DNA from: Isosphaeraceae bacterium | GTDB taxonomy: Bacteria; Planctomycetota; Planctomycetia; Isosphaerales; Isosphaeraceae | Reading direction: 5' to 3' | Assembly: GCA_025356475.1 (NCBI GenBank) | Contig: JANXSX010000103.1 | Coordinates: 1 to 41,795, forward strand | DNA length: 41,795 nucleotides | Shown: positions 1 to 41,795 of the stretch, one piece after another | Numbering within the stretch: the first letter of the stretch is position 1 | Layout: each line of letters starts with the position of its first letter | Notes under the pieces: generated by a model | Databases searched by the model: none | What the model saw: only the letters and a program-made list of their open reading frames with translations | Told to the model about the DNA's origin: nothing | Program-made: the position numbers and the translations under genes

Positions 1-37
1 GCTCCGAAGGAATAAGGTTGAGAAGATCGAATCCCCA

Positions 38-78
38 GACGGTCGGCTTGCAACCGCAGTGCGGGAGAGCCGACCGTC
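38..78. repeat. Perfect 11-bp inverted repeat (hairpin)
   Basis: The arms GACGGTCGGCT (38-48) and AGCCGACCGTC (68-78) are exact reverse complements. Between them CCGC (54-57) can pair with GCGG (61-64), so a long stacked hairpin is possible. No T-run follows on either strand; an A-run lies to the right on the plus strand. It may end a transcript of a gene lying before the window, but this cannot be decided from the sequence. Confidence 0.6.
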
Positions 79-108
79 CCCACAAAAAATGCAGCGATTA
101 ATCTAAAT

Positions 109-136
109 TTGTTAAATTTCATAACATAAATATAAT
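109..136 (+). promoter_or_regulatory. Possible sigma70-type promoter in an AT-rich island
   Basis: A perfect TATAAT (131-136) stands 16 bp after TTGTTA (109-114), inside a stretch (about 83-165) that is far richer in A and T than its surroundings. It points rightward, toward the 3' end of the leftward sigma-factor gene, so any transcript would be antisense to that gene. No plus-strand gene is recognised downstream. A chance match in AT-rich DNA is possible. The rest of 1-345 holds no gene I can support. Confidence 0.3.
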
Positions 137-345
137 CTGTATTCACTAAAGTCTCGGGTTATGCCTCAATGTTCCAAAAACAGAGGTGCGTCTTCTCGAA
201 TGTAGTGACCTCGCGTTTGAGCTAGTTGGCAATCTTGTCGTCAGATTCCAGGCACCTGACGACCAAGAGCTGAGCCAGTCCGAGTTAACAAACCACAGTA
301 GTGAGGACGAAGGCGTTCTTACCTGCCAGGCCATGGCCGTTCCAC

Positions 346-1155
346 TCAGATCAACATTTGAGCGACCCGGAGTTCGCGGCACTCGGCCAATCGCTTCAGA
401 ATCAGGTCCTGATCGGCTTTCGCGGGTCCCAGGGCAAGGGCTTCGGACCAGGCGTGTTCAGCGGCGTGGAGGTCTCCAGCTCGGAAGTGGAGCTCGCCAA
501 CCACCGCAGACCAGGCGGGATAGCGCGCTGGGATCTGGTCGGGGGGCACGGTGGCCAGGAGGGCCAGGCCGGCAAGAGGGCCTTGGCGGTGAGCTTCTGC
601 GTCGAGCCGACCGCGAAGCGAACTCAGCCCCGGCGATTCCCAAGCGTCTGGCTCGTCTCGTAACCGACCTTTGGCACGGGCGATCCGCTTCTGCACGTTG
701 GCATCCGTGGTGAGGAGCCCTCGGGCGATCTCGGCGGTGCTGAAGCCGCAGACGGTCCGCAGGGCGAGCGCCACGCGCGACTCGATAGGGACCGACTCAT
801 GGCAGCAGAGGAAGAGAAGCCTAAGAGGCTCGTCGGCGATCTCTTCGGCAAACAGAGGCTCGTCGCTCTTGATCTCCTCAGAATCGGTGACGTGAGGGAG
901 GATTCGGGCCTGGACTCGCTCGCGGCGGAGGGCGTCGATCGCTTGGTTGCGAGCGGTCCGGTAGAGCCAGCCGGCGGGGTCGTCGGGGATACCTCGGTGG
1001 CCCCAGGTTTGGAGGGCTTGCATCAGCGATGCCTGGACGACGTCCTCAATAAGGTCGAGCCGACCAACGCCAAGCGACCTCGCCAGAAGCGCGACCAACC
1101 GGCCCGATTCGTGCCGGAAGAAGTGCTCAACGAGGTCGCGTGGTTGGTCGGTCAC
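346..1155 (-). CDS. ECF42-like RNA polymerase sigma factor, internally shortened
   Basis: Predicted 269-residue extracytoplasmic-function sigma factor of the type that pairs with YCII/DGPF proteins. Region sigma2 lies at about residues 12-80 (VEHFFRHESGRL, then DVVQASLMQAL and the GWLYRTARNQAIDALRR segment). Sigma4 is at about 105-165 (RVALALRTVCGFSTAEIARG, then VQKRIARAK). Full family members are about 400 residues with a long C-terminal TPR-like domain. Here the sequence jumps from the end of sigma4 to what looks like only the last 80-90 residues of that domain (GPLAGLALL, then AEHAWSEALALG), so about 130-150 residues seem deleted in frame. It starts with GTG and has only a weak ribosome site. 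It lies 60 bp downstream of the YCII gene, on the same strand. The ECF42 extension is known to be needed for function, so this copy may be altered or dead. Confidence 0.85.
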   Translation of the reverse strand: MTDQPRDLVEHFFRHESGRLVALLARSLGVGRLDLIEDVVQASLMQALQTWGHRGIPDDPAGWLYRTARNQAIDALRRERVQARILPHVTDSEEIKSDEPLFAEEIADEPLRLLFLCCHESVPIESRVALALRTVCGFSTAEIARGLLTTDANVQKRIARAKGRLRDEPDAWESPGLSSLRGRLDAEAHRQGPLAGLALLATVPPDQIPARYPAWSAVVGELHFRAGDLHAAEHAWSEALALGPAKADQDLILKRLAECRELRVAQMLI

Positions 1156-1215
1156 AGTTCGCTCAACCCGTCGAAGGAGCGAGGGGGACCCACTCCGACG
1201 ACCGGCTGCGGGCTT

Positions 1216-1554
1216 TCAAGTGTAACCGGCGAATTCCCGGATCTCGATAGGCCCACCGAACTTGGAGATCGGACACTCGCGAGCGACCGCGACCGCCCCG
1301 TCATAGTCATCGGCCTGGATGACGGAGAAGCCGCCGATGATCTCCTTGGCCTCGACATAAGGCCCGTCGGTCACGATCCCGTCGGCCTTGAGGACCCGCC
1401 CGTTGTGCTTGAGGCCGTCGCCACCATCGACAATTGCGGTAGCGAACTTCTGAAACCACTCGCCCCACAAGCTTAAACAGGCCTGCATTTCCTCAGGGGA
1501 AGGGGGTGCGGCGGAGACGGCGGGGTCGCGGTAAATCAACAGGAACTTGGCCAT
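1216..1554 (-). CDS. YCII-related (DGPF domain) protein
   Basis: A 112-residue protein covering one complete YCII/DGPF domain. It opens MAKFLLIYRDP and holds a DGPYVEAKEIIGGF block (about residues 62-76), the characteristic GPF/GGF hairpin of the family. Proteins of this family adopt a dimeric ferredoxin-like fold. They are often encoded beside ECF42 sigma factors in Actinobacteria, Planctomycetes and others. That is the arrangement here, with the sigma gene next on the same strand. ATG at 1554 is preceded by GGAG about 8 nt upstream. The biochemical role of this branch is not established; regulation by or of the sigma factor is an inference from context. Confidence 0.85.
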   Translation of the reverse strand: MAKFLLIYRDPAVSAAPPSPEEMQACLSLWGEWFQKFATAIVDGGDGLKHNGRVLKADGIVTDGPYVEAKEIIGGFSVIQADDYDGAVAVARECPISKFGGPIEIREFAGYT

Positions 1555-1734
1555 GGTCGTTGTTCTCCATCACAAAAGGCGACCGTCCGGTAGGGTGTTT
1601 CCCCTACCTTCTGACCCTTCGACGAACGAGAACACCGACCGCAGACACCCGGTCGGAAATTTTCGGAGATCCTCGCCACGTGCTGCGAGCGTTTGGGTAG
1701 GAGACGTCTCTGAACGCTTCCCCGGAATTACGCT

Positions 1735-2850
1735 TTAGCGATCTCGGGTAAGGGGCATCACCACATAGGTGTACTGATCATCAGTGCGAAAGACGGCGGC
1801 ATTCTTGCGGTCGATCAGCTCAGCGGTGACGTGGGCCATGGGGTCGAGGGTCTTCAGGGCGTCGGAGAGGTAGCGGGGGTCGAAGGTGATTTCGACATCT
1901 TTGCCATCATAAGCGATCGGCAGCTCGACCCGCGACTTGCCGACGTCGGCCTGGCTCTTGAGGGTAAGCGTACCCGCCGAGAAGTTGAAATCGACGCCTC
2001 GGCTCTCTTCGCTGGTGAAGATCGACGCAGCCTCAACCTGTTGCAAGAGCGTACCGGCCTCCATCGGAATCTTGACGTCCATGCCCGAAGGGAAGACGTC
2101 TTGGTAGCGTGGGAACCGGCCTTCGACCAGCTTCGAGTAGATCACCGACCGCTCGGTCCGAACCAGCACGCTGTTGCCCGACTGGAAGGCCAGATGGACC
2201 TTGAGTTCGCCGTCGTCCAGGTTGCGTTCGATCAGCTTGAGCGCCTTGACCGGGATCACAGGGCTTCCTGTGGGGCTCATGGCACCGTTCTCCGCCTCGG
2301 CGGGGGCAATTGCTCGGGCGAGCCGGCGACCGTCGGTACCGACCATCGTGATCGTCTCATCGGTCAGCTCGACGAGCACCCCGCCCAGGGCGTATCGGGT
2401 GCTTTCGATATCGGTGGCGAAGATCGTGCGGCGGATCAACTTCCGAAGGTCGGCTGCGTTGACCGAGTGATACGCCTGAGCACCAAAGTCGGCGACTTCA
2501 GGGAAGAGGTCGGGATCTTCCAGATTCAAGATGAACTCGGAACGGAGCCCACGGACGATGAGCTGATCCCCTTCCGTCTCGATCGCGAGTTCATCGTCAT
2601 TACTCGTACGGAGGATCTGGTTGATCCGGACCGTTGGCAGAATGACTGAGCCAGGCTGATCGACCTTGATGCCCAAAACCCGGAAGCGGATGCCGACCTC
2701 CAGGTCTGTCGCCATCAGGGTCGAGCCTTCCTCGGCATCCGCGACCAACTTGACGTTCTGAAGGATCGGCTTGGGACTTCGGGCCGGAACGACGCCGGAA
2801 ACCATCCCAAGAGCAGCAAGCAGTCCATCGCGATTGCACAAAGCCTTCAT
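1735..2850 (-). CDS. dnaN: DNA polymerase III subunit beta (sliding clamp)
   Basis: The 371-residue product aligns over the whole length of bacterial beta clamps, with three repeated clamp domains. Recognisable blocks are PILQNVKLVA and TDLEVGIR (domain I), FATDIESTRYALGGVLVEL and MVGTDGRRLA (domain II), VEGRFPRYQDVFPS, and the C-terminal YTYVVMPL, close to the usual YxxMPxR/L ending. The clamp encircles DNA and tethers the replicative polymerase and repair proteins. The ATG at 2850 is chosen over an upstream TTG at 2868 because GGAGG lies 5 nt before it. The gene reads away from the non-coding region with DnaA boxes, as expected for a gene beside the origin. Confidence 0.97.
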   Translation of the reverse strand: MKALCNRDGLLAALGMVSGVVPARSPKPILQNVKLVADAEEGSTLMATDLEVGIRFRVLGIKVDQPGSVILPTVRINQILRTSNDDELAIETEGDQLIVRGLRSEFILNLEDPDLFPEVADFGAQAYHSVNAADLRKLIRRTIFATDIESTRYALGGVLVELTDETITMVGTDGRRLARAIAPAEAENGAMSPTGSPVIPVKALKLIERNLDDGELKVHLAFQSGNSVLVRTERSVIYSKLVEGRFPRYQDVFPSGMDVKIPMEAGTLLQQVEAASIFTSEESRGVDFNFSAGTLTLKSQADVGKSRVELPIAYDGKDVEITFDPRYLSDALKTLDPMAHVTAELIDRKNAAVFRTDDQYTYVVMPLTRDR

Positions 2851-2974
2851 CCGGTCCTCCAGAGACAAGCTGACTCACAACTCTGGGAATCGCCCTAATG
2901 CGGTCGAGGGGCGTTCCCGTCTTTGTATTCAATAGGAAGCGCAGCTCATAGTCATCACGTTCGAAGCGCATGTC

Positions 2975-3220
2975 ATGCGCTGTGGATAACTCAAGAGTTC
3001 TGCGAAGAAAGTGAAGATACCAAAAGGGTTAGCGGCTCGCAACAAAGGATCGCAAACGGGGGGAAACCCGTGGATAACTCGGTTGCGCAATCCGGCATGC
3101 GCCGATGCCCCGGCGCTCGGTCGAGGACAGCTTGTGTGGGGTCTGTGCGTGTCAATGGTTTCATCCACGGGCCGTTGACAGGTTATCAACAGGTTTCCCC
3201 CCGCCGACTGTGGACGAAAG
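2975..3220. other. oriC: Candidate replication origin (oriC) with DnaA-box cluster
   Basis: The 735-bp gap 2851-3585 holds no believable gene but has a cluster of DnaA-box-like 9-mers. TGTGGATAA at 2981-2989 is an exact complement of TTATCCACA. CGTGGATAA at 3069-3077 and TTATCAACA at 3183-3191 each have one mismatch. TCATCCACG (3161-3169) and TGTGGACGA (3209-3217) have two. dnaN is transcribed leftward from the region and the glycosyltransferase rightward. Genes to the left are all on the minus strand, while dnaA and gyrA to the right are on the plus strand, so the expected leading-strand polarity changes here. No very AT-rich unwinding element is obvious in the gap. Confidence 0.6.
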
Positions 3221-3585
3221 TTGCATTTGGGGATGCATTTGCGCAATGAGTCCGTTCGGCCGACTTCGCGTCGGAATTAGCCTTGTTCAAGCGAGTTTCG
3301 CAGGCAATCTACGTGCATCCAAGCTGCATTTAGGGTGGGGCTGGCCCACACCTCTTCGCAATCGGGGAACTGGCCCCCAATCACGGAATGAACAGGGGGA
3401 AGCAACGAGCGTCCATGGCGTATAGCAAGCGTTGCGGAGCTTACAGAACGTAAAGATCGGCTGACTACGCTCGTTACGTGAGGGATTCCGTCCGGAAAGT
3501 CAGCCTCCCTTCCCTAGCCTGAATCGTTTATGGTCTGGCGATTGTTCGGACACGACGTCCCACAGACTTTGAGGGCGCTCAGGAT

Positions 3586-5151
3586 ATGCCCAGCGAGACC
3601 ATGCGCAACCGACACCTCGCCTTGATCCTGGGCCTGGCGTTCTTGACCTTGGGCATGGGCCTGGGTCGAGCGGGGCGGCTTTCCTACCACGAAGCCTTTG
3701 TGGCCCAGTCCGCCCGTGAGCTGATCGAGTCGGGCACGTGGCTTGTCCCCCTGGTCGATGGTCGTCCCTGGCTGGAGAAGCCGCCGCTACCGTTCTGGCT
3801 GGTAAAGGTGTCGGCCCTGGCGTTTGGCCGGCTCGACGAGGCGGTGGCGCGGCTCCCTTCGATGCTCGCGGCGGTTGGCTTGATCCTGGGAATTGCCAGC
3901 TACGGGGCGCGACGGTTCAGCCCCAAGGTAGGGCTGCTTACAGGTCTGATCCAGGCAACAACCCTCTGGACAATCACCCGAGGCCGGCTTGCCGAGGCCG
4001 ATGTCTTGCTCTGCGCGCTCGTGACCTGGACGGTCGTGCTGGCCGATCGAATGCGCGGGAATTCTCAAGAAGCCGTCAGCTCCATCCCCAGCCCCATTTC
4101 CATCCCCAGCCGACTTTCCTCGATCCTCGTCTTCGCCCTGCTCGGCCTGACCTTCCTGGTGAAGGGCCTAGGGTTTGGCGCGATTTTGATCGGCGCTGTC
4201 ATGGCGAGCCTGATCGTCGTCGATCGCGACCGAACCTTGCTTCGGCGTCTCGTTTCAGTCAAGGGACTTCTGCTGACTGCGGCGGTGGCCCTCCCCTGGC
4301 CGATCGCCATCCTGCTGATCTACCCGCAAGCCTGGCAACTTTGGACGCTGCACGTGGCCGATCGACTCGCGGAGCGCCCGGAATACTTCGCGGGAGGGGC
4401 TCCTTGGTGGTTCTATGTCCCTCTGTCTTTGGGGCTGGTCGCGCCCTGGACCCCCCTTGCCCTCGTTGGGGCCTACCACTCGCTGAGGCGCGCAACCCAC
4501 GAACGATTCGGTCCCGATCGGCTCCTCTGGGCCTGGTCAATCGCCCCCCTTGTCCTGCTCTCCTTCGCTACCGTCAAGAACGGCCATTACGCAATCTACG
4601 CCCTCCCCCCCTGGTCGATCTGGGCGGCATTCGGCTTAATAAGGATATCGGAACGACTGAGCTTACGAGGTTGGAACTGTTCACCGCGAGTGGCCAAGGT
4701 TTCCTTTGTAACGGTAGGTTTGTTGATTGGTCTGGGGCATGTGCTGATCGAGCCGAGCTATGACCATCGGGGTCGGGAGTGGTCGTTTTATGCCGATGCA
4801 GGTCGGATGTTAAAGGGATCGGAGCCTGTCACATTTGTGTATGACGACTGGGATCGTAATCCGTACCCCAGTCCGTTTGGTCCGTTCCCGCACGATCTGG
4901 CAGTTCGACTCTTTTACCTCGATCGTCCTGCGAGTTGGTGTCAGGGAGTTGAGCAACTTGGTGAACTCAGCGCGCGGAGAGGCCCGTTCGCGGTGATCGC
5001 TCGCGAGCGGGACATGCCGGGCCTTGTTCGGCTCGGCAGGGTTGAGACCTTGGCGGTCGGTCCAGACGTGCGCTGGGATCGGACATATCGGCTTTATTTG
5101 ATCAAGCCCGACGCCGTGGCAAATGTTGAGACGGAAGCGTTGCGGAGGTAG
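3586..5151 (+). CDS. GT39/ArnT-type membrane glycosyltransferase
   Basis: A 521-residue integral membrane protein with about ten hydrophobic segments spread over residues 8-385 and a soluble C-terminal part. The N-terminal loop SYHEAFVAQSARELIESGTW followed by PWLEKPPLPFW matches the first periplasmic loop of the PMT/ArnT family (normally DE-x-x-Y/F...REM...EKPPL), which use polyprenyl-phosphate-linked sugars to glycosylate lipid or protein at the outer face of the membrane. The usual acidic pair is HE here rather than DE. Acceptor and sugar cannot be told. The start may be ATG 3586 or ATG 3601; neither has a strong ribosome site. The gene stands alone and is convergent with the next gene. 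Confidence 0.85.
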   Translation: MPSETMRNRHLALILGLAFLTLGMGLGRAGRLSYHEAFVAQSARELIESGTWLVPLVDGRPWLEKPPLPFWLVKVSALAFGRLDEAVARLPSMLAAVGLILGIASYGARRFSPKVGLLTGLIQATTLWTITRGRLAEADVLLCALVTWTVVLADRMRGNSQEAVSSIPSPISIPSRLSSILVFALLGLTFLVKGLGFGAILIGAVMASLIVVDRDRTLLRRLVSVKGLLLTAAVALPWPIAILLIYPQAWQLWTLHVADRLAERPEYFAGGAPWWFYVPLSLGLVAPWTPLALVGAYHSLRRATHERFGPDRLLWAWSIAPLVLLSFATVKNGHYAIYALPPWSIWAAFGLIRISERLSLRGWNCSPRVAKVSFVTVGLLIGLGHVLIEPSYDHRGREWSFYADAGRMLKGSEPVTFVYDDWDRNPYPSPFGPFPHDLAVRLFYLDRPASWCQGVEQLGELSARRGPFAVIARERDMPGLVRLGRVETLAVGPDVRWDRTYRLYLIKPDAVANVETEALRR

Positions 5152-5392
5152 GAAAAGGGCATCATCGGTGCAGGCAAATTTCCCTAGCGCCCGCCAGTTG
5201 GTGCGCCCAATCGGGCAAAACGGCGTCTTTTGGGGTATTCTACTGCTCTCGTTTTTCGAGTGTGGAATCCTTCACGTTTTTTGCCCTAAAGGGGCACGAC
5301 AGATCAGCCTAGACTCGCGCACCATCCGACGAGCGCCGACCAAATTTCTTTGGGCCAGAGCCGCTTGCGATCACAGGCATTCCTATGCGAAA

Positions 5393-5429
5393 CCCGGGTG
5401 ATCAAGGTGATAACCCGGGCTCGGTTTTT
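5393..5429 (+). terminator. Hairpin between convergent genes, likely terminator
   Basis: CCCGGGT (5393-5399) pairs exactly with ACCCGGG (5413-5419). On the plus strand a TTTTT run follows at 5425-5429. On the minus strand the hairpin is followed by TTTCG. It sits between the 3' ends of two convergent genes and may serve both directions. The rest of 5152-5437 shows no gene. Confidence 0.5.
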
Positions 5430-5437
5430 GTCCGCTC

Positions 5438-5875
5438 TCACTTCTTCCGCTTGAGCTTGAAGACGTACACTTCGCCTTCTTTGGCTGCGAATTCGGTGGG
5501 GCGTGTGTTGACGCCGGGGACGGCGATGCAGATCGTGAGATCATCGCCTTCAAGCTTATAGATCCCGTATGCGGTTGCGCCGGCCTGGTCGCCTTCTTTG
5601 ACTTCGAAGTCGATCTTGGCGGGCTTGGCCTTGGCGTCGATGACGATGGCTTTGGAAACGTAGTCGTTGCCGCCGACGCTGGTCTTGACCTTGTCGCCGT
5701 CGAAGCTCCACTTGGCCTCGTTGTCGTCGGTGGTCCAGGAGCCTTTGAGTGTCTTGAGCACATCGGTGGCATCGTCAGCCTGCGCAGAGGAGGTCAAGAC
5801 GCTCGCCGGGGCGAGGGTCATCACGCTTACCAAAGCCAGCAGAGCAAACAGACGCAAGGTGATCGCTTTCATCAT
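5438..5875 (-). CDS. Secreted TIGR03067-family protein
   Basis: A 145-residue protein with a clear signal peptide: basic start, hydrophobic core at about residues 7-26, and probable cleavage after SSAQA near residue 33. The mature part has the pattern of the planctomycete domain TIGR03067: LKGSWTTDD, WSFDGDKVK, AKPAKIDFEV, ATAYGIYKLEGDDLTICIA, then RPTEFAAKEG and a closing VFKLKRKK. This suggests a small beta-barrel of lipocalin-like type; the family's function is unknown. A single copy of the domain is present. It is not in an evident operon, and its 3' end faces the glycosyltransferase gene. Confidence 0.85.
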   Translation of the reverse strand: MMKAITLRLFALLALVSVMTLAPASVLTSSAQADDATDVLKTLKGSWTTDDNEAKWSFDGDKVKTSVGGNDYVSKAIVIDAKAKPAKIDFEVKEGDQAGATAYGIYKLEGDDLTICIAVPGVNTRPTEFAAKEGEVYVFKLKRKK

Positions 5876-6061
5876 CGCTCCATCTCTCCTTCATCAATCG
5901 ATTAAAGTGCTCCGATCGTCGATTCGCGACCGTCCGATGACGTTACCCGCAACAGGTTCACGCTGGCAATCCATCTCGGTGAACCTGCAAGGCGGTTTCC
6001 GACTCGTCTGGCCTTGGAGTTGGCGTCTTGACGGCCCCTTCTTGAGGCCACCTGGCTTGGC

Positions 6062-7408
6062 TTAGGGGGCCGCAGCGGGCTTCTTACCCAGTCCGAGCGT
6101 CACGATAATCGTGGCTGAGATCGCGACTGAGGTCGACAGGAAGACAATCCCTAACAAATATGATCCTGTATAGTCTTTAAGATAACCGAGCATATAAGGT
6201 CCTACGAACCCACCGAGGTTCCCGACCGAGTTGATCAGGCCGATACTGCCTGCCGCCGCTGCTTCGGTGAGGAAGAGGCTCGGCAAGCTCCAGAAGGCGG
6301 GGAGATAGGCTTTCAGGCCAGTCGCGACCACGGTGAAGAGAATGATCATTAGCCAGAGTGGATTGCCTCGGAAGAGCGTCAAGGCGAGACCGGCAGCCCC
6401 TAGATAAATCGGGACCGCAGCGTGGAACCGCCGCTCACGGGTCCGGTCCGAGTTCCAGCCGACAAAGAGTTGGCCCAGTAACGCACCGATCGGGGGGATG
6501 ACCAGGACCCAGGTCAGAAGATCATTATCAAGGTTGTACCACTCCTTGAGGATCGAGGGCAGGAAGATCTCGACGCCGTAGTTGCCGGTGACGATGAAGA
6601 AGTAGGCCGTCGCGAGCAGGAGCACCTTGGGATTTCCGAGGGCTTCAAACACCGTCATGTGCCCCCCCTGGCGGACGCGCCGTGCGGCCTTCTCGCGTTC
6701 GAGTTCGGCATTGAGCGCCTCGCGTTCCTCATCGCTCAGCCACTTGGCCTCGTTCGGTTTGTCGGTCAAAAAGAGCAGAACGATCACGCCCAGGACCACG
6801 GCGGGGATGCCCCAGGCAATGTAGATCCATTGCCACCCTTTGAGCCCAAGGATTTCGGGGATGTGGGTCTGGACCCCGTTGATGATCAGGTCGCTACCAA
6901 TCGGCAACATCAGGTTACAGATCTTCGGGCTGATCATTTGGGCGATCGGCGTGGCGATCAAGAAGATTGATAAGGCCCGGGCCCGGTCTCGACTGGGAAA
7001 CCAATGCGTTAAATAAACAATGACCCCAGGGAAAAACCCAGCCTCTGCCAGCCCTAGGAAGAACCTCGCCGCATAAAACTGCCCTGGAGAGGTGACCCAG
7101 GCGGTGGCGGCGGCGACAAACCCCCAGGTGATCATGATTCGACTGATCCACTTGCGGGCACTCCATCGCTCGACGATCAGAGTACCGGGGATCTCCAGCA
7201 AGAAATAGCCAACAAAGAAAATGCCGCTACCGAAGCCAATCACGCTCTCGGTGAAGGCGGGCATATCGATTTGCATGTTGAGCTTGGCGATCGAGACGTT
7301 GGTCCGATCGACATAGGCAACGATATAGCAGGCAAAAAGGATCGGCAGCAGTCGCCAATAGGCTTTGGTCCGCGCACGGTCGAGCGCAGTGGGAGGGCTG
7401 GTCGACAT
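6062..7408 (-). CDS. MFS transporter, anion:cation symporter (ACS) family
   Basis: A 448-residue protein with the twelve-helix pattern of the major facilitator superfamily. N-terminal blocks YVDRTNVSIAKLNMQ, SGIFFVGYFLLEIPG and FFLGLAEAGFFPGVIVYLTHWFP are typical of the ACS subfamily, which imports organic acids such as galactonate, glucarate, tartrate or phthalate with protons. The central loop (about residues 205-245) is charged and cytoplasmic. ATG 7408 (MSTSPPTALD) is preferred over an in-frame start at 7483 because the extra 25 residues do not resemble a transporter N-terminus; no strong ribosome site is seen for either. No catabolic gene neighbours it, so the substrate cannot be assigned. 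Confidence 0.9.
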   Translation of the reverse strand: MSTSPPTALDRARTKAYWRLLPILFACYIVAYVDRTNVSIAKLNMQIDMPAFTESVIGFGSGIFFVGYFLLEIPGTLIVERWSARKWISRIMITWGFVAAATAWVTSPGQFYAARFFLGLAEAGFFPGVIVYLTHWFPSRDRARALSIFLIATPIAQMISPKICNLMLPIGSDLIINGVQTHIPEILGLKGWQWIYIAWGIPAVVLGVIVLLFLTDKPNEAKWLSDEEREALNAELEREKAARRVRQGGHMTVFEALGNPKVLLLATAYFFIVTGNYGVEIFLPSILKEWYNLDNDLLTWVLVIPPIGALLGQLFVGWNSDRTRERRFHAAVPIYLGAAGLALTLFRGNPLWLMIILFTVVATGLKAYLPAFWSLPSLFLTEAAAAGSIGLINSVGNLGGFVGPYMLGYLKDYTGSYLLGIVFLSTSVAISATIIVTLGLGKKPAAAP

Positions 7409-7953
7409 CAGGTGGGGCTCGCTCTCGCTTGGGGACAGGAAGTGATCCAACGTCGAAAGCCGTGGCCGCGCGAGCAGACGCAATCTCGCAGCCTAGCCGC
7501 CTCGTTCCTGTGTCGAAACGACGGACCAATCCACAAGACCCACCACACGCGCGAACCCCCGAGCCTCGCTCGCAAGATCCCGAACCTACCGCACCTGAGC
7601 CCGTATTGCCAGTGCCCGGCCACCATACCAAGCACTTCCACGCTGGAAACTCTCTATCGACCCTATTCTTCCTAGGTTCGCCCTTCTCGGTACCGACTTC
7701 CTCCGAAAATCAGGTAGCCTCTTTCTCTAATCCATCTCGATCAGGCGACCGGTCAGCCTTGCGATCGATCGAGGGCATTCCTGTCAATTTTGGGGAAAAT
7801 CATTGGGAAGTTAAAACCGTGATTGGATGATTGCGGGCGACATTATGTTGACAAAAAGCCACGAAATGTTGGGGAATGTCCGTTTCTTGGGATAGCTGCG
7901 TAGGCGAAGAGACCCAAATGGGAAGAAAAGCGGCATAAAGCGTTCTTACCCCT

Positions 7954-7983
7954 TTGACATTGCTGAATCATCGCGACTAAGAT
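7954..7983 (+). promoter_or_regulatory. Candidate promoter upstream of the PEP-CTERM gene
   Basis: TTGACA (7954-7959, exact -35) and TAAGAT (7978-7983) are separated by 18 bp, about 220 bp before the PEP-CTERM gene, implying a long leader. A second exact TTGACA lies near 7848 without a convincing -10. The 798-bp gap 7409-8206 between the divergent MFS and PEP-CTERM genes otherwise holds only short unconvincing reading frames. Confidence 0.4.
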
Positions 7984-8206
7984 TAGCCCTGCTATGGATG
8001 GCGAGGGGAGGAGAAACCTTCCTTCCGCTTGGTGGTTTTGTGTTCGCTCTCCACCTTATGTTCTGATAAAGAATTGTGGGGATCGGCACGAAGCATGCAA
8101 GAGTTCGCTCGGCCTGATGTTCGCGGGCTTAGAAACTTTTGTTGCATCCCCCCCCTTCAGCTTCAGTGCATGATTCCGACTCGTCCAACATCTTGAGGAG
8201 CATTGA

Positions 8207-8812
8207 ATGATCAAGACCTTCACGCGATTTGGCTTTGTAGGCATTCTGGCCGCTTTGTGCGTCAGCCAGACCGCCAAGGCCGACCTGGTTCCAACCCTGA
8301 ACAGCACGACAATTTCGGGCGTGAACACGGTCTTCCATTACACGATCGCGCTCACGATCAATTCCAAGATCGCTGGCGGAGGCGTGAACGATTTCTTCAC
8401 GTTCTACGACTTTGCAGGCTACATCCCCAATTCGGGTGTGATCGTCAACTCGGTTGGCACCTGGGTCAAGACTGAGCAGAATAGTGGCCCTATCCCCGCG
8501 TTGACAGCCCCGCCCGACGATCCCACGAAATTGAACATTACGTTCACGTATACAGCTGCGGCTTCGGTCACCGGTCCTGTCACAAACGTGTTGAGCGTTG
8601 ACCTGACCTCGTCACTGCCCTTGAGCGGTTTCGTTTTCACTCCTTACGCTGGCTCTTCGACCAACAACCAGAACAACAGCGTTCAGGGCAACGCCGGCTT
8701 TGTTCAGGGGCCAAACCCTGTTCCCGAGCCGAGCACGTTCATCTTGCTGGGTCTAGGCGGCGTCCTTTGCACCCTGCACGCCCGCCGGGTCCGTAACGCT
8801 CGCGTTGCCTAA
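8207..8812 (+). CDS. PEP-CTERM sorting-signal exoprotein
   Basis: A 201-residue secreted protein. It has a signal peptide (residues 1-25, hydrophobic GFVGILAALCV then AKA) and ends with a PEP-CTERM anchor: PVPEPSTFILLGLGG, a transmembrane stretch and a basic tail HARRVR. In this family the PEP motif is recognised by exosortase, which processes the protein on its way to the surface or extracellular matrix. The body between is rich in Thr, Ser, Asn and Gly, without cysteine, consistent with a beta-rich surface protein of unknown function. GAGGAG lies 6 nt before the ATG. It is monocistronic, with a strong terminator downstream. No exosortase is in the window. Confidence 0.9.
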   Translation: MIKTFTRFGFVGILAALCVSQTAKADLVPTLNSTTISGVNTVFHYTIALTINSKIAGGGVNDFFTFYDFAGYIPNSGVIVNSVGTWVKTEQNSGPIPALTAPPDDPTKLNITFTYTAAASVTGPVTNVLSVDLTSSLPLSGFVFTPYAGSSTNNQNNSVQGNAGFVQGPNPVPEPSTFILLGLGGVLCTLHARRVRNARVA

Positions 8813-8865
8813 TATCAGGTAGCGAAACGACTCAAGCCTAGTCTTGAGATCGATTTCTCCATCAT

Positions 8866-8913
8866 AAACCACCCGGCTCTGTTTCCGAACAGAACAGTCG
8901 CCGGGTGGTTTTG
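8866..8913 (+). terminator. Strong intrinsic terminator after the PEP-CTERM gene
   Basis: AACCACCCGGC (8867-8877) pairs perfectly with GCCGGGTGGTT (8900-8910), and TTGTCGTTT follows. The loop itself contains TCTGTT and AACAGA, which can pair to extend the structure. It lies between two convergent genes. The flanking A and T runs would also let it act for the leftward kinase transcript. Confidence 0.85.
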
Positions 8914-9037
8914 TCGTTTGGTAAGCTCGCCTCTCCATCGGGCCTCATCACGGATCGATCTCAGCGAGGTTAGGTGACCGAGGTAAGTAAGTCCTGGAAG
9001 AATCCGTAAGCGAGAGCCCCTGCCCGCTCAGGCTCAA

Positions 9038-12000
9038 TCAAGGCGCAAATGGCTCGGCAGGGAACGCCAGGTCGAGCATGAGGAGTTGGAAGTCCGCCCG
9101 GCCACGGAGTGAGTCGAGATCGCGATCAGTTCGGAGTTGGGCGATGTCGTGGTAACCGGCCTCGACCGCCTGGTGAAGCCGGCGCATCGCCTCAGAGTGC
9201 GCGGCTTGACCTTCGTTGAGTGACACACCTGACCCGGGTATGGCAGCAAGATCACCAATCAATGCGTATGTGCATGTATGCTGGTAAGAGACTTGATGGT
9301 CCTGGGTAGGATGACGCTCCAGAATCTCGATCGATTTGCGGTACTCGGCCATTGCCTCGGCAGGCTTGCCGGTTTTTGCGAGCGAGTTGCCAATATTGCA
9401 GTAACTTGTAGCCAAATTATATTGGAAATGACTGTCGTCAGGGTTTTCGTCCGCGAGCCTCTGCCAGATGTCTCGAGCGAGCTCGGCGGACTTTCCAGCC
9501 TCATGGTACTTGCCGGAGTCTTTGAGCAAGATACTGCTCAAGAGGTAGCATTCTGCCAGGGACTGCTGGTATTCGGCAACATCGGGCCTTTCGTTGGTGA
9601 GCTTCTGCCAGAGCTCTTGTGCCCGCAACGCGGACTCGCGAGCCACGTCGTGTTTACCGCTGACTTCGAGCAACACGCCGATATTCAAGTAACTCATGGC
9701 CAGGAAATTCTGATATTCGGTGACGTTCGGGTTGTCGTTCACACGTTTTTGCCAGATCTTCAAAGCCTGCTGGAAGGCATCGAGCGCCTCGTCGTGCTTA
9801 CCGATGTCTTTGAGCAAGCTGCCGATATTGTTGTAGCTGCTCGCCAGGTCGCTCTGATATTCGGTGACGTTTGGGTAATCGGCCACCAGCTTCTTACGGA
9901 TGAGGAGCGACTGCTCAAAGGCTTCATAAGCTTCGGCATTCTGGCCGGTTTCTGAGAGCAAGATTCCGATATTGTTATGGCTACTCGCCAGGTCGTTCTG
10001 GTACTCGGCAAACTTGGGATTTTCGTCCGCGAGCGTCTTGCGGATGCGAAGTGCCTTCTCGTGTGCAACGCGAGCCTCCTCGATCTTGCGGGTGTCTTTG
10101 AACAGGATTCCAAGATTGTTATATGTGCCTGAAAGGTTGTGCTGGTATTCGTTGCTGTTCGGGTTTTCGCTTGCAAGTCGCTTGCGGATGTCGAGTGCTT
10201 GCAGGTAAGGGTCCAGCGATTGGTCGTTCTTGCCGGCTTCCCAGAGTAATACGCCGATATTGTTGTGGCTGCTCGCCAGGTCATTTGTATATTCGGTGAC
10301 GTTGGGGTTTTCAGCCGCAATTTTCTTACGGATGACTCGTGCCCGCTCGTACGCTTCGAGGGCTTCGTCGTAGTTACCGATGGCTTTGAGCATGATTCCG
10401 GTATTGTTGTAGCCGCTTGCCAGGTCGCTCTGAAATACGGCGATCTCAGGGTGCGCTAAGACAAGTTCCTGTCGAATTGTCATTGCCTTGCGAAAGACTT
10501 CGAACGCCTCGGCCTTGTTGCCAATTTTGTTGGTGAGCAGTGCGAGCTCGAAGTACGCCGTTCCGAGCGCCACGCGTGAGGCCCGGTCGGGCTGACCTTC
10601 AAGGACGGTTTCGAGCCTCCGATAGAAGTCGGCTGCTCCCCGAAGGAGCTTGGTCCGCAAGCCCTCGAACGCTTTCTCTTTCATGAGCAGGTCTTCACTG
10701 ACCTCGCCGTGGAAGAGCTTGATCGCGTCCATTGCGAGGATGAAACGCTCTCGCTCTCGCGCGTTGGAGTCGGCCAGGGCGCTATTCGCCTCTTTCAACT
10801 GGGCGTTGGCGCGGGTTTGAACTGCGAGCACCACCCCGGTCCCGACCAAGGCCATGACCAGGGTCGCCACCCCGGAGGTGACCGCCGTGCGATGCCGCTT
10901 GACCCACCGCCTCGCCCGTCGAGAAACAGGCTCGCGCCAAGCGGTGACCGGCTCATCGGCAGCCCAGTGTTCGATGTCGTCGGCCAACGCCCTGGGAGAG
11001 TTGTAGCGATCTTCAGGCCTGAGAGCCATCGCTTTTAGACAGATGGCCTCAAGGGGTGGGTCGATTGTGTGGTCCAGGGTCCGAGGTCGAAGGAATTGCC
11101 CCTTTTGCACGGCTTGGAGGATCGCTCCCAAATCGGCATTCTGGAACGGTGGTTTGCCGGTCAGCAATGAGTAGAGTGTGGCACCAAGACTGTAGACATC
11201 GGAGCACGGCCCCAAACGGTCGAGGTCCCCCGCAGCCTGCTCGGGGCTCATATAGGCAGGTGTCCCCATGGCCGATCCTTGTATCGTCTCGGACGAGTTA
11301 CCCGACGTAGGAACAAATGTTCGCTCCTCGGTCGTCGAACCGGAACCGGAACCGGAACCGGGACCGGTTTTCCCTTTGGCTCTGGCCAGGCCCCAGTCGA
11401 CCACGAGGGTCTCACCATATCGACCGACCATGATGTTGCCCGGCTTGAGATCACGATGGAGAACACCGCGTTGATGGGCATATTCAATGGCATTGCAAAC
11501 ATCAAGGAATCGACGTAAGAGCTTACGAAGCTCGAGTGAGCGCTGGCCTGGCTCGCGTTTCAAGGGTTCCACTGCATGAAACGCGGCGATGGCTTCTTTG
11601 AGACTATCGCCCTTGATGAACCTCATCGCGTAGTAGGGGCGTCCATCGGCGTAGGTACCCATGCCGTAGACCGGCACAATTCCGGGGTGTTCCAGCCCAC
11701 CGGTCACCTCCGCTTCCAGGATAAAGCGGTCGCGGCTTTCTTGATCTTGAGCATGCCTGAGTTGGATCTCCTTGAGTGCGACCTCGCGGTTAAGCTCTCT
11801 GTCGATCGCAACGAAGACCTCTCCCAGCCCCCCTTTGGCATGGTTCCGCACAATGCGGTACCGCTCAGTGCCGAACGCGGAAGAGCCTGCAACAAAACTC
11901 AAGGTTTCGGTCCCGGGCTCGCCCGGACTCGTCAGTGGGAGTGTTCCAACCCCGGCAAGCGTCTCATTAAGGTCGGGATCGCCCAGACCTGCTAATTTCT

Positions 12001-12271
12001 CGCGGGTCGAGTTCCCAGCACCGATCGCCGCAAGACTCTTCTCCAGATCACCGCCATGCATCTTGAGATGTTCACCAACGAGTCCCTCAATCAGCGCTCT
12101 CTTCAAGTCGTCCAGCCCCCCCTGCTCGACCAGAATATCCGCCATCGATCGGTCTTTATTTTGCGACCAGAAGAGAAACGCACCAACTAGGCTTGATTGC
12201 TGGATTAGCCCTGTCTGTAGGGCGAGGAGTCCGAACAGTAAGTCACTCGACGTATTGACACGACGTGCCAT
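9038..12271 (-). CDS. Membrane serine/threonine kinase with TPR sensor domain
   Basis: A 1077-residue Hanks-type kinase. Residues 1-100 form the helical N-terminal region common in planctomycete kinases (FGLLALQTGLI...). The kinase domain spans about 137-425: glycine loop AKGGLGEV, VALKEI lysine, HRDLKPGN at 272-279 with catalytic Asp274, DWG in place of DFG near 294, and GTPAYMSPEQA. A glycine-serine tract is inserted in the activation segment. A single transmembrane helix (about 462-484) is followed by about nine 48-residue TPR-type units to about residue 990, probably outside the cytoplasm and binding a partner. ATG 12271 has GGAG 9 nt upstream. It stands alone; the target is unknown. The 316 bp before the next gene (12272-12587) contain nothing I recognise. 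Confidence 0.93.
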   Translation of the reverse strand: MARRVNTSSDLLFGLLALQTGLIQQSSLVGAFLFWSQNKDRSMADILVEQGGLDDLKRALIEGLVGEHLKMHGGDLEKSLAAIGAGNSTREKLAGLGDPDLNETLAGVGTLPLTSPGEPGTETLSFVAGSSAFGTERYRIVRNHAKGGLGEVFVAIDRELNREVALKEIQLRHAQDQESRDRFILEAEVTGGLEHPGIVPVYGMGTYADGRPYYAMRFIKGDSLKEAIAAFHAVEPLKREPGQRSLELRKLLRRFLDVCNAIEYAHQRGVLHRDLKPGNIMVGRYGETLVVDWGLARAKGKTGPGSGSGSGSTTEERTFVPTSGNSSETIQGSAMGTPAYMSPEQAAGDLDRLGPCSDVYSLGATLYSLLTGKPPFQNADLGAILQAVQKGQFLRPRTLDHTIDPPLEAICLKAMALRPEDRYNSPRALADDIEHWAADEPVTAWREPVSRRARRWVKRHRTAVTSGVATLVMALVGTGVVLAVQTRANAQLKEANSALADSNARERERFILAMDAIKLFHGEVSEDLLMKEKAFEGLRTKLLRGAADFYRRLETVLEGQPDRASRVALGTAYFELALLTNKIGNKAEAFEVFRKAMTIRQELVLAHPEIAVFQSDLASGYNNTGIMLKAIGNYDEALEAYERARVIRKKIAAENPNVTEYTNDLASSHNNIGVLLWEAGKNDQSLDPYLQALDIRKRLASENPNSNEYQHNLSGTYNNLGILFKDTRKIEEARVAHEKALRIRKTLADENPKFAEYQNDLASSHNNIGILLSETGQNAEAYEAFEQSLLIRKKLVADYPNVTEYQSDLASSYNNIGSLLKDIGKHDEALDAFQQALKIWQKRVNDNPNVTEYQNFLAMSYLNIGVLLEVSGKHDVARESALRAQELWQKLTNERPDVAEYQQSLAECYLLSSILLKDSGKYHEAGKSAELARDIWQRLADENPDDSHFQYNLATSYCNIGNSLAKTGKPAEAMAEYRKSIEILERHPTQDHQVSYQHTCTYALIGDLAAIPGSGVSLNEGQAAHSEAMRRLHQAVEAGYHDIAQLRTDRDLDSLRGRADFQLLMLDLAFPAEPFAP
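9310..10575 (-). repeat. Tandem 144-bp coding repeats (TPR units)
   Basis: About nine consecutive 144-bp units encode 48-residue tetratricopeptide repeats with the recurring core N-P-N-x-x-E-Y-x-x-x-L-A-x-S-x-x-N-I-G. The 48-residue spacing is longer than the classical 34 and fits the 42-48-residue TPR variants of kinesin-light-chain type. Central units are the most alike, and outer units have drifted. Confidence 0.85.
11337..11368 (-). repeat. Hexanucleotide microsatellite in the kinase activation loop
   Basis: The 6-bp unit GGAACC (plus strand) is repeated about five times with small changes. Read on the coding strand it encodes alternating Gly and Ser between the DWG motif and the GTPAYMSPE motif. 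Gain or loss of units would keep the frame and change the linker length. Confidence 0.8.
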
Positions 12272-12587
12272 GCTTAGAATCTCCGATAAAATCTGTGCGT
12301 ACTTTTCGATTTCGAAGTCAGATCAGTCCGATTGTCTCATACGGAAGTCACCACACATAGTTTTTCGAGTGGGGTTTTGGTCCAGACACTTTGTCGAATG
12401 CTAAACTGGGTACCGAGATGCTCACCCGGGGTAGATGGGAATCTTGGGAAAAATAGGTGATATGTAGTGTCCTACTTCCGAGTTGGAAACCGTCTTGGGA
12501 TGCCATAGCGGAAACCTTCGTGGTTGGTTATGACGGTCTCATCCACGCAATCGGCGGCTTGATATTATCCAGGTGGAGGGGGATCGG

Positions 12588-13142
12588 ATGCCTAGGGGAG
12601 TGATCTCGAAGTTTGAGAGGGATCGCGGGTTCGGGTTCATCCGGTCTGCGGACTATCTCACCGACGTCTTTGTGCATATCTCCGACCTCCCCGGTCGAGC
12701 CGAACTTCGTGCAGGCCAACGCGTTGAATTCGAGGTTGAGGAGGGTGACAGGGGATTACGGGCGGTGCGGGTCAAGACCTTGGGGATGCGTGGACTTTCT
12801 CCCAAGATGTCGGCGGGCTTGGGGCTTGGCCTGGTGCTTGGGGTGTTGGCCTATGGCCTTCATCGAGCAGGTCTGACCTGGGTGGGAGGGGTCTTAGTCG
12901 GGATCAACGCCGTGACCTTTGGGGTTTATGCCTGGGACAAGCGCAAGGCTGTTGCTGAGCATCGCCGGGTTCCTGAAGCGGTATTGCTTGGCCTGGCGTT
13001 GCTGGGTGGGTCACTGGGAGCAGGAGTCGCGATGAAGCTGCTCCGTCACAAGACGAGAAAGCCCAGTTTTCTGGTGCCATTTTTCATCATTATGGGTTTA
13101 CAGGTGGTGGCAGTCTCCGCTTTCTGGTATCGCGGAGTGTAG
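12588..13142 (+). CDS. Cold-shock domain fused to DUF1294 membrane domain
   Basis: A 184-residue protein. Residues 1-68 are a cold-shock OB fold with the RNA-binding motifs RGFGFI (RNP1) and VFVHI (RNP2), which bind single-stranded nucleic acid. Residues about 75-184 are a DUF1294 domain with three to four membrane helices and its conserved WDKRKAV and GxxGAxxAMxxxRHKTRKPSF signature. This CSD-DUF1294 fusion is widespread in bacteria but of unknown function; an RNA-linked role at the membrane is only an inference. ATG 12588 is chosen because GGAGGGGG lies 5 nt upstream; an in-frame GTG at 12573 overlaps that ribosome site. Confidence 0.9.
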   Translation: MPRGVISKFERDRGFGFIRSADYLTDVFVHISDLPGRAELRAGQRVEFEVEEGDRGLRAVRVKTLGMRGLSPKMSAGLGLGLVLGVLAYGLHRAGLTWVGGVLVGINAVTFGVYAWDKRKAVAEHRRVPEAVLLGLALLGGSLGAGVAMKLLRHKTRKPSFLVPFFIIMGLQVVAVSAFWYRGV

Positions 13143-13259
13143 ATTTCGCGAAAATTGGATGAAAGTGGAAGCAACCGGCTGGCAATTGAGTATGATCATT
13201 TTGCACTTCGATCATTCCTCTCGCGGATTTATGCATCAAAGCGTCAAAGGATGGTTTTC

Positions 13260-14276
13260 ATGAAAGCACGTCATCGCGGATTCACATTGATCGAACTTCT
13301 GGTTGTCATTGCCATTATCGCGGTACTGATTGCCTTGCTCTTGCCAGCCGTCCAGGCTGCTCGCGAGGCGGCCCGGCGGATCCAGTGCGTCAACAATGTC
13401 AAGCAGCTTGGGATTGCGATCCACAACTATCATGATGTCAACGGTGGTCTACCCCCAGGCCGAATCTGGGCGGCGGGCGTGAACAACTGCGGGTACAACT
13501 TCTTCCAGTGCCAGGATACGAGCTGGTTCGTGCTCATGTTGCCGCAATTTGAACAAGGGAATCTCGCCAACGCGTTCAACTTCTCGCTGGGGTCCGGCGG
13601 CCCATTGGCTCCGCTACCGCTTGGGTTCTTTGCCAACAGCACGGTCGCGGCGACCAAGATCGCGGTCTTCCAGTGTCCGAGCGATCGGATCAATAACTTC
13701 CAGATCACTACGAAATATGTCGGAGGAGCCTTGAGTGGGCCGATCGCGACGAAAGGCAATTATGTGGCAAGCTGGGGGAACACCCAGTGGGACCAGACCA
13801 ACATCACCGTGAATGGTCAGTCGGTCAATTACCTCAAGTCTGCGTTCGGACATGACGGCAAAATCTCGTTCGCCTCGGTGACCGATGGCCTGTCGAACAC
13901 GGTCTTTATCGCCGAGATCTTGCAAGGTGACCTCAATGACATCCGTGGCGTGATCTGGCAGAGTGTCCCCGGCGGTAGCCACTTCGGTAGTCGGTTGCCA
14001 CCCAACAAGCCCAAAGACACATATGGCTCTCCCCTCCAGGGGGATCAGTTGAACCAGTCGTTCTTCTGTGTGAGCGAACCCCCCTACTTGCCCTGCTTCG
14101 GCCCTGTCGGCGACCGAGCGGCATTCGCAGGGTCCCGCAGCCACCATCCCGGTGGCGTGAATGCCTTGTACGGCGACGGCTCCGTGAAGTTCGTCAAGGA
14201 TTCGATCAATCCGATCGTGTGGATCTCCCTGAACTCGATCAATGGGGGCGAAGTCCTTAGCGCGGACTCGTACTAA
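13260..14276 (+). CDS. DUF1559 prepilin-like protein
   Basis: A 338-residue planctomycete DUF1559 protein. The N-terminus KARHRGFTLIELLVVIAII is a type IV prepilin/pseudopilin signal: cleavage after Gly before Phe, with Glu at position +5. A hydrophobic helix and LPAVQAAREAARRIQCVNN follow. The C-terminus carries the family's H-x9-DG motif (HPGGVNALYGDG). The mature domain is probably a surface or periplasmic pseudopilin assembled by a type II secretion/pilus-like machine; planctomycete genomes usually carry many copies. ATG 13260 is favoured because AAGG lies just upstream and the pilin signal starts directly. ATG 13251 is a close alternative. Confidence 0.93.
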   Translation: MKARHRGFTLIELLVVIAIIAVLIALLLPAVQAAREAARRIQCVNNVKQLGIAIHNYHDVNGGLPPGRIWAAGVNNCGYNFFQCQDTSWFVLMLPQFEQGNLANAFNFSLGSGGPLAPLPLGFFANSTVAATKIAVFQCPSDRINNFQITTKYVGGALSGPIATKGNYVASWGNTQWDQTNITVNGQSVNYLKSAFGHDGKISFASVTDGLSNTVFIAEILQGDLNDIRGVIWQSVPGGSHFGSRLPPNKPKDTYGSPLQGDQLNQSFFCVSEPPYLPCFGPVGDRAAFAGSRSHHPGGVNALYGDGSVKFVKDSINPIVWISLNSINGGEVLSADSY

Positions 14277-15183
14277 GGCTAAGGCCCCGGATTCCCTCGG
14301 GAGGTCATCTCAGGTCTGTTTCGCGGAAGGAACAGGCCGAGGTGTCCTCCCACTGTTCTTGTCCTGGTCCCAAGCTCGATGATGGAGACACAGCAGATCG
14401 ATGAAGGCCGGGCCCAACGTCGAGCCCGGCGGATTGCTATGAAACCGCACTACTACTAAGAACATGTACTAGGGATTGCCTACTAAAAAACAGACCTTAC
14501 AAACCGAGTTCTTCTACTACTAAGGCGATATGGAGTCGGTTTCGATTTGCGGCTTCTGGGGTGAGGGCATCGAATCTTCGTGAAGTCTCGTCCTTCAGGC
14601 ACCAATAGGTCATGCGAGTCCTCGTCCAGATCATGCACAGTAACGCCCTTAATTTCTGTACAAACTGTCGATTCCAAGGGATTTACGCGTAAGCATCGAC
14701 CGCCCCCGAAATCGAATAGTGTGGCCGGCTCGATCGGTCGCTGACGACACGAGGGAATTCCCCACACTAATACAGGACCCGTCCCAACCCAATCCGGACG
14801 CGCCCGAACAGAAATTTCCCAATTCGCTCAGTTCAGGCCTGCTTTCCAGGCGTGAAGACCCCCCCGTTAAACCCATCGTCCGCGAACCTTGAATGCCAAG
14901 AGTTGTCAGGGGCGCAAGGGGAATGTGACGGGACCAGATCCACCCTCGTCGGCGCGGTTGGAGATGGTGCCAACGAATTGGAGCTGTAGATCGGTCTCAG
15001 CTTTAGCGAACCGGCCCGACTGGCTTATTCAGCACACGCTCCCACCCAGACGCTCGGACTATCTGGCGAGCGCCTCCCTGATTTCTCGCAGACGTTGACG
15101 ACATGTTTGATGCGATGGTATCCTTCATTTTACTCAACTCGGTTCTTTACGTGACTGTGATCCCATTCCGAGGCATCGCAACC
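14277..15183. other. Long gap without a convincing gene
   Basis: About 900 bp between the DUF1559 gene and the sigma factor. It contains a GCCGGGC/GCCCGGC stem (14407-14413 and 14424-14430), perhaps a weak terminator without a T-run. An 11-bp direct repeat ctactactaag lies at 14450-14460 and 14514-14524, flanking an A/T-rich patch. Short frames on the minus strand (about 14483-14876) show no family resemblance. A promoter for the downstream sigma-kinase pair should lie here, but no clear -35/-10 pair stands out. Confidence 0.5.
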
Positions 15184-15741
15184 ATGTCGGTCGTCGATCC
15201 GCCCAGCTCGATGACGGGTTGGCTTGTTTCCAACGTAAGCCACTTGCGGCAGATGACTCGGAAGAAGGTTGGGCGTGACTTGTTGACCAAGGTTGCGTTA
15301 TCCGACATCGTGAATGACGTCTGGTTCAAGTCATGGAAGGATCGCCATAAGTTTCGAGGGACCACCGATGCGGAGCGGTTCGGCTGGCTTCGCCGGATTT
15401 TCTTGAACCATGTGGCCAACACACGTCGATCGATCGAAGCCGAGGCGCGGAATCCAGATCGCGAGCAGGCGATCCCCGAGGGGGTTGAACTCGCCGGTGA
15501 GGAAACGTCGGCAATTGATCAAATGATGGAGGAAGAGCGGAACCGGGCGATCCGCGCTGCGGTCGCAGATCTGCCGTACCACTATCAGATTGTGATCGAT
15601 CTGCGCTCGTATCAGAAACTGAGTTTTCCCGAGATTGCTACTCAGTTGGGGCTGACGACCGATGCCGCAACCAAGCTCTACGCCCGAGCCGTTCTTCGAC
15701 TCAAAGCAGAATTGGGATCGGAGTTTGATCCCTGCCGATGA
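15184..15741 (+). CDS. Planctomycete ECF-type sigma factor paired with a kinase
   Basis: A 185-residue sigma factor. Region 2 lies at about residues 10-85 (LVSNVSHLRQMTRKKVGRDL, SDIVNDVWFKSW, then FGWLRRIFLNHVANTRR). Region 4 is at about 120-180 (RNRAIRAAVADLPYHYQIVI, then LSFPEIATQLGLTTDAATKL, ARAVLRLK). The 3' end overlaps the start of the kinase gene by 80 nt, in another frame, which implies coupled expression. Planctomycetes are known for ECF sigma factors encoded with Hanks kinases and thought to be controlled by phosphorylation rather than by an anti-sigma factor; no anti-sigma gene is seen here. ATG 15184 is preferred to 15103 because the extra residues are hydrophobic and unlike sigma factors. 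Confidence 0.88.
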   Translation: MSVVDPPSSMTGWLVSNVSHLRQMTRKKVGRDLLTKVALSDIVNDVWFKSWKDRHKFRGTTDAERFGWLRRIFLNHVANTRRSIEAEARNPDREQAIPEGVELAGEETSAIDQMMEEERNRAIRAAVADLPYHYQIVIDLRSYQKLSFPEIATQLGLTTDAATKLYARAVLRLKAELGSEFDPCR

Positions 15742-18310
15742 CGATCTGACGGAGATCCAGTCTAAGGATGTGGCACGCATTGCGGCATACTCGGAGGTGG
15801 GTCTGGACCTTGGTCAGCAGATCAGCCCGACGCGCCGGATTGGCAAGTATGCGATCCTCAAACTCATCGGGTCTGGTGGTCATGGGTATGTGTATCTGGC
15901 CCACGATACCGAGATCAACCGATTCGTGGCGTTGAAGATCCCCCGGAGTGAAGTTCTCGAGAGCAATGACCTCAAGAGGAGGTTCACTCGCGAGGCGTTG
16001 GCCGCGACCAAGATCAACCACCGGAACGTCGTGCGGATCATCGACTCGGGAGAGATTGACACGTATTGCTACATCGCGATGGAGTATTGTGCCGAAGGTT
16101 CGCTGAGCGATTGGCTCAAGAAACGTCAATCGACTGAGCCACTCTCGGCGCGTTGGGTGGCCACGTTGATCGCCGAAATCGCCGACGGGGTGCATCAGGC
16201 ACACCTTTGTCGCCCCTACCCGATCCTGCATAGGGACCTGAAGCCCGGCAACATTCTGCTCGTTCGGACCAGCGATTACGACGACCCGGAAGTGCCGTCA
16301 TTCGTGCCCAAGGTCTGCGATTTCGGGCTGGCCAAGCATTTGGGGGAAGGCGCGGAACGGAGCGGCCTCACCCCTTCCGATGCCCGCGTCGGGACACTCC
16401 CTTATATGAGCCCCGAGCAAGCGATTGCCAAAGGGGCGATCGGCCCCCGCGCTGATGTGTACTCACTGGGGGTAATTCTGTTCGAGTTGTTGACGGGTCA
16501 GCGTCCGTTTCAGGCGAAGGCGGAGGCGGACCTACTGCCTCAGGTGACCAGCAAAGCTGTGGCCCGCTCTCCTCGGACCCTGCGTTCGGACGTCCCTATC
16601 TCCATGGCGACCATTTGCCGATCATGCCTGGCGAAATCGCCCTCTGACCGTTACGCGACTGCCGCCGAGCTTGCCGACGATCTGCGCCGTTTTCTCCGCA
16701 ACGAAGAAGTCAAAGGCGTCCCCTGGTGGAAGAGGGCACGCGCCTCGGGGAGACGGCACACCAACCGCGCCGGAATGGCAGCGGTCGCTCTCCTGATTCT
16801 CGGCGTGGGCCTGGCTACTCCTCGAGAAGGGGACCGTTCCGAGCAGGCTCAGGCGACCGAATGGGTCGATCTGATCAAAAATGCGTCCCTCAACGACCTG
16901 TCCGAGCGGCTCGCGAAACGGGAACACATTGACAGCGCGGTCCTTCCCGAACTTCGCTTGATCTTCCAGAAGAATGAGACGACCCCGCGTGAGCGGCTGA
17001 ACGTCGCAATCGCACTCGCAGGTGTAAGTCATGAATATTCCAATTATGTCTATAAGCAATTGATCGCCGCAAAAGACGAAGAGATCCAATCGATTGCCGT
17101 ATTGCTCGATCAGCGAATCCAGGGGCTTGCCCAAAGGCTGAACGAAGATATTGCAACTGCGGATCGTACGCCGGATGGTGCCCCGAGTGATCCTGAATCG
17201 ATTGATCGCCGCAAGGCTCAAGCGGCCACCGCCCTGATGTTGATTGGTGACGTCCAATCGTCCATTCGCAATTTGGAGTTTGATCCCAAACCGGTAGTCC
17301 GGTCGTTATTGATCCATAAGTTTGGCCCTGCGCGGGTCTCACCCACCACGATATATCAACAGATCCTCAATCAATCGGTTTCAGTCGAAGCCCGCAGAGC
17401 CTTGATTCTTGCACTCGGCGAGGTCTCTGCCACCTGGTGGACCGATCGATTGAGGGCTCAGGTTACAGAGACGCTGTGGACACTCTATCGCGATGATCCC
17501 GATGCGGGGATCCATGGCTCAGCCAAGTGGCTGTTGAGGCTCTGGAAGATGGACGACACGCTTGAAGAGACCGACCTCGAACTGATGAAGCTTGGTCAAC
17601 GGCAAGGGTTCCAGTGGCGGATCCACCCGTCCGGGTTGACGTTCGTTCGCTGGACCGATCCGATCACACATCGGGTCTTGGAGATTTCGGACTGCGAGAT
17701 CACGCGGAAGCTCTTTCTGAGATTCCATCCCAAGCATCCGTACCGACTCGCATTCAGCCCCACGGATGATTGCCCAATCACGAATACCTCCTTTGTGGAC
17801 GCTGCGGAATTCTGTGGCTGGATCGATGGGTGGGAGGAGACACCCCCCGATCAGCGGTGCTATGAGGAGGTCGAGCCTGGTTTATTCGAGCCGGTCGAAG
17901 GCTCACACGATCGTACGGGCTTTCGCCTCCTGACGGATGACGAGTTCGAACGTGTCACAGCGGCCGGGACGACGTCTCAACGCCACTGCGGCGATCTCCC
18001 TGAGCTACTCCCAAAATATGCGTGGTACATGCCGGTTTCTTCTTTGAAAACCCACCCCGTGGGACGTCTGAAGCCCAACGATGTCGGGCTGTTCGACACA
18101 CTCGGTAATGCCAACGATCTTTGCGAGGCGACCGGCGAAGTGGCCCGGAGGAAGATGCGAGCCACATTTTTAGGGGGATCATTCTTTCACAATTATCAAC
18201 ATGTCCATTCAAGACTTAATAAATATTCCTCGGGTTCGGTAGAACGTTCGGTGAGTGAAATGGTCGGCTTTCGGATCGCTCGGACGGTTCAACCCAGCCC
18301 TGGGAACTGA
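15662..18310 (+). CDS. Ser/Thr kinase with C-terminal FGE/SUMF1-like domain
   Basis: An 882-residue protein. The kinase domain is at about residues 62-340, with glycine loop GSGGHGYV, VALKIP, HRDLKPGN at 190-197 (catalytic Asp192), DFGLA at 220 and GTLPYMSPEQA. A probable membrane helix (about 370-390) is followed by a helical region of about 300 residues. Residues about 690-878 resemble a formylglycine-generating-enzyme/SUMF1 domain: SFVDAAEFCGWIDGW, FRLLTDDEFERVTAAGTTS, YAWYMP, HPVGRLKPNDVGLFDTLGNA, GGSF and VGFRIAR. The usual NVWEWC block reads NANDLC, so catalysis is doubtful; such domains often act as binding modules. It overlaps the sigma gene, so the pair probably forms a signalling unit that phosphorylates the sigma factor (inference). 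Confidence 0.9.
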   Translation: MPQPSSTPEPFFDSKQNWDRSLIPADDDLTEIQSKDVARIAAYSEVGLDLGQQISPTRRIGKYAILKLIGSGGHGYVYLAHDTEINRFVALKIPRSEVLESNDLKRRFTREALAATKINHRNVVRIIDSGEIDTYCYIAMEYCAEGSLSDWLKKRQSTEPLSARWVATLIAEIADGVHQAHLCRPYPILHRDLKPGNILLVRTSDYDDPEVPSFVPKVCDFGLAKHLGEGAERSGLTPSDARVGTLPYMSPEQAIAKGAIGPRADVYSLGVILFELLTGQRPFQAKAEADLLPQVTSKAVARSPRTLRSDVPISMATICRSCLAKSPSDRYATAAELADDLRRFLRNEEVKGVPWWKRARASGRRHTNRAGMAAVALLILGVGLATPREGDRSEQAQATEWVDLIKNASLNDLSERLAKREHIDSAVLPELRLIFQKNETTPRERLNVAIALAGVSHEYSNYVYKQLIAAKDEEIQSIAVLLDQRIQGLAQRLNEDIATADRTPDGAPSDPESIDRRKAQAATALMLIGDVQSSIRNLEFDPKPVVRSLLIHKFGPARVSPTTIYQQILNQSVSVEARRALILALGEVSATWWTDRLRAQVTETLWTLYRDDPDAGIHGSAKWLLRLWKMDDTLEETDLELMKLGQRQGFQWRIHPSGLTFVRWTDPITHRVLEISDCEITRKLFLRFHPKHPYRLAFSPTDDCPITNTSFVDAAEFCGWIDGWEETPPDQRCYEEVEPGLFEPVEGSHDRTGFRLLTDDEFERVTAAGTTSQRHCGDLPELLPKYAWYMPVSSLKTHPVGRLKPNDVGLFDTLGNANDLCEATGEVARRKMRATFLGGSFFHNYQHVHSRLNKYSSGSVERSVSEMVGFRIARTVQPSPGN

Positions 18311-18400
18311 AGACACTTGCAAGTGCTGCAACGTGCAGGACGGTGAGTGAGTTGTGTTTCGAAATTATTGGTAGACCCCGTACCCAGAGGAGACAGATCC

Positions 18401-18673
18401 ATGAGCATCGGACCGTCAGGTAACAATGGAGAATGTACTTTCACGTATAACGCGAGTTCCGACAATTGGACCACCGACGGCGACGGTTGCACGAATGGAA
18501 CCCATTGCACGCCTCCGTTCCCCAGCAGTGGTACGATGACAACTTCGGAAGTGTCAGCGCATGTGAGTACGTATAATGCAGGATTGACAATCACCCCGTT
18601 AGGACCTCCTCAGTTGATCATGCCGTCGTCGCCCATTCCAGACGGGACCCAGGTGACTGTTCCTTGTATTTAG
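18401..18673 (+). CDS. Small four-cysteine protein following the kinase
   Basis: A 90-residue protein of no recognised family. AGAGGAGA lies 7 nt before the ATG, a strong ribosome site, and the gene follows the FGE-domain kinase by 90 bp on the same strand. It is rich in Thr, Ser, Gly, Pro and Asn, with cysteines at positions 12, 30, 36 and 89. A compact acidic segment DNWTTDGDGC is followed by a proline-rich part. There is no signal peptide or membrane helix. It could be a substrate or partner of the kinase, or a small metal-binding or ribosomally made peptide; nothing in the sequence decides between these. Confidence 0.65.
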   Translation: MSIGPSGNNGECTFTYNASSDNWTTDGDGCTNGTHCTPPFPSSGTMTTSEVSAHVSTYNAGLTITPLGPPQLIMPSSPIPDGTQVTVPCI

Positions 18674-18843
18674 CGAACCTGATGGTGAAATTATGGGAAC
18701 TTGGGGATAGTACCTTGTGAGCTTAACCCCAGTTCCGCGATCTCTCGTGACTAGTCTCCCGCGTCGTTGAGTCGTACACTGAGGAGATCGGTTGACTCCG
18801 GTCGATTTGGTGGATCACGTAACCAGACGCGGGACACTTTTCC

Positions 18844-19710
18844 ATGACCCCAAAGCTCGCGGTCGCACTAGGCCTGGCCCTGGCAGCGACCGGTCTCGCT
18901 CCTGACAAGCCCAAGGACCCAGCGGTCGGAACTTCGTATCGTGTCCCCTACCGGATGACGGACACGAACCACTTCTTGGTCCGCGTGCGGATCAATGGCA
19001 AAGGCCCGTTCAACTTCCTGGTCGATACCGGAGCCCCTGCACTCTTCATCTCGACCGAGACCGCCAAGAAGATCGAACTGAAGGTCGACGACGCCGATTT
19101 CTGGACGCCGATCGATCGGGTTGACTTTGAGGGAGGCCCCTACCTGGCCAAGGTCCAGGCCCGGGTCGAAGATCCCTTCCAACTCGTGGGGATGAATGCT
19201 CTAGGACTGCCGGGCGCGTCGATCGATGGCATCCTTGGCTTCTCGGCACTCGCCCGGTTTAAGCTTGAACTCGACCCAACTCAGGACCGGATGACCTGGA
19301 CCCGGCTTGACTACGAGCCCAAGGATCCGTTTGTCCCCCGCAAGACCAAGTTGCAAACCCCGAACGAAGTCCAGGCACTGAACGTCCTGGGACCAATCGC
19401 CAAGCTCGCCGCCGCGATGATTGGCAAACAGCCTGAGGAGCAACTCCACCCCCAGGGATTCCTCGGCATCGAGCTCGAATCCAAGGAGGGGAAAGTCACC
19501 GTTGCGAAGGTGCTGGCCGACTCGCCCGCTGCCAAAGCAGGGGTCGAGCAAGGCGACCGTCTGATGAAGATCTCCGGGCGTTCGATTTCGGACAGCAAGG
19601 GGGTCCATGTGGCGATCGCCGAGGTCAAGCCAGGCGAAAGCGTGACGCTTTCCGTTGAGCGAAGCGGCTCGACTCTCGAACTCAAAGCCATAGCCGGAAA
19701 GGGGTTCTGA
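18844..19710 (+). CDS. Retropepsin-like aspartic protease with PDZ domain
   Basis: A 288-residue exported protein. A short hydrophobic N-terminus (residues 3-19) is probably a signal peptide. The retropepsin fold lies at about 32-165, with the catalytic FLVDTGAPALFIS motif (Asp61-Thr-Gly) and the second conserved hydrophobic-hydrophobic-Gly element IDGILGFSAL. A PDZ domain covers about 205-285 (GFLGIELE, SPAAKAGVEQGDRLMKISG). Such proteins act as dimers in the periplasm, with PDZ binding C-termini. The next gene is a homologue beginning 4 nt after the stop, so the two are co-transcribed and perhaps co-assembled. Confidence 0.88.
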   Translation: MTPKLAVALGLALAATGLAPDKPKDPAVGTSYRVPYRMTDTNHFLVRVRINGKGPFNFLVDTGAPALFISTETAKKIELKVDDADFWTPIDRVDFEGGPYLAKVQARVEDPFQLVGMNALGLPGASIDGILGFSALARFKLELDPTQDRMTWTRLDYEPKDPFVPRKTKLQTPNEVQALNVLGPIAKLAAAMIGKQPEEQLHPQGFLGIELESKEGKVTVAKVLADSPAAKAGVEQGDRLMKISGRSISDSKGVHVAIAEVKPGESVTLSVERSGSTLELKAIAGKGF

Positions 19711-19714
19711 TCCA

Positions 19715-20554
19715 ATGCAATTGCGATACCCGCTACTCGCCTTGGCCCAGGTGACCCTGATTGGGGGCCTTGCGCTGGCCTGGTCCGGCACCGAGAATAA
19801 GTCGGGGCCTGTGACCGTTCCGTTCGAGTTACTCCCGTCGAACCACATTGTCTTGAACGCCAAAATTAATGGTAAAGGGCCATTTCGGCTCGTCTTCGAC
19901 GTCGGTGCCCCAGTCACGCTCTTGAGCAACAGGGCGGGCGAAGAATCGGGCGTGATCAAGAAAGACGCGCCCAAGTCGTTCTTGATGGGCATGCGAGGTG
20001 AGGGGAACGTCAAGAGCCTGGAAATCGGCGACCTGAAGGCGGAAGGGCTGCCGGTTATTGTTCTCGATCACCCAACGCTCAAAGCGCTCGCCGGAATGCT
20101 GGGTAAGCCTCTCGACGGCCTGATTGGCTATACGTTCTTCGCGAGGTACAGGACCACGATCGACTACCAGGCCAAGCTGATGAGTTTCGAGCCGGTCGAT
20201 TCCAAGGTCCGTGACCTGATGAAGGATCTGCCCGAACGGCTCGCAAGTCCCAAGATCGCCAAGAAGCGGACCCAAGCCCCGACCGGTCTGTGGGGCCTAG
20301 AAGTGGGCGAGCCTGTGGGAGGAGTCTCCTCCCTGGGCATTCCCATCACATCAGTGATGGCGGGTTCCCCTGCCGAATTGGCTGGCCTGAAGGTCGATGA
20401 CGTGCTGATGACCCTCGACGGTCGCTGGACCACCACCCCTTCCGACGCCTTCGGGGCCGCCGTAGCGGTCCTCCCGGGCCAACCCGCAATCGTGGTTGTG
20501 CTTCGCGACGGCAAGGAACTGACGTTGACGGTCATGCCCAAGGATGGGATCTAA
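19715..20554 (+). CDS. Retropepsin-PDZ paralogue with altered active site
   Basis: A 279-residue homologue of the preceding gene: signal peptide (about residues 5-23), retropepsin-like domain (about 35-175) and PDZ domain (about 200-275; MAGSPAELAGLKVDDVLMTLDG). The shared INGKGPF segment leads into FDVGAPVTLLS: the catalytic Asp62 is kept, but the Thr of DTG is Val63. That Thr builds the fireman's-grip hydrogen bonds, so activity is likely reduced or lost, and the protein may be a non-catalytic partner. It starts 4 nt after the stop of the first copy. Confidence 0.85.
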   Translation: MQLRYPLLALAQVTLIGGLALAWSGTENKSGPVTVPFELLPSNHIVLNAKINGKGPFRLVFDVGAPVTLLSNRAGEESGVIKKDAPKSFLMGMRGEGNVKSLEIGDLKAEGLPVIVLDHPTLKALAGMLGKPLDGLIGYTFFARYRTTIDYQAKLMSFEPVDSKVRDLMKDLPERLASPKIAKKRTQAPTGLWGLEVGEPVGGVSSLGIPITSVMAGSPAELAGLKVDDVLMTLDGRWTTTPSDAFGAAVAVLPGQPAIVVVLRDGKELTLTVMPKDGI

Positions 20555-20601
20555 TCCTCCAAGATTGTTGATTCGCCTGGAGTTGAGGATCAAAACGCGG
20601 G

Positions 20602-21639
20602 ATGGACCCCGAACGCTCAACAACACTGACTCAACCGTGGGACGGCTACCTTGCCGGTCCAGAGAACGCCCTGGCGCAGGCTGGGGTGTTGGCTCTGGCG
20701 CGGGGGGAAGGGGTCTCGCCACTGGTGCTTCATGGACCAGCGGGCGTCGGTAAAACCCGGCTGTTGGAAGGGTTGGTGGCCGAGCGGTTGGTGCGTCGTC
20801 CTGGGTCGGCGGTCGCTCACATCACGGCCGAGGCGTTCGCAGCCGCATGTGCGTCGGCTGCCGGGCGATCCGACGGCTGGGCCGATGTCCGGTCCAGGTT
20901 CCGAGGTGTTGATCTGTTCGTACTCGATGATCTTCACTTCTTGGAACGACTTCCCTGGACGATGATCGAGTTGGGGCACACTCTCGATGCACTCGAAGAG
21001 GCTGGGGCGGATGTGGCGGTGGCCAGTAAGCTGCCCCCAGGCCAGTGGGAAGGCTGGCCGGCGAGGCTGGTCAGTCGGTTCGTAGGAGGTCTCTCGGTTC
21101 GTGTCGATGCACCTGGCTTACCTCAAAGACGTCGTTATCTCCTCGATCGAAGCAACGCACGAGGTGTGACCCTGACAGCCGAAGCGGTCGATCTCTTGGC
21201 GGAAAGTGCGGAAGGATATCGAACCCTCAACGGCTGGCTGGCGAGGCTGGCGCTGACAGGTCGTGTCGAGAAGAGAGGTCTTGATCGATCACTCGTGGAA
21301 GCGCTACTGTTTGAAGATAAAATTGAATTTAAGCCGTCGATTGATGCGATTGCCAGAGCCGTATCCACCCGATTTGGGGTCCCGCTCAAAGAGTTGCGTG
21401 CAGCAACACGCCGCCAGACGATTGTGGAACCCAGGCACTTGGCGATGCAGCTTGCTCGCACTCTGACCGGCGAGAGTTTCACGAGGATTGGGACTTACTT
21501 TGGCGGTCGGGACAAGAAGACCGTCATGCACGGGTGTGAAGCTGCCACCGCTCGCTGTGCCGGCGACCCAGCGCTTGCCGCCGCTGCGGAAGCCATCGCG
21601 GGCTCGTTCCGCCGCGGCCAGGTTGACCCGGAGGGCTGA
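20602..21639 (+). CDS. dnaA: Short DnaA replication initiator (domains III-IV)
   Basis: A 345-residue protein with an AAA+ domain at about 10-240: Walker A GPAGVGKT (45-52), Walker B LFVLDDLH (Asp109, Asp110), and the DnaA box VII pattern RLVSRFVGGLSVRV carrying the arginine finger. The C-terminal domain IV (about 255-335) has a helix-turn-helix with PRHLAMQLARTLTGESF and the DnaA signature GGRDKKTVMHG. In standard DnaA the latter reads GGRDHTTVLHA and contacts the DnaA box. Usual DnaA proteins are about 450 residues; domains I and II (helicase loading and oligomerisation) are absent. The DNA-binding domain IV rules out an Hda-type regulator. It probably recognises the boxes upstream of dnaN. 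Confidence 0.88.
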   Translation: MDPERSTTLTQPWDGYLAGPENALAQAGVLALARGEGVSPLVLHGPAGVGKTRLLEGLVAERLVRRPGSAVAHITAEAFAAACASAAGRSDGWADVRSRFRGVDLFVLDDLHFLERLPWTMIELGHTLDALEEAGADVAVASKLPPGQWEGWPARLVSRFVGGLSVRVDAPGLPQRRRYLLDRSNARGVTLTAEAVDLLAESAEGYRTLNGWLARLALTGRVEKRGLDRSLVEALLFEDKIEFKPSIDAIARAVSTRFGVPLKELRAATRRQTIVEPRHLAMQLARTLTGESFTRIGTYFGGRDKKTVMHGCEAATARCAGDPALAAAAEAIAGSFRRGQVDPEG

Positions 21640-21713
21640 GGCTTGATCTGCGAATTATCAGGTTGGACAATCGGTGAGCATCTGTGTCCATCGGTTTTCA
21701 GACGGGAGTCATC

Positions 21714-21887
21714 ATGGATCCGGAGACCGCACAAGGGATCGTCCTGATGATCATCACGGTTGCTGTTGTGACCTGGCTAGTGGGGGTTGCGGTCATGGTT
21801 CGGGTTTCCCGTCCCCGACAATCGCGTGCCGGAGAGGAGAGGCCATTGAACGATTCGAAGTGGTGCCAGGATCAGCCGAGGGCATGA
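21714..21887 (+). CDS. Small single-helix membrane protein
   Basis: A 57-residue protein with one transmembrane helix (about residues 8-29, QGIVLMIITVAVVTWLVGVA) and a basic cytoplasmic tail. GGGAG lies 5 nt before the ATG. Its stop overlaps the start of the following frame (ATGA at 21884-21887), so the two are translationally coupled. The family is not recognised; it probably works with the next membrane protein. Confidence 0.6.
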   Translation: MDPETAQGIVLMIITVAVVTWLVGVAVMVRVSRPRQSRAGEERPLNDSKWCQDQPRA

Positions 21888-22393
21888 TCGTCGGTGAGTC
21901 CGAGGTCGATGGCCAACCTGAAGAGCTTGCGGCCAAACTCGCAGGGCTACTCCCCCGCGACGCGATGGGGCCGCTCGGTGCGATCAAAATTATGAGTTGT
22001 GATCGGCATGAAGTTGTTTTCATGCCTTCAGGTCAGCCGAGTTATGGAGCCGGTGGGTTCCGCCAGGGCCGGATCAAGTTGACGCCGCTTTCGAGTTCGA
22101 AAACGCGAGTCGCGTACGCCCTTGAAGCCTCGTCGGGTAAGGTCATGCCCCGTCTAGGCTGGCTCTCGCTGCTTCTGGGATTGGTGGCGATAACCGTTAG
22201 TCCTTAGCTCATGTTTAACTATGTGTTGCCGAGTCCGAATCCGGGTGTTCGCAACCAAGCCGTTCAAATGGTTCAAGTTGTCCACTTCCTCTGGCCACCA
22301 TTTCTCTTCGCTGCGCTCTCCGGCCAGGCTTCCCGCTTCCTATGGGCTAGAATCAAAGCACTTGTTCATAACATGCTTTATGCCTCCTACTGA
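21884..22393 (+). pseudogene. Membrane protein gene interrupted by in-frame TAG
   Basis: The frame opens at ATG 21884, which overlaps the previous stop, and runs to a TAG at 22205-22207 (107 residues). It continues in the same frame to 22393 without another stop, and the continuation still looks like protein. The part before the stop ends in a hydrophobic helix (WLSLLLGLVAITVSP). The part after gives MFNYVLPSPNPGVRNQAVQM and a second helix (VHFLWPPFLFAALS). Without the TAG it would be a 169-residue, two-helix membrane protein. A single TGG to TAG change would explain it. It could also be a real short protein or a sequence error. No known family or function. Confidence 0.6.
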
Positions 22394-22597
22394 ATTCGCA
22401 CCCACCTCATCACAGACGGCCAGCCGGTGAGATCCAAAGGTTCTGCTTCAAATTGGGACACGACCTACTTTCGGCGATCACCATTTGAAGCGGAGCACCA
22501 GAAAGACTCCCTGGATTCGGCGAGGGGCTCGTTGAGCAGGCCGAGACTTGGGACAATCTTAATCACCGGGCGCGATGGGTTCCGATGGAGAAATGCG

Positions 22598-23245
22598 ATG
22601 TCCTCAGTCAAGCCCAAGACACTCCCCAGGACGATGGAAGGCCTTCTCAAGCGGCTTGGTGGTATCCCGGCAAGTCGAGTGCGGCTCCGGCCCCTGCCCG
22701 GCTCCGCGACCGAGACCGATGTTGTTCAGATCCGCAACATCGAGAAGATCCTCTGTGAGTTGATTAACGGCACCTTGGTGGAGAAGACCATGGGGGCTGA
22801 AGAATCGTTCCTGACGATGGATCTCGTGGTTCTGCTTGGCAGTTATGTCAAGCTTCACGACCTGGGTGCGATGATGGGGCCCGATGGTGCTGTTCGCCTG
22901 ATGCCTGGTCTGGTCCGTATCCCCGATATCTCGTTCGTGAGCTGGGCCAAGCTGCCCGATCGGGTCTATCCCAAGGACCCGATCCCGGATCTCATCCCCG
23001 ACCTCGCCATCGAAGTCCTCAGCAAAGGCAATACCCGGCGCGAGATGGCACAGAAGCTTCGCGACTATTTCGACGCCGGCGTGAAACTCGTCTGGTTCGT
23101 GAGCCCCAAGTCACGAACGGTGAGCGTCTACACCGGGGCCGGTCGATCGCTCAAACGGACGGAAGACCAGACACTCGAAGGGGGCGACGTCTTACCAGGC
23201 TTCGTCCTGCCACTCCGCGAACTGTTTGCACGGCTAAATGGGTGA
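22598..23245 (+). CDS. Uma2 family (DUF820) putative nuclease
   Basis: A 215-residue protein of the Uma2/DUF820 family, a restriction-endonuclease-like (PD-(D/E)XK) fold very common in planctomycetes and cyanobacteria. Typical blocks are a central VRIPDISFVSW, then PIPDLIPDLAIEVLSKGNTRREMAQKLRDYFDAGVKLVWFV. The Asp of PDI and the Glu of AIEV are the likely metal ligands, and the ending is GGDVLPGFVLPLREL. ATG 22598 has GGAG 8 nt upstream; the longer in-frame extension from 22427 has no family resemblance. The role of the family is unsettled. It stands alone, 170 bp before gyrA. Confidence 0.9.
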   Translation: MSSVKPKTLPRTMEGLLKRLGGIPASRVRLRPLPGSATETDVVQIRNIEKILCELINGTLVEKTMGAEESFLTMDLVVLLGSYVKLHDLGAMMGPDGAVRLMPGLVRIPDISFVSWAKLPDRVYPKDPIPDLIPDLAIEVLSKGNTRREMAQKLRDYFDAGVKLVWFVSPKSRTVSVYTGAGRSLKRTEDQTLEGGDVLPGFVLPLRELFARLNG

Positions 23246-23415
23246 GTTTCCCCGCTCGAAAGGCCGCAGAACGTGGGACAGATTCGCGAATCTAAGTCGC
23301 TTCCTGACTTCGCCTTAGTGAAGACACGCGACAGACGAACGCGGTTGCGAACGCGGGGGGTTTCGGGTACAATCCACGTCTTGATTGGACCCATCGCCAG
23401 CGAGGGATCGACCCC

Positions 23416-26088
23416 GTGAGCAACGCCTTGCCCCCTGATCTCGCCCAGCATCGACCGACCCAGCCGCTGAACATCGAAGAGGAACTCAAGGAGAGTTACC
23501 TCAACTACGCGATGTCGGTCATCATCAGTCGAGCTCTGCCCGACGTCCGCGATGGATTGAAGCCCTCGCAACGCCGGATTCTCACCGCGATGTTCGACCT
23601 GGGGCTCAGCCCAGGCGGCTCCACTACGAAGTGCGCGGGCATCGTCGGTGAGACCATGAAACGGTATCACCCGCACGGTGAAAACTCGATCTACCCGACC
23701 CTCACTCGGATGGGCCAGTGGTGGAACTCGCGGCACCTGCTGATCACCCCTCAGGGGAACTTCGGCTCGATTCACGGCCTCCCCCCCGCCGCCATGCGGT
23801 ACACCGAGGCCAAGCTTAGCCCCGTTGCCGCAGAACTCCTTGAAGATATCAGGCTCGATACCGTCGACTTCGCCCCAAGCTACGACGAGAAGCACCAGGA
23901 ACCGCGGGTGCTGCCTAGCAAGTTCCCTAACTTGCTCGTCAATGGTTCCGGAGGAATCGCGGTCGGCATGGCAACCAGCATCCCTCCCCACAACCTGGGC
24001 GAGGTCTGCGATGCCGTGGTCGCATTGATCGATAATCCGGCGCTCGAACTCGATGAGCTGATGGAGATCATCCCTGGCCCCGACTTCCCGACCGGTGCCA
24101 CCATCTGCGGTCGCTGGGGGATTCGCGAAGCCTATCGGACCGGTCGCGGTCGGCTCATGCTCCGGGCCAAGCACACGATCGAAGAACAAAAGGATGGGCG
24201 ATCGCAGATCATCTTCACCGAGATCCCGTTCCAGCTCACCAAGGCCCCCCTGCTGATCAAGCTCGCGGAATTGGTCAACGATGGCCGCGTGACCGGCGTA
24301 ACCGATATCGTCGACGAGTCGGACCGCAAGCAGCCGGTTCGGATCGTGGTCAAGGTCAAGAAGGGGGAAGACCCCAACGTAGTTCTAAACCAGCTCTACA
24401 AGTTCTCGCCCCTTCAAGATACGTTCAGCGTGATCATGCTAGCCTTGGTCGATGGTCGGCCCAAGACGCTCGCCTTGAAAGATATGCTCAGATACTTTAT
24501 CGAGCATAGGCAGAACGTGATCCGCCGCCGGACCTCGTTCCAGCTCCGTCAGGCACGCGCCCGAGCCCACGTGGTTGAGGGCTTGCTGATCGCCCTGGCC
24601 TATATCGACGAGATCATCCGCGTCATTCGCTCTTCGGCCAACCCTGCGGAAGCTCGGGCCCGGTTGATGGGGATGGAGGTTTCCGACGAGGTCTTGCGCC
24701 GCGCTCTGAACGACCCCGACGCCAAGTCGACCCGAAGCCTGACGCGGATGCAGTCGGACGCGATCCTGGCAATGCGGCTCCAGCAACTCACCGGCCTCGA
24801 AGCCGACAAGGTTGCCGCCGAGTACCTTGGCCTTCGGACCGAGATCACGGAATATGAACGGATCTTGGGTTCAGAACAAGTCATCCTTGAGCTGATCCGC
24901 GCCGACATGCGTGAGCTGAAGCATAAGTATGCCGATGCCCGCCGAAGCGAGATCAGCCCCGAAGAACTGGGCGATTACGACAAGGAAGCCCTGATCCGCG
25001 AGGAGTATATGGTCGTGACCGTCACCCACGACGGTTACATCAAGCGGCTCCCCCCCAGCACCTATCGCGCCCAGGGTCGTGGCGGACGCGGGATCACTGC
25101 GACCAATACCAAGGAAAATGACTTTCTTGAACACATGTTCGTTGCACTGACGCACGATTATATTCTTTTCTTCACGGATAAGGGCAAGATCTACTGGCTC
25201 AAAGTTTACGATGTGCCAATGCAGACCCGGACCTCGGCGGGCCGGGCGATTGTGAATCTGTTGCAATTGACTGAAGGCGAGAAGATCACCGGTCTGATCC
25301 CGGTTCGCTATTTTCAGGAAGATGAGCACTTGCTGATGGTCACGCGCCGCGGCACGGTCAAGAAGACCACATTGACTGCGTTCAAGCGTCCTTTGGGGCG
25401 TGGGATCATCGCGCTTGGCCTGGATGAAGGCGACCAGTTGATTGGCGTGGCCCGGACCAAGGCGGGCGATCACGTGATTCTTTCCACGCGTGATGGTATG
25501 TCGATTCGGTTTGATGAGAGTGGTGTTCGCTCGATGGGCCGTGGAGCCTATGGGGTGCGTGGCATCTCGCTCGGCGAGTCGGACGAGGTCATCGGCATGA
25601 TCGTGGCGAGTGGGCAGGACGATCCCTCATCGATCCTCACCGTCTGTGCCAACGGGTACGGCAAGCGGACCGTCTTGACGGAGTACCGCTCGCAGACGCG
25701 TGGTGGTAAGGGGCTAATCGACATCAAAACGACCGACCGTAACGGTCCTGTCGTGGCGATCTCCAAGGTGACCGAGTCGGATGAAGTGATGCTCACCACC
25801 ACAAGTGGCATGGTGATCCGCACCAGAGTGGCCGACATCAATGTCATCGGTCGCAACACGCAAGGCGTGCGACTGATCCGGGTTGAGGAGGGCGACTCGG
25901 TCGGCTCGCTGGCCAAGCTCCCTGAAGAAGAGTTGGGCGCGACCGAAGATCTCATCGAGCTGCCTCCGCCGATCGATGTGGAAATCAATGGTCTCGCCCC
26001 GCACATCATTGACGATGGCGTCGCGGAAGCCGAGGCGGCGGATCATATTGATGATCTGGATGTCGATGGCGAACCGGATGGAGAATGA
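23416..26088 (+). CDS. gyrA: DNA gyrase subunit A
   Basis: An 890-residue type IIA topoisomerase A subunit. The N-terminal breakage-rejoining domain holds [20 protein letters not shown], the catalytic Tyr129 in [11 protein letters not shown], and GNFGSI. A coiled-coil tower lies near 370-460. The C-terminal six-blade beta-pinwheel begins near 515 and carries QGRGGRG, equivalent to the gyrase-specific GyrA box QRRGGKG, so this is GyrA rather than ParC. It introduces negative supercoils together with GyrB, which is not in the window. In the quinolone pocket, the E. coli positions Ser83 and Asp87 are Asn90 and Pro94 here. The start is GTG with GAGGGA 8 nt upstream. The end is a long acidic tail. 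Confidence 0.95.
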
Positions 26089-26116
26089 GACTCACACCTG
26101 GATCACGAGGTGACTC

Positions 26117-26872
26117 ATGGCCGACCGCACCGTTGATCACGCTTTGACATCGCAACAGGAGAATGGCACATCGGTTCTGGAAGCCTCCCCCTCTCACCAT
26201 GGGGGGGAGGCCGATCCTCGCCTCGGCTTCGCTTCTTACGAAGAACGACTCAACCGAAATCCGAGATGGGCCATGAGTGAAGGAAGCCTGTTCTTCGAAG
26301 GCGAAGGTTCGGTCCAGAAGGCGCTGATCAAGGTCACTCGCCGCTTGAACGAGCTAGGAATCCCTTATGCGGTTGCCGGTGGGATGGCACTTTATCGCCA
26401 TGGTTTCCGCCGATTCACCGAGGATGTCGACATTCTGGTCACGAGGGATGGACTCAAGCAGATCCACGCGAAGTTGTCGGGGTTGGGCTGGGTGCCTCCA
26501 TTCACCAAGAGCAAGAATCTCCGTGATGCGGAATTCGGTGTAAAAATTGAGTTCCTGTTGACTGGTGATTATCCCGGTGATGGACTTCCCAAGCCTGTGG
26601 TCTTCGGCGAACCGGCTGATGTCGCAGTCACTCTTGATGGGATCAATTACCTTGCCTTACCAACCTTGGTCGAGTTGAAGCTAGCATCGGGCATGACCGG
26701 AGGAATGTCTCGGATGAAGGACTTCGTGGATGTTATGGAATTGATCAAGCAAGCGAACTTGCCCGCCTCGCTCGTTGAGGAATTGAATCCTTACGTTCGG
26801 GAGAAGTACTCCGAACTCTGGATCGGGGTGCATAATGCTCCCGACCCGATGTCGGAAGAAGATGCATTATGA
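26117..26872 (+). CDS. Nucleotidyltransferase-fold protein, first paralogue
   Basis: A 251-residue protein with the minimal nucleotidyltransferase core: helix, then AVAGGMALYRHGFRRF followed by TEDVDILV. This gives the GG (88-89) and the D-x-D pair (Asp103, Asp105) that bind metal and nucleotide in MNT, AbiEii-like and related proteins. The C-terminal part (VELKLASGMTGG onward) is helical. The substrate is unknown; toxin-antitoxin and defence NTases share this pattern. GAGG lies 6 nt before ATG 26117. Similarity to the second paralogue starts only at about residue 41 (YEERL...), so the first 40 residues are extra and include a hairpin. It is 28 bp behind gyrA. Confidence 0.8.
   Translation: MADRTVDHALTSQQENGTSVLEASPSHHGGEADPRLGFASYEERLNRNPRWAMSEGSLFFEGEGSVQKALIKVTRRLNELGIPYAVAGGMALYRHGFRRFTEDVDILVTRDGLKQIHAKLSGLGWVPPFTKSKNLRDAEFGVKIEFLLTGDYPGDGLPKPVVFGEPADVAVTLDGINYLALPTLVELKLASGMTGGMSRMKDFVDVMELIKQANLPASLVEELNPYVREKYSELWIGVHNAPDPMSEEDAL
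26183..26211. repeat. GC-rich 9-bp inverted repeat in the NTase N-terminus
   Basis: GCCTCCCCC (26183-26191) and GGGGGAGGC (26203-26211) are exact complements around an 11-nt loop. The element lies in the stretch of the first NTase gene that its paralogue lacks, so it may be an inserted small element or a structured leader if translation truly starts at ATG 26273. Confidence 0.65.
26751..26822 (+). repeat. 72-bp perfect repeat, copy 1 (NTase 3' end)
   Basis: This stretch near the 3' end of the first NTase gene is identical, base for base, to 28672-28743 in the second. The rest of the two genes is clearly diverged at the DNA level. The copies are 1921 bp apart in direct orientation and bracket the HSDR_N gene. 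Confidence 0.9.
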
Positions 26873-26987
26873 GCAGAGTGTTCCTCTCTCAAGCGGAACG
26901 TGTGATGATAGCGATGGTCGATCGGAGGCTCCTGCATCCGAGCGTTTAGATTATTCGTAGGATGCATGAGCCAAAGACGAGAAGCTA

Positions 26988-28127
26988 ATGAGCGACGCCA
27001 TCATCGCCTATGTCAAGCGGGTTAAAGATCTCTCAGATCACGTCAAGGGGAATGAGCAGGCGACGAAGCAGTCCTTGATAGGCCCCCTTTTTTCGATCCT
27101 GGGATACGATCTCACGGACCCTCGCGAATGCGTTCCTGAGTATAAAGCTGATTTCGGACGTGATCGATCGTCGAAGCCTGTGGATTGGGCTTTCATGGAG
27201 AATGGACGTCCAATCTTCTTTGTTGAGGCAAAGGATGCGGGTAAACGGCTCGTCGGTTACGACGAACAGCTCTCAGACTACTTCAACAAAGTACCCGAAG
27301 CGAGATTGGGCATTCTGACAAATGGCCTTCAGTGGCGCTTCTTCACTGACTTGGTTCACTTGAATCATATGGATAAGGAACCTTTTGTTAAATGGGATGT
27401 CATCAACGATGAAATTCCTCCACTCGATTTCTTGATTTTACTCCATAAGTCGCAATACAATCCCCAATTAATCCGAACCTTTGCTGAGCGAAAGCGAGCA
27501 CAGAATCTGCTTGTTTCCGAACTCACTCGCCTTCTCGAGCCGTCGTCTGAGTTTGTCCGACTTGCGATCGCAAATCTTGAGACACGTCGTCTAAGTGATA
27601 GTGTGATCGATTCATGGAAACCAGTGCTTGCCAACGCTATCGAAGAGTGGGCTAAGCAACGCATGCTGACGATGGTCTTGAGCAATCCACCTCAAAGTGA
27701 ACCCACAGCGCCTAGTTCGGGTGCTGGGGGTAAAATTGAAACCACCAAAGAAGAGCTTGAAGGATTTGAGGTAATCCAGCGGTTGTTGGGTTCTACTCGA
27801 TCGATCGCCTTCGAGGACACCGTTTCATACTTCAAAATTCACCTTCCCGAACGCCGAACCTGGGTGATTTGTCGCCTCTATTTCGATCGGAAGCGTCCAA
27901 GTATTTGGGTGCCTCTCCCTGTCGAACAGGCCCAAGAGCTCGCACCTTCTCTTCAAGTTTCTACATTGCAACTCGGTTGGTCGTGTCTCAATCTGAACTC
28001 GTATGCGGATCTTGAGTTACTCAGTCCGTTACTCCAGGCTGCTTGGGACCAGCAACGTCAGCTTCATCCCGTCAATTCAACCGAGGCGAGCGATACAAAG
28101 AGCGAATCTGACACAGACGCAAGCTGA
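26988..28127 (+). CDS. Stand-alone HSDR_N-type restriction-like nuclease
   Basis: A 379-residue protein. The N-terminal 170 residues match the type I restriction HsdR N-terminal fold (HSDR_N_2): EQATKQSLIGPLFSILGYDL, then VDWAFMENGRPIFFVEAK. This gives the nuclease triad Asp66, Glu80 and Lys82, followed by YDEQLSDYF and LGILTNGLQWRFFTD. No helicase motif is present; the C-terminal 200 residues are of unknown type. Proteins of this form occur in many genomes, and their targets are unknown. It lies between two NTase paralogues on the same strand, with the second starting 21 bp after it, so the latter two genes probably form an operon. A defence or nucleic-acid-processing role is an inference. 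Confidence 0.85.
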   Translation: MSDAIIAYVKRVKDLSDHVKGNEQATKQSLIGPLFSILGYDLTDPRECVPEYKADFGRDRSSKPVDWAFMENGRPIFFVEAKDAGKRLVGYDEQLSDYFNKVPEARLGILTNGLQWRFFTDLVHLNHMDKEPFVKWDVINDEIPPLDFLILLHKSQYNPQLIRTFAERKRAQNLLVSELTRLLEPSSEFVRLAIANLETRRLSDSVIDSWKPVLANAIEEWAKQRMLTMVLSNPPQSEPTAPSSGAGGKIETTKEELEGFEVIQRLLGSTRSIAFEDTVSYFKIHLPERRTWVICRLYFDRKRPSIWVPLPVEQAQELAPSLQVSTLQLGWSCLNLNSYADLELLSPLLQAAWDQQRQLHPVNSTEASDTKSESDTDAS

Positions 28128-28148
28128 AATCGTTGGAGACGAGCCATC

Positions 28149-28802
28149 ATGCTTCAGTATGAACAACTCATCAAGCAGGATCGGAGATGGGGCATGGACG
28201 AAGGTGATCGCCACTTCCAGCATGATAGCGGGGTTTTCAAAGCACTACGTAAGATCGCCAAGCGACTGGAGGAACTTGGCATCCCCTATGCGGTCGCGGG
28301 GGGAATGTCGCTCGATGCGCATGGGTTTCGTCGGCTTACGGTGGACGTCGATATCTTGGTGAGCCTCGAAAGTTTGAAGCTCATCCACGAGAAACTCGAT
28401 GGCCTTGGCTATCTTCCTCCATTCACGAATAGCAAGAACCTCCGCGATACCGAGACCGGTGTCCGCATTGAGTTCCTCATCTCCGGCCAGTTCCCCGGCG
28501 ATGGTAACCCCAAGCCTGTTGCCTTCCCCGAACCGGCCGATGTCGCGGTCACCATTGATGGGATCAAGTACCTCAGCTTGCCGACCTTGGTGGAATTGAA
28601 GCTGGCATCGGGCATGACTGGGGGAGTACATCGGTTGAAAGATTTCGCCGATGTTGTTGCCTTGATCAAAGAAGCGAACTTGCCCGCCTCGCTCGTTGAG
28701 GAATTGAATCCTTACGTTCGGGAGAAGTACTCCGAACTCTGGACTGCTCTCCATGAATCTCCGGACCCGATGGCGGAAGAACCGACATTCGATGAGACAT
28801 GA
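28149..28802 (+). CDS. Nucleotidyltransferase-fold protein, second paralogue
   Basis: A 217-residue paralogue of the NTase gene on the other side of the HSDR_N gene. It keeps the core AVAGGMSLDAHGFRRL then TVDVDILV (Gly51-Gly52; Asp66 and Asp68), plus NSKNLRDTETGVRIEFL, EPADVAVTIDGIKYLSLPTL and the C-terminal NPYVREKYSELW. GGAGACGAG upstream serves as the ribosome site. The two proteins are alike along nearly their full length, which implies duplication around, or insertion of, the HSDR_N gene. The substrate is not known. Confidence 0.8.
   Translation: MLQYEQLIKQDRRWGMDEGDRHFQHDSGVFKALRKIAKRLEELGIPYAVAGGMSLDAHGFRRLTVDVDILVSLESLKLIHEKLDGLGYLPPFTNSKNLRDTETGVRIEFLISGQFPGDGNPKPVAFPEPADVAVTIDGIKYLSLPTLVELKLASGMTGGVHRLKDFADVVALIKEANLPASLVEELNPYVREKYSELWTALHESPDPMAEEPTFDET
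28672..28743 (+). repeat. 72-bp perfect repeat, copy 2 (NTase 3' end)
   Basis: Identical partner of 26751-26822. Recombination between the two direct copies would remove the HSDR_N gene and most of the second NTase gene and leave one intact hybrid NTase. Confidence 0.9.
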
Positions 28803-28870
28803 GCGACAATCCAACTTGCCGTACTATGACTAGAGAGAGGATCAATTTTGTACTCGCATAAGAGTTTTAA

Positions 28871-29875
28871 ATGAAACGAATTCTCATCACTGGCGGTTGC
28901 GGATTCATCGGGGCGAACTTTGTCCGGCTCCAACTTAGCGATTACGACAATGTTGAGGTCACGAACCTCGACGCCCTGACTTACGCCGGCAACCCAGATA
29001 ACCTTGCCGATCTCGCCGACGATCCCCGCTACCGGTTCGTCCAGGGGGATATTGCCGATCGGGCCTTGGTCGCGACGTTGCTTGGTGAGGGCGACTTCGA
29101 CGCCTTGGTCCACTTCGCCGCCGAGAGCCATGTCGATCGTTCGATCGACGATGCTGCGCCCTTCTTGCGAACGAACGTCCTTGGGACCCAGGTTTTGCTC
29201 GATGCCGCACGTGCCGCCAAGGTGCCGCGCTATGTGCAAGTGTCGACCGACGAAGTCTACGGGACCCTCGCCCCCGACGACCCCCCATTCACGGAATCGA
29301 CCCCTCTCGCTCCCAACAGCCCCTACGCCGCGAGCAAGGCGGGGGCCGACCTGTTGGTACGGGCGGCTTATCATACGCACGGGTTTCCGACGATTATTAC
29401 GCGATGTTCGAACAATTATGGGGCGTATCAGTTCCCCGAGAAGTTGATCCCACTGTTCATCACTAACGCCTTTGCAGATCAGGCGTTACCAGTTTATGGC
29501 GATGGTCGCCAGGTGCGCGATTGGATTCATGTGATCGACCATTGTCGAGGGGTCGACGCGGCTTTGCGACGCGGCCGGCCAGGCATGGTTTATAATTTCG
29601 GCGGTCGGAGTGAGCGGTACAACATCGACGTCACTCGGCTGGTGCTGGAATTGACCGGCAAGCCCGAGACGTTGATTCGGCACGTCACCGACCGGCTTGG
29701 CCATGATCGCCGCTATGCTGTCGATTGCAGCTTCGCCGAGCGCGAGCTCAACTGGGAGCCGACCGTCACGTTCGAAGCTGGGTTGGCCGAAACCGTGAAC
29801 TGGTATCGGACGAACACCAAGTGGGTCGAGCGCGTACGTTCGGGTGAGTATCGATCGGGTCAGCCAATGGTGTAA
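28871..29875 (+). CDS. rfbB: dTDP-glucose 4,6-dehydratase
   Basis: A 334-residue extended SDR enzyme that converts dTDP-D-glucose to dTDP-4-keto-6-deoxy-D-glucose, the second step toward dTDP-L-rhamnose and related sugars. NAD-binding GGCGFIG is at 8-14, with the family's LDALTYAGNPDNL. HFAAESHVDRSI follows, then STDEVYG with catalytic Asp127 and Glu128, and YAASK with Tyr152 and Lys156. RCSNNYGAYQFPEKLIPLFI and GDGRQVRDWIHV are diagnostic. Length is usual for the family. rfbA, rfbC and rfbD are not in the window. The next gene is another nucleotide-sugar enzyme on the same strand, after a 65-bp gap with a hairpin. Confidence 0.95.
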   Translation: MKRILITGGCGFIGANFVRLQLSDYDNVEVTNLDALTYAGNPDNLADLADDPRYRFVQGDIADRALVATLLGEGDFDALVHFAAESHVDRSIDDAAPFLRTNVLGTQVLLDAARAAKVPRYVQVSTDEVYGTLAPDDPPFTESTPLAPNSPYAASKAGADLLVRAAYHTHGFPTIITRCSNNYGAYQFPEKLIPLFITNAFADQALPVYGDGRQVRDWIHVIDHCRGVDAALRRGRPGMVYNFGGRSERYNIDVTRLVLELTGKPETLIRHVTDRLGHDRRYAVDCSFAERELNWEPTVTFEAGLAETVNWYRTNTKWVERVRSGEYRSGQPMV

Positions 29876-29882
29876 ATGAGGA

Positions 29883-29919
29883 TTCAGGATTCCACACACT
29901 TGGGATCCGGAATCCTGAA
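29883..29919. repeat. 11-bp inverted repeat between rfbB and the Rmd-like gene
   Basis: TTCAGGATTCC (29883-29893) and GGAATCCTGAA (29909-29919) are exact complements with a 15-nt loop, filling most of the short gap. No T-run follows, so it could stabilise or process the transcript between the genes rather than end it. Confidence 0.7.
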
Positions 29920-29940
29920 CTCTTGACGGGATAACGACTT

Positions 29941-30918
29941 ATGCGCGCATTGGTGACCGGAGCGACCGGGTTCGTCGGTGGTCATCTGGCCGAGCATTTG
30001 CTCGCCGAGGGGGACATTGTGCTCGGGCTCTCCAGCTCGGGTCGCTGGCCTGAATCGTTGCAATTCCTCGCGCGTGACATTCGACTCGAACGTTACGACC
30101 TGGCCGATGGAGGCTCGGAGGATCTGGGCGAACTGATCGCACGCAAACAGCCCGAGGTGATCTATCACCTTGCTGCGCAGGCGAATCCCCAACTCAGCGT
30201 CAGCGACCCACGCGGAACCTGGGCCTTGAACCTGGGCGGTACACTCAACTTGCTCGAAGCGGTCCGGGAGGCGAAGTCGAAAGCTCGCGTGATCCTTGTC
30301 AGCTCGGGCGTCTGCTACGGTAGTCCCGCGCCCGAATTCCTTCCCGTCACTGAGTCTTGTCCGCTCCGTCCCAATAACCCCTACTCGGCGAGCAAAGGGG
30401 CGGCCGACCTCTTGGGGATTCAATACGTGCTCGGCTATGGGCTCGATGTGGTCATCGCTCGACCATTCAATCACGCGGGAACTCGCCAGTCGGACACATA
30501 CGCCCTTTCGAGCTTCGCGAGGCAGGTCGCCGAGATCGAGCTTGGTCTGAGGCCCCGAATTGAAGTCGGAAATCTTGAGGTGACGCGCGATTTCACCGAC
30601 GTTCGCGACATTGTCGCCGCCTATCGGCTGCTGGCGACACGCGGCGAACCAGGTGAGATTTATAATATCGGTACAGGTCGAGATGTCTCGCTAAAACGTA
30701 TGCTGGAGATCCTCAAAGATCAATCGACAGGTTCGGTTGAAATCCATGTCGACGCCGCTCGGGTTCGACCGGTCGATCAACCGTTTTTGCTGGCAGATGC
30801 CTCGAAACTTCGTGGTCAGACCGGCTGGGCGCCTCGGTACACGACTGAGCAAACGCTTAGTGATATGCTCGATTACTGGCGCACTCAGTTAAAAGCAACA
30901 TTACAAGTGGCCGGTTGA
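29941..30918 (+). CDS. GDP-6-deoxy-4-keto-mannose reductase-like epimerase
   Basis: A 325-residue extended SDR protein: NAD(P)-binding GATGFVG (7-13), HLAAQANPQLS, SSGVCYG, and YSASK with catalytic Tyr148 and Lys152. The ARPFNHAG block, SSFARQVAEIE, LEVTRDFTDVRDIVAAY and ARVRPVDQPFLLADASKLR follow the pattern of Rmd, which reduces GDP-4-keto-6-deoxy-D-mannose to GDP-D-rhamnose, and of close GDP-mannose 4,6-dehydratases (Gmd). The YSASK and RPxD blocks fit Rmd better, but no gmd is in the window. It most likely serves deoxysugar supply for surface polysaccharide along with the preceding dehydratase. Confidence 0.82.
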   Translation: MRALVTGATGFVGGHLAEHLLAEGDIVLGLSSSGRWPESLQFLARDIRLERYDLADGGSEDLGELIARKQPEVIYHLAAQANPQLSVSDPRGTWALNLGGTLNLLEAVREAKSKARVILVSSGVCYGSPAPEFLPVTESCPLRPNNPYSASKGAADLLGIQYVLGYGLDVVIARPFNHAGTRQSDTYALSSFARQVAEIELGLRPRIEVGNLEVTRDFTDVRDIVAAYRLLATRGEPGEIYNIGTGRDVSLKRMLEILKDQSTGSVEIHVDAARVRPVDQPFLLADASKLRGQTGWAPRYTTEQTLSDMLDYWRTQLKATLQVAG

Positions 30919-30947
30919 TCTGGGAGATCTCTACGGGGGATTCCGCA

Positions 30948-31037
30948 ATGAATCCCTTCCCCCTGGCCCCCGTCGGCTTTATGATGATCGCCCTAGCAAT
31001 GGCCAGGGGTCGGCCGGCGGGCGAGATTCGATTTTGA
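30948..31037 (+). CDS. Possible 29-residue leader peptide before rhaB
   Basis: A 29-codon frame starting at ATG 30948, with GGGGGA 7 nt upstream, ends 20 bp before rhaB. The peptide is hydrophobic in the middle (PVGFMMIALAMA) with a basic end. Within it, CCCCTGGCC (30960-30968) pairs with GGCCAGGGG (31001-31009), so the RNA can fold. It might be a regulatory leader, but nothing beyond position and structure supports this; chance is quite possible. Confidence 0.25.
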   Translation: MNPFPLAPVGFMMIALAMARGRPAGEIRF

Positions 31038-31056
31038 CGCAGGGCGGTGCATTTTC

Positions 31057-32553
31057 ATGACGAGCGCGACTACAGATTATCTGGCGATCGACCTTGGGGC
31101 CGAGAGTGGCCGGGGCCTCCTGGGCAAGTTCGATGGCGAACGACTGGTGCTTGAAGATCTCCATCGCTTCCCCAACGGCCCGGTCCGGCTGCTCGACACG
31201 CTCCATTGGGATCTGCTCCGCCTCTGGGATGAGGTCAAAATCGCGCTTCGTAAAGCGGCGGTCGTCAGCCCGAACCTTGATGGGATCGGAGTCGATACGT
31301 GGGGTGTCGATTTTGGCCTGATTGGCAAAGGGGACGTTCTGCTGGGCAACCCTGTTCACTACCGGGATCGCCGGACCGAGGGGATCTTTGATGTGGCCTT
31401 TGGGATGATGCCCCGTGAGCGGATCTACGATGCCACCGGCTTACAGTTCATGCCATTCAACACAGCGTTCCAACTTTTGGCAATGCGTCGCCAAGGTTCG
31501 CCCCTGCTGGATATTGCCGAGACACTTCTGATGATGCCCGACCTGTTTGGCTGGCTTCTCACCGGTCGGCGGGCGAGTGAGCGGACCGATGCCTCGACGA
31601 CGCAACTCCTGGACCCCCGCTCTGGCACTTGGTCGGATGAGATTTGCGCAGGGTTGGGACTCCCCAGGTCGATTCTCCCTGAGCTGATCGCGCCCGGGAG
31701 CGAACTTGGATCGTTGCAGAAGTCGGTCTGCGACGAGGTTGGGGTTGGCTCGCTCCGAGTCCTCGCGACTGCCACCCACGATACCGCCGCTGCCGTGGCT
31801 GCCGTGCCGGTGAGCGGCGGGAGAGTTGGCGTGCCCGACTGGTGTTACCTCAGCTCCGGTACGTGGTCGCTCCTGGGCGTCGAGACTCCTCGGCCAATCA
31901 TCAACGAAGAGACACTTCGCTACAACTTCACCAATGAGGGAGGTGTTGCAGGGACCACCCGGCTCTTGAAGAATATCATGGGGCTCTGGCTGGTTCAGGA
32001 GTGTCGGCGGACTTGGTCACGTGCCGGCAAAGAGTTCACTTATGAGGAACTGATTCTGCGAGCAAAGTCGGCTCAACCGTTCGTTTCGTTGGTCGATCCC
32101 GACGATGCCTCCTTCCTCGCCCCTGGCGACATGCCTGCACGTCTCGCAGCGTACTGCCAAAAGACAGGACAACCTGTGCCGTCGGACGAAGGGGCCTTCG
32201 TCCGTTGTGCTCTGGAAAGCCTGGCCCTCAAGTATCGTTGGACGATTGATCGGCTTGAAGGGATTGTCGGAACAAAGATCCAGGCGATCCACGTCGTCGG
32301 CGGCGGGGCCAAGAATGATCTCTTGAACCAATTCACAGCCGATGCATGTGCCCGACCTGTCTACGCAGGGCCGGTTGAGGCGACGGCAGCCGGTAACGTC
32401 CTGATGCAGGCGATGGGCCGAGGCAAGATCGCTAACCTGGCAGATGCTCGCGCGATCGTTGCCCGCTCGTTCGAGGTCGCCACCTTCGAGCCACGCAAGA
32501 TCGCCGCCTGGCAGGATGCGACTGGGCGGTTTGCAGGATTGGTCAGAGGTTAA
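31057..32553 (+). CDS. rhaB: Rhamnulokinase
   Basis: A 498-residue FGGY-family sugar kinase. It opens with the phosphate-1 motif AIDLGAESGRGLLG, which in rhamnulokinases carries AES in place of the DxGT of other FGGY kinases. GVDTWGVDFGL, the PVHYRDRRTEG loop, STTQLLDPRSGTWSD, ATHDTAAAVAAVP, LSSGTWSLLGVE and the adenosine motif HVVGGGAKNDLLNQF follow, in the family order. It phosphorylates L-rhamnulose to L-rhamnulose-1-phosphate in rhamnose or fucose-type catabolism. Isomerase and aldolase genes are not present; in planctomycetes they may be elsewhere. It follows the two nucleotide-sugar genes on the same strand after 138 bp. Confidence 0.93.
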   Translation: MTSATTDYLAIDLGAESGRGLLGKFDGERLVLEDLHRFPNGPVRLLDTLHWDLLRLWDEVKIALRKAAVVSPNLDGIGVDTWGVDFGLIGKGDVLLGNPVHYRDRRTEGIFDVAFGMMPRERIYDATGLQFMPFNTAFQLLAMRRQGSPLLDIAETLLMMPDLFGWLLTGRRASERTDASTTQLLDPRSGTWSDEICAGLGLPRSILPELIAPGSELGSLQKSVCDEVGVGSLRVLATATHDTAAAVAAVPVSGGRVGVPDWCYLSSGTWSLLGVETPRPIINEETLRYNFTNEGGVAGTTRLLKNIMGLWLVQECRRTWSRAGKEFTYEELILRAKSAQPFVSLVDPDDASFLAPGDMPARLAAYCQKTGQPVPSDEGAFVRCALESLALKYRWTIDRLEGIVGTKIQAIHVVGGGAKNDLLNQFTADACARPVYAGPVEATAAGNVLMQAMGRGKIANLADARAIVARSFEVATFEPRKIAAWQDATGRFAGLVRG

Positions 32554-32637
32554 GGACGCTGCGAGGTTGGACCTTTGCCTACCTGGACGCTCGCGCGAGG
32601 GGCCGCTTCACTTTCAAGTGAGGTTCGGGTGGGCCTC

Positions 32638-33153
32638 TCACTTCTTGGGAACAATGGTTCCGCAGCCTCGGCAGGTCTCGGCTCCCAAGTGAATGGGGCG
32701 ACCGCACTTGGGGCAGACGCGCATGCCGGCTTCGCTCGCTTGACCGCTAGCACCCGCTCCTCCGCCTGCGGTACCTCGTGCTAAATGGGCTTTGGTCCAA
32801 TCCTGGAGTTGCCCGAGTTGGTTCCTATTGAGTTCCTCTGTCGGTCGCTCGGGGTCGTTCAAGTGCGGGTTGGCCCTGGGTGAGCCTTGGGCGACTCCAT
32901 TGTTCATGGGAACGGGGACAACTCGCCCGCAATCGGGGCATTTCCCGTGGGTGGGTCCGCCCGTGGCAGGGACTTTGAGCCGGCGCCCACACGGACATCC
33001 GAACCGAACGAACCCATCATCAACCGGGCCAGCCGTCTTGGGCCGGTCGAGCCGGACCCGGATCTTGGCTCCGCAGTTGGTGCAGATCAAGCGGTCGGTC
33101 CCATCTTCGGGCACCTTCAAGACTTGTCCGCAACGGCAAGTGGCCCGGGGCAT
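32638..33153 (-). CDS. Triple zinc-ribbon protein
   Basis: A 171-residue protein with three zinc-ribbon modules. Module 1 (about residues 4-35) has CRCG and CTNCG. Module 2 (about 52-83) has CPCG and CPDCG. The C-terminal module (about 146-168) has CPKCG and CRGCG. The first two are the short CxCG...CxxCG type frequent in planctomycete proteins. A flexible, glycine- and alanine-rich linker separates them from the third. There is no catalytic domain, signal peptide or membrane helix. It could bind nucleic acid or protein; the function is unknown. It lies 72 bp downstream of larE on the same strand. Confidence 0.8.
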   Translation of the reverse strand: MPRATCRCGQVLKVPEDGTDRLICTNCGAKIRVRLDRPKTAGPVDDGFVRFGCPCGRRLKVPATGGPTHGKCPDCGRVVPVPMNNGVAQGSPRANPHLNDPERPTEELNRNQLGQLQDWTKAHLARGTAGGGAGASGQASEAGMRVCPKCGRPIHLGAETCRGCGTIVPKK

Positions 33154-33225
33154 GGTTCGCGTGGTCCGATTATTGGGTCTGGAGAGATGTGACGTGACGA
33201 GAGAAATCGACCGCCGCTCAGACGA

Positions 33226-34104
33226 TTAGTGAGTGGCCGCCGAGGAGGGCCTCGCTGCCGGACGCTGAAGTAACTCGATGGGGATCAAAGTGTTGAGGCT
33301 CCCCGAGCGGAACCCTTCCAGGTCGAGTGTCACGAACTTGAAGCCAAGCGCCCGGAACGCCTCGATCATCCCGGTTCGAACTTCGGGAGAGGCCAGGCGG
33401 ACGAGTTCTTCAAGCGGGACCTCAATCCGGGCAAGATCCCCCTTGTGGTACCTGACCCGCAGGAGCCGTAACCCCTTTTGCCGCAACCAACTTTCCGCCT
33501 GGTCGATCATCCGGACCCGCTCCGGGGTCACTTCTTCACCATAGGCGATCCGGCTCGACAGGCAGGGGGTCGCGGGCTTGTCCCAAGTCGGCAAGTCCCA
33601 ACCCTTGGCCAAAGCTCGGACATCGTCCTTGCTCAATCCGCACTCCTGGAGCGGATGCCGAACGCCGTGTTCGGAGGCGGCCTTCATGCCCGGTCGGTGG
33701 TCACCTGCGTCGTCGGTATTGGCCCCGGAGGCGATCACATCAACGTCGAGAGCCCCCAATAACCCCGATAATCGGCCATAGAGCTCACTCTTGCAGAAAT
33801 AGCACCGGTCGGAGTTGTTCCGCAGGTAGTTCGGGTCGGCGAACTCCTCGGTCCGGATCACTCGGTGCGCGATCCCGATTCGCCTGGCGAGCGCCTCAGC
33901 CTCTTCAAGCTCGCCCGCAGCAAGACTATCGGAGACGGCCGTGACGGCGATCGTATTGGAGCCGAGGGCCAAATGGGCTGCCTGGGCGACCACCGCGCTG
34001 TCAACACCCCCCGAATACGCGACCGCTACTCTTCCATAAGTCCTGAGTGTGTCAAGCAATCGGTCGCGCTGGGCGATCAGGATCGGGTTGGTCCAGGCGT
34101 TCAC
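33226..34104 (-). CDS. larE: LarE-family ATP-dependent sulfur transferase
   Basis: A 292-residue PP-loop protein. SGGVDS (31-36) binds ATP to adenylate the nicotinate-derived substrate. The later NSDRCYFCKSELY and TPCLSSR blocks are LarE hallmarks. LarE supplies sulfur for the nickel-pincer cofactor of lactate racemase. Three conserved cysteines are present (101, 104 and 181). The last matches the sacrificial Cys176 of Lactobacillus LarE, while the extra CxxC resembles the cluster-binding LarE type that can act catalytically. GTG 34104 is chosen over 34152 because GAGG lies 6-7 nt upstream. No larA, larB or larC is in the window, so the partner set is elsewhere or the role differs. Confidence 0.9.
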   Translation of the reverse strand: MNAWTNPILIAQRDRLLDTLRTYGRVAVAYSGGVDSAVVAQAAHLALGSNTIAVTAVSDSLAAGELEEAEALARRIGIAHRVIRTEEFADPNYLRNNSDRCYFCKSELYGRLSGLLGALDVDVIASGANTDDAGDHRPGMKAASEHGVRHPLQECGLSKDDVRALAKGWDLPTWDKPATPCLSSRIAYGEEVTPERVRMIDQAESWLRQKGLRLLRVRYHKGDLARIEVPLEELVRLASPEVRTGMIEAFRALGFKFVTLDLEGFRSGSLNTLIPIELLQRPAARPSSAATH

Positions 34105-34320
34105 GACGCACCTCGTTAAGATCGTTGAAGAAGAAAGGATGAGGTGGCTCAACCTCGATTGTAGGGTGCCAAACGATCCGGCTCAAGCGGGCCGATCGAT
34201 TGAGTTTTGAGTGGTTGGAAAGATTTGCGGGATGCGCAAGGGGGGTAATCCCGATATTAAGTAAGTAGGGCGCGAATTTCGGTCGCGATCCGCCCGGACC
34301 TCCGCTTACCTTGTGGGTGG

Positions 34321-34345
34321 GTGAGTGAGTAAGTGAGTAAGTGAG
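34321..34345. repeat. Short tandem repeat (gtgagtaa)n
   Basis: About three copies of an 8-bp motif of the gtgagtga/gtaagtga type lie between the divergent larE and protease genes. They overlap a possible GTG start (34341) of the protease frame. No AT-rich promoter pair is evident around it. Confidence 0.6.
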
Positions 34346-34415
34346 TTGGTTCGAGGCGAAGTCCCTCAAGACCACGAAGGAGCTGAAACCAAGGAACCGC
34401 ATCGCGACATTCATT

Positions 34416-36335
34416 ATGGCCCGTAAACCTGTTCCTGTTCCATACCCGTTCTTGACTACAGATCAAAAACAAACGTATCCGCCGAGCTTGGCATCGACGT
34501 TGTCTGGGACCGAGCTTAACGGAGTCTTTCTGGCAGTCGCTCGTCCTGCACTCGCAGGAGAGATGCCCGACCCCTCAATGCACTTGGTTCACCGCCGTGA
34601 TCAGTTACGACGTGTCGGTCGCGATCGGATCTTGCAATCGACTTCGGGAGGGCGTGACCCACGCCTCGATCGCGAGGTGATCTTGGGTGAGAGCAATCTG
34701 CTACCGTTCGACTTCCTTCGTAAGGGGGACAAAATTGGCAGGGCGGTCGTCAAAATCCAGCGAGGTGATGGAGCGGCCGGGACCGGCTTCCTCGTGGCTC
34801 CTGACATTTTGCTCACCAATAACCACGTCCTGTCCGACTCAGCGAGTGCTCAGTCGGCCTACGCACTGGCAAACTATGAGCGGATGCCTCCCGACGATCC
34901 CACAGGCTTACCCGCAGTGGCCCGACTCAAACCTCAAACCTTGTTTGTCACCTCGGCGGAATTGGACTTCACGTTCGTCGCAGTCGAAGGGATCGATTTC
35001 TTGGGGGCCGTACCAATCGACCGCGACAGCTTCAATCTGATCGAGAACGAGTACGTCAACCTGATCCAACATCCGCGCGGACGTCCCAAGGAGATCGCCG
35101 TTCAGGATAACCTGGTCGTCCGCGCGGATAGTCTCGTCGCGCAATATTCGTGCGACACCGAGCCCGGATCCAGTGGCAGTCCTGTTTTTAACAATCAGTG
35201 GCGACTTGTCGCGCTTCATCATGCTTCGGTTCTGGCGGACGAGGCCCACGATCCCCAGCCGAGCACTGACCCCTCATCCGGTCAGACGACGAACGCCGCT
35301 GCTCGCTACTTGAACGAAGGGATTCGGCTCTCGGCAATCGCCGTCTGGCTCGAAACCTACGAGCCAAGCAATCCCGAAGAGCGCCGCCAGATCGACCGAC
35401 TGCTGGGGATCGTTCAAGGTCTTGACCCGCAGATTGGCTTCTTTGGCGCGCTCGGCCATCTGGTGGACGGGAAGAGTGCGACCCAGATCGTCAATGAGAG
35501 TTACCAAGGCGATACCGCGAAACTCGACATCGCGCTTTGGAACCTTCGAGGGCTGGAAGGTGTCATCCACGGACGCGCTGATGAAATTGCGCGAATTATT
35601 GCCGATATGCGGATGGATATTTGGATTTTTGCGGCTGCCGATTCCAAGGATCTGGAAGGGGTCGCTCAGAGTCTCAAGGTCAAATTTGGCTTGGATTACG
35701 GGTTCACTCATGGTCGAGATCCCACAGGTCGGGTCGTCACGGTCTTGCACAATCGTGCTCGGGGTCTAGGGCTGGAATCGATTGCATGGCCTACCGAGGT
35801 CTCTACGGCGGTTGGGTGCGAGCCTCCCTTATATCTGAAAGCGATCATACCCTGGGCCGACGCGAATTCAGCCGAGCTTCGGATTGTCCCGCTGTTTTGG
35901 TCTTCGTGGGCCGTTGCTCCGGCCACTGATCTTCCGTGGGTCGAATCGATTGCCGTTCAAGCAAGGCAAAGTGACGCCGTCGACTGGTTGATTTTCGGCT
36001 CGAGTGCGAGCCTGCTCGCTCCTGAGAACCTCTTGATCTTGAGCGGCGAAAAGAACGATCATTTGATCGTCGCTGCCGATGAGGCCGACGGAGCTTTTGC
36101 ATTGATGAGTCGCGCAACATCTGGCGTCAGTCGCGTTTACACGTCATCAAACTTGATCCCGACTCTCGGCCATCCCGAGCTCTTGATCGTTGCCGGCGAT
36201 CGCAAACTTCCCTCGTCGATCACCTCGCTCGGAGGTCATGCCCCGATCGCAGTCCGGCTTGTGTTGAATGATGGGAAGAGTCACGGATCGACCGCATCGT
36301 CACGCAAGCGGAAAAAAGGGGCCAAGAGGGTGTGA
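34416..36335 (+). CDS. Trypsin-like protease fused to inactive EEP-like domain
   Basis: A 639-residue protein. Residues about 110-290 form a chymotrypsin-fold protease: GTGFLVAPDILLTNNHVL (His137), ELDFTFVAV (Asp184) and GSSGSPVFN (Ser253) give a complete triad of the V8/HtrA type. Residues about 370-620 look like an endonuclease/exonuclease/phosphatase domain: LDIALWNLRG, HGRADEIARIIADMRMDIWI and a closing GGHAPIAVRL. The metal ligands are not kept: the usual LQE region is IFAAAD, GDFN is FGSSA, and SDH is GGH. No signal peptide is seen, so it is probably cytoplasmic. A basic tail RKRKKGAKR closes the protein. The ATG 34416 start is likely; a GTG at 34341 would add 25 residues. Confidence 0.78.
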   Translation: MARKPVPVPYPFLTTDQKQTYPPSLASTLSGTELNGVFLAVARPALAGEMPDPSMHLVHRRDQLRRVGRDRILQSTSGGRDPRLDREVILGESNLLPFDFLRKGDKIGRAVVKIQRGDGAAGTGFLVAPDILLTNNHVLSDSASAQSAYALANYERMPPDDPTGLPAVARLKPQTLFVTSAELDFTFVAVEGIDFLGAVPIDRDSFNLIENEYVNLIQHPRGRPKEIAVQDNLVVRADSLVAQYSCDTEPGSSGSPVFNNQWRLVALHHASVLADEAHDPQPSTDPSSGQTTNAAARYLNEGIRLSAIAVWLETYEPSNPEERRQIDRLLGIVQGLDPQIGFFGALGHLVDGKSATQIVNESYQGDTAKLDIALWNLRGLEGVIHGRADEIARIIADMRMDIWIFAAADSKDLEGVAQSLKVKFGLDYGFTHGRDPTGRVVTVLHNRARGLGLESIAWPTEVSTAVGCEPPLYLKAIIPWADANSAELRIVPLFWSSWAVAPATDLPWVESIAVQARQSDAVDWLIFGSSASLLAPENLLILSGEKNDHLIVAADEADGAFALMSRATSGVSRVYTSSNLIPTLGHPELLIVAGDRKLPSSITSLGGHAPIAVRLVLNDGKSHGSTASSRKRKKGAKRV

Positions 36336-36339
36336 ATCA

Positions 36340-36381
36340 GTCCGCACTGGACCACAGACTATTCTGAGGTCCAGTGCGGAC
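36340..36381 (+). terminator. Perfect 14-bp stem after the protease gene
   Basis: GTCCGCACTGGACC (36340-36353) pairs exactly with GGTCCAGTGCGGAC (36368-36381). The 14-nt loop can pair further (CAGA with TCTG). It begins 4 nt after the stop codon. No T-run follows, so termination may need help, or the structure may protect the mRNA end. Confidence 0.65.
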
Positions 36382-36568
36382 GCGGTCGACAGAGGAGATC
36401 GCGTCGACTGTCGTCTCTTGGAGATTGTTTAGAAATTCGCGCATGGTAACATGCAATCCGAGCAACCACTTGGGCTAGTGACTCAGTCGGGGTAAAGGAA
36501 ACGCTCCGCCTTAGTAAGCATTAGTCGTGTGCTCGATTGCCCTACCCGCCGGTAAACAGGATCTGACA

Positions 36569-39500
36569 ATGGCGAATCCCTTCTTCGAGCACCCAATCCT
36601 GAACTCACCTTATAAGCCGCCAGAAAAGCATTGGGAACTCGACGAACAAGGGCAGCCGACTCAAAAAATCATCGATTATCGTCGCAAAGCGGAATTCATC
36701 ACGCCTATCCCTAAGCCTAAGAAACGGAAAAAGGCGGCGAGCCAGGAAAACTTTGTCTTCGATGAAGGCAAAGGTTTATCGAACGAAAAACAACAATACG
36801 ACCCGACATCCATCATCAACCAGGTTCGTGAGCAGGTCGTCCGCTGGCGAGCTTGGCCAAACCCAAGTGACTGGCACGTCACACCAGAAACCGCCCGACT
36901 CTTGCAGTATTGGCGAGACCCGAATTTTGCGGGACTTCGACCGTTCTTCTGTCAGGTCGAAGCCATCGAAACCGCGATCTGGCTGACCGAGGTCGCGCCG
37001 CAGTCGAAGATCGGCAAAGCCCTGATCGAACACTTGAACGCTGCCAGCGAGGAGGCCAATCCCGACCTTCTTCGTCTGGCTCTTAAACTCGCCACAGGCG
37101 CTGGCAAGACCACCGTCATGGCGATGATTATCGCTTGGCAGACGATCAACGCAGTGCGCCGCCCAACCAGCAAAAACTTCACTCGCGGTTTCCTGGTGGT
37201 TGCCCCTGGCTTAACCATTAAAGATCGCTTACGTGTCCTCCAGCCCAGCGATCCTGACAATTACTATGACACTCGCGGGCTCGTGCCTGGCGACATGCTC
37301 GAAGACGTCAAACGAGCCAAAATCGTCATCACGAATTATCATGCCTTTAAGCTTCGCGAGCGTCTCGAAATTGCCTCTGGAACCCGGGCCTTGCTGCAAG
37401 GCCGTGGCGACGAACTCGATACGCTTGAAACCGAAGGGCAGATGATTCAACGCGTCATGCCCGACCTCATGGGCATGAAGAACATCCTCGTGCTCAACGA
37501 TGAGGCGCATCACTGCTATCGCGAAAAGCCCGAGGAAGCCGATGACGAAGAACTGAAGGGCGACGAGAAAAAAGAAGCCCAGAAGAACAACGAAGCGGCC
37601 CGGCTCTGGATCGCAGGCCTGGAAGCCGTGAATCGTAAGCTCGGCCTGCTTCGGGTCATCGACCTATCCGCGACTCCGTTTTTCCTCCGTGGCTCAGGCT
37701 ACGCTGAAGGCACGCTGTTTCCCTGGACCATGAGCGACTTCTCGCTCATGGATGCCATCGAGTGCGGCATCGTCAAACTGCCCCGCGTACCAGTTGCCGA
37801 AAATATCCCCGGCGATGAAATGCCGGTTTTCCGCAACCTCTGGGAAAATATCCGCAAGGAAATGCCCAAGAAGGGACGCGGCCAAGGCGAAACCCTCGAC
37901 CCGCTCAAACTGCCGACCCGCCTGCAAACCGCACTCCAGGCCCTTTACGGTCACTACGAGAAGCAGTTCAAACTCTGGCAAGAAAGTGGTATCTCCGTCC
38001 CACCTTGCTTCATCATCGTTTGCCAGAATACCGCGATTTCTAAGTTAGTGTATGATTTCATTTCCGGATTCCATCGAACCAATGACAACGGCACGACCAC
38101 GCTGGAACATGGTCGGCTTGCCTTGTTTCGCAACTTCGATGAGACGACCGGAAACCCTCTGCCCAAGCCCAACACGCTCTTGATCGATAGCGAGCAACTC
38201 GAAGCAGGCGACGCACTCGACGACAATTTCCGGGCGATGGCCGCCGACGAGATCGAACGGTTCCGTCGTGAGATTGTGGAACGCACCGGAGACCCGCGTG
38301 CGGGCGATAAAATCACCGATCAGGAATTGCTCCGCGAAGTCATGAATACCGTGGGGAAACCCGGTCAGCTTGGCGGTTCGATCCGGTGCGTCGTATCGGT
38401 TTCCATGCTCACCGAAGGCTGGGACGCTAACACCGTCACCCATGTTCTCGGTATTCGCGCCTTCGGAACGCAGCTATTGTGCGAACAAGTGATCGGCCGA
38501 GCGCTTCGGCGTCAATCCTACGACCTCAATGAAGAAGGCTTGTTCAACGTCGAATATGCCGATGTCTTTGGCATTCCGTTCGACTTCACCGCCAAGCCGG
38601 TCGTCGCTCCGCCACAGCCACCGCGTGAGACCATCCAGGTCAAAGCCGTGCGTCCCGAACGTGACGCTTTAGAAATCACTTTTCCACGTGTCGAGGGTTA
38701 CCGCGTCGAGTTGCCCGAGGAACGGCTCGATGCCGAGTTCAACGCCGATTCGACCCTTGAACTCACCCCCGACCTTGTTGGCCCGTCGATTACCCGCAAC
38801 GCGGGGATCATTGGCGAAGGCGTCGACATGAATCTCGAACATCTCGACAAACTCCGCTCTTCAACCATCCTCTATAACGTCACCCAACGGTTGCTTATGC
38901 GTAACTGGCGTGATCCCGGCGAAGAACCCAGGTTGCATCTGTTCGGTCAACTCAAACGCATCACCAAGCACTGGCTCGATACCTGCCTCGTCTGCAAGGG
39001 AGACACCTATCCCGGCCTGCTCATGTACCAAGAACTGGCCGACATGGCCTGCAACAAGATCACGGCAGGCATCACGCGCAAATTCGAGAAGGAACGCCCG
39101 ATCAAGGCGATGCTCGACGCCTACAACCCTAGCAGCTCGACCCGGTATGTTCGTTTCAATACATCGCGAACCGACCGTTGGGAAACGCGGTCAGACCGTT
39201 GCCAGATCAACTGGGTGATCCTCGACAGCGACTGGGAGGCGGAATTCTGCCGCGTGGCAGAGTCGCATCCCAAGGTGCGGGCTTATGTGAAAAACCATAA
39301 CCTCGGCCTAGAAGTGCCCTATCGGTATGGCTCGGTCATGCGAAAATACATCCCCGACTTCATCGTCCTGGTCGATGACGGACATCGGGAAAACGACTTG
39401 CTCCACCTGATCGTCGAAATCAAAGGCTACCGCCGCGAGGACGCGAAAGAAAAGAAATCGACAATGGAAACGTACTGGGTCCCAGGTGTAAATAACCTCA

Positions 39501-39637
39501 AAACCTACGGGCGTTGGGCCTTCTCGGAATTCACCGACGTTTACACGATCGGGACCGATTTTAAGGCGAAAGTCGAGAGCGAGTTCAATAAGCTCATCGA
39601 AAACGTGGTCACTCATGCCGAGAAGGTGACCGCATGA
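36569..39637 (+). CDS. Type III-like restriction helicase-nuclease (Res)
   Basis: A 1022-residue protein resembling the BPTD_3080-type restriction endonucleases. SF2 helicase motifs are in order: Walker A LATGAGKTTVM (residues about 174-184), DEAH box LNDEAHHCYR, motif III DLSATPFF, and motif VI CEQVIGRALRRQ. The C-terminal PD-(D/E)XK nuclease has YIPDFIVLVDD (Asp930) and LIVEIKGYR (Glu950, Lys952). Such enzymes translocate along DNA and cut unmethylated targets together with an adenine methyltransferase; the Mod-like gene about 1.3 kb downstream fits. ATG 36569 has AGGA 7 nt upstream; the in-frame codon at 36527 lacks support. The stop overlaps the next start (ATGA). Confidence 0.9.
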   Translation: MANPFFEHPILNSPYKPPEKHWELDEQGQPTQKIIDYRRKAEFITPIPKPKKRKKAASQENFVFDEGKGLSNEKQQYDPTSIINQVREQVVRWRAWPNPSDWHVTPETARLLQYWRDPNFAGLRPFFCQVEAIETAIWLTEVAPQSKIGKALIEHLNAASEEANPDLLRLALKLATGAGKTTVMAMIIAWQTINAVRRPTSKNFTRGFLVVAPGLTIKDRLRVLQPSDPDNYYDTRGLVPGDMLEDVKRAKIVITNYHAFKLRERLEIASGTRALLQGRGDELDTLETEGQMIQRVMPDLMGMKNILVLNDEAHHCYREKPEEADDEELKGDEKKEAQKNNEAARLWIAGLEAVNRKLGLLRVIDLSATPFFLRGSGYAEGTLFPWTMSDFSLMDAIECGIVKLPRVPVAENIPGDEMPVFRNLWENIRKEMPKKGRGQGETLDPLKLPTRLQTALQALYGHYEKQFKLWQESGISVPPCFIIVCQNTAISKLVYDFISGFHRTNDNGTTTLEHGRLALFRNFDETTGNPLPKPNTLLIDSEQLEAGDALDDNFRAMAADEIERFRREIVERTGDPRAGDKITDQELLREVMNTVGKPGQLGGSIRCVVSVSMLTEGWDANTVTHVLGIRAFGTQLLCEQVIGRALRRQSYDLNEEGLFNVEYADVFGIPFDFTAKPVVAPPQPPRETIQVKAVRPERDALEITFPRVEGYRVELPEERLDAEFNADSTLELTPDLVGPSITRNAGIIGEGVDMNLEHLDKLRSSTILYNVTQRLLMRNWRDPGEEPRLHLFGQLKRITKHWLDTCLVCKGDTYPGLLMYQELADMACNKITAGITRKFEKERPIKAMLDAYNPSSSTRYVRFNTSRTDRWETRSDRCQINWVILDSDWEAEFCRVAESHPKVRAYVKNHNLGLEVPYRYGSVMRKYIPDFIVLVDDGHRENDLLHLIVEIKGYRREDAKEKKSTMETYWVPGVNNLKTYGRWAFSEFTDVYTIGTDFKAKVESEFNKLIENVVTHAEKVTA

Positions 39638-39768
39638 CCTATGATCGCTCGCCGACTGATTATTCCTTGTTTCTTGAACACTCTGTTCAAGAAACCACAA
39701 TGAGCGGCCAACCAATTATGGAGCAGGCTGTTCCAGAAATCGTATACCATCTGGAGAACACACGATGA
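39634..39768 (+). CDS. 44-residue ORF coupled to Res and DinD fragment
   Basis: A 44-codon frame whose ATG overlaps the Res stop (ATGA at 39634-39637) and whose stop overlaps the dinD start (ATGA at 39765-39768). Such double coupling suggests it is translated. The peptide starts MTYDRSPTDYSLFLEHS and ends IVYHLENTR. It is acidic, with no helix-turn-helix, membrane segment or cysteine. It contains a strong hairpin in its RNA. No family is recognised; it may be the remains of a longer gene or a small regulator of the operon. Confidence 0.5.
   Translation: MTYDRSPTDYSLFLEHSVQETTMSGQPIMEQAVPEIVYHLENTR
39669..39695. repeat. 11-bp inverted repeat with 5-nt loop in the coupling ORF
   Basis: GTTTCTTGAAC (39669-39679) and GTTCAAGAAAC (39685-39695) pair exactly around actct. 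The structure lies just after the Res stop codon, so it could control passage of ribosomes or polymerase from Res to the downstream genes, or serve as an operator-like palindrome. Confidence 0.7.
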
Positions 39769-40073
39769 AAACCGAACTTATTCAATCGCTGACGGAAACG
39801 TTCGAAGGGCACGCACAGCAAACAGAAACGGGTGTCGAATACTGGCTCGCACGTGATATTCAGCATTTGCTTGGTTATAGCGAGTGGCGAAATTTTCAGG
39901 CCGTGATCACCAAAGCAAAGACGGCCTGCGAAGTGTCGGGCCACCAGGTGGGTGACCATTTTGTTGACGTCGGGAAAATGGTCGATCTCGGCTCCGGTCG
40001 TCACCGTTCTTTCACACTTCCAGTAAGATCGAGAGAAAGTAAGCAAATCGACAGGATGAACACTAAGAATTAG
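39765..40073 (+). pseudogene. Truncated dinD (DNA damage-inducible protein D) fragment
   Basis: The first about 80 residues match the N-terminal Bro-N-like region of DinD: EYWLARDIQHLLGYSEWRNFQAVI, then KAKTACEVSGHQVGDHFVDVGKMVDLGSG. Complete proteins are about 270-300 residues. At RHRSFTLPV the match stops, and the frame runs 20 more codons through DNA related to the nearby repeats (aaatcgacaggatgaac). DinD-type genes often accompany restriction-modification operons. This one was probably cut when the GxxExxY/repeat module arrived, and the rest of the gene is not found downstream. A short functional form cannot be excluded. Confidence 0.75.
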
Positions 40074-40082
40074 GAAGATCTG

Positions 40083-40493
40083 ATGGAACATCAAGACTTA
40101 ACAGAAGTGATCATCGGCTGTGCGATGACCGTGCATGGCACACTCGGAGCGGGCTTCCTCGAGTCCGTCTACCAAAATGCTTTTGCCCATGAGTTGCGCA
40201 AAGCAGGTCTACATGTCGAAGTTGAGAAGCCGATCAAGGTCACTTATGACGGCGTCGTCGTTGGCGAGTTTTACGCGGACATGCTTGTGGAATCAAAGAT
40301 ACTTATCGAAAACAAGGCCGTTCAAGCGATGAGCATTGTCCACGAAGTGCAAACGGTGAACTACCTCACGGCGACCGGCATTGATGTCGGCCTGCTCCTG
40401 AATTTCGGTGCGAGTCGTCTCGAATTCAAACGAAAGCACCGTACCTACCTACAAAGAAGACAGCAGGAAAATGAACCAAATCAAGACTCTTGA
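40083..40493 (+). CDS. GxxExxY family protein
   Basis: A 136-residue protein of the GxxExxY family (TIGR04256), named for its N-terminal motif, here GFLESVY (residues about 23-29, after IIGCAMTVHGTLGAG). Later blocks are VEVEKPIKVTYDG, FYADMLVESKILIENKAV and LLNFGASRLEFKR. The Asp of FYADML and the Glu and Lys of ILIENKA make a PD-(D/E)XK-like set, so a nuclease-related fold is likely; the function is unknown. Family members are frequent in planctomycetes and often sit beside imperfect 'aggatgaacagg' repeats. Its stop codon lies at the first repeat here. AGGAAG lies 5 nt before the ATG. Confidence 0.92.
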   Translation: MEHQDLTEVIIGCAMTVHGTLGAGFLESVYQNAFAHELRKAGLHVEVEKPIKVTYDGVVVGEFYADMLVESKILIENKAVQAMSIVHEVQTVNYLTATGIDVGLLLNFGASRLEFKRKHRTYLQRRQQENEPNQDS

Positions 40494-40912
40494 CAGGATG
40501 GACAAGATCAACAGGATGACAAATCGATAAGACTCAATAAGGGATGGGCGAAACTGATTTCTTATCCTGTCAATCTTGTCCATCCAGTCCAAATCTTAAG
40601 CCGTTCATGGAGTGAGAGAATACCCTTTGACAAGATCAACAGGATGACAAATCGACAAGACTCAATAAGTAATGGGCGAAACTGATTTCTTATCCTGTCA
40701 ATCTTGTCCATCCTGTCCAAAGCTCAGGCCGTTTATGGAGTGAGAGAATACCCTTTGACAAGATCAACAGGATGACAAATCGACAAGACTCAATAAGTAA
40801 TGGGCGAGACTCATTTCCTATCCTTATCCTGTCAATCTTGTGCATCCTGTCCAAAGCTGAAGCCGTTCATCCTGTCCGCGAATCAGTCACGTTCATCCTT
40901 TGAGAGAATTTC
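40492..40912. repeat. 128-bp tandem repeats with inverted arms
   Basis: About three tandem units with exact 128-bp spacing: gacaagatca recurs at 40501, 40629 and 40757. The third unit has a 6-bp insertion and diverges after about 40870. Each unit contains an inverted repeat. In unit 1, 40492-40517 pairs with 40564-40589 with three mismatches in 26. The arms are made of shorter runs of the form caggatg/catcctg. The block joins the GxxExxY stop codon to the methyltransferase start and supplies the latter's ribosome-site region (TTTGAGAGAATTT). It is not a CRISPR array, as the units abut without variable spacers. Confidence 0.9.
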
Positions 40913-40913
40913 C

Positions 40914-41795
40914 ATGGCCAAGAAATCCGCTCCCAAGAAAACCGTCGAAACCCTGAAACATGCCGAGAGCACGCGCAAGAATATCCCGACTGCCGAGTTT
41001 CAATCCGTGGTGAAGCAAGAGCAGCAAACCCCGATTCGCGTGGCCTACGACCGTCGCAATCGCGACCTTGATCCCCAGCTCGTCTGGCGGGGGAAGGACG
41101 AACAGGATTGGTCCGACCTCGTCGTGCATGCGCCGCCGCTGTATATCCAGGAAAAGGTCCAGCCCAAGTTCTTGATCGACGACCTCCTCCGCAAAACCGC
41201 CAAGGCCGAGCGTGACGCCGATCCCCAGCCCTTTCTGTTCGCCGACATGTATGACGACTTCAATGGTATGCCCGATGGTGCCGACAAAACCGACTTCTAT
41301 CAGCACGACCAAAACTGGACCAATCGCATGATCCTGGGCGACTCGCTCCAGGTGATGGCCAGCCTCGCCGAACGCGAAGGGCTGCGCGGCAAGGTCCAGT
41401 GCATTTATTTTGACCCGCCCTACGGCATCAAGTTCAACAGCAATTTCCAGTGGTCCACCACCAGCCGCGACGTGAAGGATGGCAAGGCCGACCACATCAC
41501 CCGTGAGCCCGAGCAGGTGAAAGCCTTCCGCGACACCTGGCGCGACGGCATCCACAGCTATCTCACTTACTTGCGAGATAGACTAACAATAGCTCGCGAC
41601 TTACTTACCGACTCCGGCTCTATCTTCGTGCAGATTGGAGATGAAAATGTTCACCGCGTCCGGGCAGTGATGGATGAGGTGTTCGGGGAGGACAATTTCT
41701 GCTCAATCATCCAAGTTCAGAAAACGGGAAGCCAAGCGGGAACACTCTTGGCGAACACCGTCGATTTCCTCCTTTGGTTTGCGAAATCAAAATCC
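40914..41795 (+). CDS. Adenine-specific DNA methyltransferase (Mod-like), partial
   Basis: The first 294 residues of a gene that runs beyond the window. After a lysine-rich start (MAKKSAPKKT) and an about 130-residue leader domain, the methyltransferase core begins at WTNRMILGDSLQVMASL. The catalytic motif IV YFDPPYGIKF has DPPY at residues 167-170. DNLT/SGSIFVQIGDENVHRV then follows, with the order typical of beta-class N6-adenine methyltransferases, in which the SAM-binding motif comes later (beyond the window). It should protect the sites cut by the Res protein. ATG 40914 has GAGAG about 9 nt upstream. It is separated from Res by the dinD remnant, GxxExxY and the repeats. Confidence 0.9.
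   Translation, partial: MAKKSAPKKTVETLKHAESTRKNIPTAEFQSVVKQEQQTPIRVAYDRRNRDLDPQLVWRGKDEQDWSDLVVHAPPLYIQEKVQPKFLIDDLLRKTAKAERDADPQPFLFADMYDDFNGMPDGADKTDFYQHDQNWTNRMILGDSLQVMASLAEREGLRGKVQCIYFDPPYGIKFNSNFQWSTTSRDVKDGKADHITREPEQVKAFRDTWRDGIHSYLTYLRDRLTIARDLLTDSGSIFVQIGDENVHRVRAVMDEVFGEDNFCSIIQVQKTGSQAGTLLANTVDFLLWFAKSKS

Follow-up and report, generated by a model that had tools for sequence, protein, structure and literature searches.

The described systems that come closest to the locus analysed here combine a small gene with inverted repeats. RAYT and TIRYT transposases are found with REP sequences, in the arrangements named REPtrons and TIRtrons, and the RAYT protein cleaves single-stranded REP DNA (PMC3733652). 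A different case is the intervening sequence (IVS) of the Coxiella 23S rRNA, in which an S23 ORF is enclosed by terminal inverted repeats that pair into a 28-bp stem (PMC4990558). The locus presented in this work is situated near the end of a stretch of 41,795 nucleotides from an Isosphaeraceae bacterium (contig JANXSX010000103.1, positions 1 to 41,795), hereafter the window, and it consists of a GxxExxY gene accompanied by repeated, hairpin-forming DNA. Judging from sequence comparison, we consider that the GxxExxY gene and its arms probably constitute a small mobile cassette (rough probability 0.6), comparable in its organization to REP/RAYT, with a nuclease of the PD-(D/E)XK type and not of the HUH type.

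The gene lies within a restriction-modification (R-M) operon, all of it on the + strand. The upstream restriction subunit (res), of the BPTD_3080 family, occupies positions 36527-39637 (NF046055, 1380 bits) and is followed by a remnant of dinD at 39765-40073, which retains about 80 of 288 aa (PRK11525 positions 1-83 of 288). The GxxExxY (PDDEXK_3) gene, encoding 136 aa, is located at 40083-40493 (PF13366, 5.8e-39; TIGR04256, 7.5e-41), and a DNA methylase (mod; N6_N4_Mtase) starts at 40914 and continues past the window end at 41795 (PF01555, 2.6e-15). Before the GxxExxY gene there is a left arm remnant, CAAATCGACAGGATGAACA (40044-40062, + strand), with direct and inverted matches to the repeat units found behind it. 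The initial annotation of this DNA had noticed related sequence at the dinD break and had concluded that the gene is bracketed by related DNA, and both observations were confirmed. Between res and dinD, at 39669-39695, there is also an inverted repeat with perfect 12-bp arms (GTTTCTTGAACA / TGTTCAAGAAAC) separated by a 3-bp loop, which is operator-like or terminator-like. The same genome holds a partial second match to the methylase (G000:C149:25035-25451, 83% over residues 154-292).

Behind the gene, TRF located the strongest tandem array of the window at 40501-40870 (+ strand), with a period of 128, 2.8 copies, 91% matches, and a score of 602. Copies 1 and 2 are 94% identical and ungapped, and copy 3 is 82% identical to copy 2, with indels. 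Three head-to-tail 128-bp units with imperfect palindromic arms, beginning at the GxxExxY stop codon, had been proposed from the sequence, and this description proved to be correct: the first arm overlaps the TGA at 40491-40493, and the two arms of hairpin 1 (40492-40589; arms 40492-40525 and 40556-40589, an inverted match), of 34 nt each, are 85% complementary. Hairpin 2 (40629-40722) has its left arm from 40629 and its right arm at 40684-40722, with direct and inverted matches, and the more diverged hairpin 3 (40757-40856) has its left arm from 40757 and its right arm at 40826-40856. The folding energy of hairpins 1 and 2 was far below that of shuffled controls (z -7.3 and -4.7, resp.), and hairpin 3 folded less well on the + strand (z -1.4 versus shuffled). 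The arms are built of ACAGGAT or ACAAGAT units at 9-bp spacing, the opposite arm reading ATCCTGT, and a single extra right-arm box, GTTCATCCTGTC, with inverted matches, is present at 40865-40876 (+ strand). The caggatg/catcctg runs of which the units had been said to consist are there, but each 128-bp unit is more than that, comprising one complete hairpin with both arms and, in addition, about 34 bp similar to the downstream methylase leader. Direct-repeat copies of this leader were located at 40602-40635 (+ strand), at 40730-40763 (97%), and, at the methylase start, at 40890-40923 (74%). Against Rfam, the window repeats gave no match above gathering score, and only sub-threshold microRNA hairpin matches appeared.

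A whole-genome search placed the three-unit array only at the GxxExxY locus of the source genome; as to the further copies that the initial annotation suggested looking for, gene-less hairpins do exist in genomes of the phylum, and the source genome has no other array of this type. The nearest relative by protein (L213, 77% identity) has one hairpin at the corresponding locus. Taking into account this single hairpin and the inclusion of the methylase leader in the unit, slippage or unequal exchange explains the array most simply, and it is a local tandem amplification of hairpin and methylase leader, that is, a secondary event.

The window protein is well above the curated cut-offs (133.5 bits versus 22 for PF13366 and 139.1 versus 35 for TIGR04256). 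Its profile matches were to PDDEXK_3 / GxxExxY models only, and no HUH tyrosine transposase was found in the window cassette. The residues D66, E76, and K78, which correspond to the catalytic residues of the PD-(D/E)XK enzymes, were invariant in 48 of 48 sequences, as were G22, G24, L26, E27, Y30, N107, and F108. An AlphaFold2 model (mean pLDDT 89.7) had as its best solved fold match SSO0001 (4ic1; Foldseek E 6.5e-5; Z 10.9 over 99 residues), which we take to be a Cas4 nuclease, followed by alkaline exonucleases, lambda exonucleases, and other PD-(D/E)XK enzymes. According to the model, GxxExxY is predicted to be a PD-(D/E)XK nuclease like Cas4 and lambda exonuclease, a shared fold and motif being no proof of DNA cutting. 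A PDB sequence search with the window protein gave no significant relative, and no relative was found in phage records. The source genome has a single GxxExxY gene (whole-genome search), and the family is present in 139 of 294 sampled genomes of the phylum. In the genomes with multiple GxxExxY genes (L323-L349) there are often broken copies, with stops or as fragments, as would be expected for a selfish element.

Inverted arms of short tandem units were observed on nearly all of the 30 top-scoring GxxExxY genes of the phylum, the unit sequence varying by element (CACAGAG, CGCAGAG, CACGGAG, CACGAAG, CATGAAG, and others). The arms were evaluated by local alignment of the 250 bp upstream with the reverse complement of the 250 bp downstream, with a threshold score of 30. 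The median score was 44.5 in the top-30 set and 38 in 79 loci of other origin, and at other positions of the loci, compared in the same geometry, it was 19. Scores of 30 or more were obtained for 81/109 GxxExxY loci, which were picked for high score and many of which come from MAGs, versus 5/100 neighbouring ORFs (OR 55, p 5e-27). Random positions gave about 1%, and these two controls rule out chance as the source of the matched arms. The bracketing first noticed in the window is thus general for GxxExxY genes across phyla, and repeats do flank other members of the family, a point which the initial annotation had proposed to check, with a unit sequence that differs between elements. About a quarter of the GxxExxY genes were without matched arms under this test, which counts against the cassette reading. 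The set covers Planctomycetota, Verrucomicrobia, Bacteroidota, Chloroflexota, Cyanobacteria, Proteobacteria, Spirochaetes, and one Methanosarcinales archaeon, and CACAGAG-type arms were seen on two of the four plasmid records inspected, one of them in Bacteroides.

The units are degenerate, with a dominant length of 8, 9, or 10 bp, and the arms end in ACCAC..GTGGT or GACAGG..CCTGTC. The left-right k-mer similarity was 0.65 within an element versus 0.10 between elements, a figure partly built in by the preselection of elements for matching arms, which does not affect the covariation with the protein. Arm distance was correlated with protein distance (Mantel r 0.33, p 0.0005, n=81); this covariation of the sequences fits recognition of the arms by the protein and could also reflect joint inheritance. 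Proteins similar to that of the window (69-77% identity) have ACAGGAT arms or hairpins in Isosphaeraceae, in Verrucomicrobia, and in a proteobacterial MAG, and ACAGGAT hairpins were located at L213-L217. As a general arm motif ACAGGAT was discarded, since a search of the top GxxExxY flanks for it came back empty and other unit sequences were found instead. Many ACAGGAT matches in viral contigs resemble coding repeats (collagen-like and similar) rather than hairpins; in the count of array-to-gene proximity, three array loci adjoin GxxExxY and none lies in viral contigs.

A parallel arrangement was observed for the four-helix-bundle genes (TIGR02436, S23/IVP; L293-L322), of which 23 out of 30 had matched inverted arms whose units are mostly 7 bp long (TTAGTGG, TAGTTGT, AGGGGTT). 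Nearest-neighbour typing separated these arms from those of GxxExxY in 96/104 cases. At L312 a four-helix-bundle gene has arms of the GxxExxY class (CACGGAGG units), and an exchange between the two systems is possible.

The arms are also dispersed without the gene. The arm pattern ACCACRGAGNCACRGAG had 1412 matches, distributed over 59/294 genomes with a maximum of 467 in a single one, and the reversed pattern had 2. Many of the listed matches form inverted pairs at distances of 30-250 bp, leaving no space for the gene. A gene-less hairpin upstream of a second groEL is conserved in three species and absent from the fourth, a sister species. Next to the GxxExxY gene of L046 and that of L057 there are several same-type hairpins that have no gene, as in the window array.

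The presence of the hairpins in a genome follows that of the gene. The ACAGGAT pattern was found in 28 genomes, 25 of which have GxxExxY, and arms occurred in 36% of the genomes with GxxExxY versus 6% of those without (OR 9.1, p 6e-11, the p-values of this tracking overstating independence because the genomes are interrelated). Y1 (IS200/RAYT-type) transposases had an OR of 3.1 with the arms when taken alone and of 1.6 once GxxExxY was included, the conditional OR for GxxExxY being 7.9. GxxExxY was not detectable in five genomes with three or more arm matches, including a complete genome that has 43 of them; this counts against the cassette reading, and it implies that the hairpins can persist after loss of the gene or spread by another route. 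The initial annotation held that spread of the repeats independently of GxxExxY genes would speak against a role of the protein. Such gene-less spread does occur, but the strong tracking at the genome level, considered together with it, fits mobilisation in trans rather than independence.

It might be argued that other machinery, either an IS200/RAYT-type transposase or replication slippage, spreads the hairpins, and that GxxExxY is cargo lying between two of them. The hairpins are far more numerous than the genes, a few genomes are rich in them and have no gene, and the four-helix-bundle genes are flanked by hairpins too, all of which would be in agreement with a passenger. Nevertheless, we regard this as unlikely, considering that a Y1 transposase adds little when GxxExxY is present (arms in 34.6% of the GxxExxY genomes without Y1 and 36.3% of those with it), that the 8-10-bp arms of GxxExxY and the 7-bp arms of the four-helix-bundle genes belong to different classes, and that the arm type covaries with the protein.

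Comparison of orthologous sites showed the gene and its arms to be present or absent as a unit. In the groEL-dnaJ intergenic region, the arrangement arm-gene-arm is present in two genomes of one genus, and a third genome of that genus is without gene or arms, its flanking DNA being 93% and 89% identical; three further relatives also lack both, which gives four empty sites in all. Upstream of argH the cassette is present in two genomes and absent from six relatives. At this latter spot (L390-L403), where several of the six have hairpins of another kind, unrelated hairpins are found depending on the species, namely, the GxxExxY cassette, 7-bp-unit hairpins, and GC-rich hairpins, so that the spot resembles a slot for hairpins; part of the pattern could then be a property of the site, which counts against the cassette reading. 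In the R-M operon of the window, res is followed directly by mod in three relatives (L412, L415, and L416), and in L414 a full-length dinD stands between res and mod, the cassette being absent. It is noted that the intact dinD of L414 (634-1490) runs directly into the mod start, which suggests that dinD is an accessory gene of this operon. In the window only the first ~80 codons of dinD are left, and the cassette occupies the place of the lost remainder. In L213 the GxxExxY gene and its one hairpin lie between a res remnant and mod, and in the 69% relative, from the proteobacterial MAG, dinD, hairpin, and GxxExxY are found together. Empty sites in relatives, whose absence would have weighed against the initial annotation, were hence found at groEL-dnaJ, upstream of argH, and at the R-M locus of the window. 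No clean target-site duplication was seen, the empty and filled intergenic regions being too diverged to define one, and G122 and G217 were too rearranged in their large-scale synteny to be used for comparing empty sites. No strain-level jump was seen, which counts against the cassette reading.

These sites also bear on the idea that GxxExxY is a homing endonuclease that entered the loop of pre-existing hairpins, the hairpins being its target and not its offspring. Homing enzymes of the PD-(D/E)XK type exist, the gene does sit within an inverted pair, and gene-less hairpins are common; considering, however, that the empty sites at groEL-dnaJ and argH have no hairpin of the same type, and that the res-mod relatives have none of that type either, we find homing quite improbable. 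Even less credit can be given to an element acting at the RNA level, with arms forming an RNA stem cut by RNase III and with mobility as a secondary matter. The inverted repeats and S23 ORF of the Coxiella IVS (PMC4990558) offer a precedent and the window hairpins fold strongly as RNA, but both the window cassette and those filled sites that were read closely are located between genes for proteins, outside rRNA, and the DNA of the relatives is without the gene and arms as a unit. Finally, the notion that the window repeats are mere local tandem amplification with a regulatory or terminator effect on the methylase, unlinked to GxxExxY, would suit the leader copy in the 128-bp unit and the single hairpin of the closest relative, and it is scarcely tenable, given that this relative keeps its hairpin beside GxxExxY and that matched arms flank GxxExxY genes generally.

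We therefore return to the mobile cassette. What is seen in the sequences is the arms, their left-right match, their covariation with the protein, presence or absence as a unit, the dispersal of the hairpins, and their tracking of GxxExxY; direct action of the protein on the arms, in moving or cutting them, is plausible by analogy. Two inverted arms of degenerate tandem 8-10-bp units bracket a single nuclease gene; in the proposed mechanism, the cassette would insert into intergenic DNA, with gene-less derivatives (single hairpins of ~60-130 bp) spreading alongside it, as REP hairpins do beside RAYT genes. By analogy with the action of RAYT on REP DNA, the nuclease may recognise and nick arms folded as single-strand hairpins, probably exposed in replication, and replication or repair synthesis by the host might then copy the cassette or the hairpin to a new site. 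In the window, a cassette of ACAGGAT type would have entered the res-dinD-mod restriction operon, the 3' two thirds of dinD would have been lost, and the hairpin on the right, together with the methylase leader, would subsequently have been multiplied by slippage or unequal exchange until three copies were present.

By its sequence features, the GxxExxY cassette appears to be a tiny mobile element of an undescribed kind which also seeds gene-less hairpins. More tentatively, and with somewhat less than even confidence, it could represent an unrecognised class of mobile elements, found across many phyla of bacteria and in at least one archaeon; its single-domain PD-(D/E)XK nuclease would mobilise its own gene and gene-less hairpins by means of arms of tandem 8-10-bp units that drift in concert on both sides, with a parallel four-helix-bundle system of 7-bp units. 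We found no described role for GxxExxY, despite its presence in nearly half of the sampled genomes of the phylum, and if gene and arms are a mobile unit, the family would be explained. A large class of unexplained intergenic hairpins, with up to 467 arm matches per genome, would also be accounted for, and a transposition-like system without a classical transposase would be at hand. The concerted match of left and right arms, with units differing between elements, is a puzzle in itself, now testable. The open-licence PMC literature gave no description of GxxExxY arms, and the novelty, being judged on that literature, is provisional.

When compared with known systems, REP/RAYT is similar in that inverted repeats enclose a small gene, numerous gene-less hairpins with the same sequence are scattered in intergenic DNA, and the families vary by species. 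Unlike RAYT, which is an HUH tyrosine transposase, GxxExxY belongs to the PD-(D/E)XK enzymes, and whereas REPs end in GTAG, the GxxExxY arms have no GTAG tag and are made of tandem 8-10-bp units of drifting sequence. Gene-less inverted-repeat units sharing their arms with a gene-bearing element recall a MITE and its helper transposase, and terminal inverted repeats together with absence as a unit from orthologous sites recall insertion sequences and MITEs; unlike a MITE system, the cassette has no recognised transposase, its arms are degenerate tandem repeats, and a target-site duplication is not defined here. The cyanobacterial STRR heptanucleotide repeats are dispersed arrays of short degenerate units, and their 7-bp units are nearer to the four-helix-bundle arms; we know of no description of them as paired inverted arms around a gene. 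With Cas4 SSO0001 and lambda exonuclease, GxxExxY shares the predicted core fold and the D...ExK motif, but it has ~20% identity or less, it is a single 136-aa domain, and it is found here with no CRISPR or recombination operon. Lastly, the 23S rRNA IVS with S23/IVP (PMC4990558) likewise carries a small ORF within a long inverted stem and has been hypothesised to be mobile; in contrast to the window cassette, which lies between res/dinD and mod, it resides in rRNA, is excised by RNase III, and encodes an unrelated protein.
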